Shown here piece after piece: positions 1 through 64,000 of a DNA stretch of 64,000 nucleotides (position 1 is the stretch's first letter; the number at the start of each line of letters is the position of its first letter). This stretch comes from Sphaerochaeta pleomorpha str. Grapes (GTDB taxonomy: Bacteria; Spirochaetota; Spirochaetia; Sphaerochaetales; Sphaerochaetaceae): assembly GCF_000236685.1 (NCBI RefSeq), contig NC_016633.1, forward strand, positions 124,001 to 188,000, given 5' to 3'. The position numbers and the translations under genes were made by a program. Below the pieces are notes generated by a model. The model made no database searches and was not told the DNA's origin. It worked only from the letters and a program-made list of their open reading frames with translations.

Positions 1-2107
1 TTACCAATGAGTACAGGGCGACAGTCATGGTTACTCCTGCTGAGGGGCCATCCTTAGGGGTAGCACCTTCGGGAACATGGAGATGGATTGAGTTGTTCTC
101 AAACCAGGACTTATCAATCTTGTGCTCCTTCGCATGGGCTTTAATCCAGGTATAGGCAATGTTTACCGATTCCTGCATCACATCCCCAAGCTGACCGGTC
201 AGTTTCAAATCGCCCTTGCCAGGGACATTCTGGGCTTCGATGATAAGTGTGTCACCACCCATGCTCGTCCAGGCCAACCCGATTGCCATACCCGGTTTGT
301 CTGCCTTGAGGATCTCATCCTCGACGAAGACAGGCTGGCCCAAAAACAGTTCAAGGTTCTCGTTGTCAATGACAACGGGAAGTTTGGTATCGGGATTTTC
401 TTCAATCATAAGGGCAACCTTTCGATTGATCTTATGCAACGATTTTTCGAAATTCCTGACTCCCGCTTCCCTGGCATATTCGTCAGCTATTTTGCGTAGG
501 ATGGCTGGGGAATACTTAATCTCTGCTTTGGTGAGGCCATGTTTCTCCAAGGATTTGGGAACAAGGTACTTTTTCCCGATGGCGAGTTTCTCGTCACTGG
601 TATAACCGGATAGTTCAATAATTTCCATACGGTCGAGCAACGGTCTGGGAATGGTTTCCAGAGTGTTTGCCGTACAGATGAAAAGGATCTCAGAAGCATC
701 GAAGGGGAGATCGAGGTAATTGTCCCTGAACGTGGTGTTCTGCTCAGGGTCGAGAACCTCGAGCAAGGCACTGGCTGGGTCGCCCTGATAGGATACCCCC
801 ATCTTGTCGATTTCATCGATGAGGAATACAGGGTTTTTCGTCTTGGTTATCCTAAGACCCTGGATAATCTTTCCGGGCATTGCCCCGATATAAGTTCGCC
901 GATGGCCTTTTATCTCGCTTTCGTCATTCATGCCGCCAACCGAGAAACGGAAATATTGCTTTTTCAGGGCACGGGCAATGGAGATTCCAACACTTGTCTT
1001 ACCGACTCCCGGAGGGCCGACAAGGCAGATGATCGAGCCTTTTGTATCTTTTTTCTTTTTGCGGACTGCAAGGAACTCAAGGATTCTGTCTTTGACTTCT
1101 TTTAGTCCATAATGGTCATGTTCGAGTATTTTCCTGGCAGATTCTATGCTGAAATTCTCGCTCTTCGGTTCTTTCCAGGGAAGGTCGGAGATGATTTCAA
1201 GATAGGTTCTGCTAATAGAATATTCGGGGCTGCTTGGATCCATTGCCTCAAGGCGTGCCATCTCCCTGCTTACCGTTTCCTCGGCTTCCTGGGGGAGGGG
1301 AAGACCCTTGAACTTGTTTTTGAGGCGATTGATCAATTCAACCTTGGGGTTGGTTGTCATTCCGAGTTCGGCCTGAATGCTTTTTAACTCTTCCCTCAAA
1401 AAATATTCTCGTTGGTTTTTCTCGATCTTCTGATTGACCCTAGCCTGGATTTTTTCCTGCACAAGGGCGATGTTCTGCTCGTTTTTGATGAAGACCAATA
1501 CTTTTTCAATACGTTTGCGAACGACCAGGGTCTCAAGGATTCCCTGTTGTTCTTTTCTTTCGACGTTGAGGATGCTTGAAATAAAATCAGCGAGTTTGCC
1601 CGGATGGTCGATATTTACCATATTCAACCGCATCTCTTCACTGAAGAGCTGATTGTTTTTGGTTAATTGTTTCATTTCCGTAAGCAGAAGTCTGGTCCAG
1701 GCACGTAACTCTTCCGGTTCGTCCTCGATGTCTTCAAGATAGGAAACCTCGGCCACCAGATAGGGGCCGCTAGGGTAGTATTGTTTGGTTTCAAACCTCT
1801 TGAGAGTAGATATGAAAATACTGATCCCGCCGTCAGGGAGTTTTATTTTCTTTACGATTTTGGCGACGGTTCCCACTGTATACAGATTATCCTTGGTATA
1901 TTCCTCTTGTTCCAATTCGTCTCTGACCAAGAGAAGGCCAAGGTAACCGCCATGCTTGATAGCCTGGTTTACGATATCGACATCCTGGTTATCCGTGATC
2001 ATCAGGGGTGTGAACAATCCGGGGAATACGGGATTGCCCGTTACCGGAAGGATAAACAAATTATTGGGAAGCAGTTGCTCGATGGGCATGAGTTCCTGTT
2101 CAGACAT
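1..2107 (-). CDS. lon: ATP-dependent Lon protease, C-terminus cut by window edge
   Basis: Cytosolic AAA+ serine protease that degrades misfolded and regulatory proteins. About 702 codons are visible, starting MSEQELMPIEQLLP. The N-terminal substrate-binding domain comes first, then a Walker A motif GPPGVGKT near residue 362 and a Walker B FLIDEIDK. The protease domain follows, with the catalytic serine in DGPSAG (Ser codon at 41-43, residue 689). The catalytic lysine should lie just beyond the window. The start at 2107 is supported by GGAGG (in aacggaggcgct) just upstream. The gene is divergent from the carbamate kinase gene. Family assignment is near certain. Confidence 0.97.
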   Translation of the reverse strand, partial: MSEQELMPIEQLLPNNLFILPVTGNPVFPGLFTPLMITDNQDVDIVNQAIKHGGYLGLLLVRDELEQEEYTKDNLYTVGTVAKIVKKIKLPDGGISIFISTLKRFETKQYYPSGPYLVAEVSYLEDIEDEPEELRAWTRLLLTEMKQLTKNNQLFSEEMRLNMVNIDHPGKLADFISSILNVERKEQQGILETLVVRKRIEKVLVFIKNEQNIALVQEKIQARVNQKIEKNQREYFLREELKSIQAELGMTTNPKVELINRLKNKFKGLPLPQEAEETVSREMARLEAMDPSSPEYSISRTYLEIISDLPWKEPKSENFSIESARKILEHDHYGLKEVKDRILEFLAVRKKKKDTKGSIICLVGPPGVGKTSVGISIARALKKQYFRFSVGGMNDESEIKGHRRTYIGAMPGKIIQGLRITKTKNPVFLIDEIDKMGVSYQGDPASALLEVLDPEQNTTFRDNYLDLPFDASEILFICTANTLETIPRPLLDRMEIIELSGYTSDEKLAIGKKYLVPKSLEKHGLTKAEIKYSPAILRKIADEYAREAGVRNFEKSLHKINRKVALMIEENPDTKLPVVIDNENLELFLGQPVFVEDEILKADKPGMAIGLAWTSMGGDTLIIEAQNVPGKGDLKLTGQLGDVMQESVNIAYTWIKAHAKEHKIDKSWFENNSIHLHVPEGATPKDGPSAGVTMTVALYSLV

Positions 2108-2534
2108 AGCGCCTCCGTTAAATAAAAGTAAAATGGAAGGGTTCTTTGCCCCTCCACCATAAAAGTAATCAAACTTTGCAAGGAAGGAAAGTATCTAATC
2201 CTCTTCTCTTAGCCATTTGACTCCAAGTTAGCATAAAGGGGTATCAAGGAGTGCGAAAAAACCTTGAAAAACAAATAAGGAAGTAAAAGTCATACTAGCA
2301 AAATAGAGGGCAAACAAACACATTTCTTTCGTATCAAGACCCAATGCTCTTCTCATGTTCTCCCCATATCCGCTCGAGTCTATACGAAATACAGGGGTAT
2401 GGTCAAATGGACGTACCTGTAAGAAACCTAAATCAACTGAGAGAGAAAAAGTGTTGCAATTTGTTGCATTTGTGGTATGATAGGGTTACTGAAGAAGTAA
2501 AAAGAAGAAACGTACCAAGGAAGGAAATATAGCT
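2108..2534. other. Intergenic region between divergent lon and arcC
   Basis: A 427-base stretch without a convincing gene. It must hold the leftward lon promoter and the rightward arcC promoter. A 62-codon open frame (2344-2532) lacks a family signature and a good ribosome site. No CIRCE-type heat-shock palindrome was seen. Confidence 0.6.
2454..2481 (+). promoter_or_regulatory. Predicted sigma-70 promoter of arcC
   Basis: The -35 TTGCAA (2454-2459) and -10 TATGAT (2476-2481) are separated by 16 bases. Transcription would start near 2488, leaving a leader of about 47 bases with an AAGGAAGG ribosome site before the ATG at 2535. Confidence 0.55.
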
Positions 2535-3479
2535 ATGGATAGCAAGCTGATTGTCATCGCCATTGGCGGAAACTCATTGATTGAGGATGCAAAACATGTA
2601 ACGGTTTCAGCCCAATATGAGGCTGCAAGAAAAACAGCAGAACACATTGTCAAGCTCGTCAAGGCTGGACACAGGGTGGTTATTGCACACGGTAATGGGC
2701 CTCAGGTAGGGTTTATCCTGCTCCGTGCTGAGTTTTCCCGTTCAATCTTGCATACTGTTCCCCTGGATAGCTGCGTAGCCGATACCCAGGGTGCAATAGG
2801 GTATCAGTTGCAGATGGCTTTGGATAACGAATTCAACAAGGCAGGGCTTCACCCCTCGGTTGCAACCGTCGTTACCCAGGTAGAAGTATCGGACAATGAT
2901 CCTTCTTTCCAGAAGCCCTCAAAACCTATTGGGTCCTTCATGACCAGTGAGGATGCAAATTACCACAAGGAACATGACAAATGGGAAGTTGTTGAGGATG
3001 CCGGCCGTGGGTATCGTCGCGTCGTTGCAAGTCCCAAGCCGAAGGCAATTGTTGAAATCGATACGATCAAGACTTTGCTTGATAACAATATCATCGTCAT
3101 TGCCGGAGGTGGTGGTGGCATTCCCGTGGTACGCGACGAGGATGGTTATCTGCATGGACGCGAAGCCGTAATAGACAAGGATCTTGCAGCAGCTTTAATG
3201 GCCAAACAGTTGAAAGCAGATCTCTTTGTCATTTCCACTGCAGTCGAGAAAGTATGCCTCAACTACGGCAAACCCAACCAGAAGACGCTCGATACAGTAA
3301 CCATCGCAGAGGCTGAACAGTACATCAGCGAAGGCCATTTTGCCCCGGGAAGTATGCTTCCCAAGGTTCAGGCAATCGTTGATTTTGTTAAATCGACAGG
3401 TAATACCGGTCTGATTACCGATCCCGAGCACATCTATGGTGCCCTATACGAGGGAAAGGGAACGAAGATTGTCCTCTAA
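2535..3479 (+). CDS. arcC: Carbamate kinase
   Basis: Catalyses carbamoyl phosphate + ADP = carbamate + ATP, usually the last, ATP-yielding step of arginine deiminase fermentation. The 314-residue length is typical. It opens with the amino-acid-kinase motif AIGGNSL (residues 9-15), then HGNGPQVG near residue 52, and has AGGGGGIPV near residue 195. The arginine deiminase and ornithine carbamoyltransferase genes that normally accompany it are absent from the window, so the carbamoyl phosphate source is unknown here. The next gene overlaps its 3' end. Confidence 0.95.
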   Translation: MDSKLIVIAIGGNSLIEDAKHVTVSAQYEAARKTAEHIVKLVKAGHRVVIAHGNGPQVGFILLRAEFSRSILHTVPLDSCVADTQGAIGYQLQMALDNEFNKAGLHPSVATVVTQVEVSDNDPSFQKPSKPIGSFMTSEDANYHKEHDKWEVVEDAGRGYRRVVASPKPKAIVEIDTIKTLLDNNIIVIAGGGGGIPVVRDEDGYLHGREAVIDKDLAAALMAKQLKADLFVISTAVEKVCLNYGKPNQKTLDTVTIAEAEQYISEGHFAPGSMLPKVQAIVDFVKSTGNTGLITDPEHIYGALYEGKGTKIVL

Positions 3480-4029
3480 AAAGCCCTATTTTCCAAACCT
3501 CCGCAGTGCTGTAATCAGCATTGCGGTTGTTTGTGTACTTTTGGTACTGGCTGTGCTTGTCATTGACCGTTCGACTGTCATGCGGTTGAACCGATATATG
3601 GCGAAGGTTGAGACTGCCAGAGAAGATGCAATCGAGCAAATCGATCTTCGCTTTTCCTACGCTGGGAAATTATCCATTCTGATGAGCAAAGGGGAGCTTG
3701 GCGCTCCCTTATCAGCAGCGGTTTCACTGTATGCACCCCAAATGGATATTGAAGGGTTAAGCTTGGCCTACAATTCACTGGACAGTGTTTTGTCGAATCT
3801 CCAGAAACAAATATACCAGGAACCGGATTACCTTTTGTATCTTGCCTATTTTGAAAAACTATATGACTGTGAAACGGCCTTAACCCAGGCAGTTCTGACC
3901 TATAATGGTGAATCTGAGAATTTCAACAGACAGATTTCCGCGTTCCCGGCAAAATTCATTGCCAAACGGCTGGGAATGGAGCCTATGGTTCCTTTCTCAA
4001 TTGCAAAGGCTTTGAAAAGCCGTCCTTGA
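3436..4029 (+). CDS. LemA-family membrane protein (divergent)
   Basis: The family has one N-terminal membrane helix and a helical domain; its function is poorly defined. One hydrophobic segment lies near residues 24-44. The C-terminal half has family-like features: paired helices, a YNGESENFNRQI segment and the terminal pattern FPAKFIAKRLGMEP. The ATG at 3436 overlaps carbamate kinase by 44 bases. A TTG at 3469, preceded by AAAGGGAACG, is an attractive alternative start that would reduce the overlap to 11 bases and give a more typical short N-terminus. Its last 47 bases overlap the convergent DUF4105 gene. Confidence 0.72.
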   Translation: MVPYTRERERRLSSKKPYFPNLRSAVISIAVVCVLLVLAVLVIDRSTVMRLNRYMAKVETAREDAIEQIDLRFSYAGKLSILMSKGELGAPLSAAVSLYAPQMDIEGLSLAYNSLDSVLSNLQKQIYQEPDYLLYLAYFEKLYDCETALTQAVLTYNGESENFNRQISAFPAKFIAKRLGMEPMVPFSIAKALKSRP

Positions 4030-5299
4030 CAAACCCGACCAAATAGAAAGGTGTAAGTAGCAGGATGATGTTTAGATTATCCTGGATACATAGGGCTGGG
4101 AAAAGTCCCTTTGCAATGACTAGGAGCACAATAAGGATTGAAAAGATTCTATAGGTCTTCAATACCGGTTCTGCTCCTTTTTTCTTAGATATGGCTAAAC
4201 CAAAGCTTTTGAAACAGGCATAGAAAAGCAGCGGATTGATAAATACTATGTTCTCATTGAACCACGTCATGTCCATGTTTGAAAGAGTCATCATACCAAG
4301 AAGCAAGGTACCAAGCACAGATAGGATGAGCAGTACGGTTCCATTGAGCAGGGCCCAGAGTTTTCTTTTCCCCCTTCGTAACAAAATCAGGCTCAAGAGA
4401 CCCAGCCCTACTCCTGCAAGGGCAAAATAGCCGTCGTCGCTGACATTTTTGGGGGAGGGGACGAAACGAATATTCAATCCTGCAGTATCATTCAGGACAG
4501 ACGTATTTTGGCTAAGGGGAGTTCCGTCTGCATAGGAAAAATCGAGAACCGAATGGTAAAGGCTGTCAGGAAGGAACATTTCATCATAACGGTCCACTGG
4601 TTTGTCTACCGTATGACCCTGGAGAAAATCAAGGAACAATTGGGTTGCCTTGTTATGGGAAATGCTTCTGTCAGCAAGGGACCGGTAGGTTCCCCCTGCA
4701 TCTTGGCTCTCAGCCCAGGTCCTGAATTGGTTTTGAGTCGCTGCATTGATGATGTCTCTCAGACGTGTTGCGCAATTATCCCTGTAGAAATGGTATAAAT
4801 AGGTGTTGTTTCCTTCTTTCGTGTTGTTTTGTAGGAAACGAACAGTTGTAAACTTTGCTTCATCGGACAGGTTTAAATCTGTCCAATAGACATCGCGGTT
4901 CTCTGCGATTGCATCTTCGATTCTCCAGTCCGCCCCACTTGCAAAAACAGAATACAGCATCCTTCCTCTTGCGAAATTCAAGTAGAAATGCTTTTGGCTG
5001 GTGTCGAAGATACCGTAATCATACATGACCTTCTGTCCATTTGGTTGGGAAACAACCAGGGCGCTGTGTCCAAACCAGGCATAGAGGGGGTCTCCTGGGC
5101 CAATCGTGACCAGGCTGATAGTACAATCCTGTATCCAATCGCTTTGATTTTGGGCCAAAGGCTTGGAAAAATCCATTTTGGAAAGCTCAAGTTCGCTGTC
5201 GAAAGGTTGATCGTTGCTTACATTGGGCATAATGCTGAAAGAAAATGCCTGCATTGTTAGGCAGACAAGGAAAACCATTACCATGATTCGACGTTTCAT
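3983..5299 (-). CDS. DUF4105 / Lnb-type N-terminal periplasmic domain protein with membrane helices
   Basis: The start is placed at ATG 5299 (MKRRIMVMVFLVCLTMQAFSF), which begins a clear signal sequence; the frame stays open upstream to 5413 but would then run into recO. The soluble domain has family-like motifs GPGDPLYAWFGHSAL, YDYGIFDT and HFYRDNCATRLRDII. About four hydrophobic segments follow in the C-terminal third. The conserved His and Cys suggest a papain-like (NlpC/P60-related) fold, but no reaction is established. Convergent with and overlapping the LemA-like gene; divergent from recO. Confidence 0.75.
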   Translation of the reverse strand: MKRRIMVMVFLVCLTMQAFSFSIMPNVSNDQPFDSELELSKMDFSKPLAQNQSDWIQDCTISLVTIGPGDPLYAWFGHSALVVSQPNGQKVMYDYGIFDTSQKHFYLNFARGRMLYSVFASGADWRIEDAIAENRDVYWTDLNLSDEAKFTTVRFLQNNTKEGNNTYLYHFYRDNCATRLRDIINAATQNQFRTWAESQDAGGTYRSLADRSISHNKATQLFLDFLQGHTVDKPVDRYDEMFLPDSLYHSVLDFSYADGTPLSQNTSVLNDTAGLNIRFVPSPKNVSDDGYFALAGVGLGLLSLILLRRGKRKLWALLNGTVLLILSVLGTLLLGMMTLSNMDMTWFNENIVFINPLLFYACFKSFGLAISKKKGAEPVLKTYRIFSILIVLLVIAKGLFPALCIQDNLNIILLLTPFYLVGFVKDGFSKPLQLRKEP

Positions 5300-5385
5300 G
5301 GTGGGAAGAATATCACAGCAAGACGATTCTTCCAACCAGTTGACGTTTTGTCTTGTTACAACTAATCTCAAAAAGTGGAGGCTAC

Positions 5386-6135
5386 ATGGAACGAAACGTA
5401 TCGTCCTTGGCAATTGTGGTCCATAGCCAACGGTACGGGCAACTGCACCGTAAGTTGAAATTGCTTACTGTTGATTTTGGTTTGATCGATGTCGTTTCCT
5501 ATGGGGCCCGGAAATCTGTGAAAGCTGTGAAGGCCGAGGTCTTTGTCGATGGCCAGTTCTTCCTTTATTATAATCCTGTAAAGAAAAGCTATACACTTTC
5601 CGATGTCCAGGTAGTAGCTACCCATGATGAAATTCGCTCCGACCTTGGTGCTACTTATGCCGCTTTGTTTTTTTGCGAGATGATCATGAAGACCCATGGG
5701 GGTGATAGTCCCCAGCAATATGATTTGATGAGCAAGGCTTTGGATATGCTCGTCTCTCACAGGATGCTTGCAAACCGGATTCTCATCCAGTTTGTCTGGA
5801 AGCTTATTGCTATTTGTGGTCTCCAGTCGGGCTTGGAACGTTGCCCCATATGTGACCGGTTATATGAAAGCAATGAAATTCTTTCGTTCAATGCACAATT
5901 GTCTGCCCCTTGTTGCAGTGATTGTGCTACATTGGATTCAGCGATGATGCTTCCTCCCGGTGCGAGGAAATATCTGAGTGTAACTGCTTCCATGGATTTT
6001 GTATCCGCTGTTTTTGTTGCATTGAGCGATACCGCTACCTTGCGAATCAAGAACTATCTGTTGAGGTATGCTGCCATCGTAAGCGGTGGCGCCCTCAAAA
6101 CCCTCAGTGGAGGTCTGTTGCAAACAGAGCTCTGA
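5386..6135 (+). CDS. recO: DNA repair protein RecO
   Basis: RecO binds single-stranded DNA and helps load RecA in the RecFOR pathway. The start at 5386 (MERNVSSLAIVV) is preceded by GGAGG in agtggaggctac. The 249-residue protein has an N-terminal OB-like domain with the VSYGARKS segment typical of RecO. The C-terminal helical domain carries zinc-type cysteines CPICDRLY and CCSDC near residues 155-183. Followed 36 bases downstream by recJ, so the two recombination genes probably share a transcript. Confidence 0.88.
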   Translation: MERNVSSLAIVVHSQRYGQLHRKLKLLTVDFGLIDVVSYGARKSVKAVKAEVFVDGQFFLYYNPVKKSYTLSDVQVVATHDEIRSDLGATYAALFFCEMIMKTHGGDSPQQYDLMSKALDMLVSHRMLANRILIQFVWKLIAICGLQSGLERCPICDRLYESNEILSFNAQLSAPCCSDCATLDSAMMLPPGARKYLSVTASMDFVSAVFVALSDTATLRIKNYLLRYAAIVSGGALKTLSGGLLQTEL

Positions 6136-6171
6136 AGTGTTTTTGCATATTTATTGTAAGGTTGTATATAT

Positions 6172-8319
6172 ATGTTTTGGAAAAAAAGTCCGGTTTCTTC
6201 ACGGGATGTCAAGCGCCTGCACGAGCAGTATGGCGTTGACTTGTTGTGTTCTTCAATTCTTGCTCGTCGTGGCCAGACCGAAAGCGAGCAGATTAAGTTT
6301 TTTCTTGAAAATGAATTGACGTTTCTGCATAATCCGTTCCTGTTCGACGATATGGAAGAGGTAGTCGACCGTCTCAATGTTGCCGTCGCCGAGGGTGAAA
6401 AAATCCGGGTTTTCGGTGACCGCGATGTTGATGGAATAACGAGTACTGTGCTTATGGTGCAGGAATTCCAGAGACTGGGGGTAGAGGTTTCCTACAAGCT
6501 TCCTGATGGGGATGAACCGTACGGTATGACCATCGATGGCGTTGAAGCTGCCGCTGCAGACGGGATTACCCTCATCGTAACGGTAGACTGCGGCATTTCT
6601 AACAATGCTGAAATTGCCCATGCGAGGTCATTGGGAATAGACACCATAGTACTTGATCACCATATCAGTGGCGAAGAACTCCCCCCCGCGCTTGCAATTA
6701 TTGACCCGAAGGTTCCCGGCTGCGGGTATCCGTTCAGTCACCTCGCAGGTTGTGGGGTAGCGGCAAAGGTAATTTGGGCGCTACGGTTCAGCCAGACTGA
6801 TTTTTATCACGAGGACTGCATTCTTTTACATGCACAACCGGGTCATGATACGGTCATTATCCAGGCTATCCGGGTGGAGAACCTTCTCGAGATTGACCGG
6901 GTGATCGAGGAGATTAACCCAGGGTTGCTTTCTCCTTCACAGAGCAAGGCACTTAAGTTCCTTTCCTGTGATGTGCCCATACTTGTGCTCGATGCTCCCT
7001 CTGAACTGGCCCAGTTGAGACTCGCTTTTGGCAAGGCTGTCGACATCCATTTGGTCGATATGCGTTCACAGATGGAAAATGTCATGCCGGTTATCAAGGG
7101 GAAAAGCCTTTTTGCACTCTCCAATATGAGCAGGGCGATGAAGTATAGCGTGCATGGCCGGGATGAGCTTCAGGTTCTCTATACGCTTTTTATCGCCTAT
7201 TGCATGAAAAAGTATCCTCTTCTCGATACCGGTTATGAATCGATTCTCGACTTGGTTGCCATTGGTACCATTGCAGACTTGATGCCCATGGAAGACGAGA
7301 ATAGGTTACTGGTTAAAAGAGGCCTGAAGGTATTGACTGCAGGGACGCGTCAAGCTCTCTTGCCCCTTTTCTCCATGCAGAACCTCGTTGGGAAGCAACT
7401 TTCTACCAGTGATCTCTCCTGGCAGATTTCCCCTATCATAAACGCAAGCGGACGGATGGGAAAACCCTCGGTTGCTGCCGACATGCTTTTGTCCCCCGAC
7501 CTTTCCCATGCTGAGCAGTTGGCAGGGGAGTTGGTCAGGTTGAACAAGGAGCGTCAGAAACTGGGGGAGGAAGCCTGGGACAGAATGCTGCCCATGGCAA
7601 AGGAAAGCTTTGAGAGTACTGGTTCAAAACTGGTGGTGGTCGAGGATTCTTCTCTTTCCCGCGGAATTACGGGGGTTATGGCAAGCAGGCTGCTCAAGCA
7701 GTTCAATGCGCCGTCTCTGGTGTTGGCGACGGTAGGAGGATCCAGGGTATCAGCTTCCATGCGGAGCCCCGATGATTTCAATGTCCGTGAATTCCTTTCG
7801 CTTTTCAGCGATTTGTTCCTTGATTACGGTGGCCATGTCTGTGCCGGTGGATTCTCGATGGATCTGAAAAACCTTCCTGTTTTCAAGAAACGGGTTATGG
7901 AGGAAATCGACCAGATGGATTGTCTGGAAGCTGAAGGCGAGACTGTCTCGATCGACTGCACGCTTCCCCAGGCTTACATGACTCCCGATATTATCAAGGT
8001 TGTTGAGTTCTTTGAGCCGTATGGCGAAAAGAATCCCCCGCTGGTTTTATTGATGGAAGGGGCTGTTATTGAAGATATTCAGTTTATGAACAATAACAAG
8101 GGGGGAGCGCAACACGTGCGCCTTACGATTGCTTTCGGCCAGTACAAATGGCCGGCGTTGTATTGGAAAGCAGGGGAGAGGGTAGGAAGGGACTTTGACA
8201 AAGACTCTGTGGTAGATATCGCTTTTCGTCTCGGGAGAAACTATTTTCGCAACCAATCGACTTTGCAACTGACAGTGATCGACCTTAAGACTGAAGCGGA
8301 TAAACTTTCTGGAAAATAA
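6172..8319 (+). CDS. recJ: Single-stranded-DNA-specific exonuclease RecJ
   Basis: A 5'-3' ssDNA exonuclease of the DHH phosphoesterase family, acting in recombination and mismatch repair. At 715 residues it is long for RecJ. It carries DHH-family motifs: GDRDVDGITST (around residue 83), VDCGISN and LDHHISGEELP. The DHHA1 region has the glycine-rich GGHVCAGGFSM (around residue 561), followed by an OB-like C-terminal domain. It follows recO at short distance. Confidence 0.93.
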   Translation: MFWKKSPVSSRDVKRLHEQYGVDLLCSSILARRGQTESEQIKFFLENELTFLHNPFLFDDMEEVVDRLNVAVAEGEKIRVFGDRDVDGITSTVLMVQEFQRLGVEVSYKLPDGDEPYGMTIDGVEAAAADGITLIVTVDCGISNNAEIAHARSLGIDTIVLDHHISGEELPPALAIIDPKVPGCGYPFSHLAGCGVAAKVIWALRFSQTDFYHEDCILLHAQPGHDTVIIQAIRVENLLEIDRVIEEINPGLLSPSQSKALKFLSCDVPILVLDAPSELAQLRLAFGKAVDIHLVDMRSQMENVMPVIKGKSLFALSNMSRAMKYSVHGRDELQVLYTLFIAYCMKKYPLLDTGYESILDLVAIGTIADLMPMEDENRLLVKRGLKVLTAGTRQALLPLFSMQNLVGKQLSTSDLSWQISPIINASGRMGKPSVAADMLLSPDLSHAEQLAGELVRLNKERQKLGEEAWDRMLPMAKESFESTGSKLVVVEDSSLSRGITGVMASRLLKQFNAPSLVLATVGGSRVSASMRSPDDFNVREFLSLFSDLFLDYGGHVCAGGFSMDLKNLPVFKKRVMEEIDQMDCLEAEGETVSIDCTLPQAYMTPDIIKVVEFFEPYGEKNPPLVLLMEGAVIEDIQFMNNNKGGAQHVRLTIAFGQYKWPALYWKAGERVGRDFDKDSVVDIAFRLGRNYFRNQSTLQLTVIDLKTEADKLSGK

Positions 8320-8437
8320 GATAGAGGAAGGTGTTCCTTGCGATATTTGGCTTGAAATACTTGACAGAGACGGTTGTTTTCGGCAAGCTGATTAAGCATT
8401 TTAGACCCAGTGATCGGGAAGGGGGGTGAGAATTAAT

Positions 8438-8647
8438 ATGGCATACGTAAAAGTAGATGACAATGAACCTTTGGAAAAATCAATCAAGCGTTTCAAGCGC
8501 ATGGTCGAGAAAGAAGGCATCATCCGCGAATGGAAGAAGCGGGAGTACTTTGAAAAGCCCTCCACTATCCTTAACAGGAAGAAAAAAGCTCTTGCACGCA
8601 AGCAGATGAAAAAGGTGCGCAAGTTGCACGTTTCAAAGAGTTACTAA
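8438..8647 (+). CDS. rpsU: 30S ribosomal protein S21
   Basis: Small-subunit protein involved in translation initiation. The start [12 protein letters not shown] is set by the strong ribosome site AAGGGGGG about 10 bases upstream. The open frame extends four codons further but without its own signal. The 69-residue, very basic protein has the usual [23 protein letters not shown] core. A good terminator follows. Confidence 0.95.
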
Positions 8648-8655
8648 AACAACAG

Positions 8656-8689
8656 TACCGCCGGATTTGCTTCGGCGGTATATTTTTTG
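8656..8689 (+). terminator. Rho-independent terminator of rpsU
   Basis: Perfect 8-bp stem TACCGCCG / CGGCGGTA (8656-8663 and 8673-8680), 9-base loop, then a T-rich tail (tattttttgt). Confidence 0.9.
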
Positions 8690-8791
8690 TCCGAATTTTC
8701 ATGTACTTTTCATTTGTTGGCAATCAATTCTGTTTATACAGTAACATTTAATAGATATTTTTATAAATACGTAAATTTTTATAAATAAAAT

Positions 8792-8820
8792 TAGACAAGA
8801 GCCTCTTTTTTGTGTACAAT
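8792..8820 (+). promoter_or_regulatory. Predicted promoter of serA-serC-lrp
   Basis: The -35 TAGACA (8792-8797) and -10 TACAAT (8815-8820) have an optimal 17-base spacer. The DNA just upstream is AT-rich with a direct repeat TTTTATAAATA (two copies, about 8759-8786). It could be an UP element or a binding site for the downstream Lrp-type regulator. Confidence 0.55.
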
Positions 8821-8887
8821 CTTGAGAAGAAGATATGTAATCATGGGCTTGATTCCATGAAGAACAGGAAAGAGAGGAACGAAAAAC

Positions 8888-9772
8888 ATGCTAATTCTTA
8901 TTTCTGACGCTTTTGATGCATCGCTGGCATCTCGTCTTGGGGCGCTTGGCGAAGTGACAACTGACAAAAATCGCCTTGGCGAAGCAAATGTCGTACTTGT
9001 ACGAAGTAAAACAAAGTGCACCAAAGAATATATCGATCAGGCACCAAACCTTAAGTTGATTATTCGTGGTGGCGTCGGTATTGATAATATTGATAAATCC
9101 TATGCAGAAAGCAAAGGAATCATTGTTCGCAATACTCCAAAGTCTTCGGCAATCGCTGTAGCGGAATTGGCTTTTGCCTTAATGCTCAGTACCCCGAACA
9201 ATATCGTTACCTATCATAATGGTATGAAGAATGGCGAATGGTTGAAGAACGTCAAACGCACTGAACTCTTTGGAAAGACTCTCTGCCTCTTTGGTATCGG
9301 AAACATTGCAAGCAAGGTTGCCGAACGGGCAAAGGCTTTTGGTATGACCGTCGTTGCCTTTGACAAGTATGTTCCCTCTTCCCCGCTTGCCGAAATGAAA
9401 GCAACACCTGAGTTGGCAGTAGAAGACGCAGACTATATCTCCTTGCACCTGCCTCTCACTGACGAAACAGAAGGTATGGTAAACAAGAGCCTTATTTCCC
9501 ATTGTAAGAAAGCCCCGGTTATCATCAATACCGGTAGAGCCCTGTGTGTAGATGCCAACGACATGGTTTCCTGTCTCGCCGACGGTTCCGTTGCCTGGTA
9601 TTGCACCGATGTATTCCCGTCAGACCCACCTGCACCTGATTATCCTATCCTTAAGGCCGATCATGTGACCCTTACACCCCATGTCGGTGCAAACAGCAGC
9701 GAGAACCTGCTCCGCATCGGTGATGAAGCCTATTCAATTATGGAAGAACTCAAAAACGGAGGAAAAATCTAA
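8888..9772 (+). CDS. serA: D-3-phosphoglycerate dehydrogenase-like 2-hydroxyacid dehydrogenase
   Basis: First step of serine synthesis: 3-phosphoglycerate + NAD+ to 3-phosphohydroxypyruvate. It is a short form (294 residues) without the C-terminal ACT regulatory domain. The NAD-binding loop FGIGNIASKVA is at residues 135-145. The active-site arginine is R217 (NTGRA) and the histidine H265 (TPHVG). The position expected for the catalytic glutamate holds aspartate D246 (DVFPSD), exactly 29 residues after the arginine as in E. coli SerA (R240/E269, recalled). It overlaps serC by one base, which strongly supports the pathway assignment. Confidence 0.88.
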   Translation: MLILISDAFDASLASRLGALGEVTTDKNRLGEANVVLVRSKTKCTKEYIDQAPNLKLIIRGGVGIDNIDKSYAESKGIIVRNTPKSSAIAVAELAFALMLSTPNNIVTYHNGMKNGEWLKNVKRTELFGKTLCLFGIGNIASKVAERAKAFGMTVVAFDKYVPSSPLAEMKATPELAVEDADYISLHLPLTDETEGMVNKSLISHCKKAPVIINTGRALCVDANDMVSCLADGSVAWYCTDVFPSDPPAPDYPILKADHVTLTPHVGANSSENLLRIGDEAYSIMEELKNGGKI

Positions 9773-10854
9773 TGGAACGTAAAAAGAATTTCTTTGCCGG
9801 CCCTTCTGTGTTACCTATGGAAGTACTGGAGCAGATGCGCGACCAGATGGTCGAATATAATGGACAGGGCTTGTCCATGGTAGAGGCTAGCCACCGCGGT
9901 GGACTTTTTGAAGACATGTATGACGAATGTCTTGCTACCTTCAAGGAACTCTTGCATGTACCTGATGACTATGACATGTATTTCCTTGGTGGTGGAGCTA
10001 CCCTCCAGTTCACCATGATCCCCATGAACTTCCTTCGCCCCGGAACGGTTGCCGACTACATCAAGAGTGGCACCTGGGCCAACAAAGCAGGCGAAGATGC
10101 CGAGAAACTTGGCAGTGTCAATTACTATTATGATGGTACTGATAACAAATTCACTTCTCTGCCTGATCCTGCTACCGTAAAACCCAGCAAGAACAGCAGT
10201 TACCTCTATCTTTGTTCCAACGAGACAATCGGAGGAATCGAATGGCAGGATTTCCCTGATACCGGAGATGTACCCCTTATCGGTGATATGTCCAGCGATA
10301 TCCTTTCCAGACCTGTTCCCGTGGAAAAGTTTGACATGATCTATGGTGGTGTCCAGAAGAACCTGGGACCTGCCGGTGCTACCTTTATCATCATGAAGAA
10401 GTCTTTGCTTGAAAAGCAGAATTCCAACCTGACCGCCTATATGGATTACAAGCTTCACAGCAAGGAAAAAGGCCTGTACAATACTCCTCCTGTATTCTCA
10501 ATCTGGGGTGTCAAGCTCGTACTCGACTGGATCAAGAAAAATGGTGGGGCTGAAGGCATGGCTGTCCGTGCCCAGGAAAAGAGTTCCATTATTTACAATG
10601 TAATTGATAGCTCTGCATTCTTCCGCAGTCCTGTAGATGCTAAGTATCGTTCGAAAATGAACATTGTTTTCCGTCTTCCTAATGAAGACTTGGAGAAGAA
10701 GTTCGTGAACGAAGCCCAGAAAGAAGGTATGCTTGGATTAAAGGGGCACCGTTCTGTTGGAGGATTGAGGGCAAGCGTGTATAATGCATTGCCAAAAGAG
10801 GACGTTGTTTCTCTTGCTCAGTTCATGAAGGAATTTGAAAAAAATAACGGTTAG
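9772..10854 (+). CDS. serC: Phosphoserine aminotransferase
   Basis: PLP enzyme converting 3-phosphohydroxypyruvate and glutamate to phosphoserine and 2-oxoglutarate. The 360-residue length is typical. It opens KNFFAGPSVLPMEVLEQ, has the SHRG phosphate-binding segment at residues 40-43, and carries the PLP lysine K196 in GGVQKNLGPAG. The ATG overlaps the serA stop, so translation is probably coupled. A phosphoserine phosphatase gene is not present nearby. Confidence 0.96.
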   Translation: MERKKNFFAGPSVLPMEVLEQMRDQMVEYNGQGLSMVEASHRGGLFEDMYDECLATFKELLHVPDDYDMYFLGGGATLQFTMIPMNFLRPGTVADYIKSGTWANKAGEDAEKLGSVNYYYDGTDNKFTSLPDPATVKPSKNSSYLYLCSNETIGGIEWQDFPDTGDVPLIGDMSSDILSRPVPVEKFDMIYGGVQKNLGPAGATFIIMKKSLLEKQNSNLTAYMDYKLHSKEKGLYNTPPVFSIWGVKLVLDWIKKNGGAEGMAVRAQEKSSIIYNVIDSSAFFRSPVDAKYRSKMNIVFRLPNEDLEKKFVNEAQKEGMLGLKGHRSVGGLRASVYNALPKEDVVSLAQFMKEFEKNNG

Positions 10855-10860
10855 GCCATA

Positions 10861-11316
10861 ATGAAAAGTAAAATGGATGAGACAAACAAGGCAATTATCA
10901 AGCAACTGCGTGACGGACGGAAGCCATTTAGTGCTATTGCAGATGAACTGGGCATTACCGAGAATACGGTACGTGCCCGGGTGAATAAACTCATGGATGA
11001 GGGAGTTCTGCAGATATCCGGGCTTGTAAACCCAGAATCAATTCCTGGTTTGCAGGTAGTTATGATGGGTGTCAAGCTTAAGACTTTGGACCTGGAGAAA
11101 AAGGCTAAGGAGTTTTCTGAACTCCGTGGTGTTATCTCGGCTGCTGTCGTGACCGGTCGCTATGACTTGATTGTCCAGTTGGTCCTTGCAGAAGACGAAG
11201 GGCTTTCACTCTTGGATTTCTTCAAGAGTGAGCTTGATAAAATCGACGATATTGCGGAAGTGGAGACCTTTGTTGTCTACCAGTCCCACAATTTCAGGAT
11301 TCCTTATATTCTGTAG
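10861..11316 (+). CDS. Lrp/AsnC-family transcriptional regulator
   Basis: N-terminal winged helix-turn-helix (IIKQLRDGRKPFSAIADELGITENTVRARVNKLMDEG, described here in two parts: residues 13-30 and 31-49), then the RAM/ACT ligand-binding domain typical of feast/famine regulators. It lies 6 bases after serC, so it probably senses an amino acid and controls the serA-serC unit. That is inference from position. An internal ATG at 10873 (MDETNKA) is an alternative start. Confidence 0.88.
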   Translation: MKSKMDETNKAIIKQLRDGRKPFSAIADELGITENTVRARVNKLMDEGVLQISGLVNPESIPGLQVVMMGVKLKTLDLEKKAKEFSELRGVISAAVVTGRYDLIVQLVLAEDEGLSLLDFFKSELDKIDDIAEVETFVVYQSHNFRIPYIL

Positions 11317-11343
11317 GCAATTTCCTTTTTACATTTTTCAAGG

Positions 11344-11369
11344 GGGTACCAGGTTTCTGGTACCCTTTT
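11344..11369 (+). terminator. Rho-independent terminator after serA-serC-lrp
   Basis: Perfect 9-bp stem GGGTACCAG / CTGGTACCC (11344-11352, 11357-11365) with loop GTTT and tail TTTT. It also separates this operon from the convergent flavodoxin gene. Confidence 0.85.
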
Positions 11370-11780
11370 CTAGTTCTGTACAAAGGAATTCGCAAAAAGG
11401 CTTACAGCGTGTAAATCTTCTTCGTTTGGTCTATTCGCATGCAGCTTTCCCGCTTGTCCCCGGCAATGGAATTCCTTGTCACTGACACTAAGGCCTTTTT
11501 GTTTTGCAATTCTTTTTATTGGCCTATAGGTAGAATGCAGTATCGCTGCAGTACCAAAAACGACTATCTTTGAAACCTGGCCAGGTTGAAGGCGAGAAAG
11601 AAACTCCCTGACCGATGGATCCAAAGTACCCCCATAGACAGAGCTACCAAGAAAAAGGATGTCTGCTTTCTCCAGGGGGGTTTCTATTGTTTCTGCTGGA
11701 ACTCCCACAGTTTTTGCTATGGCCTCTGCGAGTTTTTTGGTGTTACCTGTTTTCGTGTAATATCTAATTGCAATATCCAT
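11370..11780 (-). CDS. Flavodoxin-like protein
   Basis: FMN-binding electron carrier or flavodoxin-domain protein of 136 residues. The N-terminus has the phosphate-binding loop pattern YTKTGNTKKLAEAIA (residues 8-22), and FLGSSVYGGTLDP follows around residue 48. The C-terminal segment FHCRGQAGKLHANRPNEEDL (about residues 104-123) resembles small flavodoxins and menaquinone-independent oxidase-like proteins. GGAGGAG lies just upstream of the ATG at 11780. Partner unknown. Confidence 0.82.
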   Translation of the reverse strand: MDIAIRYYTKTGNTKKLAEAIAKTVGVPAETIETPLEKADILFLGSSVYGGTLDPSVREFLSRLQPGQVSKIVVFGTAAILHSTYRPIKRIAKQKGLSVSDKEFHCRGQAGKLHANRPNEEDLHAVSLFANSFVQN

Positions 11781-11892
11781 TATCTCCTCCGATTACCTTT
11801 AGTATTATCCTTGATTGTTGTGGTGTATAGGGTATGGGCCCATGATTTCTCGAGGAACTTGTACCGGTTTTATAGAGGAAAGTATTTTTTCA

Positions 11893-11901
11893 TGGTATAC
11901 T
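11893..11901 (+). promoter_or_regulatory. Extended -10 promoter of the DHOD-like gene
   Basis: TGG-TATACT gives a TGn extended -10. No good -35 is seen at 17 bases. The start at 11953 lies about 45 bases downstream of the expected transcription start. Confidence 0.4.
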
Positions 11902-11952
11902 TTTTTTGCTACGTCGAAAAAAAGCAATTAATGTTCCTTTGGAGGGCTTATA

Positions 11953-12945
11953 ATGGCAGATTTGTCAACGAAATATCTTGGTCTAAATTTGAAGAACCCA
12001 ATCATTGCAGGGAGTAGTCCCCTGACATCTTCTCTCGATTCCTTGAAAAAATGTGAAGATGCAGGGATCGGTGCTGTTGTCTTAAAGTCAATTTTTGAAG
12101 AACAGATTGATAATGATTCCAATTCAAAAGTATCAGAAACTGAAGAATTCCTTACCCATGCAGATGCGTATGAATTTGTAAAAAATGCAAGTATGGATCG
12201 CGAGATAGACCTGTATCTGACGATGCTTGAAAATGCAAAAAAATCTTTGGATATTCCTGTAATCGCCTCTATAAACTGCAAGAAAAACGGTGCATGGATA
12301 GAATATGCCAATCGTTTTATCCATTGTGGTGCTGATGCCATCGAATTGAACCATTACATTATCGCTGCCGATATTGAAATTGAGGGATCATCAATCGAGA
12401 AAGAATATTTTTCTTTGGTCAAAGCAGCAAGAAAACAGATTAAAGTGCCATTGAGCCTTAAAATGGGTGCCTCCTTTTCTTCATTGGCAAATGTGTTGAG
12501 AAGGCTTGATGAATTATCCATTGACGGTGTTGTGCTGTTCAATAGATTTTTCAGTCCTGATATCGATATTGAGTCAATGTCGATGGTCCCTGCACAGATG
12601 CTGAGCAGTGAGGATGAATATACACAGTCACTCCGATGGACTGCGCTCATGAGTGAGGAACTTCGGTATGATATTTGTGCATCCAGGGGTATCCACAGTG
12701 GAAAAACCGTTATCAAACAATTACTGGCAGGAGCAAAATCCGTGCAGGTTTGTTCGGTGTTACTCAAGGAAGGCTTGACCAGTGTATCCAAGATGACAAG
12801 TGAACTTGAGTCTTGGATGGATCGCCATGAATATGCCCATATTGCTGATTTCAATGGAAAACTTGCCCAGGAGAGGATTGCAGATCCTTCCAGCTGGGAA
12901 CGAAGTCAGTACATGAAGTCCATTCTGGGCGCCCAGAAGGGATAA
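11953..12945 (+). CDS. Dihydroorotate dehydrogenase-like flavoprotein
   Basis: TIM-barrel flavoprotein related to class 1 dihydroorotate dehydrogenases. The opening MADLSTKYLGLNLKNPIIAGSSPLT is typical of the 'DHOD-like' group. It has INCKKNGAWIEYA, ELNHY and the C-terminal phosphate-binding CASRGIHSGKTVIKQLLAGAKSVQVCS. The usual catalytic-loop sequence of authentic PyrD is not obvious and there are no pyrimidine genes nearby. The true substrate is therefore uncertain. GGAGG precedes the ATG. The acyltransferase gene starts 3 bases after its stop. Confidence 0.8.
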   Translation: MADLSTKYLGLNLKNPIIAGSSPLTSSLDSLKKCEDAGIGAVVLKSIFEEQIDNDSNSKVSETEEFLTHADAYEFVKNASMDREIDLYLTMLENAKKSLDIPVIASINCKKNGAWIEYANRFIHCGADAIELNHYIIAADIEIEGSSIEKEYFSLVKAARKQIKVPLSLKMGASFSSLANVLRRLDELSIDGVVLFNRFFSPDIDIESMSMVPAQMLSSEDEYTQSLRWTALMSEELRYDICASRGIHSGKTVIKQLLAGAKSVQVCSVLLKEGLTSVSKMTSELESWMDRHEYAHIADFNGKLAQERIADPSSWERSQYMKSILGAQKG

Positions 12946-12948
12946 CCT

Positions 12949-14085
12949 ATGAATTTGGATAAGTATAAAGATATTGGTCCTTACAGGGGGGCGGATATTC
13001 AATCTGCCCTCGATCGTGTCATGAAAGATGGGTCAGGCATTGGCCATGTCCTGGATTTGCTCATTCCTGGTGATAGTCCGGAACAAGTTGAAAAGAAGGC
13101 AAAGTATCGTGAGCATATTCACGGTTTGCTGCAATCGGTGAAAACCTATGACGACTTTCAACGGAAAATAACAGCCGGGATATTTCTCGATGCTATCATG
13201 AAGAGCAGTGTCAATGTTTTTTCTACCAGTGGAAGCGAAAATATCGAGAAGGATAAAGCCTATTTGTTTATGAGCAACCACCGGGATATTGTACTCGACT
13301 GCGCACTCATAGACTATGCGTTGATTCATTGCGACCGAATGATTTGTGAGATGGCTATCGGGGACAATCTTCTTACGAACCAGTTTGTAACAGATTTGTT
13401 TAAACTGAATGGTGGGGTTACTGTCAAGAGAACGCTCCCTATGCGGGAAAAATATCTAGAATCAGTCCGTTTGAGTTCGTATTTCGTTGAGATAATCACT
13501 GAAGAGAATAAATCCATCTGGGTTGCCCAGAAAAGTGGTAGGGCAAAAGATGGGCTCGATAACACAACCCCTGCAATTATCAAGATGTTGCACCTTTCCC
13601 AGAAATCGAAAGGGATCTCTTTCAACGAGGTTGTCAACAGATGCCATATCGTTCCGGTTGCCGTTAGTTATGAATACGATCCCTGTGACTTGATAAAATC
13701 GAAGGAAGAGGTTGATCGGATAAAAAAAGGCGAGCGTACCAAGAAAAAATATGAGGATATCATCAGTATCGTGCATGGTTTGAAAGGCTATAAAGGAAAT
13801 ATCCATATTGCCTTTGGAACCCCTATTCAAGGAGCATACGAGAATTCCGATGAAGTAGCACAAGAGATTGATCGACAGATCCATTTGAATTATAAGTTAT
13901 GGCCGACTAATTGTTTTGCCTATGATTATCTGGAAGGCAAACACGATTTCGCTTCTTCCTATGCTTCTTTCGATTCTGAAAAATTCCTTGCCAGGTTCAA
14001 GGATGCAAATGAAGATGTCAAACAGTATGCACTCAATGCATATGCAAATCCAGTACGGTCTTTCCTTGCAGCCCAGAAGCAATAG
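12949..14085 (+). CDS. Glycerophosphate-type acyltransferase family protein
   Basis: Probable phospholipid-synthesis acyltransferase of the PlsB/PlsC superfamily (378 residues). The motif-I region reads FMSNHRDIVLD (H111, D113, D117) instead of canonical HX4D. Motif-II-like GGVTVKR (around 155), motif-III-like IWVAQKSGRAKDGLD and motif-IV-like HIVPVAVSYEYDP follow in order. No membrane helix is evident. Substrate preference cannot be read from the sequence. It forms a transcription unit with the DHOD-like gene upstream and the lipoprotein gene overlapping its end. Confidence 0.75.
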   Translation: MNLDKYKDIGPYRGADIQSALDRVMKDGSGIGHVLDLLIPGDSPEQVEKKAKYREHIHGLLQSVKTYDDFQRKITAGIFLDAIMKSSVNVFSTSGSENIEKDKAYLFMSNHRDIVLDCALIDYALIHCDRMICEMAIGDNLLTNQFVTDLFKLNGGVTVKRTLPMREKYLESVRLSSYFVEIITEENKSIWVAQKSGRAKDGLDNTTPAIIKMLHLSQKSKGISFNEVVNRCHIVPVAVSYEYDPCDLIKSKEEVDRIKKGERTKKKYEDIISIVHGLKGYKGNIHIAFGTPIQGAYENSDEVAQEIDRQIHLNYKLWPTNCFAYDYLEGKHDFASSYASFDSEKFLARFKDANEDVKQYALNAYANPVRSFLAAQKQ

Positions 14086-14752
14086 GGCTCTGCGGGGCCT
14101 CCTTTTAACAACCATGGCCATTCTGGCCATGGTGTTTCTTTCCTGTAGCCGAACACCTTTTTCCTTGGTTTCAGAAACCCATATGGTGAGTTCTGTGACC
14201 CGTTACGGGAAAGGCGGCGAAATATTGGAAACCTACGAAAATCTCAGTATCTACATCGAAACAGAAGAGGCTGGAAACCTTGGCATGCAAATGCAGGTGA
14301 CTTCCCCCAGTGGTCTCAATATTTGGAATTTCCCTGCAACACTGAAAGAAATGGACGGAAAAGTATTATATGGTAGTTCTGCATTAGCTTTGCCTGAGGG
14401 AAAATATCTGGAAAATGGTCTCTGGCACATTTTGGTTATGAGAAAGGATGGCAAGAGCCTAGAAAAGGATTTTTTGGTCCAGACACGTACCGAGAAAACG
14501 GTCAGCGCCCCGTATCAGGTCTCGTTCAATAAGCAGACAGGTTTTCTTTCACTGCAAAAACCGGATGCAGATCAATTTTGCATGATCTCCCTGCTTTCAA
14601 AAACAAATACAGTAATCTATGAAGGTGAAATGCAGGGTGATTCACTGGATGTTAAAAAACTTACAGAGAGATGGACCCAGATAGATTCTGTGATGGTTGG
14701 GTTTTATAATTCTTTTGAAAACAGGTCTATTATTGGGTGGTACACCTTTTAG
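14042..14752 (+). CDS. Lipoprotein of unknown function
   Basis: A positively charged N-terminus and hydrophobic stretch (LLLTTMAILAMVF) lead to the lipobox LSCS, so it should be a membrane-anchored lipoprotein of about 200 mature residues. The rest has no recognised family and looks beta-rich. The start is uncertain. ATG 14042 overlaps the acyltransferase by 44 bases; TTG 14066 also works; the frame is open to 13916. Four bases overlap the convergent mutL end. Confidence 0.6.
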   Translation: MQIQYGLSLQPRSNRALRGLLLTTMAILAMVFLSCSRTPFSLVSETHMVSSVTRYGKGGEILETYENLSIYIETEEAGNLGMQMQVTSPSGLNIWNFPATLKEMDGKVLYGSSALALPEGKYLENGLWHILVMRKDGKSLEKDFLVQTRTEKTVSAPYQVSFNKQTGFLSLQKPDADQFCMISLLSKTNTVIYEGEMQGDSLDVKKLTERWTQIDSVMVGFYNSFENRSIIGWYTF

Positions 14753-16515
14753 GTTCTGCCGACCGCTTCGCTGAGTTCTTGCTTGTTGAGTCTTACCACA
14801 AAGGTTCTGCCATGCGGGCAACATGGGTCTTCCATGGCAAATACTTTATCCAATATTGCTTTTGCAGTGATTTTGTCCAGCACATCACCGCTTTTTATTG
14901 CAGCATGGCAAGACACAATAGCATACAGGCCTTTTTCCACCTCGGCAGTATCTCCGGTATGGTTTTGGATAAAAGCAACTACCTCTTGTTCAATGTCCCT
15001 GAACATTGCAGGTATCGAATAGAGTTTCCAAAAGAGATCTGCGCTTTTCTCAAGCTTTATCCCCAGATTCAGGTATACATCGGTATTCTCCCCCAGATAA
15101 TTGTCGACGTCACGGTCGACTTCAAATTCAACGGGGATCATAAGAGCCTGTACTTCTTTCTTTCCCCTGATCTCATCAAAAAGAATACGTTCATGGGCTG
15201 CATGTTGGTCTACCAGAAATAATTCTTCTCCTTTTTGGGCAATAAGGAACAGATTGAATGCTTGTCCGATATAGGTGTAATCATTTTCAACAGCCTGGGA
15301 AGCCCAGATATCTTCTTGCTCAGTGGTTCTGGTTGCCTGCATGGAAGTGTCTACCTGTGATAACACCTCCCGTGCCTTGGAAAACCACAAAGGATCGCTG
15401 GGTTTTTCTCTCTGTGCAGGTATTTGGGAAAAGGAATTCCTCTGAACAGGTGCTCTATAGGGGATTTCCAGGTTTTCAGCGAGGTCGCTTTGGAACGTTT
15501 CTTCCCTCTCTTTTACGAGCCGGGGAATCGTTCTTTTAATCTGAGTGCTTATCATGGCAACTACCTGATGATGAATCTCAGCCTTGTTGCGCAATTTTAC
15601 TTCCCGTTTCGTTGGATGGATATTGAAGTCCACGAGGGTAGGGTCAACAGTAATGAACAGGTAGCAATAGGGAAAGGATCCCCCCGGCAATAGTTCCCCA
15701 TAGCCATAGGATACGGCCTGCACGAGCGAATATTCCTCAACCGGTCTTTCATTGACATATATTTTGATATGGGACCTATCACTTCTGAAAATTGCCGGAG
15801 AGGAAGCAAGGGCATACAGACTGAACCTTCCCGCATTGTCAAAAAGTTCAAGCATTTCGGAAGGAACGATATTCTGGGAAGTGGAGAGAGCATCGAGGAT
15901 GCGTTGTTTTTTATCAGTAGCTCGTAAATCCAATTTGAGCTGTCCATCACTATAGAACTTGAAGGAACGGTCAGGGAAGGCCAAAGACTTCTCGATAAGA
16001 AGGTTTTTGCACATGGTGGCTTCTGTTGAGGGGCGTTTGAGGAACTGTCGCCTTGCCGGAACTTCCTTGAATAAACCAGATACCGTTACCTTGGTTCCTT
16101 CAGAGGGGCCTCCTGGGACAACGGCCTGTTTCCTTCCATTGTCAATGGTAATTGAAAAAGCATCATTCTGCAAAAACCTGCTGGATATGGTGATGCTTGA
16201 AACAGCTGCAATGCTATAGAGGGCCTCGCCCCTGAAGCCCATGGTATCGAGGTGGTAGAGATCTTCAAAACTTGTTACTTTGCTTGTGGCGTGGCTCTCA
16301 CAGCACAGTGGGAGGTCCTCACTTGCAATCCCTTCGCCATTGTCAATAACGGTAATTTCCTCAAGCCCCCCTTCGGTAACGCTTGCAATTATCGACGTAC
16401 TATGGGCATCTAAGGCATTGTCCAATAATTCGCGCATAACAGAAGAAGGACGTTCAATGACTTCTCCGGCAGCAATGCGCTGGGCTACGATTGAATCGAG
16501 TACATGAATTTTCAT
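14749..16515 (-). CDS. mutL: DNA mismatch repair protein MutL
   Basis: Matchmaker between MutS and downstream repair. The GHKL ATPase N-terminus is complete: IAAGEVIERPSSVMRELLDNALDA, IDNGEGI and MGFRGEAL. The C-terminal domain resembles endonuclease-type MutL, with DQHAAHERILFDE near residue 424, SCHAAIKSGD and CPHGRTF near the end. In the first motif, the second acidic position is Asp where Glu is usual. At 588 residues it is normal. It is the last gene of a leftward run; a terminator separates it from the FecR-like gene. Confidence 0.95.
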   Translation of the reverse strand: MKIHVLDSIVAQRIAAGEVIERPSSVMRELLDNALDAHSTSIIASVTEGGLEEITVIDNGEGIASEDLPLCCESHATSKVTSFEDLYHLDTMGFRGEALYSIAAVSSITISSRFLQNDAFSITIDNGRKQAVVPGGPSEGTKVTVSGLFKEVPARRQFLKRPSTEATMCKNLLIEKSLAFPDRSFKFYSDGQLKLDLRATDKKQRILDALSTSQNIVPSEMLELFDNAGRFSLYALASSPAIFRSDRSHIKIYVNERPVEEYSLVQAVSYGYGELLPGGSFPYCYLFITVDPTLVDFNIHPTKREVKLRNKAEIHHQVVAMISTQIKRTIPRLVKEREETFQSDLAENLEIPYRAPVQRNSFSQIPAQREKPSDPLWFSKAREVLSQVDTSMQATRTTEQEDIWASQAVENDYTYIGQAFNLFLIAQKGEELFLVDQHAAHERILFDEIRGKKEVQALMIPVEFEVDRDVDNYLGENTDVYLNLGIKLEKSADLFWKLYSIPAMFRDIEQEVVAFIQNHTGDTAEVEKGLYAIVSCHAAIKSGDVLDKITAKAILDKVFAMEDPCCPHGRTFVVRLNKQELSEAVGRT

Positions 16516-16544
16516 ACAGACAATGTAGCATGAAAGGGAAAAAA

Positions 16545-16573
16545 GGGCAAAAGGAAAGGGCCCGAAGGCCCTT
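16545..16573 (-). terminator. Terminator of the FecR-like gene, with UUCG loop
   Basis: On the minus strand, AAGGGCC-TTCG-GGCCCTT forms a 7-bp stem closed by a UUCG tetraloop, followed by TCCTTTTGCCCTTTTTT. It lies between the FecR-like gene and mutL. Confidence 0.75.
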
Positions 16574-16581
16574 GTTGCAAC

Positions 16582-18978
16582 TTAGAATTTCTTCCCAATA
16601 TCAATAGTGGCGGAAAGGGTTACCTTGGGAACCGTATAGGAAGTAGTCCCTATCGGGTACAGGGCCTTTGCTTTCAATTCGGCGAAACCTAACCGGAAAG
16701 ACGCCTGGAGGAAAGAAGAAGCATACTTGCCACCGAAGAGGGAAAGAATATCAGAGGACCCATCAAAGAGGTTGCCAAGCGAGTCGATGATTCCTATTTG
16801 TTGTATTCCCAAAGAAATACCAAAGTTTTTCTGGTCAAAAGAAAGGGAAATCTGGCTAAGGTCAGCTTTCCTGCTTGCATCGGAAGAAAGTGTTGCGATG
16901 GTAAAAGCACTGGTAAACGGTACGTTCCACAATAATTCGGCACTGAAAGTATCAGACTTAAACCCCAGGTTTGCGAAAATGGTAAAATCTGAATCATTTT
17001 CGGTACTGATTGAACCATAGGTAAAATCATTGATCATCAGGCTCTGGTTTTTCCCTTTCTCAATACTGATAAGTGATTCGGCAAAGAACTGGCCGGCGTG
17101 TAAGGTAAACCCAGCGTTTGCAAGATAGTTGGGAAAAATGGTCGGGTCTGTTGAATCAAAGAGTTCGGTGATGTCAAATGTTGGGTAGGCAGGCAAATAA
17201 CTGCTTGCATTAACCAAAATACCCATCTGTATGTTTCGCTTGTTTATGACAGGGAATTTGAACGACAGGGTAGGATAGAGGTCAAAAGACAGTACAGGGT
17301 CGGTTGCAACAGCTACCAATGATCCAAAAGACATCTGGAAGGGATAGTTTTCGCTTCCGCTATATAACAGGGTGATTGAACCATATTGGGGTTTATCAGC
17401 AAGCAATCGATCCATGTTCAAGTCATCAAAGGTGGTGATCAGAGAGATTCTTGAAAGGGTTATCTTGGAATAGAGTCCCAACTTGTCAGAGTCTCCAAAG
17501 GCAGGGACTGTCAGGTTGGAAAAATCAGAATCGTTATGATAGATAGTGTCCAAGGCAAGGTAGAAGGGGGATGAGGTATATCCAAAACGGAATTTTTCTA
17601 TGTAACTGGCTACATAGGCTACCGTTTCCAAAGATCCAGATGCATTATTCTGGACATTTGAGGTATAGGTAGAGAAATCGGTAGTAGCGACATCCCCATG
17701 CAATTCCAAGGTGAACGTCTTGTAGGAAAAATACGGAATGAATGTAATCGAATGGGATTGGGTGTTCCCAGAGGTACCGTCATACGTATAATCATAGATT
17801 GTCTTCAGACCAACACTTCCCAAAAAGGGTTTGTCTTCAGTGGTCGAAAGAATTACAGGCATTTTTGAAACTTTCTGAGGCACTACCTCGGTACTGGGTT
17901 GCGGTTCTGCAGCCACTGCTTTTTCGACAGCAACGACTTGCTCGACTTTTGCAAGGGGAGCTTCAACCTGGGTAGATGTTTTCAAAACAGGGGCGGGGGG
18001 AACTATAACCTGAGCTGTAGCCTCGTTGCCTGTCTCCAGCTCTTCTGTTGTCACAGTTTTGACATTCTGCGGTGAAACAGGTCTGATTGTAACTATTATT
18101 CTCTTTGGGGCAACAGGTACAAGGGTTGTATTGATTTTTGAAGGAGTTTTGGGGACTGCCTGTTGTTTGGTAACTACACTGATGATGTGGGGAGCTGGTA
18201 CCGAACCTATTTCTGTCGTATTCGTGAAGGCTGAAGGAGCGGAAATGGAAACCGGCATAATGGTTATCCCTGGTTCCGTGGGTTTGTCTGGGACCTGCAA
18301 AGCTACGACAGAAACCTTTGGTTTCCTTGGTGTCGGGGCGATAGCAACTGGCGATATGTCACTTACCAGTTGTTTGGCGAGCATGAGGTCAGGATAGGTA
18401 GCATAGGTGAGATAATAACCATCCTGGATTTCATTGACTGAATGCAGGGGATCGTTCATACGTAATTTCCCGAAGGGCTTGACCAGGGTCGTTGCATGAC
18501 TGATGCCATTGGAGGCCGTAACAGTGCCCCCAAAAGAGGTCACTGATTCTTCATCATCAGTGGAAATGACAAAAATTTCACCTTTTCCCTGCAGTTTGAA
18601 CTGGGAAACCGGGGTCGCTATGATCAATGAACCTTCAAAAGCTTCGTTTGTGCTGAAAGTGGCTTTTCCTCGGACGAGATAGAGGCGGGGACTTTCCAAG
18701 GAAAGGTCACCCGTAACAAGGATAGCATCCTCGAATAGATTGATGGTGCCGACGGGGGTCTCAATAAGAATTGGGGTTTCGGGATTATTGATAATCCACC
18801 CCTCTCCAATTTGGGAGACAACCGTTTCGGTGACTTCCCTTTTGTTCCCTTGGCTATCATAGAGACGGAAGCTTCCCACATCACCGTCACCGATAGTAAA
18901 AAGATCGCTTGCAGACAAGGGGAGCAACACTAGCAGGATAGCTAGGGAAAGACCCACTTTCTTTAGGAACAAATTCAT
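16582..18978 (-). CDS. FecR-domain protein with C-terminal beta-barrel-like region
   Basis: 798 residues. A signal peptide (about 1-24, ending LLPLSAS) is followed by a FecR-like beta domain (about 45-165; TPVGTINLF, VRGKATFST, TPVSQFKLQGKGEIFVIS). A long Pro/Val/Thr-rich linker spans about 215-385. The C-terminal half has alternating strands, aromatic ends (for example FIPYFSYKTFTLELHG) and a final phenylalanine, as in outer-membrane barrels. A FecR domain with its own barrel would be surface-anchored rather than an anti-sigma regulator. GGGAG precedes the ATG, 20 bases after the neighbouring outer-membrane protein gene. Confidence 0.7.
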   Translation of the reverse strand: MNLFLKKVGLSLAILLVLLPLSASDLFTIGDGDVGSFRLYDSQGNKREVTETVVSQIGEGWIINNPETPILIETPVGTINLFEDAILVTGDLSLESPRLYLVRGKATFSTNEAFEGSLIIATPVSQFKLQGKGEIFVISTDDEESVTSFGGTVTASNGISHATTLVKPFGKLRMNDPLHSVNEIQDGYYLTYATYPDLMLAKQLVSDISPVAIAPTPRKPKVSVVALQVPDKPTEPGITIMPVSISAPSAFTNTTEIGSVPAPHIISVVTKQQAVPKTPSKINTTLVPVAPKRIIVTIRPVSPQNVKTVTTEELETGNEATAQVIVPPAPVLKTSTQVEAPLAKVEQVVAVEKAVAAEPQPSTEVVPQKVSKMPVILSTTEDKPFLGSVGLKTIYDYTYDGTSGNTQSHSITFIPYFSYKTFTLELHGDVATTDFSTYTSNVQNNASGSLETVAYVASYIEKFRFGYTSSPFYLALDTIYHNDSDFSNLTVPAFGDSDKLGLYSKITLSRISLITTFDDLNMDRLLADKPQYGSITLLYSGSENYPFQMSFGSLVAVATDPVLSFDLYPTLSFKFPVINKRNIQMGILVNASSYLPAYPTFDITELFDSTDPTIFPNYLANAGFTLHAGQFFAESLISIEKGKNQSLMINDFTYGSISTENDSDFTIFANLGFKSDTFSAELLWNVPFTSAFTIATLSSDASRKADLSQISLSFDQKNFGISLGIQQIGIIDSLGNLFDGSSDILSLFGGKYASSFLQASFRLGFAELKAKALYPIGTTSYTVPKVTLSATIDIGKKF

Positions 18979-18998
18979 AGCTTCTCCCTCTCTTTGGC

Positions 18999-20363
18999 TT
19001 AGAGGATTGAAATCCTCACCGCAGTTTCAACTTCCAATGTAGAATTGGCTTCTTCATCGAATACCATACTGAGGCCAATATCGAAGGAGTAGGGCTTTAC
19101 ATTGATTACAGTGGTAGCCCCGATTTCAACATTCCGTAATGTAGACAGCCCATCGAAAAAAGCTTCCCCAGTACTCGTAGGATAAAGCTTTTCATAGCTC
19201 AAGTCCAGAGAAACGATGTTTAATAAACGTTTGTCTATCCTTGCAGTTGCAAGAAAGCGGTAGTTGGAATATGCCCCATTTGCATAATCGCTCCGCAGCC
19301 GGGTTGTAAAGTAAGCTCCCTTTGATGCGAAATTCAGGGCAAACTGGGCATCCAATCGATTTGTACCAATGGCAACAATACTATCTTTCAATTCTGCATA
19401 GGTTTTACTCTCAAACCCAGTGTCGAAATAATCCGCATAGTAGATCCCAAAATGGGGTACGGTGATGCTTGTATTGAAGATAAACAGACTTTTCCAGTGG
19501 CCCCAAATCCCATAACGGGTTGCAACTCCCGGTTGGGTAGCGATTCCATCTGGGCTCTGTAAAAGCAAGTCGGAGAAAAACACCATTTTCAGGGACTCCC
19601 AGGTCAAGATCGGGATACCCATGTCGATACTTATCAACCTGCGGCTCTCGGAAACGAGTGCCGAATCGTCAGCATAGGTAGTAGTGTAAATGCTGCTGGG
19701 GTTCGATGCAAAGGAAACCCCCGTTTCAAGTTCTGAGAAAAGACTTTTGGATGTAGATGTATAGAGAGGACGGGCAAAGATTCTCCAGCTAAGGAGGGTA
19801 GGCTCGAAAATATCATTAGTCAAAAATTCAAAGCCTGTGAAAGGAATTCCGAGCAACATCCCGTCGAGCATGATATCCAAACCGGGTTTTGCCATCCTGA
19901 CTGAAACAGAAGTGTCGAAGAAGCCATTGATCAAGGCTCCGTCACCTATGGTAATTCCCGATAGCTTTCCATACCGCAAATACAACTTGTCATAGCGTTG
20001 GCCCCACTGGGCATACCTTATAAATGAGCTATATTGCTTGAGAACGGATATGACAAACTCAGACTGACTCTGGCCATCTTCTTTAAGGGGTGGCTTCCAA
20101 CCGCTGAAGTCGAAGTCGAGGGTTATAGGATCGGTTTCAAAGGTACCTTTGATTTTCAGATCCAGTTGGAAAGCGAAATTACCAACGACAAAATCAGGAG
20201 TCAGGGACAGACTGAAGGAGCCATCAGATGTGGCTGTCCCTTCGAGTATTCCCGATAATGAACCTTGAAGGTCTGATTCCCCTAAGTCGATCGTACTACC
20301 GGCAGATAACGTAATGCAGGCAGATAAAAACGTAATGAGGACGAGTAAAAAACGTTTATGCAA
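18999..20363 (-). CDS. Predicted outer-membrane beta-barrel protein
   Basis: A signal peptide (MHKRFLLVLITFLSACITLSAG) and about 430 residues of amphipathic strands with many Tyr/Phe, ending in VRISIL. No family is recognised. The cysteine in the signal region (SAC) is not a clean lipobox. GGGAGG lies 12 bases before the ATG. It is followed by the FecR-like gene and probably cotranscribed with it, so the two may act together in the outer membrane. Confidence 0.6.
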   Translation of the reverse strand: MHKRFLLVLITFLSACITLSAGSTIDLGESDLQGSLSGILEGTATSDGSFSLSLTPDFVVGNFAFQLDLKIKGTFETDPITLDFDFSGWKPPLKEDGQSQSEFVISVLKQYSSFIRYAQWGQRYDKLYLRYGKLSGITIGDGALINGFFDTSVSVRMAKPGLDIMLDGMLLGIPFTGFEFLTNDIFEPTLLSWRIFARPLYTSTSKSLFSELETGVSFASNPSSIYTTTYADDSALVSESRRLISIDMGIPILTWESLKMVFFSDLLLQSPDGIATQPGVATRYGIWGHWKSLFIFNTSITVPHFGIYYADYFDTGFESKTYAELKDSIVAIGTNRLDAQFALNFASKGAYFTTRLRSDYANGAYSNYRFLATARIDKRLLNIVSLDLSYEKLYPTSTGEAFFDGLSTLRNVEIGATTVINVKPYSFDIGLSMVFDEEANSTLEVETAVRISIL

Positions 20364-20435
20364 GTATAAGTCCTCCCGGCAGGATCAATTTTGTCATGTA
20401 CCTTTTGAAATGTAAACATGATTGAAAACATTTTG

Positions 20436-21191
20436 TTACATTCGTGGCTCAAAAGAATGTGCATTAAAGACATGTTCGCGGGTAAGTTTGTCTATGTGCG
20501 ATAATTCTGATATAATAGGTTTCAGCCTTGCTCGTACATTGGATTGGTCATAGGGGCAAACAGGTTTTATGACAGGAAAATCATAGTGCTCAGCCATTCG
20601 TTTGATCACCGATTCATGGACTTGTATCATTGGTCTGACGATATGTATTTTCCCATCAAAGAAAGGTTGCACAGGAAGCATGGTAGAGAAATTTGCCCTG
20701 AAACAAAGATTCATCATGGTTGTTTCTACCAAGTCATCGAGGTGGTGGCCCATCGCAACGAGGGATATCCCGTGTTCCTCGCAGTACTCGAACATGATCC
20801 TTCGCCTGTTTCTTGAACAAAGGTAGCAATTGAATTCTCCCTTGAACGAGTCAGGGTACTGACGTTCATCTACTATGCTAAAATCGATATCGAGAGCCTT
20901 GAAATACGTTGCAAGCTTTTCCCTGTATTCCTCAGGGATGGGATGTTCTATCCAATTGATCATGAGTGCTTTGATTTCATAGGTGACAGGCAACCACTTC
21001 CTTCGAATCGAAAGTGCCATTGCCATTGCCAGAGAATCCTTTCCCCCAGAGACAGAGAGAAGCACTGAATCGTTTTCTCTTACCATTGAATAGGTGTTTA
21101 TTGTTTTTCCGGTCTGTTTGACAAACCGCATTACCCAAGGAGGTATGTCCCCGTTGATAAGATTGAGATAGGATTCTTTTTCTTCAGCCAT
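20436..21191 (-). CDS. TtcA-like tRNA 2-thiocytidine synthetase
   Basis: PP-loop ATP pyrophosphatase family; TtcA thiolates C32 of some tRNAs using an Fe-S cluster. The PP-loop SVSGGKDSLAMA lies at residues 46-57. The cluster-type cysteines are in NCYLCSRNRR and VIKPVCPYDQSN, and the MGHHLDDLVET motif sits between them. At 251 residues it is near TtcA length. It starts 2 bases after the HD-protein stop. Other TtcA/TilS-superfamily roles remain possible. Confidence 0.8.
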   Translation of the reverse strand: MAEEKESYLNLINGDIPPWVMRFVKQTGKTINTYSMVRENDSVLLSVSGGKDSLAMAMALSIRRKWLPVTYEIKALMINWIEHPIPEEYREKLATYFKALDIDFSIVDERQYPDSFKGEFNCYLCSRNRRRIMFEYCEEHGISLVAMGHHLDDLVETTMMNLCFRANFSTMLPVQPFFDGKIHIVRPMIQVHESVIKRMAEHYDFPVIKPVCPYDQSNVRARLKPIISELSHIDKLTREHVFNAHSFEPRM

Positions 21192-21193
21192 GT

Positions 21194-22501
21194 CTAAAAC
21201 TCCAATGCCTCACGTACCGCTTCTTTGCCAACATACGAAGGTGTGAAGATTCTGGTTTTTCTTAGGCTTTTTGTAAAGACCTTTCCAATGTCTGCCGAGA
21301 AAAGCGTATCATAATCCCCAAAGGGAATACACGTTCCGTTTTCCTGTACAAGGGGAAGGTCAGTCTCGAAAGAAACCGGTTCTGGTATATCAACAATTAT
21401 TTCGAATTCCTGCAGTGCCGAATAGTTGCCAGTTTGCTTGAGATTCTCGTAAATTCGTTTTTCAACAGTTTTCCTGCCCATCAAAGAAAGTGCATCCCTG
21501 TCAAGTTTCCTGCTTGCATCAAAACTTTCCTCATACCGGCAAGCGAGAAAATTATTATCACGGACTTGTGAAAACAGTACGAAAGGAGCATAGGAAATCT
21601 TTTCGGGAAGTGAGAAAAACTGCTCGTCGTCCAAAATATACAGCTTTTCGGCAGAGAGAACCGAATCGTCCAACGCACCTATTACAGCTTTTTTTATCAT
21701 TGCTGTTGCCGAGCGCGTAAGTTTATGCCAATACACATTCTGATACATAAGGTATTTACTGAAAAGGATATGTTCGACAGACCCCGCACTTTGTACAGGA
21801 AGGGCTGGGCATCCGTTTTGTAACAGCAAATTGTCAGTAATATAGGGAACATCCTGGTTTCCATACGGTACCCCGCAGAAAAAGGCATCCCTGTTGAGAT
21901 AATCAAGTTTATCTGGGTCGAGGGTACCGGAAAGAAGGGACCGGTACAGGAGGACTTCAGTATCTGTACACGGACGGTCAGTGTCGATTATATCTGCAAC
22001 AGCACTTGGTTTGCATCCGGCTTTACCTATGGCATTTTTCAGTTGCAGGTCTCCTTGGATCAAATCGGATGCTATGCTCTCATGGCTTTTCAAGGGAAGT
22101 TCTTTCAGGGAATGGGCAAAGGGGAAATGGCCGATATCATGTAAGAGGGCGGCACAGAGAAATGTACGCATACCTTCTTCGGTTATGGGCGTCTCGGTTC
22201 CATTTGCTATTGCTTTCTTGAGCAGAGAGACCAAAATGAGGTGACTTATATGGTATACGCCCAGGCTATGGTCAAGCCGCGTATGTACAGCTCCCGGGTA
22301 GATATGGAACGTCGGGCCCAGCTGTTTGATCCTTCCCAGCTTCTGTACGCAAGGGCAAAGATAAATTTCCTTGAAAGCAGCGCTGAGATGGATGTCTTTC
22401 CATAAAGGGTCACGGATTCGTATATCATAGGATGCGAACAGGCTGGAAAGGGCATGGCTCGTTTGGCTTTTCATATTTGCAATAGTATGCACTCTCAGCA
22501 T
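21194..22501 (-). CDS. HD-domain phosphohydrolase (dGTPase/SAMHD1-like)
   Basis: Metal-dependent phosphohydrolase fold. His ligands appear in HTRLDHSLGVYH and the HD pair in LLHDIGHFPFAHSLKE. The later block SGTLDPDKLDYLNRDAFFCGVPYG is typical of the YdhJ/SAMHD1-like branch. The substrate, possibly a nucleotide, is not determinable. ATG 22501 and ATG 22474 (MKSQTSH) are both possible starts; neither has a strong ribosome site. First gene of a leftward run. Confidence 0.82.
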   Translation of the reverse strand: MLRVHTIANMKSQTSHALSSLFASYDIRIRDPLWKDIHLSAAFKEIYLCPCVQKLGRIKQLGPTFHIYPGAVHTRLDHSLGVYHISHLILVSLLKKAIANGTETPITEEGMRTFLCAALLHDIGHFPFAHSLKELPLKSHESIASDLIQGDLQLKNAIGKAGCKPSAVADIIDTDRPCTDTEVLLYRSLLSGTLDPDKLDYLNRDAFFCGVPYGNQDVPYITDNLLLQNGCPALPVQSAGSVEHILFSKYLMYQNVYWHKLTRSATAMIKKAVIGALDDSVLSAEKLYILDDEQFFSLPEKISYAPFVLFSQVRDNNFLACRYEESFDASRKLDRDALSLMGRKTVEKRIYENLKQTGNYSALQEFEIIVDIPEPVSFETDLPLVQENGTCIPFGDYDTLFSADIGKVFTKSLRKTRIFTPSYVGKEAVREALEF

Positions 22502-22552
22502 TCCTGTAAAGAAGGTTTGACAAATTCCCTTCGATGGAATACACCCATACCT

Positions 22553-23005
22553 ATGGATATCCGAAAAAAGGTTTTAATTGTTTTATGCTTAGCATCATTG
22601 CCGATGCTCAATGCTGCTTCGGTAGGCACGCAGCTTTCGCTTGCTTTTCGGACACCTCTTTTTCCTTCAGATCCAAAAATAGGGCAACTGGTTTCAAAAA
22701 ATGCAGGACCGGTCGAGAATCGTACCGATCAGGCACTACGTGAGCAGTGGTCTCCCGATTGGGTGGAACGGTATGTAAAAAAGGAAGCCAGGTATGGATT
22801 TGCAAAGGCTTTTGATGCCACGTTGGCCTCCTTGCTTCCCCAGACCTCCTTTTTCCTCTCCCAGGCCAAGGAAAATGAGGGGATAACGACCATTACGGTG
22901 CGTATCGAACAGAGTGGGGATGAACCCGTTTCCTATGTGACACTTAGCTGGGAACCAGATGAAAACGGTGTTTTTTATATCGTTGCTGTCAGCAAATTCA
23001 AGTAA
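22553..23005 (+). CDS. Small secreted protein of unknown function
   Basis: The start MDIRKKVLIVLCLASLPMLNAAS makes a standard signal peptide. The frame is open to 22454, but that extension overlaps the divergent HD gene. The mature protein (about 128 residues) has TTITVRIEQSGDEPVSYVTLSW near its end, suggesting a beta-rich periplasmic protein. No family recognised. Confidence 0.55.
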   Translation: MDIRKKVLIVLCLASLPMLNAASVGTQLSLAFRTPLFPSDPKIGQLVSKNAGPVENRTDQALREQWSPDWVERYVKKEARYGFAKAFDATLASLLPQTSFFLSQAKENEGITTITVRIEQSGDEPVSYVTLSWEPDENGVFYIVAVSKFK

Positions 23006-23077
23006 ATGCTAGCTAGTATTCTTTTCTGAGTCACGACTCTTGCGAACAATTTTGATGCCGATATCGAAACCGTTGTC

Positions 23078-23105
23078 TTGCTATCTATACAGGTAATGAT
23101 AAAAT
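23078..23105 (+). promoter_or_regulatory. Predicted promoter of the iron-type ABC operon
   Basis: TTGCTA (23078-23083), 16-base spacer, TAAAAT (23100-23105). The binding-protein ATG follows 33 bases later with a GGAGG site. No Fur-box-like palindrome was seen. Confidence 0.45.
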
Positions 23106-23138
23106 TATATGTTCAAAAGATTTTCTTTGGAGGTTTTT

Positions 23139-24161
23139 ATGAGAAAAGTAATTTTTACCGTGCTTGCCTGTTTGATGGTGGTGACCCCGCTTGTCGCACA
23201 AGGGACGAAGGAGGATTCTTCAGCTGCAAACGAATTGGTAGTCTATGCCAGTGTCGATGAAGCCAATGCTGTCAAAATCCTTGACGCCTTCACCGCCGAT
23301 ACACAGATCAAGACAAGCTTTGTCCAGCTTTCCTCTGGTCCTGCCCTTACCAGAATCCAGGCAGAATCGGGGAAACCCCAGGCTGATGTTTGGCTTGGTG
23401 CCCCAAGTGACAACCATGTCATCGCGAAAAAAGATGGTCTGACAGTTCCCTACAAAGGACCAAACTTCGAAGCTTTGGGCTCTGAATTCAAGGATGCAGA
23501 AGGGTATTGGAGAGGTTTCTACATGAATCCGCTCTGTTTCGGGATCAACACAGTTGCTTTGGCAAAAGCCGGTGCAACCATTCCCCGTAGCTGGGCCGAT
23601 TTGCTCAAACCCGAATATAAGGGCTTGATCCAGATGCCTACCCCCCAGGCCTCGGGAACCGCTGTTACCATGGTCTATAGTCTCATCGAGATGATGGGTG
23701 AAGACCAGGCTTTTGCTTATATGGCAAAGTTGAACAAGAATGTCCAGACATATACTTCTTCAGGCACTGGCCCTTCAAAGGGTGTCAATGTCGGCGATTG
23801 TGCAATTGGAATCCAGTTTTCCCCTGCTTTCTTCCAGATGAAGGCAAACGGGCAGCCTATCGAAATCGTATTCCCTTCTGAAGGTTTCGGTTTTGAATTC
23901 CCTGCAGCTTCCATCCTCAAAGGAGCCAAGAACTATGAGGCTGCCAAGATTTTCATGGAATGGCTGGTAAGCAAGAAAGGTCAGGATGTGCTCAAGTCGA
24001 CGGGTACCTACTTCTACCCGGTTATCGATGATGCCGAAATCGATCCTGTCATGCCAGCTTTCTCTACCTTGCATGTAGTTGGTGTTGACCTTTCCTACTA
24101 TAGTTCACGCAAACAGCAGTTGGTGGAACGCTGGGTGAGTGAAGTACTCTCTGCAAAATAA
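23139..24161 (+). CDS. ABC transporter substrate-binding protein, iron(III) type
   Basis: Periplasmic binding protein of the Fbp/Afu/Fut class (340 residues). The start is set by GGAGG before ATG 23139. The signal peptide ends near LVAQ, followed by GTKED. It has VVYASVDE, ADVWLGAPSDN, SWADLLKPEYKGLIQMP and a late DLSYYSSRKQQLV segment. In Fbp proteins, adjacent tyrosines bind ferric ion, so DLSYY is a plausible site. A sugar-phosphate or phosphonate substrate cannot be excluded. First gene of a three-gene importer. Confidence 0.82.
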   Translation: MRKVIFTVLACLMVVTPLVAQGTKEDSSAANELVVYASVDEANAVKILDAFTADTQIKTSFVQLSSGPALTRIQAESGKPQADVWLGAPSDNHVIAKKDGLTVPYKGPNFEALGSEFKDAEGYWRGFYMNPLCFGINTVALAKAGATIPRSWADLLKPEYKGLIQMPTPQASGTAVTMVYSLIEMMGEDQAFAYMAKLNKNVQTYTSSGTGPSKGVNVGDCAIGIQFSPAFFQMKANGQPIEIVFPSEGFGFEFPAASILKGAKNYEAAKIFMEWLVSKKGQDVLKSTGTYFYPVIDDAEIDPVMPAFSTLHVVGVDLSYYSSRKQQLVERWVSEVLSAK

Positions 24162-24178
24162 CCGGTTTTGATAATTCT

Positions 24179-24204
24179 CGGTGGCAGAGACAAATCTGCC
24201 ACCG
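24179..24204 (+). promoter_or_regulatory. Perfect intercistronic hairpin between binding protein and permease
   Basis: CGGTGGCAGA (24179-24188) and TCTGCCACCG (24195-24204) form a 10-bp perfect stem with loop GACAAA. It is not directly followed by a T-run, so it probably protects the binding-protein mRNA or attenuates readthrough. Confidence 0.7.
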
Positions 24205-24230
24205 AATGTCGTTTTGGAGCTATTGAGGTC

Positions 24231-25928
24231 ATGATGAAAACTACTTACCTTTCCAAAAAGTGGCACGGATTGAAAAAACTCAGCAAAGATCCTCTTTTAC
24301 TTTGCGTAATCCTTGCTTTGTTGTTTGCGCTCTTATTGTTCATAATCTTCCCTTTATGGAAAGTCTGTGTGGTCAGCTTCCAGGTGGATGGCCATTTTTC
24401 TTTTAAGAATTTCTCCGATGTCCTGACGTATAGCAATGGTTATTATCTCAAAGCCCTGGTGAACTCTCTTTGGATGGGTGTTGCAACAGCTTTGATAGGG
24501 ACGTTTGTTGCCTATATTTTTGCCTATTCCCTCACGAGGGCAAATATCCCCGGACGGAGATTTTTCAATCTGATTGCAACAATCCCGATTATCAGCCCTC
24601 CTTTCATCGGTGCTTTGGCAGTGGTTATGCTGTTTGGGCGCAATGGATTTATCAGTTCTACGATTCTGGGGATGGAAAATGCAAGTGCTTATGGCCCAAG
24701 GGGCCTCTTATTTGCTCAGGTCATGACCTTTTTTCCGGTTGCTTATATAACTCTAAGAGGTGTATTAGAGTCAATAAGCCCTACTTTAGAGGATGCCGCA
24801 ATGGATCTCGGAGGAAATAGGTTCAAGATTTTCCTTAAGGTTACCTTACCGCTCTCCATTCCAGGGATTGCAAGTTCCATTTTGGTACTCTTTGTCGAAT
24901 CACTTGCCGATTTCGGCAACCCCTTGGTTTTGGCCGGTGCGAAATTTCCGATCCTTTCTGTGCAAGCCTACCTGGAAATAACCGGAATGGGGAATTTTGC
25001 AAAGGGCGCCGCCCTTGCCTTTATCCTGCTTATCCCCTCCGTATCTGCCTATGTCATGCAGAAGTACTGGGTAAGCAAAAAACAATATGTGACTGTTACC
25101 GGGAAACCTACGCAGTCGTCAAACAATGTTGTAAGCAAAAAAGCCAGATGGTGGTTGTTTGGCGTCTGCTGTGCGATAGCCTTTTTTGTAATACTTGTAT
25201 ATGCCAGTATCATCTGGGGTGCTTTTGCGAAATCCTGGGGGAACAGCGCAGAGGTAACCTTCGATAATTTCAGGTATGTGTTCAGGGTTGGTTTTGAATC
25301 AATTCTCGATACCCTTGCAATTGCTGGGCTTTCCACACCTGTTGCAGGAGTGGTAGGTATGGTAATTGCTTTCCTTGTGGTAAGGAAAAAGTTCATGGGA
25401 AGAAAATTCATGGAATTTTCCAGCATGCTGAGTTTTGCCGTTCCCGGTACCGTTGTCGGTATCGGCTACATACTTGCATTCAATCAGCAACCGTTCTATC
25501 TGACAGGGACTTTGGCAATACTCTTACTGAATTTCATATTCAGGTATCTTCCCGTAGGGGTTCAGGGAGGGATTGCCGTATTGAGCCAGATAGATCCATC
25601 CATTGAAGAGGCTGCAGTTGACCTTGGGGCAGATAGTAACATGACATTCCGTAAGGTTACTTTGCCTCTGATGATCCCAGCCTTCTTCAGTTCCCTTATC
25701 TATTCCTTTGTCAGGAGTATGACTGCAATCAGTGCTGCAATCTTCTTGGTTTCTGCAAATTGGAAGTTGATGACGGTACAGATTATGAGCCAGGTAGAAA
25801 GCGGTAGGATTGGGGCAGCAGCGGCCTTCAGTCTCATATTGGTCGGTATCATTCTTTGTGCAATGTTCGTAATCAAGACGTTCCTCAAAGTGAAATACCA
25901 TTCAACAAGTTCAATTCTTACCCATTAG
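24231..25928 (+). CDS. ABC transporter permease, fused two-domain (FbpB type)
   Basis: Inner-membrane subunit with about 12 helices in two homologous halves. Each half carries an ATPase-coupling EAA loop: EDAAMDLGGNRFKIFLK (near residue 185) and EEAAVDLGADSNMTFRK (near residue 460). Fusion of both halves is typical of ferric-ion importers. The start is at ATG 24231 or 24234, after the intercistronic hairpin. Confidence 0.9.
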   Translation: MMKTTYLSKKWHGLKKLSKDPLLLCVILALLFALLLFIIFPLWKVCVVSFQVDGHFSFKNFSDVLTYSNGYYLKALVNSLWMGVATALIGTFVAYIFAYSLTRANIPGRRFFNLIATIPIISPPFIGALAVVMLFGRNGFISSTILGMENASAYGPRGLLFAQVMTFFPVAYITLRGVLESISPTLEDAAMDLGGNRFKIFLKVTLPLSIPGIASSILVLFVESLADFGNPLVLAGAKFPILSVQAYLEITGMGNFAKGAALAFILLIPSVSAYVMQKYWVSKKQYVTVTGKPTQSSNNVVSKKARWWLFGVCCAIAFFVILVYASIIWGAFAKSWGNSAEVTFDNFRYVFRVGFESILDTLAIAGLSTPVAGVVGMVIAFLVVRKKFMGRKFMEFSSMLSFAVPGTVVGIGYILAFNQQPFYLTGTLAILLLNFIFRYLPVGVQGGIAVLSQIDPSIEEAAVDLGADSNMTFRKVTLPLMIPAFFSSLIYSFVRSMTAISAAIFLVSANWKLMTVQIMSQVESGRIGAAAAFSLILVGIILCAMFVIKTFLKVKYHSTSSILTH

Positions 25929-25939
25929 GAGTAAAAGGT

Positions 25940-27022
25940 ATGAGTGTTACATTAGTTAATATTTCAAAGGTCTTTACCGACCAAGATGATAAGACAAAAG
26001 AATTTACTGCTGTCAGTAATGTCAATATCGAGATTAAGGAAGGAGAGATGGTTACCTTTTTGGGACCATCTGGATGTGGAAAAACCACAACCTTGCGTAT
26101 TATCAGCGGGTTTGAGAATCAGACTACCGGTGATGTATATATCGATGGAAAACTCGTAAATGACCTTCCCGCGAACAAGCGTGACTCTTCCATGGTTTTC
26201 CAGTCCTATGCTATTTTCCCGCATCTTAGCGTAGCGGATAATATTGGTTTTGGGTTGGAACTGAAAGGAATGAAAAAGGCACAGATCAAAGTGGAAGTAG
26301 ACAAAATCATGCAGACCATGGGGTTGTCATCCCTAGGGAATCGGCAACCGAGCCAGTTGTCTGGCGGACAACAGCAGCGGGTTGCCCTTGCACGTGCTAT
26401 CGTGAACAAGCCAAGGGTATTGCTATTTGATGAACCGCTTTCGAACCTTGATGCCAAACTCAGGGAACAGATGCGTACCGAAATTCGTAGGATTCAACAA
26501 AAATTTGGCATTACAAGTATTTATGTCACCCATGACCAGGCAGAAGCAATGACCGTAAGTGACAGGATCATGGTAATGGACAAGGGGATAATCCAGCAAT
26601 TGGGTACGCCTTTTGAAATCTATAGCAGGCCAACCAACCATTTTGTAGCCGATTTTATCGGAAGGGCGAATTTCATACCTGCTACAGTCGTGACCCTAGA
26701 TAAGGAAGTGACGCTGAAAGTAGGGGAAAAGGAATGTGCATTCCCCAGTTTCAACAAAGATTTGAAGGTAGGGAAAAGCGCTACCATCGTGATTCGTCCC
26801 GAGGGCCTTCGCATTGGCAAAAAGGAAGAAGGGGCCTTCTTCAGGGGTAAAGTCACACAGGCAGTATATCTGGGTTCCACTATGGAATATGAGATTGCTG
26901 TTCCAAATCGCAAGGAGCCTGTGGTTGCAATTTCCTATAACCCGGTACTTGAGGGTTTCTACAAGATAGGGGATACGGTCTCTCTTACATTCGATCCCAT
27001 CAGTGCCCATGTGATTTCTTGA
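25940..27022 (+). CDS. ABC transporter ATP-binding protein (FbpC type)
   Basis: Energises the preceding permease. It has Walker A GPSGCGKTT (around 43), the signature LSGGQQQR, Walker B LLFDEPLSNLD and the switch histidine in YVTHDQAEA. A TOBE-like C-terminal domain follows (about 250-360), as in sugar and iron importers. The start MSVTLVNISKVF is supported by TAGGAG upstream. The frame extends upstream inside the permease gene, which is rejected. Confidence 0.93.
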   Translation: MSVTLVNISKVFTDQDDKTKEFTAVSNVNIEIKEGEMVTFLGPSGCGKTTTLRIISGFENQTTGDVYIDGKLVNDLPANKRDSSMVFQSYAIFPHLSVADNIGFGLELKGMKKAQIKVEVDKIMQTMGLSSLGNRQPSQLSGGQQQRVALARAIVNKPRVLLFDEPLSNLDAKLREQMRTEIRRIQQKFGITSIYVTHDQAEAMTVSDRIMVMDKGIIQQLGTPFEIYSRPTNHFVADFIGRANFIPATVVTLDKEVTLKVGEKECAFPSFNKDLKVGKSATIVIRPEGLRIGKKEEGAFFRGKVTQAVYLGSTMEYEIAVPNRKEPVVAISYNPVLEGFYKIGDTVSLTFDPISAHVIS

Positions 27023-27080
27023 GCAACAGGTGTTTTGTGTATCAAGTCGTTTGACAGTCCTTGTAAAAATGAGAAAAGAG

Positions 27081-27151
27081 TTTTCCTTGGTTTGTGAATT
27101 CTTGCATAGTTTCTGCTATAATCAAGAATTGCCAAGGAAAAACTTTTTTTT
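27081..27151 (+). promoter_or_regulatory. Long inverted repeat enclosing a TATAAT box
   Basis: TTTTCCTTGG (27081-27090) pairs with CCAAGGAAAA (27132-27141) and AATTCTTG (27097-27104) with CAAGAATT (27123-27130). TATAAT lies in the loop, and a T-tract (27144-27151) follows. It may be the terminator of the ABC operon, an operator for the adjacent TetR regulator, or both. Confidence 0.5.
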
Positions 27152-27223
27152 GGAAAAAAACTGTACTATTTGAGTTTTTTTTATCGGTATGGTATAGTTT
27201 TACAATTAAATTGAGGTGACTAG

Positions 27224-27871
27224 ATGGGGATTGTTGAACGGCGGATTCGTGACCGTCAGAATAGGGTAATGGAGATTCTTGACGCATCAAAGCGGATGTT
27301 TCGTTCCCGGGGGTTTATCGAGACTACCATGAACGAAATAGCAACCGATTCTGATTTAAGCAGACGGACTCTCTATTTATATTTCCATAATAAGGAAGAA
27401 ATATTGCTGACCCTTGCCGTACAAACACTGGAACAGCTTCTGGAAGAAACGGCAAAATCGAGAATCCAGGAAATGACCGGCATTGAACGATTGATCAACC
27501 TTGCAACGACCTATCGAAATCTCTATGTCGCCGATGCTGGCAGCTTCCAATTCATTCCGAATTTTACCAATTGTGTCCGTGCCTTGGGAGGTTCTCACCC
27601 AATTGTAAAGAAATGTGAGAATATTACGAATGAATTGATTTCCATTGTCTCAATGATGCTACAAGAGGGTATGGAAGACCATAGCGTACGGAAAATCGAT
27701 AATCCGACCAAAACTGCAGCGATACTGATTACCATGATCCATAGTTTCATCCAAAGTGTAGATACCGATAACGATCTGCTCTGTATCGCTTTGCATATTT
27801 CCCCATCTGATTTCCTTGATGAATCCTTTTCTTTTATTACCCATTATCTATCAGCTAAAGACAAAGATTGA
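27224..27871 (+). CDS. TetR-family transcriptional regulator
   Basis: N-terminal TetR DNA-binding domain: ILDASKRMFRSRGF then TTMNEIATDSDLSRRTLYLYF, with NKEEILLTL after it (residues 18-67). The helical ligand domain that follows has no recognised ligand class. GAGGTG precedes the ATG. It sits downstream of the iron-type importer, separated by a large inverted repeat, so it may control that operon or itself. Confidence 0.85.
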   Translation: MGIVERRIRDRQNRVMEILDASKRMFRSRGFIETTMNEIATDSDLSRRTLYLYFHNKEEILLTLAVQTLEQLLEETAKSRIQEMTGIERLINLATTYRNLYVADAGSFQFIPNFTNCVRALGGSHPIVKKCENITNELISIVSMMLQEGMEDHSVRKIDNPTKTAAILITMIHSFIQSVDTDNDLLCIALHISPSDFLDESFSFITHYLSAKDKD

Positions 27872-27909
27872 GTAAGCTTACTTTTCTGGTATAATTTTCA
27901 ACACAAACA

Positions 27910-27934
27910 CCCCTGGGCAACATTTGCCTAGGGG
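27910..27934 (+). terminator. Probable terminator of the TetR gene
   Basis: An 11-bp stem with one G-T pair (CCCCTGGGCAA / TTGCCTAGGGG) and loop CAT. The tail ATTATTG is only moderately T-rich. Confidence 0.55.
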
Positions 27935-27989
27935 ATTATTGTAATGGGAATGATGCCAATACGTTACTTCCTGTCAGGTTTCTACCAAG

Positions 27990-28034
27990 ACACATAAAAG
28001 TCCCCCTAAGAATGGAGAAAATCTTAGGGGGACT
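27990..28034 (-). terminator. Terminator of the RND/LolA/outer-membrane operon
   Basis: Perfect 13-bp stem (27998-28010 and 28022-28034; AGTCCCCCTAAGA and its complement) with an 11-base loop. On the minus strand it is followed by TTTATGTGT. It lies 14 bases after the stop of the outer-membrane gene. Confidence 0.8.
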
Positions 28035-28048
28035 GAAATACAATTTCA

Positions 28049-29539
28049 TTAGAAACTATAGGAAGCTTGTACCTGGATGAAATCATTGTTGGCGTAAGCT
28101 GCAAATTCACCATCCTCATCTGAGGTGAACAGAAAAGCAAGGGCAGTAACCATAAAGCCATCTTTCAACTGATATTCGAATTTTGGCATCACGATCAAAT
28201 CTTTTTGCTCAATTCCCCAGATAACAGAGATTGATGGTTTGGCCTTCGCATGGTTATAGCTGTCAGAAAACTGCAGCACAAGCTTGTCAGTCAGATATTT
28301 CCCTGCGGCATTGTAATCCATATCGCTGCTTGAGGAAATTTTGTCATTGTTGAAGATGTAGCTTCCGATGAGCTGTACATTCAAATTCATTTCGTTATAG
28401 GGGAGGTTGGTATCGAAACCGGCAAGATACTGCAGACTGTTGTTGTGGACTGAAGCATCGTCTCCGTCAATATCCTCGGTCAGGTAGTAAGCAACTTCAC
28501 CGCGAAGGTTGCATCTTCCCAACACCCCTGCACCGTCAATACCGAAGACCTGCAAACGATCATAGGAAAGATTGAAATCTGTTACCCCGGTTGCATTGGC
28601 AGTATAAGACACAGAAGGGGTCTTATAATGGCCAAGGTAATACTGGGCACCGAAATCGACAGGGCCGTAGGACCCGGTCAAGCGAAGACCGTACTGGCTG
28701 TATTTCAGGGAGTTGGTATCGGGGAGGAAGTCAGAGGCGCTGCTATAGGTATCGGTTATTGCAGAAGCTGCTGATACACCGGCTAAAGCTGCAGTTGCTG
28801 CGGCTGCTTCTGCCGTTCCCGAACTAGCAAGAACAGCTGCATATGCTGAGTTGTAGGCTGTGGAATATGCAGTTTTGGCCAAGTTGGTGACATAGGAAGT
28901 TCCCAAAGTGACCAATTGCGTCCCTGCTGCAGGAGCCCAGATTCCACTGGTAGGAATTTTATCGGCAGTCATGGAAGGTGTCCATACAGCTTCCAGACTC
29001 AATGCATTGCTCATATTCCAGGTCACCTGGAGCATGTCTTCACTGATTCTTCTGTCAAGGTAGTCAGGGATGAGGAAATCTGAATAATCATTTGCATTGA
29101 ACAAGTCCAATACATGGAGGTTGTCCCCGCGTCCCCAGACTATTTTTGACTTGCCTGCTTCTACGACGAAGTCGCCGAGGAAAGCCTTGTAGGTCAATTC
29201 GTCAAGGATTTCGGTTGGGTCATTTCTGAAGAGCAACTTGCCTCTCATTTCGCTATCGGTGCCATCATAGGTAAAGTCCAGGCGAACAGAAGGGTCAACC
29301 ATGGTGGCATAGTAATCGCAATTGCTGTTCAACGTATTGTCTTTGGATACATAGGCCCTGCTTGTAAGATCTGCATAGCCGTTGATAGTCAAGGCACTGG
29401 AAGATGCCGAGGAGGAAAGCTCTGTACTTTCCATTGAGTCAAAGAATGATCCGAAGCTGTCGTCTGCAAAGGCAATGCTGCCCTGCAGAAGAAGAACTCC
29501 TGCCATCCCTACGATCAAGGTTTTTTTAAAATGTGTCAT
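28049..29539 (-). CDS. Outer-membrane beta-barrel protein (DUF1302-like), N-terminal DSFGSFF motif
   Basis: 496 residues. A signal peptide ends AFA, and the mature N-terminus is DDSFGSFFDSMES followed by a serine-rich tether. Barrel strands start at LTINGYADLTSRAY and end with the canonical terminal IQVQASYSF. The segment EAGKSKIVWGRGDNLHVLD resembles DUF1302-type proteins. An Ala/Ser-rich insert (about 225-265) may be an extracellular loop. It is third in a unit with an RND exporter and a LolA-like protein, so it may be the outer-membrane end of that system. Confidence 0.75.
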   Translation of the reverse strand: MTHFKKTLIVGMAGVLLLQGSIAFADDSFGSFFDSMESTELSSSASSSALTINGYADLTSRAYVSKDNTLNSNCDYYATMVDPSVRLDFTYDGTDSEMRGKLLFRNDPTEILDELTYKAFLGDFVVEAGKSKIVWGRGDNLHVLDLFNANDYSDFLIPDYLDRRISEDMLQVTWNMSNALSLEAVWTPSMTADKIPTSGIWAPAAGTQLVTLGTSYVTNLAKTAYSTAYNSAYAAVLASSGTAEAAAATAALAGVSAASAITDTYSSASDFLPDTNSLKYSQYGLRLTGSYGPVDFGAQYYLGHYKTPSVSYTANATGVTDFNLSYDRLQVFGIDGAGVLGRCNLRGEVAYYLTEDIDGDDASVHNNSLQYLAGFDTNLPYNEMNLNVQLIGSYIFNNDKISSSSDMDYNAAGKYLTDKLVLQFSDSYNHAKAKPSISVIWGIEQKDLIVMPKFEYQLKDGFMVTALAFLFTSDEDGEFAAYANNDFIQVQASYSF

Positions 29540-29558
29540 ACTATACTATCCTTTGAAA

Positions 29559-30347
29559 TTACACTCGTCCGGTTTTAAGGAAACTGGTTGAGAAAAGTTT
29601 GCTGCTAATCGGTTTGTCCAACTGGAGTTGCAGAATGGTAAGTCTGGTGGAATGTCCGCTCTGTAGGTCTACCATATAGGAAGTAAACGGAATCCAGTAA
29701 CCGTCCTGCTGCTTGAGAGATTCGACCATGAGTACTTTGCAAGGTTCTTCATGCTTGTCGAACATCTCAACCTTTACCGGGACAAAGCTTTCTTGGTCGA
29801 TATAGGAAAGGCGGTACCCGTATTGTGATTCTGAAGCATTTTTCGCTACTGATTTAACCTTGTAGCAAACGTAGGAACCAACATTTTCTTCACCGATGAG
29901 CTCATGGTTGTCTACAGCAACTTCCCTGGTTTCCAGATCATCATAGGTTGCATCGGTGCCCATGAACGATTTATCCCCTTCACAAGAGGCAATACGACGG
30001 GTAGTTCTCAAGGCAGGAAGGTAAATCCACTTGTCATTCGGACGGCCGTCATTTTCGACCTGCAAAAAACGAGTATCTTTTACCGACGCAGGACTTCTGA
30101 AAACCATGACAGTTGAAACCAAATCATTTTCCATCTTTCCCCATTCTTCCATCATACGGGTTTCCACAGTGCCATTGGCGTCGATAAGGTCCATCTGTAC
30201 TGCTGAGTGGGAGAACTTGGGTTCTGCCACGTCATACGCTTTTTGCATGACTTCGGTTCCGGTCATGGCGAACACGGGAACTGATACTGCTACAGCCAGG
30301 AATAATGCTATCGTGAGCTTTTTCCCTTCATTGCATTTTGTTTTCAT
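29559..30347 (-). CDS. LolA-like outer-membrane lipoprotein-sorting protein
   Basis: Periplasmic protein of the LolA-like group often found beside RND/MMPL exporters. The start at 30347 (MKTKCNEGKKLTIALF) is supported by AAGGAG; the frame runs 8 codons further upstream. After the signal peptide (ending VPVFAM) come MQKAYDVAEP, MVFRSPASVKDTRFL, KWIYLPALRTTRRI and FMGTDATYDDLE. That last series closely matches the family as I recall it. It likely carries a hydrophobic cargo between the exporter and the outer membrane; the cargo is unknown. Confidence 0.83.
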   Translation of the reverse strand: MKTKCNEGKKLTIALFLAVAVSVPVFAMTGTEVMQKAYDVAEPKFSHSAVQMDLIDANGTVETRMMEEWGKMENDLVSTVMVFRSPASVKDTRFLQVENDGRPNDKWIYLPALRTTRRIASCEGDKSFMGTDATYDDLETREVAVDNHELIGEENVGSYVCYKVKSVAKNASESQYGYRLSYIDQESFVPVKVEMFDKHEEPCKVLMVESLKQQDGYWIPFTSYMVDLQSGHSTRLTILQLQLDKPISSKLFSTSFLKTGRV

Positions 30348-30369
30348 AACAACTCCTTCGATACGGAAC

Positions 30370-30429
30370 AAGAATAGGCCTTGGCCTGTTCTTCTCTAGT
30401 GGATCGTCCTACGGGGAAACAATTCCCCG
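30370..30429 (-). promoter_or_regulatory. Two tandem hairpins between RND and LolA-like genes
   Basis: AAGAATAGGCC / GGCCTGTTCTT (30370-30380, 30383-30393; one T-G pair) and CGGGGAA / TTCCCCG (30412-30418, 30423-30429, loop ACAA). Neither has a T-run, so they look like mRNA processing or stability elements. Confidence 0.55.
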
Positions 30430-30454
30430 CGAACGGTTCATACTTTGTGGGTGG

Positions 30455-33214
30455 TCAGTTTTTGTTGCGCTTGCTTTTTACCGGTCTGGAAATGAATCGT
30501 GGTTTGAATACGTTCAGCATCGCTGGAAGAATGGTCATGGCAGTAACAGAACTAGTCAGCATGACGACTGCCACGAGGATTCCGATATAGCGCAAGACAA
30601 CGAACTGGGAAAGACTGAGAACCAGGAAACCCAGTCCTACGGAAACAGCATTTACTACAATTGCTTTTCCCGTTGTTGCCAGCGTATTGAGCGTAACCGC
30701 GTGCAAATCATCGCAATGAAGCCTCTCGTAGTGATAGTCGCTCATGAAATGGATTGTATAGTCTACGCCTATTCCAATGGCAATCGAAGCAATGAGACTG
30801 GTAACCATGTCCAAATTGATACCAGCCAGTCCCATGATGCCGAAATTGATGAGAATCGAGAGAGATAAGGGAACCGCTCCGATAAGACCAGCTGCAGGTG
30901 AATGGAAATAGAAGGACAGAATCAAGAATACTGCAAGGATTGCAAGCAACAGACTGGTCATTTGGCTTGTAGTGATCATATCGGTCAATGCATTTTCCAA
31001 TTCTGCGATACCATAGGCCTGGATTGTATAGCCCTCAGGGAAATGAGTACTGGCGTAGTTCTGAGCATCAACGATGATATCATTGACCAACTTCGTCTTA
31101 TGGGTAGTCAGCTGAATCTGCATACGGGCCTGAGAAGGTTGCATAGCATTGTCAGAGAACTGATCCAAGGAACCTGAATAAAGCAAAAGATACTGGGCAA
31201 TAAGGTTTTTGAGCTCCTGTCGGTCGTTTACAGGGTATTTTGCCAAGTCGTAGGGAATCTCATCATAGGCAGCGCCTTTATAATTCAAGTCTTTTTCCAG
31301 GGCAGTAAGGAACTGGTCGACAGTCATTTCACCGCCACCAGCCTCTGCGAATGTGCGGTTGAAGAGGTCAAGCACATCCTCTACAGTAGGTGTCATCCCA
31401 AGCTGTGAAGCTGAGTCGGTATAAGATGTCTGTGTGTCAATTTCGGTGGCAGGTTCCTCACTTGAAGAGAAGAAGCTATCAACGCTATCGCTAGATGCAG
31501 CATTTTTTCCGTCACTTGCAAAGAAGCTATCGAAACTGCCTTCCTCTGCAACTGTAGTATCATTGGCGAAGAAACTGTCGACTGAAGAACTCTGGTCAGC
31601 GGAGAAGTCCTCGGGAGAATCCCCTTCTGTAGTTGCACCGGAATGCATAACCTTGTTCATTCTCTTGATGAAATCAGAGAAAGAGACAATCTTTCCAATA
31701 TCAGCATACTTAGTAGAAAGGTAAGAGGAGAGTTCATCCATGTCCTTGAGAATTTCAGGGTCGGTCAGGTCTCCAGGGTTTTGGCCTTTTACTATAAAAC
31801 TAAAGCTATTGGTTCCGGAGAAATTTTCATCGATAAACTTGGCGTCGGTTCTGATGGGAGACTTGGCAGGGAAATAGTTTATGATGGAAGACTCGACCTG
31901 CAATTTTATGATTCCCCAGAAGGAAAGTCCCATTATCAAAATGAATACTAGGAAAACCATTCCCTTACGGTTGGCCAGGTAGGTATAGAGTTTCCCTACT
32001 GTATTTTCATGCCAACCAGTCTTTTCGTTGCCTTTTTTATAATTCTGTTCTGGTGTCAGTTTCTTTTGCTTTGCAATCTTTTTGTTTACGCTACCCAGTG
32101 GTTTTACCAAAATGAGGGCAGGGATAAAGTAGAGGGAAAGCAGAAGTGCTATCAAAACACCGGTTGCACTGAACACTGCAAAGGTCTTCAAAGGAAGGAT
32201 TGGGCTGGTGATCGTCGAGAAAAAACCGCCGATGGTGGTCACCCCAGCCAGGATGACTGGAATACGGACTTTCTTCATTGAATGTTTCACTAGGGCCTTG
32301 TGCCTTTCGGGGGTCAATGCCTCGGTTTCACTTTTTAGTTCTTCATAATAATGATTCATTACATGGATGCCGTATGCTGAACCGACGGCTATCAAAACAA
32401 CCGGAAGACAACTTGATACAACGGTGAAATGGGCTCCACTTATGGCCATCAAGCCAACGGTCCATACGGTACTGATAATGACTGTTATAAAGGGAAGCAG
32501 CATTCCTTCCAGATTCCTGAAGGAAAAGAGCAGGCAGAGCAGCACGACAAGTGATACCAAGGGGATTAAACCTGACAAGTCAGTATGCATGTATTCGCGT
32601 GCTTTCTGGGAGAGGACAGGGTCTCCTGCCAGCCTGATGTTGATAGCGGGAACCGAATGGCTGTCTATAATCTGTAAGGTATCTGCATACAGCTGGTCCA
32701 TCTGGTCGGGAGTGATGTCCTTGTTTATGGTGACAATAATCTGGCTACCTCGCAAATCCTTAGAGGTAACTACTTTGTCATACATAGCCTGCCAGTCGAT
32801 GATATGTTCTGTGAGATTCTTCAATTCTTCGTCTGTTCCGGTAAAATCATCACCGATCAGGGCCCCTACTGCCATTCCTCCGTCAATCCCATCGATGAAA
32901 TCAACATTCGTCAAGGACTGTACCTCATCGATGAACGGAAGATTTTCGATCTCTGTGGTCAATTCCCGTATCAGGGTAATCGCCTCAGGGGTCAAAATGG
33001 TTTTGTTGTCTGTACTTATGGCAATATCCATGAGAATCTGGCTGCCATATAGCTCATCGGCTTCTTCCAGAAGCGTATACGAGGGTAGGCTGTGCGGAAG
33101 ATAGTTCTTGATTTCGTTGTCAATAATAATTTTTGGAATCATGTATCCCATGACCCCAGTTGCAAGTATAACCACGGCAATTATTATCCATGATTTACGG
33201 GAAGAATGTCCCAT
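30455..33214 (-). CDS. RND/MMPL-family exporter with repeated DSFF motif
   Basis: 919 residues from ATG 33214, chosen because GGAGG lies about 9 bases upstream. It has two halves, each with an N-terminal helix, a large periplasmic loop and a cluster of about five helices (SSD-like, for example GSAYGIHVMNHYYEE and ASIAIGIGVDYTIHFMSDYH). This fits proton-driven export of lipids or hydrophobic compounds. The second periplasmic loop carries three copies of S-V/F-D-S-F-F within a Ser/Asp-rich stretch (31459-31590). The LolA-like and barrel genes follow. Confidence 0.88.
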   Translation of the reverse strand: MGHSSRKSWIIIAVVILATGVMGYMIPKIIIDNEIKNYLPHSLPSYTLLEEADELYGSQILMDIAISTDNKTILTPEAITLIRELTTEIENLPFIDEVQSLTNVDFIDGIDGGMAVGALIGDDFTGTDEELKNLTEHIIDWQAMYDKVVTSKDLRGSQIIVTINKDITPDQMDQLYADTLQIIDSHSVPAINIRLAGDPVLSQKAREYMHTDLSGLIPLVSLVVLLCLLFSFRNLEGMLLPFITVIISTVWTVGLMAISGAHFTVVSSCLPVVLIAVGSAYGIHVMNHYYEELKSETEALTPERHKALVKHSMKKVRIPVILAGVTTIGGFFSTITSPILPLKTFAVFSATGVLIALLLSLYFIPALILVKPLGSVNKKIAKQKKLTPEQNYKKGNEKTGWHENTVGKLYTYLANRKGMVFLVFILIMGLSFWGIIKLQVESSIINYFPAKSPIRTDAKFIDENFSGTNSFSFIVKGQNPGDLTDPEILKDMDELSSYLSTKYADIGKIVSFSDFIKRMNKVMHSGATTEGDSPEDFSADQSSSVDSFFANDTTVAEEGSFDSFFASDGKNAASSDSVDSFFSSSEEPATEIDTQTSYTDSASQLGMTPTVEDVLDLFNRTFAEAGGGEMTVDQFLTALEKDLNYKGAAYDEIPYDLAKYPVNDRQELKNLIAQYLLLYSGSLDQFSDNAMQPSQARMQIQLTTHKTKLVNDIIVDAQNYASTHFPEGYTIQAYGIAELENALTDMITTSQMTSLLLAILAVFLILSFYFHSPAAGLIGAVPLSLSILINFGIMGLAGINLDMVTSLIASIAIGIGVDYTIHFMSDYHYERLHCDDLHAVTLNTLATTGKAIVVNAVSVGLGFLVLSLSQFVVLRYIGILVAVVMLTSSVTAMTILPAMLNVFKPRFISRPVKSKRNKN

Positions 33215-33401
33215 GCTCTGATGCCTCCAATGAATGCTATGTGCAAAGAATAACTTCAATGAGAATATATTGCACACAGTGTGAAATTCAAGAGTATAGC
33301 AAAACCATTTTACTTGTGATAAAAATGATTCATTAGCTTACTGGTCTGGTATATTTGGTTTTTCTTGCAGAAATCCAAGAAATCAAGCGAGAGGCTCAAA
33401 C

Positions 33402-33436
33402 AAAAAGGCCTTCCCTGCATTACTGTATGGAAGGCC
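33402..33436 (-). terminator. Terminator of the DUF4405-like gene
   Basis: An 8-bp stem GGCCTTCC / GGAAGGCC (33407-33414, 33429-33436) with a 14-base loop. On the minus strand it is followed by TTTTTGTTTG. Confidence 0.75.
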
Positions 33437-33476
33437 CCCTTTATAATGATGAATTGTTTAAAATGATTGCTATTGG

Positions 33477-34214
33477 TTATGTGTTTCGTTTTCTTTTCAT
33501 GATTGTCTTTTCGGTTTCCTTCGTAAGAAAAACAAATACAAACAATATGGAAGCATACTGAAGGACTGTGTAAAGTGGAGAAATTCCTGTCTGCTGTAGT
33601 AAGTTGGGATCGCGAGGCTCTGTGCGATCCTCTTTGTGGGAAAGTTCCTGCAGGCCGGAATTACTAAAAGGCATGCTTACCCATCGCAGATATTGGGTTG
33701 TTGCCAAGTTGTAAAGGCCAAAGGAAAGCATTCCTATGGTAAGTGCTACTGCAAGGGTTTTTTGTATTTTCCGATGGTTCCCAAGGTGTTTTGTTACAAC
33801 TTTTTTGATCATCTGGTAATGCATGCCAACATGGATTCCCAAAATAATGAGTAATGCAGCTGCGGTTGAGAGATGCACAGTCTTCCATATATTGCTGCCA
33901 TGGATATTGAATAGGGTTTTGCTGATCATGACAGAACTGATTGCCATAAGGATAATCCCAATGCAAGAAAACAAGGAAAGCACATAGCCTGCTTTCGTTT
34001 TTACTGGAAGGCTCTTGCCAAAGATTCTTTGCGTGCAATGAAAGAAATATCGGTAATTAAAAAAAATATGGATCAAGAAGATCCCCAGCAGGACAAGGCC
34101 CGCCAACTCATGGAACTCCATTGATACTGCATTTTTGTTATACATCAATACCAATAGGAGAGCCATCACTGCATCGAATACCAATTTGTAGGTTGTTTTG
34201 TGGTTCATGGGCAA
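33477..34214 (-). CDS. DUF4405-like integral membrane protein, possible b-type haem protein
   Basis: Four to five membrane helices in 245 residues. Histidines lie in or at the ends of helices (MEFHELAGLVLLGIFLIHIFF, and HLSTAAALLIILGIHVGMHY in the third helix pair). The paired spacing is typical of DUF4405/cytochrome b-like proteins that coordinate haem. No redox partner is encoded next door. MNHKTT at 34208 is an alternative start. Haem binding is inference. Confidence 0.62.
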   Translation of the reverse strand: MPMNHKTTYKLVFDAVMALLLVLMYNKNAVSMEFHELAGLVLLGIFLIHIFFNYRYFFHCTQRIFGKSLPVKTKAGYVLSLFSCIGIILMAISSVMISKTLFNIHGSNIWKTVHLSTAAALLIILGIHVGMHYQMIKKVVTKHLGNHRKIQKTLAVALTIGMLSFGLYNLATTQYLRWVSMPFSNSGLQELSHKEDRTEPRDPNLLQQTGISPLYTVLQYASILFVFVFLTKETEKTIMKRKRNT

Positions 34215-34339
34215 ACTATAAAGAATGCAAATAGCCCAAACAACACAGATTTCACGAAGAAATAAGGAGCTTGGGTTAGCGGTGATAGAGAAATATGGAG
34301 TAAGATAAATTTCTATGGGAAATAGAACCTAAAAGGACA

Positions 34340-35617
34340 TCACCCAATCATAAGCGAAAGGATTTCCCTGTCGGTATCTACCATTCCTTGACTCGCAATT
34401 TTCCCTATTCCGCTAATGGTTTCCTCAATGGTGTTTTTGACAATACCGTCTCCATTTGCAAAATATTCTTTTTTCATTGCTAGGTTATGTCCCAGTAGCG
34501 CCGCATCAATTGCGCTGGCAATTTTCGCAGCACAGGAAGGTTTTGCCCCGTCACATAACATGCCAGAGATATTAGCCAAAGTGTTTGTGATTGTCTCTTC
34601 AATCTGTTCAAGCGTTCCTCCAAATAGCCAAGTAATTGCAGCACCGGCACCGCTTGCAGCAGTAACAGCCCCGCAATAAGCAGATAATCTTCCAATGAAT
34701 GATTTCTGGTGAATTGCAATCAGATTACTGATAGCCAAGGCTCTGATCAATTTTTCGTTTCCAACTTTCAATTCCTTTGCATATTCCATAACTGGCAATG
34801 AAACAGTCAATCCTTGGTTTCCACTCCCACTGTTGATGACAACAGGAAAAGGACATCCGCTCATTCGAGCATCAGAACCGGCAGCAGCAACAGCTTTTGC
34901 CCTTACATTGATACTCTGTCCGTAGAATTCCAGCAAATTTTTTCCAATAGATACACCCCAATTATTTTTCAATCCCTCCATACTGATTGCATTGTTGAAA
35001 AAAATCTGCGGTTCAATGATTGGGCTTAGCTTTTCAATATCGATAGATTCTGCAAACTGGACGATTGAGCGAACGGAAAGAGGATTGCCGAAAGGAGTAT
35101 TTTCGGTACCTGGATGTTCCGAGAAGGGGATTTCGAAGAGAACGACATTATTACGCTTCATCAAAACTATATGGGTATGTTGATGGATTATCTCTACAAA
35201 TGCGGTATCTCGATCATTTTTTGCTATAACCTTAACATGGAGCTTGGCCGCTGTATTCAGAACAGAAACGGTAATAGGAATGGTTGCAAGCAAGGTTGAA
35301 GCATAAACAATATCTTCGTCGGTTATATCCGTTAGGACTTCCAACCCTTTTTCAGGGTGCCCCCCTGCAGTACCGATAGCAATAGCTGCCTGTATTCCTT
35401 TCAGCCCACCACTATTGGGGACAATCACACTTTTAACGTTTTTTATGATATTACCATTGCATGCAACTTCTATACTGGTTGGAATACCTCCCAGAATATC
35501 TTTTGCCTTTGCTGCAGCATACGCCAGGCAGATAGGTTCTGTGCAACCTAATGCAGGAACCAATTCTCTTCGTAAAATTTCTAAATATCCGATGCATTCA
35601 TTATTGGAGAGGGTCAT
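34340..35617 (-). CDS. CyuA-like L-cysteine desulfidase / serine dehydratase-alpha family protein
   Basis: Fe-S enzyme family that eliminates H2S from L-cysteine (or water from serine) to give pyruvate and ammonia. The 425-residue length is right. The cluster-type cysteines occur in ALGCTEPIC (C25) and GMLCDGAKPSCAAK near residue 350. GSGNQG and SGAGAAITWLFGG are other family-like segments. It is the last gene of an operon with a methyltransferase-like protein, a sugar-type ABC importer and a GntR regulator, so its substrate may derive from an imported sulfur or amino compound. Confidence 0.88.
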   Translation of the reverse strand: MTLSNNECIGYLEILRRELVPALGCTEPICLAYAAAKAKDILGGIPTSIEVACNGNIIKNVKSVIVPNSGGLKGIQAAIAIGTAGGHPEKGLEVLTDITDEDIVYASTLLATIPITVSVLNTAAKLHVKVIAKNDRDTAFVEIIHQHTHIVLMKRNNVVLFEIPFSEHPGTENTPFGNPLSVRSIVQFAESIDIEKLSPIIEPQIFFNNAISMEGLKNNWGVSIGKNLLEFYGQSINVRAKAVAAAGSDARMSGCPFPVVINSGSGNQGLTVSLPVMEYAKELKVGNEKLIRALAISNLIAIHQKSFIGRLSAYCGAVTAASGAGAAITWLFGGTLEQIEETITNTLANISGMLCDGAKPSCAAKIASAIDAALLGHNLAMKKEYFANGDGIVKNTIEETISGIGKIASQGMVDTDREILSLMIG

Positions 35618-35638
35618 TCTCTGTTCCTGATTTTTTGG

Positions 35639-36280
35639 TTATTGCATTTGGAAAGATGTTCTCATAGAAAGAATATCTTCTACCAGTATTTCTTTTGCAT
35701 TCTCAAGCGATTTTGACTTTATTGTCTCAATTAAACGTGCATGTTGTGATGCATCTGAAAGTTTCTGCTTATCCCAGGTAGTGTTAAAATAACGATACGC
35801 CCCCCTAGAGCAATAATTGAGATTTTGCTCTAGGGCTTTGTCCAGTAATGTGTTGTTTGCAAAACTGCATAGAAGCAAATGAAAACCCATATTCATTTTC
35901 CAATGTTTATCAACTTCATGGTCATATGTTATGGATTGTGAATGGATCACATTTTCTTCGAGTCGCTGAATATGCCGCTCGTCAAGTTTATAAAAACAAT
36001 GTTCAAGTGCTCCTAATTCAAGGATGCAACGCACTTCCAATCCTTCTTCCAATTGGCGTGGAGTAATTTGGGTGATCTGATAACCACACCTTGGGATGCT
36101 TTGTAACATCTCTTCCGAGCATAGTTGTACCAAAGCTTCCCTGATTGGTGCTTTGCTCACCCCATATTTTTCCATAAGTGAGCGTTCCGTCAGAATTTGA
36201 TTTGCGGGATATTTCCCTGTCAATATCTCATGATATTCCTGGTTGTGGATTCGTTCTTTCAGAGATTGTTTTTCTTCCAT
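35639..36280 (-). CDS. GntR-family transcriptional regulator (FCD-type)
   Basis: N-terminal winged helix-turn-helix (LTGKYPANQILTERSLMEK then YGVSKAPIREALVQLCSEEM, residues 20-58), followed by an all-helical C-terminal domain of the FadR/FCD kind (LEVRCILELGALEH). It is fifth in its operon, between permease and desulfidase genes. A perfect palindrome overlapping the operon promoter (40453-40471) is a good candidate operator. Confidence 0.87.
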   Translation of the reverse strand: MEEKQSLKERIHNQEYHEILTGKYPANQILTERSLMEKYGVSKAPIREALVQLCSEEMLQSIPRCGYQITQITPRQLEEGLEVRCILELGALEHCFYKLDERHIQRLEENVIHSQSITYDHEVDKHWKMNMGFHLLLCSFANNTLLDKALEQNLNYCSRGAYRYFNTTWDKQKLSDASQHARLIETIKSKSLENAKEILVEDILSMRTSFQMQ

Positions 36281-36296
36281 GTTGCTTTTTTACGGT

Positions 36297-37136
36297 CTAG
36301 CCTTTTACAGCCCCTGCCGTTAATCCTTCTTTATGAAAATATTGTAAAACCAAATAGGCAAAGATAACAGGAATAATTACAATTGTTGTTCCTGCTAGGA
36401 TTACTTGCCAAGGGGTTGAAAGTCCGTCACTTACCGGTAAAAGTGAAATGGAGACCATAAGGGTATATTTTGATGTTTTCCTAAGAAATAGCAAGGGCCA
36501 GAAGAAATCATTCCAACGTGCCACTATGGTAAGTGATGCCCAGGAAGCCAAAGCCGGTTTGATGACAGGGATGATTATCTTATAGAAAATTCCAAAGTCT
36601 TTACATCCATCAATCTTGGAAGCCTCAATTAACTCATCTGGAACATTTACAATGTATTGTCGCATATAGAAAATTCCAACTGCTGTGGCAATCCTTGGGA
36701 TTACCAATGCCCAGAGACTATTTATTAGATGGAGTTTCTTCATGATGATAAATTGGGGTATTGCACCAACCTCCGGTGGAATTAGCATCGTTGCAATGAC
36801 AAAATAGAAGAGGAAATCTCTTCCGGGGAATTTGTATTTTGCAAAAGAAAATCCAGCAAGTGCACAGAAAAAAACCGTTGTAAGAGTACCCATCGTCGTA
36901 GTGAATACACTATTGAAAATATTGGAAGCAATAGGTATCTGTCTAAATAGCCTTAGGTAATTGTCAAATGTTGGATGGTAAACCCGAATTGAATTGAGTC
37001 CACTAATACTTTCTGAGATGTCTTTAATGGAAATCAGACACATCCAGAATATGGGAAAAATGCTTATGAGGACAATGATAGATAAAATAAGATACACTAA
37101 GAATTGACCTGTTATTTGCTTGGTATGATTTTTCAT
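36297..37136 (-). CDS. Carbohydrate-type ABC transporter permease (MalG-like)
   Basis: 279 residues, about six helices. The coupling loop EASKIDGCKDFGIFYKIIIPVIKPA is described by its ends: EASKIDGC near residue 170 and IIPVIKPA 16 residues later. AGGAG lies before the ATG. It pairs with the MalF-like permease 18 bases upstream. Confidence 0.92.
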   Translation of the reverse strand: MKNHTKQITGQFLVYLILSIIVLISIFPIFWMCLISIKDISESISGLNSIRVYHPTFDNYLRLFRQIPIASNIFNSVFTTTMGTLTTVFFCALAGFSFAKYKFPGRDFLFYFVIATMLIPPEVGAIPQFIIMKKLHLINSLWALVIPRIATAVGIFYMRQYIVNVPDELIEASKIDGCKDFGIFYKIIIPVIKPALASWASLTIVARWNDFFWPLLFLRKTSKYTLMVSISLLPVSDGLSTPWQVILAGTTIVIIPVIFAYLVLQYFHKEGLTAGAVKG

Positions 37137-37154
37137 TAGATATGACTCCTGTGA

Positions 37155-38024
37155 TTATATTTCGCCTTGCTTTTTTCGAACAGCAAACTGTATCAGCGAA
37201 ATACCCAGCAAAATAAGAATAAGTATGCATCCGATAGCGGCAGAATAGCCCATTTTGAAAATGGTAAAACCATTCTGATACATGTACTGGAACAGGGAGG
37301 TGTTTGAGGTACCGGGGCCGGGTAGGATAAATGGCTCATTGAATATTTTCCAACTATCCACTGTAAGGGTGATAAAACAGAAAAATAGGATATTGCCGAG
37401 GGATGGCAGGGTGATATAGAAGAACTGCCTGAATATCCCTGCGCCATCAACGCGTGCTGCCTCATAATAATCTTTGCTGATATTCAACAAACCTGAAATG
37501 ATAATCATGGTAAACCAAGGAGTATTTCTCCAGATATTCAGAATAATTACTGGGATTTTGCTCATGGAAGTGCTTGTAAGCCAGGGAAGTCTTCCGAAGC
37601 CCAAGGCAACAAATATTTCATTGACCAATCCCACATTCTCGTCAAAGAGCATGCGAAAAATCAAGCCCATCGCAATGCCTGCACATACATTGGGCAGGAA
37701 GGTAATGGTTTTAAAAAAGGATTTTGATTTTAAATTGGACGAAGTTAGTAGCATCCCAATTAAGATGCTCAAGGATAGGATGAAAAATACAGCAGTTACC
37801 CAGTATACAATAGTATTGAGAAAAGCTTCGATGAACATCTGGTCCTTTAGCATCATCAGATAATTTTCTAATCCAACAACTGTAGGTTTTCCAATTCCAT
37901 TCCATTCAGTGAAACTGATAGCTATTGTCCAAATGGTAGGAATCAACTGAAACACTAAAAAAAGAATAAAGAACGGCAGAATAAACAAGTAGGGATATTT
38001 GTAGGTTTTTAAAGTCTTAAGCAT
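37155..38024 (-). CDS. Carbohydrate-type ABC transporter permease (MalF-like)
   Basis: 289 residues, six helices, with coupling loop EAARVDGAGIFRQFF near residue 190. The start at 38024 (MLKTLKTYKY) is chosen for the GAGG eight bases upstream; the frame is open five codons further. No ATPase gene is in this operon, as is common when a shared MsmK-type ATPase serves several importers. Confidence 0.92.
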   Translation of the reverse strand: MLKTLKTYKYPYLFILPFFILFLVFQLIPTIWTIAISFTEWNGIGKPTVVGLENYLMMLKDQMFIEAFLNTIVYWVTAVFFILSLSILIGMLLTSSNLKSKSFFKTITFLPNVCAGIAMGLIFRMLFDENVGLVNEIFVALGFGRLPWLTSTSMSKIPVIILNIWRNTPWFTMIIISGLLNISKDYYEAARVDGAGIFRQFFYITLPSLGNILFFCFITLTVDSWKIFNEPFILPGPGTSNTSLFQYMYQNGFTIFKMGYSAAIGCILILILLGISLIQFAVRKKQGEI

Positions 38025-38048
38025 ATTGATCCTCGCCAAATGGATATA

Positions 38049-38078
38049 GTTCCACCTGTTTTGAAAAACAGGTGGAAC
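38049..38078 (-). promoter_or_regulatory. Perfect intercistronic hairpin between binding protein and permease
   Basis: GTTCCACCTGTTT (38049-38061) and its complement (38066-38078) form a 13-bp stem with a 4-base loop. The placement matches the hairpin in the iron-type operon. It would favour high binding-protein expression over permease. Confidence 0.75.
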
Positions 38079-38090
38079 CTTTCTAAAGAA

Positions 38091-39446
38091 TTATTCGATT
38101 GTGGTTTTACCGATTCTTGCCTTGAGATTTTTATCTATATTGGCAATAGTAGCTTGCATTGTCTGGTTTCCTGCAACATATTTCTCAATTTCAACACTGA
38201 TGATAGTGTCAGCTTCAGCATCCTTTGGTGTTACTATCAGGTTGGCACTGGAATTGGCAAGACCTTTTCCCTCCATTTCCCTGAAACTTTGGCCACCATA
38301 GAATTCGCTGCTTTCTTTCCAGAATGGATCTTCTAGCATTTCAAGAGAAATTGGATTTGCATATGGTGCATTTTGTTCCACCATTGCATTTACCCACGCT
38401 TTCCTTGGTTCATTATCAAATTGAAAATCTTTCCACAATTTTTCTACCAAGGTAGTGTACTTACCATTAGGCTTATTGATTATTGCAAAATAGGATGCAA
38501 CCGGGGCTCCTGCCGTCCCAATTTCAGCAAAAACAGGAGCAGGCATTACACGCCATTGGCCTGAAGTTTCCGAAACATTTTTCCGGAGGAATTCATCCCA
38601 GAAAGCACCGATGTAAAAGGTTGCAACTTTGTTTTCTCTGATTGCATCATAGAGGGCAGGTTGCATTATAGCGCTTTTCAGTAATAAACCTTCACTATAA
38701 AGGGTATCCAGGGTATTAAGAGCCAGTTTTACACCAGGGTCAGAGCCGAATACGACATCTCCGTTTTCACCCCAGATCCTTGCATTGGCTTGTGGCATAA
38801 GACCCCTTCTTCCCCAGTATCTCCAAGTTCTGCTACCCGGATCAATGTAGGAAAGATAGACCAATCCATTGCTTTTTTCTTTCAGCTGTCTTCCGGCTTC
38901 AATATAGCCTTCCATGGTGCTCATCATTGCAGGGTCAACACCATACTTGTCAAAAATTTCCTGATTGAAGAAAAGCACCTGAGGTCTGACTGATTCTGGT
39001 AAAGCGAAAATTTTATCTTTGTAGATTGCGTCACCTGACGCACCATCGACCATTTGATCTTTTAATGAATTGGCCAACGCGGTTTCGTCTTTTACGATGC
39101 CACCTGCAGCGAGATCCTTGAGGTTGACCGGATCGATATACAGGGCATCCGGAAGGTCATCGTAGACACCAGCTAGATATGTCATGGTGACTTTCTCCCG
39201 AGAATCTGCCGCTCCCTGGGTCTGGACAATTTCAATCTTTACTTCTGGTGCAATGTCACGATTCCTTTCGAGCCATGCATCATAGTATTGCTGGAGGTAT
39301 TGAGGTTGCCCATATCCATAGATAACCACAGTGCCTGCTGGATAGACTGTACCTGTTGATGATACAGTAGCCTCCTTTGCTCCCCCGGCATACGCCGACA
39401 ACATTACCATGCTCAGAAAAATCACAATAGTTGCTTTTTTCATCAT
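38091..39446 (-). CDS. ABC transporter extracellular substrate-binding protein (sugar type)
   Basis: About 451 residues from ATG 39446 (tandem ATGs; GAGGAA upstream). The signal peptide (MKKATIVIFLSMVMLSAYA) is followed by GGAKEAT. The fold is that of family-1 solute-binding proteins: VVIYGYGQPQYLQQYYDAWLER (first 11 and next 11 residues of the first strand-helix unit), DLPDALYIDPVNLKDLAAGG and KLWKDFQFDNEPRKAW. The ligand is unknown; family-1 ligands include sugars, glycosides and polyols. Confidence 0.87.
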   Translation of the reverse strand: MMKKATIVIFLSMVMLSAYAGGAKEATVSSTGTVYPAGTVVIYGYGQPQYLQQYYDAWLERNRDIAPEVKIEIVQTQGAADSREKVTMTYLAGVYDDLPDALYIDPVNLKDLAAGGIVKDETALANSLKDQMVDGASGDAIYKDKIFALPESVRPQVLFFNQEIFDKYGVDPAMMSTMEGYIEAGRQLKEKSNGLVYLSYIDPGSRTWRYWGRRGLMPQANARIWGENGDVVFGSDPGVKLALNTLDTLYSEGLLLKSAIMQPALYDAIRENKVATFYIGAFWDEFLRKNVSETSGQWRVMPAPVFAEIGTAGAPVASYFAIINKPNGKYTTLVEKLWKDFQFDNEPRKAWVNAMVEQNAPYANPISLEMLEDPFWKESSEFYGGQSFREMEGKGLANSSANLIVTPKDAEADTIISVEIEKYVAGNQTMQATIANIDKNLKARIGKTTIE

Positions 39447-39472
39447 ACGTAGTTTCCTCTTTTTGTACATAT

Positions 39473-40432
39473 TTATCGAGTAGCCATTACAGCTTGCTTG
39501 ATTCTTTGATAGGGAATTTCGGTTGGAAGCGTGCAATCAGCCCCAAGGATGAATTTTTTCTTTCCGAATTCATTGAGTATTTTGGCGACCGAACTCTTCA
39601 GGTCCTCTTCAGAGGAGCCGACTAGGGCTCCTGTCCTGTTTGCGAGTCCTCCCATTATAGTAGCCTCTGGAAAAAGTTCTCGTCCTTTGCTGAGAGGAAA
39701 ATCTGTTTCATAAACGCCCCAGTTGGCAACATCAATCAGACTTCCATAGGAAGCATATCGATCCATAGCAAGGTTTTCCTTGCACATATGGAGAAAATTC
39801 TTACCCCCATTGTTTTTGCATACTGACAGAATTTGTTTGTCAAAAGGTGCTATGGCCATTGCAAACTCCTCGTCTGTCATGAAATGCTTTTCTGCCCCTA
39901 ATGCAGCATAGTAAATGCCATCGACACCAGCCTTGATAATCTGTTCGGTAAGCAGACACATTGCATCGGTAATTCTCTTGCAGGCATCTAAAAATGGTGT
40001 TGGATTTTCTCTCAGGTGAGCAACATGCAGTTCTCTCGTTGGTATATAGCCGTACCGGGATTCAATTGGATGAATACTTGAAGCGCATACCCCATGGATT
40101 GTCCCCAGCGTAAACGTATTTTCAGGATTCTTGTCAAGGATTTGCTTTACAAAATCGACCTGATCACTCAGAAAGGCATCTTTCATAGAATAGGATGGGA
40201 TTTTTTTCCAGTCATTTGGAGTTTTAATATCGCCGACATCTGGAATAAGATTCTCGTTCATGATTTTCATTATGTCTACTTCGGTTTCCCGATAAAAATC
40301 AAGGTGGGCTTTTACCCCCGGTTTTCCTTTTGCAACTGCTTTTGGAAAATGGAGTGAAAAGCTAGCCGGTACAAAATCGACATCTTTTCCATCTATCGAA
40401 GCTAACACCCGTTCTCTTTTATTCATGATCAA
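39473..40432 (-). CDS. UroD-superfamily protein with zinc methyltransferase motif
   Basis: TIM-barrel protein of 319 residues. It carries H215-x-C217 (NFLHMCKEN) and C300 (ILGADCTLPTEIP), the H-x-C-x(n)-C zinc-ligand pattern of MtaA/MtbA/MtgA-type enzymes that move methyl groups between corrinoid proteins and thiols or tetrahydrofolate. The N-terminal RQAGRY-like segment of true uroporphyrinogen decarboxylase is absent and there are no haem genes nearby. First gene of the operon. No corrinoid protein gene is seen in the window, so the methyl donor is unknown. MNKRER at 40426 is an alternative start. Confidence 0.8.
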   Translation of the reverse strand: MIMNKRERVLASIDGKDVDFVPASFSLHFPKAVAKGKPGVKAHLDFYRETEVDIMKIMNENLIPDVGDIKTPNDWKKIPSYSMKDAFLSDQVDFVKQILDKNPENTFTLGTIHGVCASSIHPIESRYGYIPTRELHVAHLRENPTPFLDACKRITDAMCLLTEQIIKAGVDGIYYAALGAEKHFMTDEEFAMAIAPFDKQILSVCKNNGGKNFLHMCKENLAMDRYASYGSLIDVANWGVYETDFPLSKGRELFPEATIMGGLANRTGALVGSSEEDLKSSVAKILNEFGKKKFILGADCTLPTEIPYQRIKQAVMATR

Positions 40433-40452
40433 TGCTCACTTTTTGTTTTAAA

Positions 40453-40493
40453 ATATGATTACTAATCATATCAGTGGTAAGCTTAAATAGCAA
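40453..40493 (-). promoter_or_regulatory. Promoter with overlapping palindromic operator
   Basis: On the minus strand, -35 TTGCTA (40493-40488), a 17-base spacer and -10 TATGAT (40470-40465). The -10 lies inside a perfect 19-base palindrome, ATATGATTA-C-TAATCATAT on the plus strand (40453-40471). A bound dimer would block polymerase. The GntR-family protein of the same operon is the natural candidate. Confidence 0.65.
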
Positions 40494-40640
40494 CGAAAAA
40501 GTTACTTTTCTTGTAAAGTGTATAAAGTTAACTATAAAAAGAAATTAAAGGATTTTATAAAAACTTTTCCTTGCTTTGAATTCTTTATTGGATGTGTTTT
40601 TTCAGTTGCTACTATCAAGATAGTAGTATCAATAGTATGG

Positions 40641-41012
40641 CTAGAGGCTTGTTTTCTTAATTACTAGTACATAGCTTCCTGGCTCTGGAACCTGGACGGA
40701 CAGTTCTTCAATGGCTTCGCCTTCTACCGATCCAGATTCCCTGTATTCGTTAAGAAGGAGATTGACATTGGTGTCGATCTCTTTTGTGTTGAAGGTTATC
40801 GTAGTTTTTTTAGGTACGAAATAAACCCGTACATTCTCTGCGTCGCTAAGCATGGGGCCCGACCATACTGGATTTTCTTCGAAAGGGGGCAGGGCAGGGG
40901 CTGAGTGGTAGATACCACAGGAGGGAAAATAGAAAAAGCAAAACAAAAGAACCATAAGAAAAAACAAAAACGAATGCCTGTTTCTCCTGTTCTTCTTAGG
41001 TTTTACTTTCAT
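40641..41012 (-). CDS. Small lipoprotein of unknown function
   Basis: 123 residues. A strongly basic start (MKVKPKKNRRNRH), a hydrophobic stretch and the lipobox FPSC predict a lipoprotein of about 92 mature residues. GAAGGG lies before the ATG. The C-terminus is beta-rich (VPEPGSYVLVIKK). It stands alone between the methyltransferase-like operon and the transposase-like gene. No family recognised. Confidence 0.6.
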   Translation of the reverse strand: MKVKPKKNRRNRHSFLFFLMVLLFCFFYFPSCGIYHSAPALPPFEENPVWSGPMLSDAENVRVYFVPKKTTITFNTKEIDTNVNLLLNEYRESGSVEGEAIEELSVQVPEPGSYVLVIKKTSL

Positions 41013-41114
41013 GTTACACCCTTCTTTCTATACATAGTCACCATAGCTAAATCCTAACTGCCCTTAAAAGATTACAGGAAAAGTGTAATTTTCAGGAAAA
41101 AATGCAAAGTAAGA

Positions 41115-42695
41115 TTATTCGGCGCCTTTAGGCAAGACGAAATGCAAGGACTCTGATAGGAGTGTCTGCATTTTCGTAGGTGCCGAATAGAGAATTCTTG
41201 AGGATTCCGGCAAAGAAACCCTAAAATATGAGTCCATCGCGTCTAGAACATCATGAAAAGATGCAAAAGAGGCAAGGCGATCATCTTTCTGTATGGATAG
41301 ATCAAGATTTGACGAAAGAATTAATGCAAGGAATTGGATAAAAAGACGAACGGAGAATATTTGGGGGTCGTTAATCTGCAGAAGCTTGCAATCGATTTCA
41401 TTTTTCAAATTTTCAAAATGATTCTCAAGTTGGTTCCTTCTGCCAAATTGATCCAAGACCGTTTTGGAATCATCCTCGCAATTTGTTTGTATAGCCCAGA
41501 AACCAGCATTTGAAAGGAAGAAAAGGTGCTTTGGGTCAACTTTTCTGGCAACCTTTCTTGACCCTCCAGGATTTTTACGTAGTTCGAAATACCGGTCGTA
41601 GAGTTGGCTGTGTTCCTCGAAAAGATTGTTGTCAATTAATTCTGTCTGACAGTTTGCAAGCAGTCCTTCCAGGTTTCTTTCCTGCTCCTTCCTCCAGAAA
41701 GGATCAAAGAAAACATGGATAGTGCTTTGCTTATCATCTGAGGGGTATGCAGTATAGCGAATGGTTTCCACACGGTGGTCGAAAAAGGGTTCTGTGGTGT
41801 CAAGCTGCTTTCTAAAATCCTCGATCAGGCGATTTTGCCAAGAAATCCTGGAAGGGATCCCTATCATGAAATCAAATCCATGTTCCATAAGCAGCGCAAT
41901 GCTGGTTTGGGTATATAAAATACGATTAAGGACAAGCGAGCATGGAACATGCCTGTAAGCACCTACCTTGGAAAGAACAGTCTCTGCGTCTTGAGCAATC
42001 CGGAGGTTTCCCGCTAATGGAAGATAGGTAAGGGGGATTCCTGATTTTTTATCGCAGGCTATTGCAAGGTGTATCTGTTCAAGCGCATCGCGATCCCTAT
42101 TGTTGCCGTAATAGAGGAAGGGGTTGTGCCTGCTGTAGGATGCTGCGCTTGTAATGACATAGATATACTGCTGCGATATCTGCATGGTTTTAACCCAATT
42201 CTCGAAAAATCGCTCCAGGGAAGCCCTTTCGATGGATGCAAGAAATTCGACAATTTGGCCTGGCTGTGAAAGCTCAGTCCCAATCCCGTGGTGGTCGAGC
42301 CATTTTCCGGCTTTGCCCAATGGCTCAGTTTCACAGGTGCAATAATAAGCCAAGGCAAGGAGTTTTCGTGCGTTTGCGTTGCCGAAGGAAGTCTTTAGGA
42401 CTTTTTCGAGTTTCAGGCTTTTTGCCATATGATCCAATACAAGAATCTGTCCTATTGGGTGTATGGCAAACGTAGGTTCTTCTTGGACCGGTGACTTTTT
42501 CGCTTTGGATGCCATGTATTTTTCATTGAACACCTGCTTGCCGGTTTTTGTGTCGATCTTACCGATGCACACTCGTTTGTGTCTGGTCTGTTGTTTTTCA
42601 AAATTCCAATAAAACTGGTCATGATAGAGATAGGTAACCCCATTTTTTTTGTTTTTCACTGGTATTATCCGGGGTTTTGAAAATATTTTTTCCAT
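41115..42695 (-). CDS. IS4/IS1634-type transposase-like protein, apparently lacking catalytic aspartates
   Basis: 526 residues from MEKIFSKPRI (42695). The N-terminus (KNGVTYLYHDQFYWNFEK, QTRHKRVCIGKID) and central fold match a large IS4/IS1634-type transposase group. At the first catalytic position, usually Y-D-T/I-T-S, it reads YVITSAASYS (Val codon GTC, 42156-42158). At the second, usually D-R-G-F-Y, it reads LVLNRILYT (Asn codon AAT, 41925-41927). The glutamate is kept (QLENHFENLKNEID). The frame is intact. No terminal inverted repeats or target duplication were found by eye. It may be a recently inactivated or domesticated copy. Confidence 0.8.
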   Translation of the reverse strand: MEKIFSKPRIIPVKNKKNGVTYLYHDQFYWNFEKQQTRHKRVCIGKIDTKTGKQVFNEKYMASKAKKSPVQEEPTFAIHPIGQILVLDHMAKSLKLEKVLKTSFGNANARKLLALAYYCTCETEPLGKAGKWLDHHGIGTELSQPGQIVEFLASIERASLERFFENWVKTMQISQQYIYVITSAASYSRHNPFLYYGNNRDRDALEQIHLAIACDKKSGIPLTYLPLAGNLRIAQDAETVLSKVGAYRHVPCSLVLNRILYTQTSIALLMEHGFDFMIGIPSRISWQNRLIEDFRKQLDTTEPFFDHRVETIRYTAYPSDDKQSTIHVFFDPFWRKEQERNLEGLLANCQTELIDNNLFEEHSQLYDRYFELRKNPGGSRKVARKVDPKHLFFLSNAGFWAIQTNCEDDSKTVLDQFGRRNQLENHFENLKNEIDCKLLQINDPQIFSVRLFIQFLALILSSNLDLSIQKDDRLASFASFHDVLDAMDSYFRVSLPESSRILYSAPTKMQTLLSESLHFVLPKGAE

Positions 42696-42699
42696 GTTA

Positions 42700-42880
42700 T
42701 AAATTGTAACAAAAAAACAGGGTAAATGCAATATTAATATTATATATTATAAAATGATAAATAAAAATTATGTAGTATTTCAAAATTTAATTAAAAAGAA
42801 ATAATTCCTTATAAGAAATAGAAAAAAGAAAAATAACTTGTAATATAATTATATATAATGTTACAATGATAGAAACCTAC
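42700..42880. other. Very AT-rich intergenic block
   Basis: About 180 bases dominated by A and T between the divergent transposase-like and amino-acid binding-protein genes. It contains several TATAAT-like strings (for example 42854-42859) but no convincing -35. It could hold divergent promoters, a bent-DNA site or the remnant of an insertion edge. Confidence 0.5.
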
Positions 42881-42897
42881 ACATGAAAGGAGTATTC

Positions 42898-43683
42898 GTG
42901 AAAATCACAAAAAAACTGGGATTTGTATTGGTGACTGTCGTTTTGCTAGGGTTTTTTTCTAATTCCTTGGTCTTCGCAAATGGAACAAAGGAGTCGCCCG
43001 CTACTATAGCATTTGCTGGTTCCGGGGGGTATCCACCGTTTAATTATATGACCGACGAGGGAAGCGTCATCGGTTTTGATGTGGATGTTGCCAAGGAAAT
43101 TGCAAAGAGGCTTGGCAAGGAAATGGAATATAAGACTACAGCCTGGGATGGCATTATCGAGGGGCTTCGAGCCAAGCGTTACGATGCAATCCTGGGAAGT
43201 ATGGGAATTACAGAAGCTAGGGAGAAAGTCGTAGATTTTTCCATTCCCTATTATTACAGCGGCCCGCAGCTGATAGTCAGGCGTGACAGCACAATAAAGG
43301 GAGTTTCCGATTTGAAAGCTACCTCTCGTGTAGGGCTGGTTACAGGGACTACCTTTGAAGAGGATGCTGCAAAACTTGGGGTAGTGACAAAACTCTATGA
43401 AGATGACAATCAGACCTTGATGGAATTGATCAACGGACGGCTAGACGGGGTTTTGACTGACAGGATCGTTGGATTGAATGCAATAGGAAAACTTCAAGGT
43501 GGAGAACAGCTCATGCTGGTAGGTTCTGTACTCAGGTCAGAGAAAATGGGTATTGCCTTCCATGATGGTGATGATGCGCTACGCACGCAGGTGAATGCCA
43601 TTTTGGTCCAGATGCAAGAAGATGGGACTCTGGCAACTATCAGTGCAAAATGGTTCGGTGGGGAAGATATTACCCATGAGTAA
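42898..43683 (+). CDS. Polar amino acid ABC transporter substrate-binding protein
   Basis: Family-3 periplasmic binding protein. The GTG at 42898 is preferred because AAAGGAG lies 5 bases before it; the ATG at 42883 overlaps that ribosome site. The signal peptide ends VFA, followed by NGTKES. The domain motifs are GYPPFNYMTDEGSVIGFDVDV, given here as GYPPFNYM and GFDVDVAKEIAKRLG, then WDGIIEGLRAKRYDAI and MGITEAREKVVDFS. First gene of a three-gene importer. The exact amino acid is unknown. Confidence 0.9.
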   Translation: MKITKKLGFVLVTVVLLGFFSNSLVFANGTKESPATIAFAGSGGYPPFNYMTDEGSVIGFDVDVAKEIAKRLGKEMEYKTTAWDGIIEGLRAKRYDAILGSMGITEAREKVVDFSIPYYYSGPQLIVRRDSTIKGVSDLKATSRVGLVTGTTFEEDAAKLGVVTKLYEDDNQTLMELINGRLDGVLTDRIVGLNAIGKLQGGEQLMLVGSVLRSEKMGIAFHDGDDALRTQVNAILVQMQEDGTLATISAKWFGGEDITHE

Positions 43684-43698
43684 AAAGGACGTAGACCG

Positions 43699-44367
43699 AT
43701 GAGTATTTTCCCCTGGGACCTGAGCATTGTCCCCCAAAAATTCTTTTTGTTCTGGGAGGCTGCCTCCTACACGTTGGAGATAACTTTCTTTGGTGTGTTG
43801 TTTGGCCTCCTTATCGGTCTGCTGGTTGCCCTCGGGCGACTGTCAAAAAACAAAGCACTTTCATCCGTGTGCAGATCCTATATCTTCTTGATACGGGGAA
43901 CCCCTTTACTGGTTCAATTGTTCATCATCTATTATGGATTGACCTCGCTGGTCACCATTGCCCCGATTCCTTCGGCAATCATAGCGTTGGCCATCCATAA
44001 TGGAGCATACATAGGGGAGATTTTCCGTGGTGCTATCCAATCGATCCACTATGGGCAGCTAGAGGCTGCAAAGAGCATCGGAATGACACATATGAAGGCA
44101 ATGGAAAGGATTGTACTTCCCCAGGCGTTCAAACGTGCTGTCCCTTCGCTAGGGAACCAGTTGATCATCGCTCTCAAGGATAGTTCTCTGGCCTCTACGA
44201 TAGCGGTTCCGGAATTGATGCTCAAAGGAAGGCAGATGGGTTCCTCGACGTTTATGTACATGGAAATGTTTATAATCGTTGGAATCTGGTATTTGCTCAT
44301 GACCAGCGTATTGTCGTTTGTCATGCATAAAATTGAGATGAAATTGAAGGTGAGTGACCGTGGCTGA
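43699..44367 (+). CDS. Amino acid ABC transporter permease
   Basis: 222 residues with about five helices (HisM/GlnP type). The coupling loop is [35 protein letters not shown] and [16 protein letters not shown] are typical of the family. AAAGGACG precedes the ATG. Partner of the binding protein and ATPase on either side. Confidence 0.93.
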
Positions 44368-45145
44368 GAAAATACAAAACAAAACGGACCCGGTAACAGG
44401 GAAAACCAATGAACCGATTCTCCGTATTGAAAACCTAAGCAAGAAGTATGGCGAGCTCCTTGTACTCAAAAATCTTTCGCTTTCCGTGCAAAAGGGTGAG
44501 GTGGTAGTAATCATCGGTGCCTCAGGAAGTGGAAAAAGTACCTTGCTTAGATGTGTGAACTTTCTTGAGAAGACCAAAAAGGGTAAAATCTATCTGGAAG
44601 GGAAATTGATCCGAAACCAGGAGAAACAGCTCACGCGATATCGGCAGGAACTGGGGATGGTCTTCCAGCATTTCAATCTGTTTCCGCATATGACTGTTGC
44701 CAGAAATGTAATGGAAGGCTTGGTGCAGGTAAAGAAGATGCCTAAGGATGAAGCCAGGTTGGAAGCTGAAAAACTACTGGACAGGGTAGGCCTGCTGGAC
44801 AAAGCCGATGTATACCCTGCAATGCTTTCAGGCGGGCAGAAGCAAAGGGTGGCAATTGCAAGGGCTTTGGCCATGAAACCCAAAATAATGCTGTTTGATG
44901 AGCCAACCAGTGCGCTTGACCCCGAATTGGTAGGGGAAGTGCTTTCTGTAATGACCCAGCTGGCAAAGGAGGGCATGACTATGCTCGTCGTTACCCATGA
45001 AATGTGGTTTGCCAGTGAGGTAGCAGATAGGGTCATCTTCATGGATGGTGGAATTATTGTAGAAGAAGCTCCCCCAAAAGAGATGTTCTCAGCGCCCAAG
45101 GAAGAGCGGACCCAAGAATTTCTCAGCCAAATTTTGCATAGGTAG
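44360..45145 (+). CDS. Amino acid ABC transporter ATP-binding protein
   Basis: It has Walker [10 protein letters not shown], the signature LSGGQKQR, Walker [12 protein letters not shown] and the switch VVTHEM. The preferred start is GTG 44360, nine bases after AAGG; an upstream GTG at 44354 is too close to that site. Both overlap the permease end. Typical GlnQ/HisP length, without a TOBE domain. Confidence 0.93.
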
Positions 45146-45212
45146 GAAAGATGGTACGCTCTTGCCGATATGCAGGAGGTAACGTTTTGCTATACTAATT
45201 AGAGTAGTCTTC

Positions 45213-45252
45213 CTGTGGTCAGAGGCAATTTGATCACAGCGGGGATTTTTTT
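45213..45252 (+). terminator. Terminator of the first amino acid ABC operon
   Basis: A 9-bp stem with one G-T pair, CTGTGGTCA / TGATCACAG (45213-45221, 45231-45239), followed after a short spacer by a run of seven T (45246-45252). Confidence 0.65.
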
Positions 45253-45256
45253 GTAA

Positions 45257-46444
45257 TCAGGCGAATTCCGTAAAACAGACTACGCAGTTTTTGCCTTGCT
45301 CTTTTGCCTTGTAAAGCGCAATGTCTGCCTGTTTCATGATATCGCTTGCCTCAAGTCCCGGCACCCATTGGGCAATTCCGATACTGATGGTAAAATGCAA
45401 ATCCTTATCGTCGAGGATTGGGTAGTTTATGAGCTTGCCCTGAATTGTCTGGGCAACAGATACTGCATCATTTACCGAGGTGATGTCCTTGAGGATTACC
45501 GTAAATTCATCACCTCCGATACGGGAACAGACGTCGCTTCTGCGGGTCCCTTGCTGAAGAGTGGTTGCTACAGCTTTCAGTACAAGATCGCCAACCATAT
45601 GGCCATAGGAATCATTAATGAGTTTGAATCGGTCAATATCTATCATCAAAAGCGAAAACTGTGATTTTTTGACCCTTGACTCACGAATTTCTTCGTTGAT
45701 CTGTTTCTCAAAGTATTGTTTACTGTTGAGTTTTGTCAGATAGTCGATTTTTAATGATTCAAAACGTTTGGCGATCAAATAATATGCTGTGGTTGTCAGA
45801 AAAATCGAGAGGAAGGTAAAGCTGGAAAAAATAATCCAAGCCATTTTTTTGGTAAAATGTAAAAAGGTTTCAGCAGAAAAATCTACTCCTGCCAGCCCTA
45901 CAAGTGATCCATCGCGTTTGTCTATGATGGGTGCGTAAGCCGAGATAAATTTTCCCCATCCTGAAGACTGAACAAGGTCTGTAGATACTTGCTTTTTGTT
46001 GTCATACGCATTGCGCTCAAAGTCAGCTAGATAATCTTCTGCTCCGATCGGGGAGAAATTTTCACTTAATGGTTCTTCCCCATCAAGAAGATAGGCTATC
46101 GAATCATTGCCTGTACGTTTTTCAGTATAGATATAATCGACGCCAAGCTCATTTTTCAATTGTCTGAACAATTGATTCATGGCCTCGTAATATGCCAAAT
46201 CGTAATTACCCTCAGTGTACTCTTCCGTTTCACTGAGTTTCCGGTAAGAATCCATGTCTTGGTCGATAATATGGGCTGTGAGGATAGCTATTGCGCTCGC
46301 ATGGTTTTGTATTTCTTTAGCCACTGAAACGCGGTAATTTGCATAGAGAAACGAAGCGAAGGAAGAAAGGGAAAAAGATATTATTAAAAATAGGGAAATC
46401 CATATTCTTCTTTTTCTGGATAGGAAAAAGCGAGTCATCTTCAA
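45257..46444 (-). CDS. Membrane-bound diguanylate cyclase (GGDEF)
   Basis: Makes cyclic di-GMP from GTP. A TTG at 46444 is the best start because GGAGG lies nine bases before it; ATG 46438, 46486 and 46561 are in frame but poorly placed. Two membrane helices (RRIWISLFLIISFSLSSFASF and WIIFSSFTFLSIFLTTTAYY) enclose a roughly 150-residue periplasmic sensor. The GGDEF domain is intact (RIGGDEF) with an inhibitory RxxD site (RRSD) five residues before it. It lies between two amino-acid importers and may respond to a related signal; that is inference. Confidence 0.88.
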   Translation of the reverse strand: MKMTRFFLSRKRRIWISLFLIISFSLSSFASFLYANYRVSVAKEIQNHASAIAILTAHIIDQDMDSYRKLSETEEYTEGNYDLAYYEAMNQLFRQLKNELGVDYIYTEKRTGNDSIAYLLDGEEPLSENFSPIGAEDYLADFERNAYDNKKQVSTDLVQSSGWGKFISAYAPIIDKRDGSLVGLAGVDFSAETFLHFTKKMAWIIFSSFTFLSIFLTTTAYYLIAKRFESLKIDYLTKLNSKQYFEKQINEEIRESRVKKSQFSLLMIDIDRFKLINDSYGHMVGDLVLKAVATTLQQGTRRSDVCSRIGGDEFTVILKDITSVNDAVSVAQTIQGKLINYPILDDKDLHFTISIGIAQWVPGLEASDIMKQADIALYKAKEQGKNCVVCFTEFA

Positions 46445-46821
46445 AACAGATAACCTCCAAGCTAAATGTAAATTAACGTTTTTCATGATATCACGTTCTT
46501 TAAAAATAAGTGGGAAAACTTTTACTAAATGGTTGTTTATGAAAATCCATGCCGAGGGCACCGCCGTTTTGGGGAAGGATCAATAGGAAAACCAAAACGG
46601 TAATCGGCTTGGCTTCCATTGCGTTGGCAAAGTAATTTTTTTAATAATAAGGTTTTCTCTATCGATAAAAAGAATTACCATATGCCTAGCTTGTTTCTGA
46701 AGTGCAAATGCTACGAAAGTGAGGTAGAATTGGGGGAAGAATTCTTTCTTGTCGGCAAAGGTATGTAGGGGGGGTATATCTTTGGTATCTGAGAATTAGC
46801 AATACATTGGAGGCTATCTAC
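46445..46821. other. Intergenic region between divergent diguanylate cyclase and binding-protein genes
   Basis: 377 bases without a gene. It contains the inverted repeat CCGTTTTGG / CCAAAACGG (46564-46572, 46592-46600; 19-base loop) and a T-rich stretch near 46637. No known riboswitch consensus was recognised; the cyclic-di-GMP-I motif in particular was not found. Confidence 0.5.
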
Positions 46822-47646
46822 ATGAAAAATAATTGGTTGTTCGCCTTGGTCCTTCTCGCTATCGCTCTATTTGTATCAGGATGTTCAAAGACTGAAACGA
46901 AGGGGGCTGCAGGTGCTCTTCCTTTGGTGGTTGGGATGGAATTGGCATACCCTCCCTTTGAAACGAAAAATGCCCAGGATGAGCCGTCTGGGGTAAGTGT
47001 AGACTTGGCCAAAGATCTTGGCGCTTATCTGAATCGTCCAGTGACAATTGTAAATACAAACTGGGACGGCCTTATTCCTTCTCTGCAGACTGGGAAAGTC
47101 GATGTAGTGATTTCTTCCATGACCATTACAGAGCAAAGGGCAGAGGTTGTTGATTTTTCCAATCCTTATGCCCATTCCTACCTTGCCTTGCTGGTAAATA
47201 AAGAAGCAAACATAACCTCAGTGGATGACTTGAATAAAGAAGGTGTTGTCGTTGATGTGAAAAAAGGAACTACCGGATATGTATATGCAAAGAAATACCT
47301 TACCAATGCCCAGGTAAATGCCCTTTCCTCAGAGAATGCCTGTGTGACTGAAGTAGTTCAAGGTAGGTCTGATGCTTTTATCTATGACCAGTTGACCATC
47401 TATAGACAAAACCAGGCAAACCCAAAGGTTACCGATGCAATTCTGATTCCGTTCCAGGATAGTGAGAATTGGGGAATGGCGGTAAAAAAAGGGAATACAA
47501 CCCTGCTCAATTCAATTAATGCCTTTATCGAGGATTATCGAAAGAACGGGGGTTTTGAAAAACTCACTGAAAAATATCTTGCAGAAGAAAAAAAGACCTT
47601 TGATGCCTTGGATTTCCCTTGGTTCTTCACCATGGAGGATAAATGA
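46822..47646 (+). CDS. Amino acid ABC transporter substrate-binding lipoprotein
   Basis: Family-3 binding protein with lipobox VSGC (cysteine at residue 21), so it is membrane-anchored, unlike the first amino-acid binding protein. The start at 46822 is set by GGAGG nine bases upstream. Motifs: GMELAYPPFETKN, GVSVDLAKDLGAYL, WDGLIPSLQTGKVDVVISSM and TEQRAEVVDFSNPY. The permease ATG overlaps its stop by four bases. Confidence 0.9.
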   Translation: MKNNWLFALVLLAIALFVSGCSKTETKGAAGALPLVVGMELAYPPFETKNAQDEPSGVSVDLAKDLGAYLNRPVTIVNTNWDGLIPSLQTGKVDVVISSMTITEQRAEVVDFSNPYAHSYLALLVNKEANITSVDDLNKEGVVVDVKKGTTGYVYAKKYLTNAQVNALSSENACVTEVVQGRSDAFIYDQLTIYRQNQANPKVTDAILIPFQDSENWGMAVKKGNTTLLNSINAFIEDYRKNGGFEKLTEKYLAEEKKTFDALDFPWFFTMEDK

Positions 47647-48437
47647 ACAAAGGTTCATCTGAGGGGCCTTCCAATCTGAACAAGGTGTTGAGTTTGGCGA
47701 TAGTGTGCTTGATCCTCGTCGGTTTTGTCTGGTTATCTGTCAGGGCCATTAACCTGCAATTGGATTTTTCCACTTTGCTTGTGTACCGCCAACGGTTAAA
47801 GCAAGGTTTTCTCATGACCATACTCATCTCATTGGGGAGTTTGGTTTTCAGTCTGCTCATTGGCTCGATTACTGCACTAGGCCAGAAATCAACCCTTTTG
47901 GTATTCCAATACCTTTGCAAGGCGTATGTACAATTGATCAGGGGCACACCTCTTCTGGTGCAGATATACTTCTTTTATTATATTATTGGTTCAGCCTGGG
48001 GTTGGGATAACCGGCTTTTGTCAGGAATAACCATTCTTTCCTTGTTTGAAGGGGCCTATATCTCGGAAATAATTAGGGGTGGCTTGGAAAGTATCGACCC
48101 ACAGCAATATGAAATTGCCAAATCCATTGGACTTACAACAGCGAAAACCTATCGCCTCATCACTTTTCCTATTCTCATGGCAAGGATTCTGCCAGCCTTG
48201 GCAGGACAGTTTGCCTCGATTATCAAGGATTCTTCCTTGCTTTCGGTTATAGCTGTTATTGAACTGACCCAGTCAATACAAGAAATATCGGCCGATAATT
48301 TCAGGATGTTCGAGAATTACCTGTTTGCCGGTTTCCTCTATTTTTTGCTAACCTTCAGCGTTTCGATGCTTTCAAGGATGTTCGAAAGGAGGTACAAGCA
48401 TGAGAATGGAACTGAACAGCATAAGCAAGAGCTTTAA
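47643..48437 (+). CDS. Amino acid ABC transporter permease
   Basis: 264 residues, about five helices. Coupling loop EIAKSIGLTTAKTYRLITFP; also [17 protein letters not shown]. The C-terminal tail is long and its last 38 bases overlap the ATPase gene, implying translational coupling. Confidence 0.92.
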   Translation: MNKGSSEGPSNLNKVLSLAIVCLILVGFVWLSVRAINLQLDFSTLLVYRQRLKQGFLMTILISLGSLVFSLLIGSITALGQKSTLLVFQYLCKAYVQLIRGTPLLVQIYFFYYIIGSAWGWDNRLLSGITILSLFEGAYISEIIRGGLESIDPQQYEIAKSIGLTTAKTYRLITFPILMARILPALAGQFASIIKDSSLLSVIAVIELTQSIQEISADNFRMFENYLFAGFLYFLLTFSVSMLSRMFERRYKHENGTEQHKQEL

Positions 48438-49134
48438 TGGGAATCTGGTACTGAAGGATATTTGTTTTTCCCAGGACATTAGTTCTGTGGCAATCATCGG
48501 TCCTTCAGGGGGTGGTAAGTCAACCCTGCTAAGGATCCTCGGAGGCTTGCTTGCCCCCGATTCTGGCACCTTGGGATTTGATGGGAAAACCGTACATTTC
48601 AATGAGAAAGATCTTATAGAGTACAGAAAAGATATCAGCTTTGTTTTCCAGAGCAAGGGGTTGTTTGAACATCTTCCCGCCTTGGAAAACGTTACACTTC
48701 CCTTGGTACATACACTTGGCCTTGAAAAGTCGGAGGCCAAGGCAGCGGCGCAAAAACTCTTTGACAGATTCGGGCTCAGTGATACTGAGAAAAAATACCC
48801 TTCCCAGTTATCTGGGGGCCAGCAACAACGTATAGCCATTGCCCGTTCGTTGGCTATGAAGCCAAAGCTTTTACTCCTTGACGAACCTACCTCTGCCCTC
48901 GACCCTGAATATACCTCAGAGGTCTTGGATATGCTGACGGAACTGCAAGGGGAGGGGTTGAAAACCATTATTGTAACCCATGAGATGGGATTTGCAAAAA
49001 ATGCCTGTGAAACAGTTGTTTTTCTCTCTGGCAATAGAATTCTGGAACAAGGGAAGAGTTCAGAGATTTTTTCGCACCCCCAGACGAAACAATTGCAATC
49101 GTTTTTGGATAAAATCCTTGAATGGAATGTATAG
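48400..49134 (+). CDS. Amino acid ABC transporter ATP-binding protein
   Basis: Walker A GPSGGGKST (around residue 34), signature LSGGQQQR, Walker [12 protein letters not shown] and switch VTHEM. GGAGG lies nine bases before the ATG inside the permease gene. Third subunit of the second amino-acid importer. Confidence 0.93.
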   Translation: MRMELNSISKSFNGNLVLKDICFSQDISSVAIIGPSGGGKSTLLRILGGLLAPDSGTLGFDGKTVHFNEKDLIEYRKDISFVFQSKGLFEHLPALENVTLPLVHTLGLEKSEAKAAAQKLFDRFGLSDTEKKYPSQLSGGQQQRIAIARSLAMKPKLLLLDEPTSALDPEYTSEVLDMLTELQGEGLKTIIVTHEMGFAKNACETVVFLSGNRILEQGKSSEIFSHPQTKQLQSFLDKILEWNV

Positions 49135-49194
49135 CTGAAAGCATAAAAAAAGTACCGATTGTGTTTTTTGTTTTAGTTTTCCCCTGAAAGAATA

Positions 49195-49203
49195 TGCTAT
49201 ACT
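49195..49203 (+). promoter_or_regulatory. Extended -10 promoter of the GPH transporter gene
   Basis: TGC-TATACT. Its position places transcription start near 49210 and supports ATG 49221 rather than the upstream in-frame start at 49194. Confidence 0.45.
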
Positions 49204-49220
49204 CTGCTTTCGGAGGAACT

Positions 49221-50609
49221 ATGGAAACGCAAAAAACCATCGAAACACTTCCCTTTTCAAAGAAAATACTCTTTGCCCTTGGCCAGCTGGGATGGTCTCT
49301 TGCTTCCTATGCCCCTGGTATGCTGCTCGTGTATTTTTACATGCCGCCAGAGACTGGTAGCAGTACAGTCTTTCCCCAAAGAATATACCAAGGTGCCATA
49401 TTGGGCATATTTACCATAATCGGCTTGGCTTTTGGGGTAGGCAGATTGTTTGACGCCATTACCGACCCCCTCATTGCCGGGCTTTCCGACCGATGCAACT
49501 CGAAAAAGGGAAAAAGGCAGAAGTTTCTCAGGCTTGGCATTATTCCCTTCTCGCTGTTTTCCGCCCTTATCTTCGTTCCCCCAGTTTCGGGATATAGTGT
49601 GCTCAATTCCGTATGGGTCTTTGTCGGTGTCATCGTCTATTATTGGTTCATGACCATGTATGTGACCCCTTATTTTGCCATGATGTCAGAATTGGCACAT
49701 ACAGCAGATGACCGCCTGTTCCTCAGTACGCTCATTTCCATCACCTGGGCCCTCGGGGCTGCTATCGGATCACAGGTATATGCAATCAAGGGTGTGCTTG
49801 AAAATTTCTCGCTGTCCTCGACGCAGGCTTTCCAGGTCACCATCTTTATCTTTTCCGGCATTGGCTTTCTGTTTATGCTGTTTCCCATTCTTTTTATCAA
49901 TGAAAAAAAATATAGCAAACAGGAACCCAATACTGAGAAAATATTCGAATCGCTGGTCTCTGCATTGAAAAACCGGAATTTCCTGATGTTTACCATCTCA
50001 GACCTTGCCTATTGGGTGGCTCTCACCATTGCCAGTACAGGCTTGGTTTATTACGTTACCATCCTCCTTGGCCTCAAAGAATCGTTTACTTCCTTTTTAC
50101 AGATACTGATGTTTGCACTCTCTTTCCTGTTTTATGTCCCAGTCACAATCTTGGCGAAGAAAACCGGAAAGAAACGCCTGCTAAACCTAGCTTTTCTACT
50201 GTTCATACTTATCTACAGCTTTATCATTTTCTTGGGTAGGGTACCGCTGAATCATGAGTTGCAGGCCTACCTGGTTGTGATTATGATGGCTATTCCCTTG
50301 GCTGTATTCGGTATCCTGCCTAATGCCATCATCGGGGATATTGCACAATCGGATGCCTTTGAGACGGGTCATCATAAAGCTGCCATTTTCTATGGGGCAA
50401 GGACCTTTATGTCAAAACTCGGACAAATGGTCGGTGGATTGCTTTTCCCCTCGCTCTTGCTTCTGGGAAATACTCCCGGTCATGATATCGGTATCCGTTT
50501 GACCGGACTGGCTGCCATTATCTTTGTAGTTGTAGGTTTGGTATTTTTCCTGACCTATGATGAGAAGGCCATATTGAAGGTGCTTAAAGCACAGGCAGAA
50601 AAAGAATGA
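49221..50609 (+). CDS. GPH-family sugar:cation symporter (MelB-like)
   Basis: Inner-membrane transporter with about 12 helices (462 residues). The family signature is clear: FDAITDPLIAGLSDRCNSKKG followed by KRQKFL, the MelB-type loop with acidic cation-site residues. YWVALTIASTGLVYY and GHHKAAIFYGARTF are further family-like segments. GGAGG precedes the ATG. Sugar specificity is not predictable. Its stop abuts the convergent glycosyltransferase end. Confidence 0.88.
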   Translation: METQKTIETLPFSKKILFALGQLGWSLASYAPGMLLVYFYMPPETGSSTVFPQRIYQGAILGIFTIIGLAFGVGRLFDAITDPLIAGLSDRCNSKKGKRQKFLRLGIIPFSLFSALIFVPPVSGYSVLNSVWVFVGVIVYYWFMTMYVTPYFAMMSELAHTADDRLFLSTLISITWALGAAIGSQVYAIKGVLENFSLSSTQAFQVTIFIFSGIGFLFMLFPILFINEKKYSKQEPNTEKIFESLVSALKNRNFLMFTISDLAYWVALTIASTGLVYYVTILLGLKESFTSFLQILMFALSFLFYVPVTILAKKTGKKRLLNLAFLLFILIYSFIIFLGRVPLNHELQAYLVVIMMAIPLAVFGILPNAIIGDIAQSDAFETGHHKAAIFYGARTFMSKLGQMVGGLLFPSLLLLGNTPGHDIGIRLTGLAAIIFVVVGLVFFLTYDEKAILKVLKAQAEKE

Positions 50610-51767
50610 TTACGCTTTATAGGTATCGATACACTGTAGATATATCCGTTCGATTTCTTCTCCGAAACGTTCGATTGAATATTCTTTTGCCAGTATCCTT
50701 GCTTGACTGGAAAGAGACTCATACAGTTCTTTGTCTGTAAGGGTATGGGTGATAGCGGAGACATATTCGCTGGCCTTGGTGTAGGTAAAGCCATCAATCC
50801 CTTCCTTGATGACATTTTTCAGACAACTATCATACCTGCAGATTACCGGCAGACCACTTGCCATTGCCTCAATATAGGTCAATCCCTGGGTCTCGCTATC
50901 GGAAGCGCTCACAAAAATAGTTCCCAATTGATAGTAGGAAGCAATTTCTGTAGGATTTACCATCCCTGAGAAGAAAACCCTGCCTGATAGGTTTAACGTG
51001 CGAATTCGATCTGCAAGATACTCGCGTTGAGGGCCATCACCTATAAAAAGCAATACGAGCTTAGGGAAGTCCTGAACAAGCGGTACCATATTTTTCAACA
51101 GTTCCTCTGGGTTCTTCTCTTGGGCAATTCTCCCTACGGAGAGCAAGATAACCGAATCGGGATTAAGGCCAAGGCTGGCCTTTCGCTTCTCAAGGTTTTC
51201 CCTGGATTCCCTCAGGGTGAATTTGGAGAGATCTATACCAGTGGGGACAATCGAAATCGGAGAGGTCAACCGGTAGGACTTGAGGGCATCGGCAACTTTT
51301 TGTGTTGGGGCAATTATCATTTGCAGGTTGCGAAGCCTACGTTGTAAAAAGTGGGGTACAGCCATATCGCCCATTCGTTCGTTGAGTTTTACATACCTTG
51401 CATAGCTTTCATACATCGTATGGTAGGTATGCACCAAGGGTACATTCGATCTCTGGGCGATACGTCTGGCAAAGCCGAATGTAAAAAATTCACACTGTGA
51501 ATGAACAATATCGGGCTTCCACGAAAGTATATCCTGCATGAAAACCTGTGGAATATGAAGCGTGGCATGCAAGTCCCGATATATGGGTATTCTAAAGGAA
51601 GCCAGATAATATACCCCCTCTTTAAAGGAGGAATGTTCATCATTTGAAAGAGTTAGTACCCGTACTTCATGTCCCCGATTCGTAAGCACCCTCTGTAAAT
51701 TCATGACCGAGGTTACTACTCCATTGATCATCGGGGCATACCCGTCGGTAGTTAGAAGTATCTTCAT
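50610..51767 (-). CDS. GT4-family glycosyltransferase, possibly diacylglycerol-glycosylating
   Basis: 385 residues, GT-B fold, retaining. The N-terminus TTDGYAPMINGVVTSV has the glycine-rich acceptor loop typical of lipid glycosyltransferases. The donor domain has SVGRIAQEKN and the EX7E motif SETQGLTYIEA (near residue 300). It resembles monoglucosyl/galactosyl-diacylglycerol synthases and PimB-like enzymes, so a membrane glycolipid product is likely; the sugar is unknown. Ribosome site is weak. Confidence 0.82.
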   Translation of the reverse strand: MKILLTTDGYAPMINGVVTSVMNLQRVLTNRGHEVRVLTLSNDEHSSFKEGVYYLASFRIPIYRDLHATLHIPQVFMQDILSWKPDIVHSQCEFFTFGFARRIAQRSNVPLVHTYHTMYESYARYVKLNERMGDMAVPHFLQRRLRNLQMIIAPTQKVADALKSYRLTSPISIVPTGIDLSKFTLRESRENLEKRKASLGLNPDSVILLSVGRIAQEKNPEELLKNMVPLVQDFPKLVLLFIGDGPQREYLADRIRTLNLSGRVFFSGMVNPTEIASYYQLGTIFVSASDSETQGLTYIEAMASGLPVICRYDSCLKNVIKEGIDGFTYTKASEYVSAITHTLTDKELYESLSSQARILAKEYSIERFGEEIERIYLQCIDTYKA

Positions 51768-52191
51768 ACGAAACTACTCGAACAGGGGAGAGTAAAGTGA
51801 CCCATCGTTTATATCCTTTTGCAAACCTTTTCTTTTGCAGGTGGGTTTATATATTCAGTCATCGAGACGATTCGCCAAAAAGTCACTTTTTCTTGATAAT
51901 CGCTTCATAGAGGAAAGTGTAATCAAGTATATGCGAGAATAGGGAATTTTTGAAGTCATTGCAACACTTCCTATTGTCGTTGTGCATAGTCAATACTCTA
52001 TCTTGTCTCTGAAAACGGTTTTTGGGGATGAGCCTAGCATTGGTTATTGCAATTATGGGTTCTATATAATGCACAGGGATTGCCATAATTTCTTAAATGC
52101 GGTGAATTTGTATTTTGATTGCGTAAATAAAGGCAATAAGGAAAGACAAGCCATCGGTAATGCTATAGAATTTTTGCAAGGGAGGAAATCT
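51768..52191. other. Divergent intergenic region with the dehydrogenase operon promoter
   Basis: 424 bases. A 70-codon in-frame extension of the dehydrogenase (51982-52191) lacks a ribosome site and starts upstream of the likely promoter, so it is treated as untranslated leader. A weak inverted repeat CTTGAT / ATCAAG (51892-51897, 51922-51927) lies upstream. Confidence 0.55.
52040..52070 (+). promoter_or_regulatory. Predicted promoter of the dehydrogenase-kinase-aldolase-ABC operon
   Basis: TTGGTT (52040-52045), 17-base spacer, TATATA (52063-52068) within TATATAAT. It leaves a leader of about 115 bases before ATG 52192. Confidence 0.5.
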
Positions 52192-53220
52192 ATGAGACGT
52201 GCATATTTTACTGCACCGAACAAGGTACAGGTTCTCGAAGAAGAATGCCCTGTTATCAAAGATTCCCAGATTCTGGTGAAAATTGCTTACTGTGGTATTT
52301 GTACCTTGGAACAGCGCCTGTATGCGGGAAGCCGAACGATTTTCTACCCTATCGTTGGTGGACATGAAGCTTCAGGGACCATTGTTGCAGTGGGAAAAGA
52401 TGTTGCAACGGGGCATGCTGTCAATGACAGGGTGGTCCTAGACCTTGTGAAAAGATGTCATACCTGTCCTGCCTGCCTCAGCGGAAATTCCAATCTCTGT
52501 GAAAGCAGACACAAAGATACAAGCCAGATTCTCGGTGGTTTTTCCCAATATAGGGTTGTCGAGCCTGAGCAGGCTTTTGTAATTCCTCCTTCCCTTTCAC
52601 TTAGTGATGCTACGTTTGTCGAACCGTTATCCTGCTGTCTCCGTTCCCTTAAGAAACTACAAGTTGGCCTTGGGACTTCGCTGCTAGTAATCGGATGCGG
52701 AACAATGGGGATGTTGCATGTGAAATCTGCCCTTGCAATGGGAGTACGTGTTTTTGTAAGTGATATTGATGAAAAACGTCTGGACGTAGCCCGATTGGCA
52801 GGGGCTGATGGGGTGAGCAATGCTTCTGACTTTGCCCAGTGCATCCGTGAAGTAAAGGCATTTACCAATGGAAGGGGTGTCGAGGCCTGCAGCATTACGA
52901 GCCCTTCGAGTCTTGCAGCGGAACTTGCCTTCCAAGTCCTTTGCCCAGGGGGAAGAGTCAATGTGTTTACCTCGTATGATGAAAAGCCTGTATTCCCCAT
53001 CGATATGAACACGTTGCATCGAAATGAATATAGTATTACCGGAAGCGAAGGAAGGACCGAAATGGATTTTTACCAGGCTGTCAAGGCCATTTCCTATAAA
53101 AAAATATGTACAAGCGATTTGATAAGTGGGGTTTTCCCACTCTCAGACATAGCTACTGCACTCGAGGCAGCAGGGCGTAACGACACCTATCGGATCTTGG
53201 TAAAGGTAGGCGATGAATGA
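52192..53220 (+). CDS. Zinc-dependent alcohol/polyol dehydrogenase
   Basis: Medium-chain dehydrogenase, 342 residues. The start is fixed by AGGGAGG eight bases upstream. Catalytic-zinc residues: CGICTLEQR (C37) and GGHEASGTIVAVG. The structural-zinc cysteine cluster is KRCHTCPACLSGNSNLCES. The NAD(P) loop is VIGCGTMGMLHVK. It resembles sorbitol/threonine dehydrogenases and probably oxidises a hydroxyl of the imported sugar. The kinase ATG overlaps its stop by four bases. Confidence 0.88.
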   Translation: MRRAYFTAPNKVQVLEEECPVIKDSQILVKIAYCGICTLEQRLYAGSRTIFYPIVGGHEASGTIVAVGKDVATGHAVNDRVVLDLVKRCHTCPACLSGNSNLCESRHKDTSQILGGFSQYRVVEPEQAFVIPPSLSLSDATFVEPLSCCLRSLKKLQVGLGTSLLVIGCGTMGMLHVKSALAMGVRVFVSDIDEKRLDVARLAGADGVSNASDFAQCIREVKAFTNGRGVEACSITSPSSLAAELAFQVLCPGGRVNVFTSYDEKPVFPIDMNTLHRNEYSITGSEGRTEMDFYQAVKAISYKKICTSDLISGVFPLSDIATALEAAGRNDTYRILVKVGDE

Positions 53221-54638
53221 TTTTGACACTTGATATCGGGACTACGACCCTCAAGGGGGCTTTATTCGATGATGCTGGAACACTTTGCTCCTTCAAATAT
53301 GCAACTGTGCCCTCACAGGGGTTCTTGATTGACCCCTTTCAGTGGAGCTTGGCCTTGAAAACAGTATGTTCCTCGTTTCCTTCCCTTAGCGAGGTCGATA
53401 CTGTTACGATCAGCGGTAATGGCCCCACTTTGGTGCCTGTGTTCGGAAATGTAGAAGATAGGGGGGGAATTCTCAGTTGTGACTCTGCAATGGCACGATT
53501 ATGGCATGACAGACGCGCGACCCAAGAATCTGAAGAAGTCTCCAGACTTGCAAATTCCTTTGTGGATGCAAGCTTTTCCTTGCCCAAGGCCCTGTATGTA
53601 TACAATAGGGAACCGGAAATCTACGAGAAAACGAAATTCTTTCTCTCTTCCTATGATTTTTTCAATTATTTACTGACAGGGGAAGCAAAAACCATCTTGC
53701 ATGCGAAAGGGTCGGAACGTTGGTACTGGAATGATATGATCTTGGAGCAGCTCGCTCTCGACAAGACAAAATTCCCCGCCTTTTGCTACCCCGGGCAATT
53801 GATAGGCACGGTCTCTTCGCTTGCTAGCCTTTGCCTTGGAATTGGCGCAGGTGCGACAGTATATGCAGGGGCCCCTGACTTTTTTGTTTCCATCCTCGGC
53901 ACAGGGGCAGTTTCCTTGGGACGGGTCTGTGACCGGTCGGGAACCTCAGAGGGAATAAACCTCTGTACCAAAGAGCCTTTAGGTGACAACCGGCTGATGG
54001 CCTACCGGCATCCTATAAAACCCTATTATAATGTATCAGGGATAATTTCCTCCTCAGGGCAGGCAATACTCTGGGCGAAAAACCTGTTTGGCCTGAAGGA
54101 AGCTTCTTACGACCGTTTGTACGAAGAGATGGCAGAGGCAAAACCAGGGTCTGGAAACTTGATATTCCTGCCGTATCTTTGCGGGGAGCGGGCTCCGATC
54201 TGGGACGCCAAGGCCAGAGGGGTTTTCAATGGCCTTGCTCTTGAAACAGGAAGAGCTGAAATGCTTCGTTCTGTGGCCGAGGGGGTTTGTTTTGCCATGC
54301 GTGATGTCATAACCGTTATGGAAGACCTCGGTGCCAAGGTAGGTGAGTTGCGTCTCAGCGGAGGACCAACCCATAGTACATTTTTGAACCAGCTTAAGGC
54401 AGATATTACCAGGCGTGAAGTACTTATACCCATGATTACCGATGCTGAGTTGGTTGGTGACTTGATAATCGCCCAGACTGCCAAGAACCGGTATGCCAGC
54501 TTATCAGAGGCTGCCGAGGATTTAGTGAGTATAAAGAAAAGGTATACTCCCAACCCAGCTGTGCAGGGACTCTACGAGGATTTGTTTGCTGTGTACCGTT
54601 CAACCTATCAAAAGCTTAAGGAACGTAAGAGCCAGTAA
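53217..54638 (+). CDS. FGGY-family carbohydrate kinase
   Basis: ATP-dependent sugar kinase, 473 residues. N-terminal phosphate loop LTLDIGTTTLKGALFDD; catalytic aspartate in GAPDFFVSILGTGAV; second ATP motif LSGGPTHSTFLNQLKAD. The family includes xylulokinase, ribulokinase and the autoinducer-2 kinase LsrK; the sequence does not settle which. It lies between the dehydrogenase and aldolase genes, so it likely phosphorylates the oxidised sugar. Confidence 0.88.
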   Translation: MILTLDIGTTTLKGALFDDAGTLCSFKYATVPSQGFLIDPFQWSLALKTVCSSFPSLSEVDTVTISGNGPTLVPVFGNVEDRGGILSCDSAMARLWHDRRATQESEEVSRLANSFVDASFSLPKALYVYNREPEIYEKTKFFLSSYDFFNYLLTGEAKTILHAKGSERWYWNDMILEQLALDKTKFPAFCYPGQLIGTVSSLASLCLGIGAGATVYAGAPDFFVSILGTGAVSLGRVCDRSGTSEGINLCTKEPLGDNRLMAYRHPIKPYYNVSGIISSSGQAILWAKNLFGLKEASYDRLYEEMAEAKPGSGNLIFLPYLCGERAPIWDAKARGVFNGLALETGRAEMLRSVAEGVCFAMRDVITVMEDLGAKVGELRLSGGPTHSTFLNQLKADITRREVLIPMITDAELVGDLIIAQTAKNRYASLSEAAEDLVSIKKRYTPNPAVQGLYEDLFAVYRSTYQKLKERKSQ

Positions 54639-54653
54639 TACGGAGGAAAGCAG

Positions 54654-55466
54654 ATGCAGTCAGGATTGGAATTACGCAAACATGCAGTTTTTGCAAAACG
54701 TGATGGCAATGCAATGATAGTTGCCATGGACCATGGGTCCATCGCCGGGCCCCTGGATGGTTTGATTTCCCCTTCGTCTTTGGTAAGAACTTGTGTCAAG
54801 GCCAACGTGGACGGTATTTTAGCCACAAAAGGGTTCTTGGATGCATCAGTTAGTGAGTGGGATCGATCCACCTCCTTGGTTTTGCGACTAACTGGCGGTT
54901 TTACGGTATTGGGGGGAGGTTTTGAGGAAGAACTGATCGTCGAGGCAGAAACAGCTCTAGCCTGCGGAGCCTCCTGTGCTGCAATTACCATAAAATTCGG
55001 GCACGAGCGGGAAGGAAAATTTATTAGACAAGCTTCCCTTGCAATTGACCAATGCCATAGGCTCGGGCTGTTGGTAATGGTTGAAGCTTTGGCCTGTGGA
55101 AAGATAAAAGGAAAAACATTTCCTGCAAACGACGGGGAAGCCATCAGGATGGTAGCTCGCATGGGAGCAGAACTTGGAGCAGATTGCATCAAAACCCATT
55201 ACACGGGTAACAAGGAGTCCTTTGCTTCCGTTGTAGAAGGTTGTCCTGTACCTATTTTGATCTTGGGTGGTGAGAAAGGCCGTCCCCTGCAATTTGTTTT
55301 TCAGGATATCTATGATTCGTTACAAGCGGGTGGAAGAGGTATAGCTATGGGTAGGAATATTTGGCAGCAAAAGGATTTGCCGGGGATGCTCTCCTGTGTA
55401 AACGGTTTGGTACATGAAAAATGGAGTGTATCAGAAGCATTACAACGGATGGGGGAAAACCCATGA
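54654..55466 (+). CDS. Class I aldolase of the DeoC/LacD-FbaB (DhnA) family
   Basis: Schiff-base aldolase, 270 residues. AMDHGSI near the start and the lysine motif DCIKTHYTGN near residue 180 are typical, then ILILGGEKG and GGRGIAMGRNIWQ for phosphate binding. Relatives cleave fructose-1,6-bisphosphate, tagatose-1,6-bisphosphate or sulfofructose-1-phosphate; LsrF is another. GGAGG precedes the ATG. It probably cleaves the product of the upstream kinase into triose units. Confidence 0.86.
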   Translation: MQSGLELRKHAVFAKRDGNAMIVAMDHGSIAGPLDGLISPSSLVRTCVKANVDGILATKGFLDASVSEWDRSTSLVLRLTGGFTVLGGGFEEELIVEAETALACGASCAAITIKFGHEREGKFIRQASLAIDQCHRLGLLVMVEALACGKIKGKTFPANDGEAIRMVARMGAELGADCIKTHYTGNKESFASVVEGCPVPILILGGEKGRPLQFVFQDIYDSLQAGGRGIAMGRNIWQQKDLPGMLSCVNGLVHEKWSVSEALQRMGENP

Positions 55467-55481
55467 GAAACTATACTGCTG

Positions 55482-55509
55482 TTGACAAGTCTGTTTATCT
55501 TCGTATTAT
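55482..55509 (+). promoter_or_regulatory. Internal promoter ahead of the BMP binding-protein gene
   Basis: Consensus -35 TTGACA (55482-55487), 16-base spacer, -10 TATTAT (55504-55509). It would allow the transporter genes to be expressed separately from, and above, the catabolic genes. Confidence 0.6.
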
Positions 55510-55596
55510 TGTTCTTGCAATAGGATAGTGTTTTAGTAGGATATTCTATTTTGCATTACTTTTACATCCTCTGGGAATATAAGGAAAGGTACTACT

Positions 55597-56649
55597 ATGA
55601 AAAGATTACAAAGTAACATGTTGATTCTCCTGTTAGCCTTGGTTTGTATAGTGAGCGTTCCGCTTTTTTCAGCCGGTAACGCCGAAGTGAAACAAGGAAA
55701 GGCCAATTCTCTTTCTCTGTTGGTATATATTCCGGGCGTGGTTGCCGGAAGCCCTCCATACAGTTCGATGGCTGAAGGTGCGAACGAATTTGCCGCAACC
55801 CATGAGAATGTCAGCGTAAAGATTTATGAGGCTGGTTTTAACCAGGCAGAATGGGAGGAGCAACTCACTTCTTTGGTTGCGACAGGCCAGTATGACCTGG
55901 TTTTGACTACCAATCCCTCGCTTCCTGAAATCTGCGCCAATGTTGCGAAAAAATTCCCCAATCAGAAATTTGTCATAACGGATGCCCAATTGGCCGGAAA
56001 CGAACAAATCAGAACCTATCTCTATAACCAATATGAACAATCCTTTTTCCTGGGGTATCTTGCGGGGCTTGTTACCACCAGTTCGATGCCCTATGCGAAC
56101 AGCAATCTCAAAATTGGGTTTCTTGCTGCGCAGGAGTATCCCCTGTTGAATAAACAGATGGTTCCCGGTTTCTTGGATGGTGCGCGCTTGGTAAATCCCA
56201 ATATTTCCCTTGATTTCAGGGTGATAGGGAACTGGTATGATGCAAACAAAGCAGCTGAATTGGTGTCCAGCATGATTGAGGCCAAGGTAGACGTATTCGC
56301 CACAATCTCAGGCGGCGCAGACCAAGGTTTGTTCAAGGTTGCCAAAGAGCAAGGTGCCTATATTGTATTCCATAATACAAATGCCTATGCTGCGGCTCCT
56401 GGATTGGTTGTTGGCTGTGGTTCAATGGAACAAAAGAAGCTTACGAAGGAAATACTCGAAGAAGCCTTGCTTGGTACCATTGCCTATGGAAAAGCCAGCG
56501 TAGTTGGGGTAAAAGAAGGGTACCTTGGGTTTATCAGTGACGACCCTGCCTACACAGAGAACCTTCCCCCTGAGATAAGGGCCAAGTTTGATACTTTCAT
56601 GGCTGACTTCAAGGCAGGGAAGATTGCCTTTACTGTGCCTTCTCTCTAA
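55597..56649 (+). CDS. BMP/Med-family ABC transporter substrate-binding protein
   Basis: 350 residues with a signal peptide ending PLFSAG. The fold is that of TmpC/PnrA/BmpA proteins, known purine-nucleoside binders in spirochaetes. Motifs: MAEGANEFAATH, YDLVLTTNPSLPEICANVA, QSFFLGYLAGLV and ATISGGADQGLFKVAKE. The neighbouring enzymes suggest a riboside or unusual sugar rather than free nucleoside. Unlike BmpA it has no lipobox. Confidence 0.87.
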   Translation: MKRLQSNMLILLLALVCIVSVPLFSAGNAEVKQGKANSLSLLVYIPGVVAGSPPYSSMAEGANEFAATHENVSVKIYEAGFNQAEWEEQLTSLVATGQYDLVLTTNPSLPEICANVAKKFPNQKFVITDAQLAGNEQIRTYLYNQYEQSFFLGYLAGLVTTSSMPYANSNLKIGFLAAQEYPLLNKQMVPGFLDGARLVNPNISLDFRVIGNWYDANKAAELVSSMIEAKVDVFATISGGADQGLFKVAKEQGAYIVFHNTNAYAAAPGLVVGCGSMEQKKLTKEILEEALLGTIAYGKASVVGVKEGYLGFISDDPAYTENLPPEIRAKFDTFMADFKAGKIAFTVPSL

Positions 56650-56688
56650 TCTTGCAAAGAGCGGTAGAAACATCGAGGAGTTGATTGA

Positions 56689-58230
56689 ATGGATCTTGCC
56701 TTTGAAATGTGTGACATTTCCAAAACGTATCCAGAGAGCAATCTGCAAGCGAATAATTCTGTGAGCCTTTCACTTCGCAAGGGTGAGATTCTATGTCTCG
56801 CCGGTGAGAATGGGGCAGGGAAGACAACCTTGATGAAAATTCTCTATGGTATGGAAAAACCTGATTTTGGGACTATAAAGATCTGGGGGCAGGAGGAAAA
56901 AATCAATTCTCCTCTTGTCGCCAATAGGTTGAAAATAGGAATGGTGCACCAGCATTTCATGCTTGTTGAAGAATTTACCGTTGCCCAGAATGTGGTAATG
57001 GGAGTTGAGCCACGTAAACATGGGATATGCTTTGATATAAAAAAGGCAAATCAGCAAGTAGAAAAAGCCATAGGTGAACATCATTTTTCACTTGAAAGCG
57101 ATGCATTGGTGAAAGACCTCACCGTGGGGCAGAAGCAACAGGTTGAAATTCTGAAGATGCTCTATCGCGATATTGATATCCTTATCCTTGATGAACCAAC
57201 TGCAATTCTGGCTGAACAGGAAATCGAGTCCCTGTTCAAGACGCTGAAGGGGTTTGCTGCAAAAGGTAAATCCATAATCCTCATCACCCATAAATTACAG
57301 GAAGTAAAGCGAATTTCCGATCGGGTAGCGGTTATGCGCCAAGGTACTCTGGTAGGTATCTACCAGACAAAAAAAATCGATGAGCAGACGCTTTCGCACC
57401 ATATGATGGGCAAAGATATTGAGATACACCGGTTTCGCTGTGCTCCAAAGCAGGATTGCCACCCAATCCTCTCTTTTGATTCGGTTACCGTGTTACGGCC
57501 TTCCCAAGAAAAACCCTTGCTTGATTCTATCAGTTTTACTGCATATTCGAATGAAATCCTTGGTTTCGTAGGCGTAGGAAAGAATGAATTGGGTGTCCTT
57601 GAAGCTGTGCTCGGGGGCAGGATCGCGGTTTCCCAAGGGAATATTTATCATCTGGGGGAACCTGTTACTAACCTTTCAACGCGGAAATTGAGGGAAAAAG
57701 GACTATCCTATGTACCAGCCGATCGTCTGAAGGTTGGCAGTTCTCTTTCCTCGTCAGTGAAGGAGAATCTTATCGTAAACCATGTCGATGACTATGCCTG
57801 TTACCAATTCTTGAACCAAAACAGAATCCAGCTCGATGCAAAACGCCTTATGGATGATTATTCTGTAGCAGGGACTCCCTCGAGTACGTTGTCTTTTTTG
57901 TCAGGCGGAAATATACAGAAGGTGATATTGGCTAGGGAAATCGGACAAAAACATGATTATCTGGTGCTTTCCGAACCAACTTGGGGATTGGATGTAGCAA
58001 GCAGCCAATATGTGTATGAGAAAATTACGGCTTTGTGTGACTCCGGTTCTGCAATTTTACTTCTTTCTACAAATCTTGATGAAATATTATCCTTGGCAAA
58101 CCGTGTCATTGTCTTGCATCAGGGTTCTATCGCTGCAACCTTAAACCAGAGTGAGGTATTGAGAATTACCAAGGCTGAACTTGGTCAATATATGTTGGGA
58201 ATAAAACGGCAGGTACCCAATGGAGACTAA
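56689..58230 (+). CDS. Double-domain ABC ATPase (nucleoside/simple-sugar type)
   Basis: 513 residues, two ATPase domains. The first has GENGAGKTT (around 44), LTVGQKQQVEIL and LILDEPTAIL. The second has a degenerate phosphate loop GVGKNELG, signature LSGGNIQKV and Walker B LVLSEPTWGLD. This asymmetry is normal for RbsA/RnsB-type proteins. MVHQHFMLVEEFTVAQN is typical of nucleoside importers. It overlaps the following permease gene by 11 bases. Confidence 0.93.
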   Translation: MDLAFEMCDISKTYPESNLQANNSVSLSLRKGEILCLAGENGAGKTTLMKILYGMEKPDFGTIKIWGQEEKINSPLVANRLKIGMVHQHFMLVEEFTVAQNVVMGVEPRKHGICFDIKKANQQVEKAIGEHHFSLESDALVKDLTVGQKQQVEILKMLYRDIDILILDEPTAILAEQEIESLFKTLKGFAAKGKSIILITHKLQEVKRISDRVAVMRQGTLVGIYQTKKIDEQTLSHHMMGKDIEIHRFRCAPKQDCHPILSFDSVTVLRPSQEKPLLDSISFTAYSNEILGFVGVGKNELGVLEAVLGGRIAVSQGNIYHLGEPVTNLSTRKLREKGLSYVPADRLKVGSSLSSSVKENLIVNHVDDYACYQFLNQNRIQLDAKRLMDDYSVAGTPSSTLSFLSGGNIQKVILAREIGQKHDYLVLSEPTWGLDVASSQYVYEKITALCDSGSAILLLSTNLDEILSLANRVIVLHQGSIAATLNQSEVLRITKAELGQYMLGIKRQVPNGD

Positions 58231-59269
58231 ACTACAAAAAAAAATCCTGCGATATCTCGAAGAATCACTGGGTATGACCCTGATTATTGCCATTTCCCTC
58301 TCTCTTGCTGTGGTACTCTCTTTTTATTTGAGCAAGACCCCTGGCATTACCTTGTGGTATTTCTTTTTGGGCCCTGTACAGAACACCTATTATTTGGGAA
58401 ATATGATCAATGGTGCCATTCCTTTGGTATTCGGTGGCCTTGGAGTGTCCCTCGCTATGAAGGGAGGAACCTTCAACCTAGGTGGTGAAGGGCAAATCTA
58501 TGCAGGGGGGTTTATAGCTACAATCTGCGCAATCTATCTGGAACCTTTGGGCATTTTCGGGGCATTGCTTGCCTTGCTGACTGGTTCTTTGGTAGCCGGT
58601 TTGCTCAGCGGACTCTCCGGCTATTTCCGTATGCGATGGGAAACCAGCGAGCTGATAACTTCTTTTTTACTATCCAATGCAGTTATTTTGGTAATCAACT
58701 ATTTTGTCGGTGGTCCCTTCATGGACCGCTCCACGAATCTTATTACAACGGAAAAGATACCTGTTGCCTTCAGATTGCCTGCAATCCTGCAACCCTCGAA
58801 TCTGAGTGCAGCGCTGTACTTTGCGATACTCGCCGTGCTTTTTGTGCATATATATCTGTATAAAACGAAAAGCGGGTATGCCTTGCGCATGTGTGGGGAT
58901 AATAGGGTATTTGCCCAATATGGGGGCATTGAAACAAAACGCTATGCAATTTTGCCCATGTTTTTCAGCGGTGTCTTCTATGGGCTTGGCGGAGGAATTG
59001 CTATTTTCGGTACCTATTTTTCCTGCATCAAAGAGTTTTCTGCCGGTATGGGATGGAATGGCCTTGCCGTTGCCTTGATTGCTAAGTTTAAGCCTTCGCT
59101 CATTCTCCCTGCAGCCTTGTTTTTCTCCTATGTGGAGTCAGGGGCAAGAAGTGCCATGATTTATTCTGATGTAACGTTCGAGCTAGCGTCTGTAGTGCAG
59201 GCAACTGTTTTCTTTTTGGTTTCCAGTGAAGTTCTCCAGCAGTTGTTCATAAAAAAAGGAGGCAAGTAA
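58220..59269 (+). CDS. ABC transporter permease (RnsC/NupP-like)
   Basis: 349 residues, about nine helices. GGLGVSLAMKGGTFNLGGEGQ is described by its core FNLGGEGQIYAGG, a family hallmark; MCGDNRVFAQYGGI follows later. It pairs with the next permease, whose ATG overlaps its stop by one base. Confidence 0.9.
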   Translation: METKLQKKILRYLEESLGMTLIIAISLSLAVVLSFYLSKTPGITLWYFFLGPVQNTYYLGNMINGAIPLVFGGLGVSLAMKGGTFNLGGEGQIYAGGFIATICAIYLEPLGIFGALLALLTGSLVAGLLSGLSGYFRMRWETSELITSFLLSNAVILVINYFVGGPFMDRSTNLITTEKIPVAFRLPAILQPSNLSAALYFAILAVLFVHIYLYKTKSGYALRMCGDNRVFAQYGGIETKRYAILPMFFSGVFYGLGGGIAIFGTYFSCIKEFSAGMGWNGLAVALIAKFKPSLILPAALFFSYVESGARSAMIYSDVTFELASVVQATVFFLVSSEVLQQLFIKKGGK

Positions 59270-60165
59270 TGCAGATTGGAGTCTCAATAATCCATAGCTC
59301 AGTCATTATAATGACCCCTCTCTTGCTTGCTGCCCTCGGTGGGCTTTTTACTGAATTGACCGGAATGTTGAACATTGCCCTCGAAGGACTTCTGCTTTTT
59401 GGCGCTTTCTTCGGAATACTGGGAACCTATTACACCTCAAGTATCTTTTTGGGGGTTTGCTGTGGTATTGTCGGTTCCATGGTACTTTCGGCCTTACTGG
59501 CTACCATTACCCTCAATTTGAAGGCAAATGTCTTTATAACTGGGTTGGCAGCAAATTTGTTTGCCTCCGGGGTAACGGTAGTACTTGCTTTCAAGCTATT
59601 CAAGAATAAGGGAGTCCTTGTCTTTGACACGATTCCATCGTTGCCCGTGTATTCAATTCCCCTGATCAAGGACATCCCGGTTTTGGGAAGCCTTTTCTCT
59701 GGCTACTCAGCCTTTGTCTATATAAGCTGGCTGTTGCTTCTGATCGGTTACCTGGTACTGGAGAAAACAGTATTCGGGTTCAGGTTGCGTGCAACTGGCC
59801 TTAATGCACAGGCACTTGCTTCGCTGGGGCTCAGGGAAAACAGATATCGGTTTATTGCCTTTCTTATTTCTGGGTTTACCTGTGGTATCGGCGGGGCCAT
59901 GCTTACGCTCAACCTAGGGGCCTTTGTTCCCAATATTACTGCAGGGAAGGGCTGGATAGCCTTGGTAGTCATATTTTTAGGGAACAAAAAACCTGTCGGA
60001 TTATTGGTTGCCTCCTTGGTTTTTGGTCTTTCCGATGCTTTTTCCAACTACGCCCAGGGAGCTTTCAATATTCCTTCCGATTTCATCCTGGCAATTCCGT
60101 ATGTGGTAACCTTGGTTGCTATGCTCGGGTATTCGGTCTTTGAGAAGAAAAAGAACACTATTTGA
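59269..60165 (+). CDS. ABC transporter permease (RnsD/NupQ-like)
   Basis: 298 residues, about eight helices. The hallmark is ELTGMLNIALEGLLLFGAFFG (core GMLNIALEGLL); RATGLNAQALASLG and GGAMLTL follow. It is the second membrane subunit of the BMP-type importer. Confidence 0.9.
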   Translation: MQIGVSIIHSSVIIMTPLLLAALGGLFTELTGMLNIALEGLLLFGAFFGILGTYYTSSIFLGVCCGIVGSMVLSALLATITLNLKANVFITGLAANLFASGVTVVLAFKLFKNKGVLVFDTIPSLPVYSIPLIKDIPVLGSLFSGYSAFVYISWLLLLIGYLVLEKTVFGFRLRATGLNAQALASLGLRENRYRFIAFLISGFTCGIGGAMLTLNLGAFVPNITAGKGWIALVVIFLGNKKPVGLLVASLVFGLSDAFSNYAQGAFNIPSDFILAIPYVVTLVAMLGYSVFEKKKNTI

Positions 60166-60224
60166 AATGCTATACGAGATTGAGACTAGCACTTCAGGTA
60201 CTTGCAAGTACAAAGGATAAGGAT

Positions 60225-60626
60225 ATGAAACAATCAATCGTACATATCGCCATTGTTGTTCGCGATTATGATGAGGCCATCGATTTCTATGTGCGCAAGC
60301 TGGGGTTCACGCTTCTTGAGGATACGTATCAAGAAGAGCAGGATAAGCGGTGGGTACTTGTAGCTCCGCCAAATTCAAATGGAACCGCTTTGCTTTTGGC
60401 AAAGGCCTCAAAACCACAACAAGAGCCTTTTATTGGCAATCAGGCAGGGGGAAGGGTGTTTCTGTTTCTTTCCACCGATGATTTCTGGCGCGATTACCAG
60501 TCGATGGTTGCAAAGGGAATTGTATTTGTCAGGGTTCCCAAACAAGCAGAATATGGCATCGTAGCCGTTTTTCAAGACTTGTATGGGAATCTTTGGGACT
60601 TGGTTCAGTTTTCATCACCCTCATAG
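60225..60626 (+). CDS. VOC/glyoxalase-superfamily protein with altered metal site
   Basis: 133 residues. The start MKQSIVHIAIVVRDYDEA is supported by AAGGATAAGGAT. The first metal histidine (H7) is present. The usual second histidine/glutamine region reads GGRVFLFLSTDD. The C-terminal glutamate position is Asp (YGNLWDLVQF), so the metal site may differ or be lost. It follows the transporter genes by 59 bases and may process an aldehyde or epimer in the pathway. The last 22 bases overlap the convergent TRAP permease gene. Confidence 0.75.
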   Translation: MKQSIVHIAIVVRDYDEAIDFYVRKLGFTLLEDTYQEEQDKRWVLVAPPNSNGTALLLAKASKPQQEPFIGNQAGGRVFLFLSTDDFWRDYQSMVAKGIVFVRVPKQAEYGIVAVFQDLYGNLWDLVQFSSPS

Positions 60627-62590
60627 GGCTTCTGTAGGGTTTCCTGCAACCGGGAGGCCTTTGCCTTCTGGACTATGAAAACCAACACAAAGAGAGCAAA
60701 ACCGATCAAATCCTGTGTAGGGTTTTTCGTGATAAGCAATAGTGCGCCTGAAAAGGAAATAACTCGAAATAGCGTGGAAAGCTTTGCAAAGAAATACCCT
60801 TCAGTGGCTATCCCTATCATACATACCCCAAAAATAGCGGTTAGGGTGACTCTGATTGCCACCAAAGGCGTAGTGTCGAGTAAAAGCAAGGCTGTATTGT
60901 AGACAAACATATAGGGCACGATGAAGCCGGCAAGTGATAGCTTTACCGATTGCAGCCCAGTTTTCATGGGATCGCCACCGGAAATACCGGCAGCAGCAAA
61001 GGAAGCAAGGGCAACTGGTGGGGTGATGTTTGCAAACATGGCGAAGTAGAAAACAAACATATGGGCTGCGATATCGGGAATTCCCAGCTTGATCAAGGCA
61101 GGGGCAGCCATAGTAGCGGTAATGAGATAGGCAGGAATGGAGGGCAAGCCCATTCCCAGGATCATGCAGCTGACCATGGTCAAAACCAAGGTAGCGAGCA
61201 GATTGGCATTCCCGAGCTGGATGATGGCATTTGCCATGTTCAGCCCGAAGCCTGTCAGGCTTACCACCCCGATAATGATTCCCACGACAGCACAGGCAAT
61301 TGCAACTGATACTACAGACCTTGTTCCCTCTTCGAAGGCATCAAGGATGTCCTTGAAGCTCATACGGGTCTCTTTTCGGAGCATGCTTACTCCAATAGTG
61401 ACAACAATGGTGCAAAAGGCCGAGAATATAACAGTATTTCCGCTGAATAACAACATATAGAGCAAGAAAAGGATGGGGAGCAACAGATGGCCGCGTTCTT
61501 TCAGGACATCTTTTACTTTGGGAAGTTCTTCACGGGGAATGCCGGTGAGATTGTTTTTTGATGCACGCAACTGCACCTGGACCAGGATTCCCAGATAATA
61601 TAGCAGGGCAGGGATGGCAGCACTGATGACGATGACACTGTAGCGGATACCGAGCATCTCAGCCATGATAAAAGCAGCAGCGCCCATAATGGGAGGAAGC
61701 AGTTGCCCCCCGACAGAAGCCGAGGCTTCGACAGAACCGGCAAATTCTTTGCTATATCCGGTCTTTTTCATCAAAGGGATGGTAAATGCGCCTGTAGTCA
61801 CGACATTGGCTACGGCCGACCCGTTGATACTCCCTAAAAATCCTGAGGCAATGACAGCTACTTTTGCCGGGCCACCTTTTGAATGTCCTGCAAAGGCCAA
61901 AGCGATATCGTTGAAGAATTTTCCCATGCCTGACTTATTCATGACAGAGCCAAAGAGAATGAACAGGAAAATATATGAAGATGCGACATTTACCGAAGTC
62001 CCATAGATGCCTTCGGTATTGATGAAAATATGATTGACCAGTTTTCCCCAGGAGTACCCGCGATGGGTGAAGATACTAGGCATATAACGGCCTATAAGCC
62101 CGTAAAGTAAGAAAAGGCAACTTAGAATGACCAGTGGCCACCCGGAGATCCGTCTGGAAGCCTCAAGGACCAAAAGGATGAGAAGCGTTCCCATGATAAT
62201 ATCGACTGTATTGGGAGAACCCATACGGTTGATAAAGTTTATATAATCGCCCCATACGTAGACTGCCACTCCAACAGAGGTAAAAGCCAGGACAATATCG
62301 TACCAGGGAATGGTTTTTCTGCTCGCCTTCTTGTTGGCCGGATACAAAAAGAATGTCATGAAAGACATCATGGCTACATGAAGCGACCGATGCAGATGGG
62401 TTGGGGGATAGCCTAAAAACGATGTGACGAAATGGTACAAGGCAATGCCAATGGCTATCCAATAGATGGCTTGTGCTAAATGGGGATTCTGGAATTTCCG
62501 AGTCTTGGATTCCCTATCGAATTTTTCAAGCAATTCGTTTTGTTGTTCCTGCATTTCTGCATTCATTGTTTCGAGTGAAATCTTGGACAT
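60605..62590 (-). CDS. TRAP transporter fused 4TM/12TM permease (TAXI type)
   Basis: 661 residues. A cytosolic N-terminus is followed by the small-subunit-like helices and the large-subunit-like domain. Family segments: GSINGSAVANVVTTGAFTIP, SVEASASVGGQLLPPIMGAAAF and MGLPSIPAYL. It drives ion-coupled uptake of organic acids with the TAXI binding protein encoded at the right edge. Its start lies inside the DUF1850 gene (28-base overlap). Confidence 0.92.
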   Translation of the reverse strand: MSKISLETMNAEMQEQQNELLEKFDRESKTRKFQNPHLAQAIYWIAIGIALYHFVTSFLGYPPTHLHRSLHVAMMSFMTFFLYPANKKASRKTIPWYDIVLAFTSVGVAVYVWGDYINFINRMGSPNTVDIIMGTLLILLVLEASRRISGWPLVILSCLFLLYGLIGRYMPSIFTHRGYSWGKLVNHIFINTEGIYGTSVNVASSYIFLFILFGSVMNKSGMGKFFNDIALAFAGHSKGGPAKVAVIASGFLGSINGSAVANVVTTGAFTIPLMKKTGYSKEFAGSVEASASVGGQLLPPIMGAAAFIMAEMLGIRYSVIVISAAIPALLYYLGILVQVQLRASKNNLTGIPREELPKVKDVLKERGHLLLPILFLLYMLLFSGNTVIFSAFCTIVVTIGVSMLRKETRMSFKDILDAFEEGTRSVVSVAIACAVVGIIIGVVSLTGFGLNMANAIIQLGNANLLATLVLTMVSCMILGMGLPSIPAYLITATMAAPALIKLGIPDIAAHMFVFYFAMFANITPPVALASFAAAGISGGDPMKTGLQSVKLSLAGFIVPYMFVYNTALLLLDTTPLVAIRVTLTAIFGVCMIGIATEGYFFAKLSTLFRVISFSGALLLITKNPTQDLIGFALFVLVFIVQKAKASRLQETLQKPYEGDEN

Positions 62591-63078
62591 AGTGAAATAC
62601 TTCCTTTCATTTTCAAAATAAGGGGTTCTCTGTGGGGAAGGTCAGTACCTCTGGCTATCACAGTTCCCTTGAGCATGATTGCAATGAGTGCAGTCTGTGA
62701 ATGAATCCAGTGGATATCGTTAAACACTGTATTGAGATCGCTCATTACTACCATTCCGTTCTCAACTGAAACAGTCCCCTCGTTTTCAGGAATCCCAGCC
62801 CCAAAGCCCGCAACTTCGAATTTCTGCAAAACCAATCGATTATCTTTTCCCAGTACATAATATTCGTTCCAGGGAATATGTTCAAACGAATGCATCCAGT
62901 AGAACGTTAGGCTATCGCCTTCCTGCACTTTGATCTCAAGATAGGTTGTTTTGGTATCCTGATGCTGGATGGTCAACGTTTTTTCGGTTTTGAAAGAGAA
63001 AAAGAGAAAAAACAGAAGGATGAAACCTATCACAAGGAAGGCAATATACTGCCTTCCTGTGATCCTTATGCGCTTCAT
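62563..63078 (-). CDS. DUF1850 membrane-anchored protein
   Basis: 171 residues, one N-terminal membrane helix (YIAFLVIGFILLFFLFF), then a domain with FYWMHSFEHIPWNEYY and FEVAGFGAGIPENEGTV, the DUF1850 hallmarks as recalled. This family is typically encoded between TAXI binding protein and fused TRAP permease, as here. Role unproven. It starts 3 bases after the binding-protein stop. Confidence 0.82.
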   Translation of the reverse strand: MKRIRITGRQYIAFLVIGFILLFFLFFSFKTEKTLTIQHQDTKTTYLEIKVQEGDSLTFYWMHSFEHIPWNEYYVLGKDNRLVLQKFEVAGFGAGIPENEGTVSVENGMVVMSDLNTVFNDIHWIHSQTALIAIMLKGTVIARGTDLPHREPLILKMKGSISLCPRFHSKQ

Positions 63079-63081
63079 TGT

Positions 63082-64000
63082 TTATTCGATACCCTGTTCT
63101 TTATAATACTTGATCGCCCCGTCATGGAAAGGAATGCCCACACCGACATGTGAATTTTCCAAGGATATAAATTTTTTAGCCGTAGCATGGGAAGCCTGGA
63201 TATCCTCAATGTTGTCAAAGATTCCCTTGGTTAGGTCGTACACTACATCATCAGGCATGTTTTTATTTACAATCATGATGTTTCTGACCGTAGCTGTTTT
63301 CACATCGGAAGAGGTGCTGTAGGTGGAAGCTGGGATGGTAGCCTCTACGAAGAACGGATATTTGGCTGTAAGATTTTTCAACCCTTCCCCTTCGATAGGC
63401 ACCAAAACTATTTTTGCAGAAGTCCCGAGTTCCATGACTGTCGCATTGGGAATGCCACTTGTTACGAACACAGCGTCTACCAGATTGTTTTTCAATTGCG
63501 CGATGGCTTCACCATAGTTGAGATAATCTACTTTACTGTCAGCATAGGACATGTTATGGGCTTCATACATCATTCTGGCGTTGAGTTCGACCCCGGAATT
63601 CGGGGCACCGACTCCCACCCGTTTTCCCTTGAGGTCTTCGAACTTCTTGATTCCCGTTTTATCGGTGGTGACCAGCTGGACGTAATTGGGATATAGGGCA
63701 GTGAGGCAACGAAGGTCTTCTGCTTTCTCTTTTCCTTCAAAGGCTCCAAAGCCTCCGTAGGCCTGGGCAACGGAATCAGACATGACAATGGCCATTTCGG
63801 CATCGCCTGAAAGGATGAGTTTTATATTTTCGACCGAGGCCCCCGTAGCCTGAGCCGAGGATTTATATCCAAGTTTGTTTTGGAAAACACTGGAAAAGGC
63901 TCCCCCGATGGGGTAGTACAGCCCACTGGTGGGACCGGTGGCCACTGTAATGAAATACTTGCTTCTGTCCAGACCCTGGGGAGTGTCATCTGCTTTTTGG
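63082..64000 (-). CDS. TAXI-family TRAP binding protein, N-terminus beyond window
   Basis: The open frame continues to the window edge, so the signal peptide is missing; about 305 residues are visible. YFITVATGPTSGLYYPIGGAF is described by its core ATGPTSGLYYPIGG, the TAXI hallmark. Later come AQATGASVENIKL, LKGKRVGVGAPNSGVE and YLNYGEAIAQLKNNLVDAVF. It supplies substrate (family examples: glutamate, 2-oxoacids) to the fused permease. Confidence 0.92.
   Translation of the reverse strand, partial: QKADDTPQGLDRSKYFITVATGPTSGLYYPIGGAFSSVFQNKLGYKSSAQATGASVENIKLILSGDAEMAIVMSDSVAQAYGGFGAFEGKEKAEDLRCLTALYPNYVQLVTTDKTGIKKFEDLKGKRVGVGAPNSGVELNARMMYEAHNMSYADSKVDYLNYGEAIAQLKNNLVDAVFVTSGIPNATVMELGTSAKIVLVPIEGEGLKNLTAKYPFFVEATIPASTYSTSSDVKTATVRNIMIVNKNMPDDVVYDLTKGIFDNIEDIQASHATAKKFISLENSHVGVGIPFHDGAIKYYKEQGIE

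Follow-up and report, generated by a model that had tools for sequence, protein, structure and literature searches.

Organization of the locus

The window, i.e., the whole stretch of 64,000 nucleotides that was analysed, carries on its reverse strand the genes for an RND/MMPL (HAE3-type) inner-membrane exporter of 940 aa (30455..33277), a LolA-like periplasmic protein (29559..30347), and an outer-membrane beta-barrel protein (OMP) of 496 aa (28049..29539). The exporter belongs to the MMPL/RND families, since PF03176 matches it in two stretches above the cut-off (1.1e-40), and its topology is RND-like, with hydrophobic segments flanking two large loops. Judged by the model, it is related to HAE3 (TIGR00921, 1.4e-79) but is not a full member, its 268 bits lying under the curated NCBIfam cut-off of 351.9. 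Residues 545-628 (31394..31645, reverse strand) form a Ser/Asp-rich insert that is lacking in the paralogous exporters of a motif-less clade. The insert bears three copies of a short tag, all on the reverse strand: SVDSFFAND (residues 565-573, 31559..31585), SFDSFFASD (residues 581-589, 31511..31537), and SVDSFFSSS (residues 598-606, 31460..31486), spaced by 16 and 17 residues. One hydrophobic segment ends at residue 457 and the next starts at residue 773, and the tags therefore lie in the second large periplasmic loop, exactly as an earlier sequence-only reading of this DNA had placed them.

The protein encoded between exporter and barrel was correctly named LolA-like in that reading, as it matches PF17131 (LolA_like, 1.9e-60) with 204 bits against a gathering threshold of 30; PF07044 (DUF1329) is a secondary match that ranks lower, and solved relatives include 9tp6, 3bk5, and 4z48. 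Its gene starts with ATG at 30347, and a TTG lies in the same frame at 30371.

The OMP matches no Pfam family, and its profile found no match among PDB sequences; a pattern scan of the genome contigs found no relatives, the patterns being too specific. Its assignment as a beta-barrel comes from the AlphaFold2 model, which has strands throughout at a pLDDT of 90.7, and from Foldseek, which returned generic porin-type matches only (query TM about 0.3-0.5). The signal peptide MTHFKKTLIVGMAGVLLLQGSIAFA is directly followed by DDSFGSFFDS (residues 26-35, 29435..29464, reverse strand), the start of the mature protein that had been proposed. Mature residues 1-21 have a pLDDT below 50 and are predicted to form a disordered tail. 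As a longer peptide, the barrel tag reads DDSFGSFFDSMES. With signal-peptide proteins from the same loci as background, 0/46 other proteins had a mature N-terminus bearing an aromatic-pair/acid motif, and the sole match among the 47 sequences tested was the OMP of the same operon in another genome; the OMP motif is thus more than chance.

Coupling of the tags across operons

In a comparison set of about 100 RND-LolA-like-OMP operons, the OMP motif accompanies the exporter loop insert in 35+2 of 37 cases, 35 of them detected by the motif regex and two (L071 and L072) carrying the single-aromatic PSFGDD spelling that it misses. Among insert-less operons the motif was found in 1/22, and this single match (L100) is a regex artefact; it is likewise absent from 13 further insert-less operons. 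The co-conservation in orthologues of both proteins that was expected is thus borne out. Since untagged sister systems exist, the general mechanism can work without the tag. There are also imperfect pairs, i.e., L119 with a weak OMP tag, L197 with a tag on the OMP and none on the exporter, and L205 with W on one side and F on the other.

The tag has the core [F/W]-x(0-3)-[F/W/Y] amid D/E/S/G, and its spelling co-varies between exporter and OMP: DSFF/SFGSFF, PSFGDD/PGFGDE, SFFEEE/SFFEEG, LPPLGFE/PPPLGFD, DDWG/DDWG, and SSFYQG/SFYG, the Halanaerobiales having SFY on both proteins alike. True exporter-OMP pairings beat all shuffles in 20 clusters (z = 8.2, 0/100000 shuffles as good), and a second, partly independent set gave z = 4.3-5.4, again with 0/100000 shuffles. 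Composition alone was rejected as the cause of the likeness, as it yields an excess of 1.7 against the real 9.4, i.e., about a fifth. The codons of matched tags differ, which excludes recent copying of the tag DNA between the genes. The motif common to both proteins thus holds up beyond composition, and these comparisons show that the two membrane proteins carry a predicted disordered aromatic-acidic tag whose two copies co-evolve in spelling. No description of a paired tag was found in the literature searched.

Chance or low-complexity drift, by which Ser/Asp/Phe-rich segments would merely look alike, draws on the fact that both segments are rich in D/E/S/G/F and poor in K/R, and that the single-pair similarity of the W-type and FDFF groups is not significant by itself. 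We regard it as extremely improbable: the presence of insert and OMP motif is coupled, the spelling coupling lies far above shuffled composition and was replicated in the second set, and a W-type prediction held for unlinked barrels. Drift, which the sequence-only reading had itself named as what would overturn it, is therefore strongly disfavoured by the co-conservation, the co-varying spelling, and the predicted disorder of the tail. In a genome with paralogous operons, a swap test between them gave differences of +3, +10, +3, and -2, so that their insulation from each other is not clear.

The unlinked barrels come from G043 and G044, where the exporter loop is of W type and led us to expect a barrel tag of W type, which was found. 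Because such a barrel keeps the matching spelling, nothing requires the reader of the tags to be encoded in the operon, and a third factor encoded elsewhere, e.g., assembly machinery or a cell-wall-bound adaptor, might read both tags and co-localise exporter and barrel. We consider this unlikely, as no candidate factor was identified, the operon-to-operon variation in spelling is hard to square with one conserved housekeeping reader, and the tag is absent from the other signal-peptide proteins of the same loci.

Copy number behaves differently from spelling. The match between exporter and OMP that was to be checked did not emerge (Spearman -0.10), and this bears on the idea that the exporter loop sticks directly to the barrel tail through homotypic contacts, in the manner of FG-repeat-like aromatic low-complexity segments, and tethers the membranes while the LolA-like protein is not a reader. 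Like-with-like spelling would be equally expected from homotypic cohesion, and several inserts are repeats of the SFGDE, GDESFSSF, or GFGFED type; on the other hand, copy number is uncoupled, the barrel tail is short with about 21 disordered residues, and single short tags such as FDFF, LPPLGFE, and DSFFDD lend themselves badly to multivalent cohesion. On balance, we think direct binding rather improbable.

A candidate reader and the proposed mechanism

The matched exporter and OMP sequences are identical rather than complementary, which points to a shared receptor. This suggests that one partner reads both tags, probably the LolA-like shuttle encoded between exporter and barrel, which is the only other conserved partner and is always encoded with the exporter. 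Two of its features are exclusive to tagged systems: Arg93, within residues 92-95 (T-R93-F-L, 30063..30074, reverse strand), occurs in 58/58 tagged vs 0/35 untagged systems, and the C-terminus FLKTGRV (29562..29582, reverse strand) bears the signature F-L-x-T-G-R. Both coincide with a single clade split and are therefore not independent of ancestry. Operon L142, whose exporter has lost the insert and whose OMP is untagged, keeps the tagged-type LolA residues.

AlphaFold2 was also applied to the LolA-like protein tethered to the OMP N-terminus, as given by the natural in-frame stop read-through of L139; the LolA portion came out beta-rich at high confidence and the tag did not dock (pLDDT about 30), although the alignment was shallow and the signal peptide served as linker. 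A tag could also act as a pseudo-substrate or plug, displacing cargo from within the hydrophobic cavity of the shuttle or from within the barrel lumen, with no docking outside the cavity. Aromatic tags would suit such a cavity, and one cavity would equally yield co-spelling, but a lipid mimic would not usually have acidic flanks and the barrel tail is predicted to be disordered, not lodged in the lumen, which makes this very unlikely in our opinion.

We lean slightly towards a trans-envelope export route in which both tags are read by the LolA-like shuttle, although the undocked tag, the single clade split, the uncoupled copy number, the unclear insulation of paralogous operons, the imperfect pairs, and the untagged sister systems weigh against it. 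A hydrophobic cargo, its nature inferred from the family, would be pulled out of the inner membrane by the RND pump, ferried over the periplasm by the LolA-like protein, and taken over by the barrel. Exporter tags may recruit the empty shuttle for loading, their multiple copies raising its local concentration, and the barrel tag may capture the loaded shuttle for unloading, both being read by one putative groove, perhaps situated close to Arg93 and the C-terminal strand F-L-x-T-G-R. If the same site reads both tags, the shuttle could not be on both membranes via that site at once, and the hand-over would therefore be directional. Precedents are the Hook loop of LolC, which recruits LolA (PMC10865981), and the MMPL-LolA-like fusion protein TOL_3187 (PMC6304351). 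In its boldest form, the proposal is a co-evolving hand-over code on pump and barrel, read alternately by one LolA-fold shuttle, by which Spirochaetota and Halanaerobiales would direct cargo across their envelope, with the lineage-specific spellings DSFF, FDFF, PSFGDD, SFFEEE, LPPLGFE, DDWG, and SFY; we find the case for and against it evenly balanced.

A co-varying tag on both membrane partners provides a concrete, peptide-sized hypothesis, which can be tested in vitro, for how LolA-fold shuttles of RND-linked systems may find the inner-membrane pump and then the outer-membrane acceptor, and its spelling offers a means of matching unlinked barrels to their exporters from sequence. Our results also suggest that, in spirochaetes, an RND pump whose gene neighbours a LolA-like gene may be something other than an AcrB-type drug pump with MacA/AcrA-like adaptors.

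Comparison with known systems

The host system is similar to AmeABCD, with which Castellaniella defragrans exports monoterpenes and which consists of an HAE3 RND protein, a DUF1329 LolA-superfamily protein, a DUF1302 OMP, and AmeC (PMC6394551). As in AmeABCD, an HAE3-type RND protein, a LolA-superfamily protein, and a barrel lie in one cassette, and DUF1329 (PF07044) is among the matches of the shuttle; unlike in AmeABCD, PF17131 outranks DUF1329, the OMP has no Pfam match, and the conserved unit has no fourth gene. No paired tag is mentioned in the passages of PMC6394551 consulted for this comparison, which is one of published descriptions. The exporter shares the RND superfamily with HpnN and MmpL3-type lipid exporters and matches them by sequence, with all scores under the family cut-offs; HpnN reportedly needs no periplasmic or outer-membrane partners of its own (PMC6394551).

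The Lol pathway (LolCDE-LolA-LolB) likewise uses a LolA-fold shuttle, and the LolC Hook, a periplasmic loop of an inner-membrane protein that recruits it (PMC10865981), can be likened to the exporter loop tags. The present system differs from the Lol pathway in that its transporter is an RND pump and not an ABC transporter of the LolCDE type, its outer-membrane partner is a barrel and not the lipoprotein LolB, and one tag is found on both membranes. The TonB box of TonB-dependent receptors is a short N-terminal periplasmic motif of an outer-membrane barrel that is read by an envelope partner. The barrel tag described here is similarly N-terminal and periplasmic, whereas the system comprises neither TonB nor a plug, and its motif occurs on the inner-membrane transporter as well.

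The operon and its tags

The operon lies on the minus strand and encodes an RND exporter (30455-33277; Pfam MMPL), a LolA-like protein (29559-30347; Pfam LolA_like, PF17131) and, as its third gene, an outer-membrane protein (OMP; 28049-29539) with no match in Pfam or NCBIfam. The sequence-only reading had reported this gene order, with a short aromatic-acidic motif three times in the exporter's second periplasmic loop and once at the mature OMP N-terminus, and was correct on motif coordinates, spelling and spacing. The exporter motifs occupy residues 565-573, 581-589 and 598-606, flanked by hydrophobic segments that end at 457 and start at 773, and the OMP motif occupies residues 26-35, right behind a 25-residue signal peptide. 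The AlphaFold2 model of the OMP (68 homologues) is a confident barrel (mean pLDDT 90.7, pTM 0.87), for which Foldseek returned only porin-type barrels (query TM about 0.3-0.5); mature residues 1-21, which contain the tag, have pLDDT below 50, suggesting that the tag is likely a free periplasmic tail.

A TetR-family regulator gene with a weak FadR-like NCBIfam match (27224-27871) is convergent to the operon, and TetR-like genes stand ahead of the exporter at loci L086 and L096 too. A membrane protein gene with a DUF4405/cytochrome b561-like match (33477-34214) sits just before the exporter gene and reads in the same direction. The genome carries a second RND-LolA-OMP operon (L048, G000:C1:2439000-2449000; exporter loop FDFF, OMP GFDAIF) and more RND genes near 1.18 Mb (L059) that lack the loop stretch.

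Matched spellings on exporter and barrel

The operon was traced across 26 genomes of the genus, across the family and in about 70 retrieved loci, and the exporter loop was compared with the mature OMP N-terminus locus by locus. The order RND, LolA-like, OMP is almost invariant. The majority of exporters carry a single FDFF within a short insert, and their OMPs start with FDIF, FDFF, FDLF or GFxDIF. Other lineages pair four copies of APDSFFSSD with SSDSFGSFFGG (L070), six copies of GDESFSSF with FGSFGDSF...DSFFGSF (L039), PSFGDD repeats with LPSFDTP, IPGFGDE and LPGFES (L071/L072), and GLGFGFED with DFGFEDFGF (L081/L082). The reading frame of the L070 OMP (genome G105, 5460-7010) shows a stop or frame change near the C-terminal end, although the genome is of good quality elsewhere. 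A second operon clade lacks the insert wholly, and its OMPs lack the motif.

The pairing persists elsewhere in the class with new spellings, given here as exporter/OMP: DSFFDD/DSFFDD (L139), SFFEEE/SFFEEG (L128), SWGDD/AWGDS (L127), GFTSFF/GFTTF (L130), FDDGFGDDFG/FSDDFGDDSFGDDFG (L132), SFGFD/TFGFD (L148), AFGFSD/AFGFGD (L151) and LPPLGFE/PPPLGFD (L154). Treponema MAGs (L192, L196) have DDWG on both proteins, and the non-spirochaete Halanaerobiales (L200-L203) pair SSFYQG with SFYG. In these diderm bacteria (Natroniella and Halanaerobium, L199-L204) the tagged system is spelled SFY or SFGEE and the LolA proteins are Treponema-like, being 41-46% identical to the query; the system could stem either from a common ancestor or from horizontal transfer.

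Genomes G043 and G044 have exporter and LolA-like genes without a neighbouring OMP, and their inserts are rich in tryptophan (DDWSSDWGSDF and EDWSDWGSDWG, respectively). A genome search with an OMP profile located the barrel on a different contig in both, with mature N-termini DEWDGGF (G043) and DDWDSF (G044); the tryptophan-type tag predicted from the exporter insert was thus found.

Coupling of presence and of spelling

The expected co-conservation of the motif in exporter and OMP was supported in the family: 35 of 37 OMPs from insert-bearing operons fit a simple rule of an aromatic pair plus an acid and the other two have the single-aromatic spelling PSFGDD, whereas 21 of 22 from insert-less operons have no match, the sole one being WEF 26 residues in. 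Since the LolA-like proteins of insert-bearing operons form one clade, this count comes largely from a single event in evolution, which means that the Fisher p-value cannot be taken literally. The motif occurs in none of 46 other signal-peptide proteins of the same loci, and OMPs of 13 additional insert-less operons in the class are all untagged. One of these, L142, still has the residues typical of tagged-clade LolA-like proteins and, judged by them, looks like a coupled loss. Five further exporters (L181, L182, L183, L187, L191) adjoin tagged-type LolA-like genes, with no aromatic tag in the loop and no adjacent barrel, and are possibly tag-less paralogues inside tagged lineages.

The similarity of spelling is free of the one-clade weakness, because insert and OMP segment are not homologous and shared descent by itself does not bring an insert closer to its own OMP than to those of other lineages. 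For 58 operons of the family and class that carry an insert, grouped by LolA identity into 20 clusters, none of 100,000 random re-pairings reached the similarity of the true pairs (z = 8.2); z was 8.5 at 35 clusters and 4.0 at 10, where 22 of 100,000 re-pairings reached the own-pair value. Shuffling both segments at constant composition reduced the own-versus-other excess from 9.4 to 1.7. A second set of 30 loci from named genomes, overlapping the first in genera and cleared of known duplicates, gave z = 4.3-5.4 (0 of 100,000 re-pairings). Matched tags differ in codons, so their likeness is maintained at the protein level. The anticipated agreement in motif copy number failed, with no correlation between the two sides. 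Swapping partners between two tagged operons of one genome alters similarity little, which gives no clear sign that paralogues are kept apart, and L119, L197 and L205 are imperfect pairs.

The LolA-like protein as candidate reader

The LolA-like protein, which the sequence-only reading had proposed to bind the motif on each side, is the third conserved member of the system. All 58 tagged systems have Arg93 in this protein, against none of the 35 untagged, which have Ser, Gly or Ala there (Gly or Ala in solved untagged relatives), and its C-terminal F-L-x-T-G-R splits similarly. This signature fits a role as tag reader, but it coincides with a single clade split and could instead reflect the cargo. 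Precedents that favour the idea of the LolA-like protein as reader are the LolC Hook, a loop that mediates shuttle recruitment (PMC10865981), and the MMPL-LolA-like fusion TOL_3187 (PMC6304351). A single-chain AlphaFold2 model of L139, with the LolA-like protein tethered to the OMP N-terminus by reading through the natural in-frame stop, is weak evidence against such docking: the whole tail has pLDDT about 30, from an alignment of 47 rows and with the signal peptide as linker.

Comparison with known systems

At L168 (G191:C1:850500-862000, in a 1,139,633-bp genome) an RND gene with a degenerate loop motif, DDFGVFKTF, adjoins a LolA-like gene, and no OMP was seen adjoining them. The RND protein TP0790 of T. 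pallidum has been modelled as an AcrB-type pump with the MacA-like adaptor TP0965, and that model mentions no LolA-like partner (PMC8407342).

AmeABCD has a similar gene layout; the tagged operon differs in that its barrel is not DUF1302, its shuttle is PF17131 ahead of DUF1329 and it has no fourth gene, and the part of the published AmeABCD account that was covered mentions no tag (PMC6394551). No description of a paired motif was found in the open-access papers searched. What is new here, therefore, is a co-evolving paired tag on an otherwise known kind of system.

What the first reader, a model, noticed from the sequence alone, without database searches (positions are those of the whole stretch)
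41115..42695. Full-length transposase-like gene lacking two catalytic aspartates
At the first DDE position the codon is GTC (Val) and at the second AAT (Asn); each is one base from an Asp codon. The Glu is kept and the 526-residue frame has no break. No terminal repeats were seen by eye. A dead transposase normally decays quickly, so it is either a very recent loss or a protein kept for another role, such as DNA binding.
Basis: partly seen in the sequence, partly recalled or inferred. Interest (0 to 1): 0.55.

Follow-up and report, generated by a model that had tools for sequence, protein, structure and literature searches.

The report
Tamed transposase beside amino-acid transporter
A gene that looks like a broken jumping-gene enzyme has in fact been kept by a group of related spirochaetes, always facing the same amino-acid uptake genes, and probably now works as a DNA-binding switch for them.

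Summary
In detail: the 526-codon minus-strand ORF (window 41115-42695) is an IS1634-type transposase with Val for the first and Asn for the second catalytic Asp, Glu kept, no terminal repeats. It is not a recent casualty. Seventeen full-length relatives (16 of 26 genomes of its genus plus one of another genus; an 18th is cut by a contig end) form one clade, all without the second Asp, one copy each, all head-to-head with the same amino-acid ABC transporter operon while further neighbours differ. Gene and transporter are present together in 17 of 26 genus genomes and absent together in 9. dN/dS is 0.05-0.18. Terminal repeats are gone, but a palindrome at the start codon is kept (19 bp identical in 13 genomes, found nowhere else in them). 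In intact IS1634 elements the equivalent palindrome carries the element's own terminal-repeat half-site and covaries with it, which suggests that the transposase binds its own promoter. Best reading: a domesticated, catalytically dead DDE transposase that kept the IS's self-regulatory DNA binding and now controls itself and the divergent transporter. Domestication is close to certain; the regulatory role is inferred, and binding is untested.

The parts
41115..42695 (-). domesticated, catalytically dead IS1634-type transposase gene (526 aa)
   Evidence: AF2 model
42510..42695 (-). N-terminal domain, residues 1-62 (three strands plus helix), the most conserved part in the domesticated clade
42156..42158 (-). 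codon 180, first catalytic position, Val instead of Asp
41925..41927 (-). codon 257, second catalytic position, Asn instead of Asp (Asn in 16, Gly in 1 of 17 clade members)
41424..41426 (-). codon 424, catalytic Glu kept
42693..42713 (.). palindrome at the start codon (CATGTTATAAATTGTAACAAA, 7 of 10 pairs here), candidate operator and/or symmetric promoter
42838..42867 (+). candidate promoter of the transporter (TTGTAA-18-TACAAT with TG before); overlaps a half-site match ATGTTACAA at 42858-42866
   Evidence: promoter-like hits in this stretch are no more than chance: 3 found, 3.2 expected
42883..43683 (+). amino-acid ABC transporter substrate-binding protein, conserved divergent neighbour
43699..44367 (+). 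amino-acid ABC transporter permease
44354..45145 (+). amino-acid ABC transporter ATP-binding protein

Best explanation
An IS1634-type element came to lie next to an amino-acid ABC transporter operon in an ancestor within the spirochaete family that holds Sphaerochaeta. It lost its terminal repeats and its second catalytic Asp, and its transposase was kept as a host protein. SHOWN by sequence: one clade, one copy per genome, catalytic residue(s) lost, full-length frame under purifying selection, fixed head-to-head linkage and joint presence and absence with the transporter, IS ends gone, a start-codon palindrome kept. INFERRED: IS1634 transposases bind a palindrome in their own promoter made of two copies of the inner half of their terminal repeat (autoregulation); the dead protein keeps that binding and so sets its own expression, and by occupying the short divergent intergenic region, with a further half-site about 75 bp on in the main subclade, it represses or otherwise adjusts the transporter operon. 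Which signal it senses, if any, is unknown.
For: Clade of 17 with support 100/100 apart from 21 DDE-intact transposases; second Asp lost in 17 of 17 (16 N, 1 G), first Asp lost in 2 of 17 (V in the window, I in G116), Glu kept in 17 of 17. Score gap in 139 genomes of the family: 17 genomes at 663 bits or more, every other match listed at 406 or less. Divergent neighbour: the same transporter SBP in 18 of 18 loci, including G007 where the gene is cut by the contig end, with different flanks beyond. SBP orthologue at 66-71% in the same 17 of 26 genus genomes that hold the gene, absent at that threshold in the other 9. SBP and dead-transposase trees share 12 of 14 splits on 17 taxa. dN/dS 0.046-0.089 in 21 pairs and 0.111-0.18 in 8 pairs. 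IS ends: inward-facing pairs of the end motif without mismatch in 10 of 12 IS loci and none within 1.5 kb of 17 domesticated genes. Conservation moved to the N-terminal domain: mean pairwise identity 0.62 N-terminal against 0.40 catalytic in the domesticated set, 0.41 against 0.45 in IS. Palindrome: ATGTTATAATTTATAGCAT exactly once per genome in 13 of 26 genus genomes, always at this start codon; longest invariant block of the intergenic region; a 21-mer with 8 or more of 10 palindromic pairs near the start in 7 of 10 of these genes against 1 of 123 other genes in the same loci, that one being the G018 transporter SBP gene itself. IS elements: terminal-repeat zone matches the own promoter zone better than foreign ones, 0 of 100,000 permutations with 16 chosen elements and 0 of 100,000 with 19 elements and no choice of site. 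Intact fold: AF2 mean pLDDT 84, Tn5 transposase Z 16.1 over 328 residues.
Against: No binding or expression data. The palindrome contains an extended -10-like motif on both strands, so part of its conservation may be promoter function (leaderless start). The second half-site at +73 holds in 13 of 13 main-subclade genomes but not in G016 or G116, and in the window the only further half-site is a match reached by 10 of 200 shuffles that overlaps the presumed transporter -10. The window's own palindrome is imperfect (7 of 10 pairs). The N-terminal domain has no clear DNA-binding fold match (best Z 4.9). First Asp and Glu are kept in 15 of 17, so some residual active-site role is not excluded there.
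Confidence: 0.72

Rival explanations
1. A dead transposase kept as a trans-acting inhibitor of active IS1634 relatives, as the Tn5 inhibitor protein dampens Tn5: it binds terminal repeats or forms mixed multimers.
For: Fold match to the Tn5 inhibitor (1b7e, Z 13.0); several genomes of the clade hold active-looking IS1634 copies; IS half-sites resemble the palindrome.
Against: Does not explain 18 of 18 linkage with one transporter or joint presence and absence. The window's genome has no intact IS1634 left besides this gene, only fragments. The half-site (..TTATAACAT) differs from that of the commonest resident IS of the genus (..TTATAACTAGG).
Confidence: 0.1
2. The protein keeps an enzymatic or structural role unrelated to the transporter (for example DNA end processing with D1 and E), and the linkage is hitchhiking of a transferable cassette.
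For: D1 and E kept in 15 of 17; different outer neighbourhoods are compatible with transfer of the block as a unit.
Against: D1 also lost in the window and G116; strongest conservation is in the N-terminal domain, not the catalytic core; the start-codon palindrome is conserved.
Confidence: 0.12
3. The palindrome is only a symmetric, bidirectional extended -10 promoter and not a binding site of this protein (the protein may still be domesticated).
For: TGTTATAA / TGCTATAAA resemble an extended -10 on both strands; the gene has no obvious ribosome-binding site, so it may be leaderless (sequence; promoter reading from general knowledge).
Against: Block of 22 identical bases in 12 of 12 aligned main-subclade sequences, longer than a -10 needs; such palindromes are rare at other starts in these loci (1 of 123); in IS1634 elements of other phyla the palindrome changes together with the terminal repeat.
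Confidence: 0.2
4. A recently inactivated ordinary IS on its way to decay.
For: Both codons are one base from Asp codons; IS1634 profile still matched.
Against: Asp-2 loss shared by a 17-member clade, dN/dS 0.05-0.18, synteny. Other IS1634 remnants in the same genome are in fact broken.
Confidence: 0.02

Closest known systems
IS1634-family transposases (NCBIfam NF033559)
   Same: Full-length homology, profile above cut-off in the window protein, Tn5-like fold, N-terminal domain, promoter palindrome
   Different: Second (and here also first) catalytic Asp lost, no terminal repeats, one copy, fixed place beside a transporter
TldR, TnpB-like nuclease-dead repressors (PMC13418256, passages read)
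   Same: Works alike: a transposon protein that lost its catalytic residues, kept DNA binding (inferred here) and became linked to a non-transposon gene
   Different: TldR is an RNA-guided RuvC-type protein; this is a DDE transposase and would bind a fixed palindrome
TnpA-REP / RAYT, called the first prokaryotic domesticated transposase (PMC8266576, start of abstract in the listing)
   Same: Transposase relative kept by bacterial hosts
   Different: HUH-type enzyme (recalled) linked to REP sequences, catalysis kept (recalled)
Tn5 transposase inhibitor (PDB 1b7e)
   Same: Same fold, non-transposing transposase protein
   Different: N-terminally shortened product of an active element (recalled), not a host-fixed gene beside a transporter

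Membership tests
IS1634 family insertion sequence | transposase matches the IS1634 profile | tested here: met
   126.1 bits against cut-off 100; 16 of 16 members of A1 match NF033559 at E <= 0.001
IS1634 family insertion sequence | DDE catalytic triad | tested here: not met
   V, N, E in the window; 17 of 17 clade members lack D2; 21 of 21 comparison elements have D, D, E
IS1634 family insertion sequence | terminal inverted repeats flanking the gene | tested here: not met
   absent near the window gene; no pair within 1.5 kb of 17 clade members
IS1634 family insertion sequence | mobility seen as several copies or varied places | tested here: not met
   one clade member per genome in 17 of 17, always beside the transporter
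TldR | TnpB homology with RuvC nuclease domain | tested here: not met
   profile and fold are of the IS1634/Tn5 DDE type
TldR | catalytic residues lost and stable link to a non-transposon gene | tested here: met
local transcription factor of a divergent operon | divergent, conserved linkage with the regulated operon | tested here: met
   18 of 18 loci
local transcription factor of a divergent operon | conserved palindromic operator in the shared intergenic region | tested here: inconclusive
   palindrome at the start codon in 17 of 17 loci, 7 to 10 of 10 pairs, but it also looks like a symmetric -10
local transcription factor of a divergent operon | sequence-specific DNA binding and effect on transcription | not testable with these tools
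   needs gel shift, footprint, deletion mutant
Tn5-inhibitor-like IS repressor | reduces transposition of a related active IS | not testable with these tools
   experiment needed

The most novel reading that the evidence does not exclude
A bacterial transcription factor made from a DDE transposase: the IS1634 transposase's habit of binding a palindrome in its own promoter, made of its own terminal-repeat half-sites, was a ready-made operator, so an element that landed head-to-head with a transporter could become its regulator by losing only its ends and its catalytic Asp. The same pre-adaptation should exist in IS1634 elements across phyla.
Probability: 0.6. Interest if true: 0.85.

Novelty: new variant of a known kind. 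Interest (0 to 1): 0.75.

Why it matters
Transposases turned into transcription factors are a well-known theme in eukaryotes, and nuclease-dead TnpB repressors showed it for RNA-guided proteins in bacteria. In ten searches of the held open library I saw no case in the listings of a bacterial DDE transposase that became a regulator; subscription papers are mostly not held. Here the stages are readable side by side: intact IS, Asp-2 loss, Asp-1 loss, kept palindrome, constant partner operon. Annotation would call these IS1634 transposases (16 of 16 match that model), so such regulators risk being filtered out as mobile-element debris.

Tried and rejected
Recent-decay reading: rejected by the orthologues. 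Same-genome active copy: none found; only pieces L032 and L033. One scan of genome contigs with the window protein alone found nothing; the alignment A1 found 20 loci. Viral contigs: 62 pattern matches, no relative. Search of 394 genomes of the class: no member of the clade outside the family (only matches down to E 1e-85 were listed). Plasmids: 3 records, all annotated IS1634 transposases at 26% identity.

Pfam: window protein has no family above cut-off (DDE_Tnp_1_4 12.7 bits against 34.7); its N-terminal 62 residues have only two weak matches below cut-off. Fold search with the N-terminal model: no Foldseek match at E <= 0.001; best second-look Z 4.9, Borrelia Pur-alpha, so no fold is claimed.

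Terminal-repeat/promoter comparison: of 27 IS loci listed I used 13 in the chosen-site test, leaving out 8 near-copies (L011, L012, L019, L025, L073, L080, L117, L119) and 6 where I saw no terminal repeat by eye or the contig was too short (L018, L079, L086, L121, L122, L123); L125, L144 and L145 were added. The terminal-repeat start was picked by eye. Therefore repeated without choosing sites on 19 elements including L018, L079, L122: upstream 0 of 100,000 permutations; downstream end weaker, 904 of 100,000 (one element, L037, had only 2 bases of downstream sequence). With 4 related elements dropped: 2 of 100,000. First version with 14 elements: 2 of 100,000. In one search, 6 of 14 elements had at least one foreign promoter that scored higher than the own one. 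Shared base composition within an element may help the own pairing a little.

Two-mismatch search of the palindrome in the own genome gave 5 hits over both strands with 7 for the backward control, so genome-wide counts at that looseness say nothing; the zero-mismatch hit is the start-codon site alone. The first palindrome control (8 of 133 genes) had the dead-transposase genes mixed in and was split. One search read some loci on the wrong strand; it was redone and not used.

Full report
1. What is there. The ORF at 41115-42695 is on the minus strand, 526 codons. Codons 180, 257 and 424 are GTC, AAT and GAG. The protein matches the IS1634 transposase model above its cut-off and folds, in an AlphaFold2 model of mean pLDDT 84.2, like Tn5 transposase (1muh, Z 16.1, rmsd 5.5, 328 residues aligned). 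Val180 lies in a strand, Asn257 just after one and Glu424 in a helix, the usual places of the triad in this fold (general knowledge).

2. Relatives. In its genome (3.59 Mb, one contig) it is the only match to itself; two further IS1634 stretches lie in open frames of 291 and 131 codons and match only parts of the profile. Among 26 genomes of the genus 23 have some match. These split into IS elements, often several per genome, with D, D, E intact, and a one-per-genome group. An alignment model of that group separates 17 genomes at 663 bits or more from all other listed matches at 406 or less among 139 genomes of the family. In G007 the gene is cut by a contig end, so it is not among the 17. A search of 394 genomes of the class found none outside the family. 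Named records include Sphaerochaeta halotolerans 4-11, Sphaerochaeta sp. S2 and several Sphaerochaeta or Spirochaetales metagenome bins.

3. Catalytic residues. The 17 members form one side of a branch with 100/100 support against 21 DDE-intact sequences. All 17 lack the second Asp (16 Asn, G116 Gly). Two also lack the first: the window (Val) and G116, of another genus (Ile). Glu is kept in 17 of 17. The SBP tree groups G000 with G116 (90/93) and the protein tree shares that split, so one loss of the first Asp in a common ancestor of these two is possible but depends on the root; in the larger protein tree that fork is open.

4. Constant neighbour. In 18 of 18 loci the gene stands head-to-head with an SBP gene, with permease and ATPase genes behind it where the contig reaches and my ORF families recognised them; the outer neighbours fall into several different sets. 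By profile the operon is a polar amino-acid ABC transporter; all best substrate-specific models (lysine/arginine/ornithine, cystine, glutamine) stay below their cut-offs, so the substrate is open. The SBP orthologue (66-71% identical) occurs in 17 of 26 genus genomes, the same 17 that carry the gene (G007 included), and at that threshold not in the other 9. As a bare count the chance of such agreement is 3.2e-7, without correction for relatedness, and six of the nine genomes are under 90% complete. The two trees share 12 of 14 splits, weakly supported ones included.

5. Selection. Nei-Gojobori dN/dS of the gene: median 0.066 (0.046-0.089) in 21 pairs of one subgroup, many with dS near or above 1, and median 0.1285 (0.111-0.18) in 8 of 10 pairs of another; pairs with saturated dS or dS under 0.02 were dropped by the script. 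SBP in the same subgroups: medians 0.059 and 0.1065; permease and ATPase 0.02. So the gene is about as constrained as the SBP. Constraint is strongest in residues 1-62: mean pairwise identity 0.62 against 0.40 in the catalytic stretch for 8 domesticated sequences, and 0.41 against 0.45 for 8 IS sequences (the 8 and 8 were chosen by me to be spread over the tree).

6. Ends and palindrome. Related elements carry inward-facing CTCAAATTCCC or CCCAAATTCCC ends: 10 of 12 loci without mismatch to the motif, L024 with one mismatch at one end, L025 with one end found. No such pair lies near the 17 domesticated genes. What remains is a palindrome that includes the start codon: perfect in G116 (CATGTTATAAATTATAACATG), 7 of 10 pairs in the window. 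In 13 genus genomes the 19-mer ATGTTATAATTTATAGCAT occurs exactly once, at this start codon. In 12 aligned sequences a 22-base block there is invariant and is the longest such block of the intergenic region. A 21-mer with 8 or more of 10 pairs near the start was found in 7 of 10 of these genes and in 1 of 123 other genes of the same loci, and that one is the facing SBP gene of G018. A half-site lies about 75 bases further on in 13 of 13 of the main subclade, not in G016 or G116; in the window the only further match is ATGTTACAA beside the transporter start.

7. Where the palindrome comes from. In IS1634 elements the inner part of the left terminal repeat recurs, as an inverted pair, at the transposase promoter or start codon, and the two change together from element to element: for example L039 TGTAGCATG with TGCTACAATATGTAGCA, L087 ATAGTTA with AGCTAACTATAATTATAGTTAGCT, and in elements fetched afterwards from plasmids of Carnobacterium and Aliarcobacter (L144, L145). 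Own pairs match better than foreign ones: 9.75 of 11 against 8.52, 0 of 100,000 permutations (16 elements); without choice of sites 9.74 against 8.91, 0 of 100,000 (19 elements); right ends 904 of 100,000. The remnant L125 (54% identical to residues 1-55 of the window protein) has a terminal-repeat-like stretch with TTGTAACATGG and the start-codon palindrome CATGTTATAATTTGTAACATG, nearly the one of the domesticated clade. I infer that IS1634 transposase binds its own promoter, and that the domesticated gene inherited this site.

8. Mechanism and limits. Most likely the protein binds the palindrome, controls its own gene and, across the short intergenic region, the transporter. Repression is the simplest guess because the site covers the start codon and a -10-like sequence; activation is not excluded. 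No data on binding, expression, ligand or oligomer exist here. The palindrome may partly be a symmetric promoter. Intergenic lengths of 63-245 bases are as called by my ORF rule; several SBP starts there are clearly too far upstream or downstream.

9. Novelty. Ten literature searches listed TnpA-REP as a domesticated prokaryotic transposase (abstract start) and TldR as dead transposon nucleases turned regulators (passages), and otherwise eukaryotic or unrelated papers; no bacterial DDE transposase turned regulator was seen in the listings. This is not proof of absence.

Noticed in passing
L005, L028, L030, L036-L039, L087, L118, L120, L125, L144, L145 (promoter zones): IS1634-family elements of several phyla carry a palindrome at the transposase promoter built from the inner half of their own terminal repeat; it looks like a family-wide autoregulation site.
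   Followed up: partly
L125:5866-6230: Decayed IS1634 remnant in a Spirochaetia metagenome bin with its promoter palindrome and left terminal-repeat-like stretch still present though the coding part is lost.
   Followed up: partly
window 46807-48437: A second polar amino-acid ABC transporter (SBP, permease) lies about 2 kb beyond the first; its SBP and permease have no family member in the relatives' loci.
   Followed up: no
window 35639-40432: Sugar-type ABC transporter operon with a GntR/FCD-like regulator and a uroporphyrinogen-decarboxylase-like gene (named from the sequence by eye).
   Followed up: no
L056 (G116): The orthologue in another genus has lost both Asp residues in its own way (Ile, Gly) and keeps a perfect 21-base palindrome.
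   Followed up: yes
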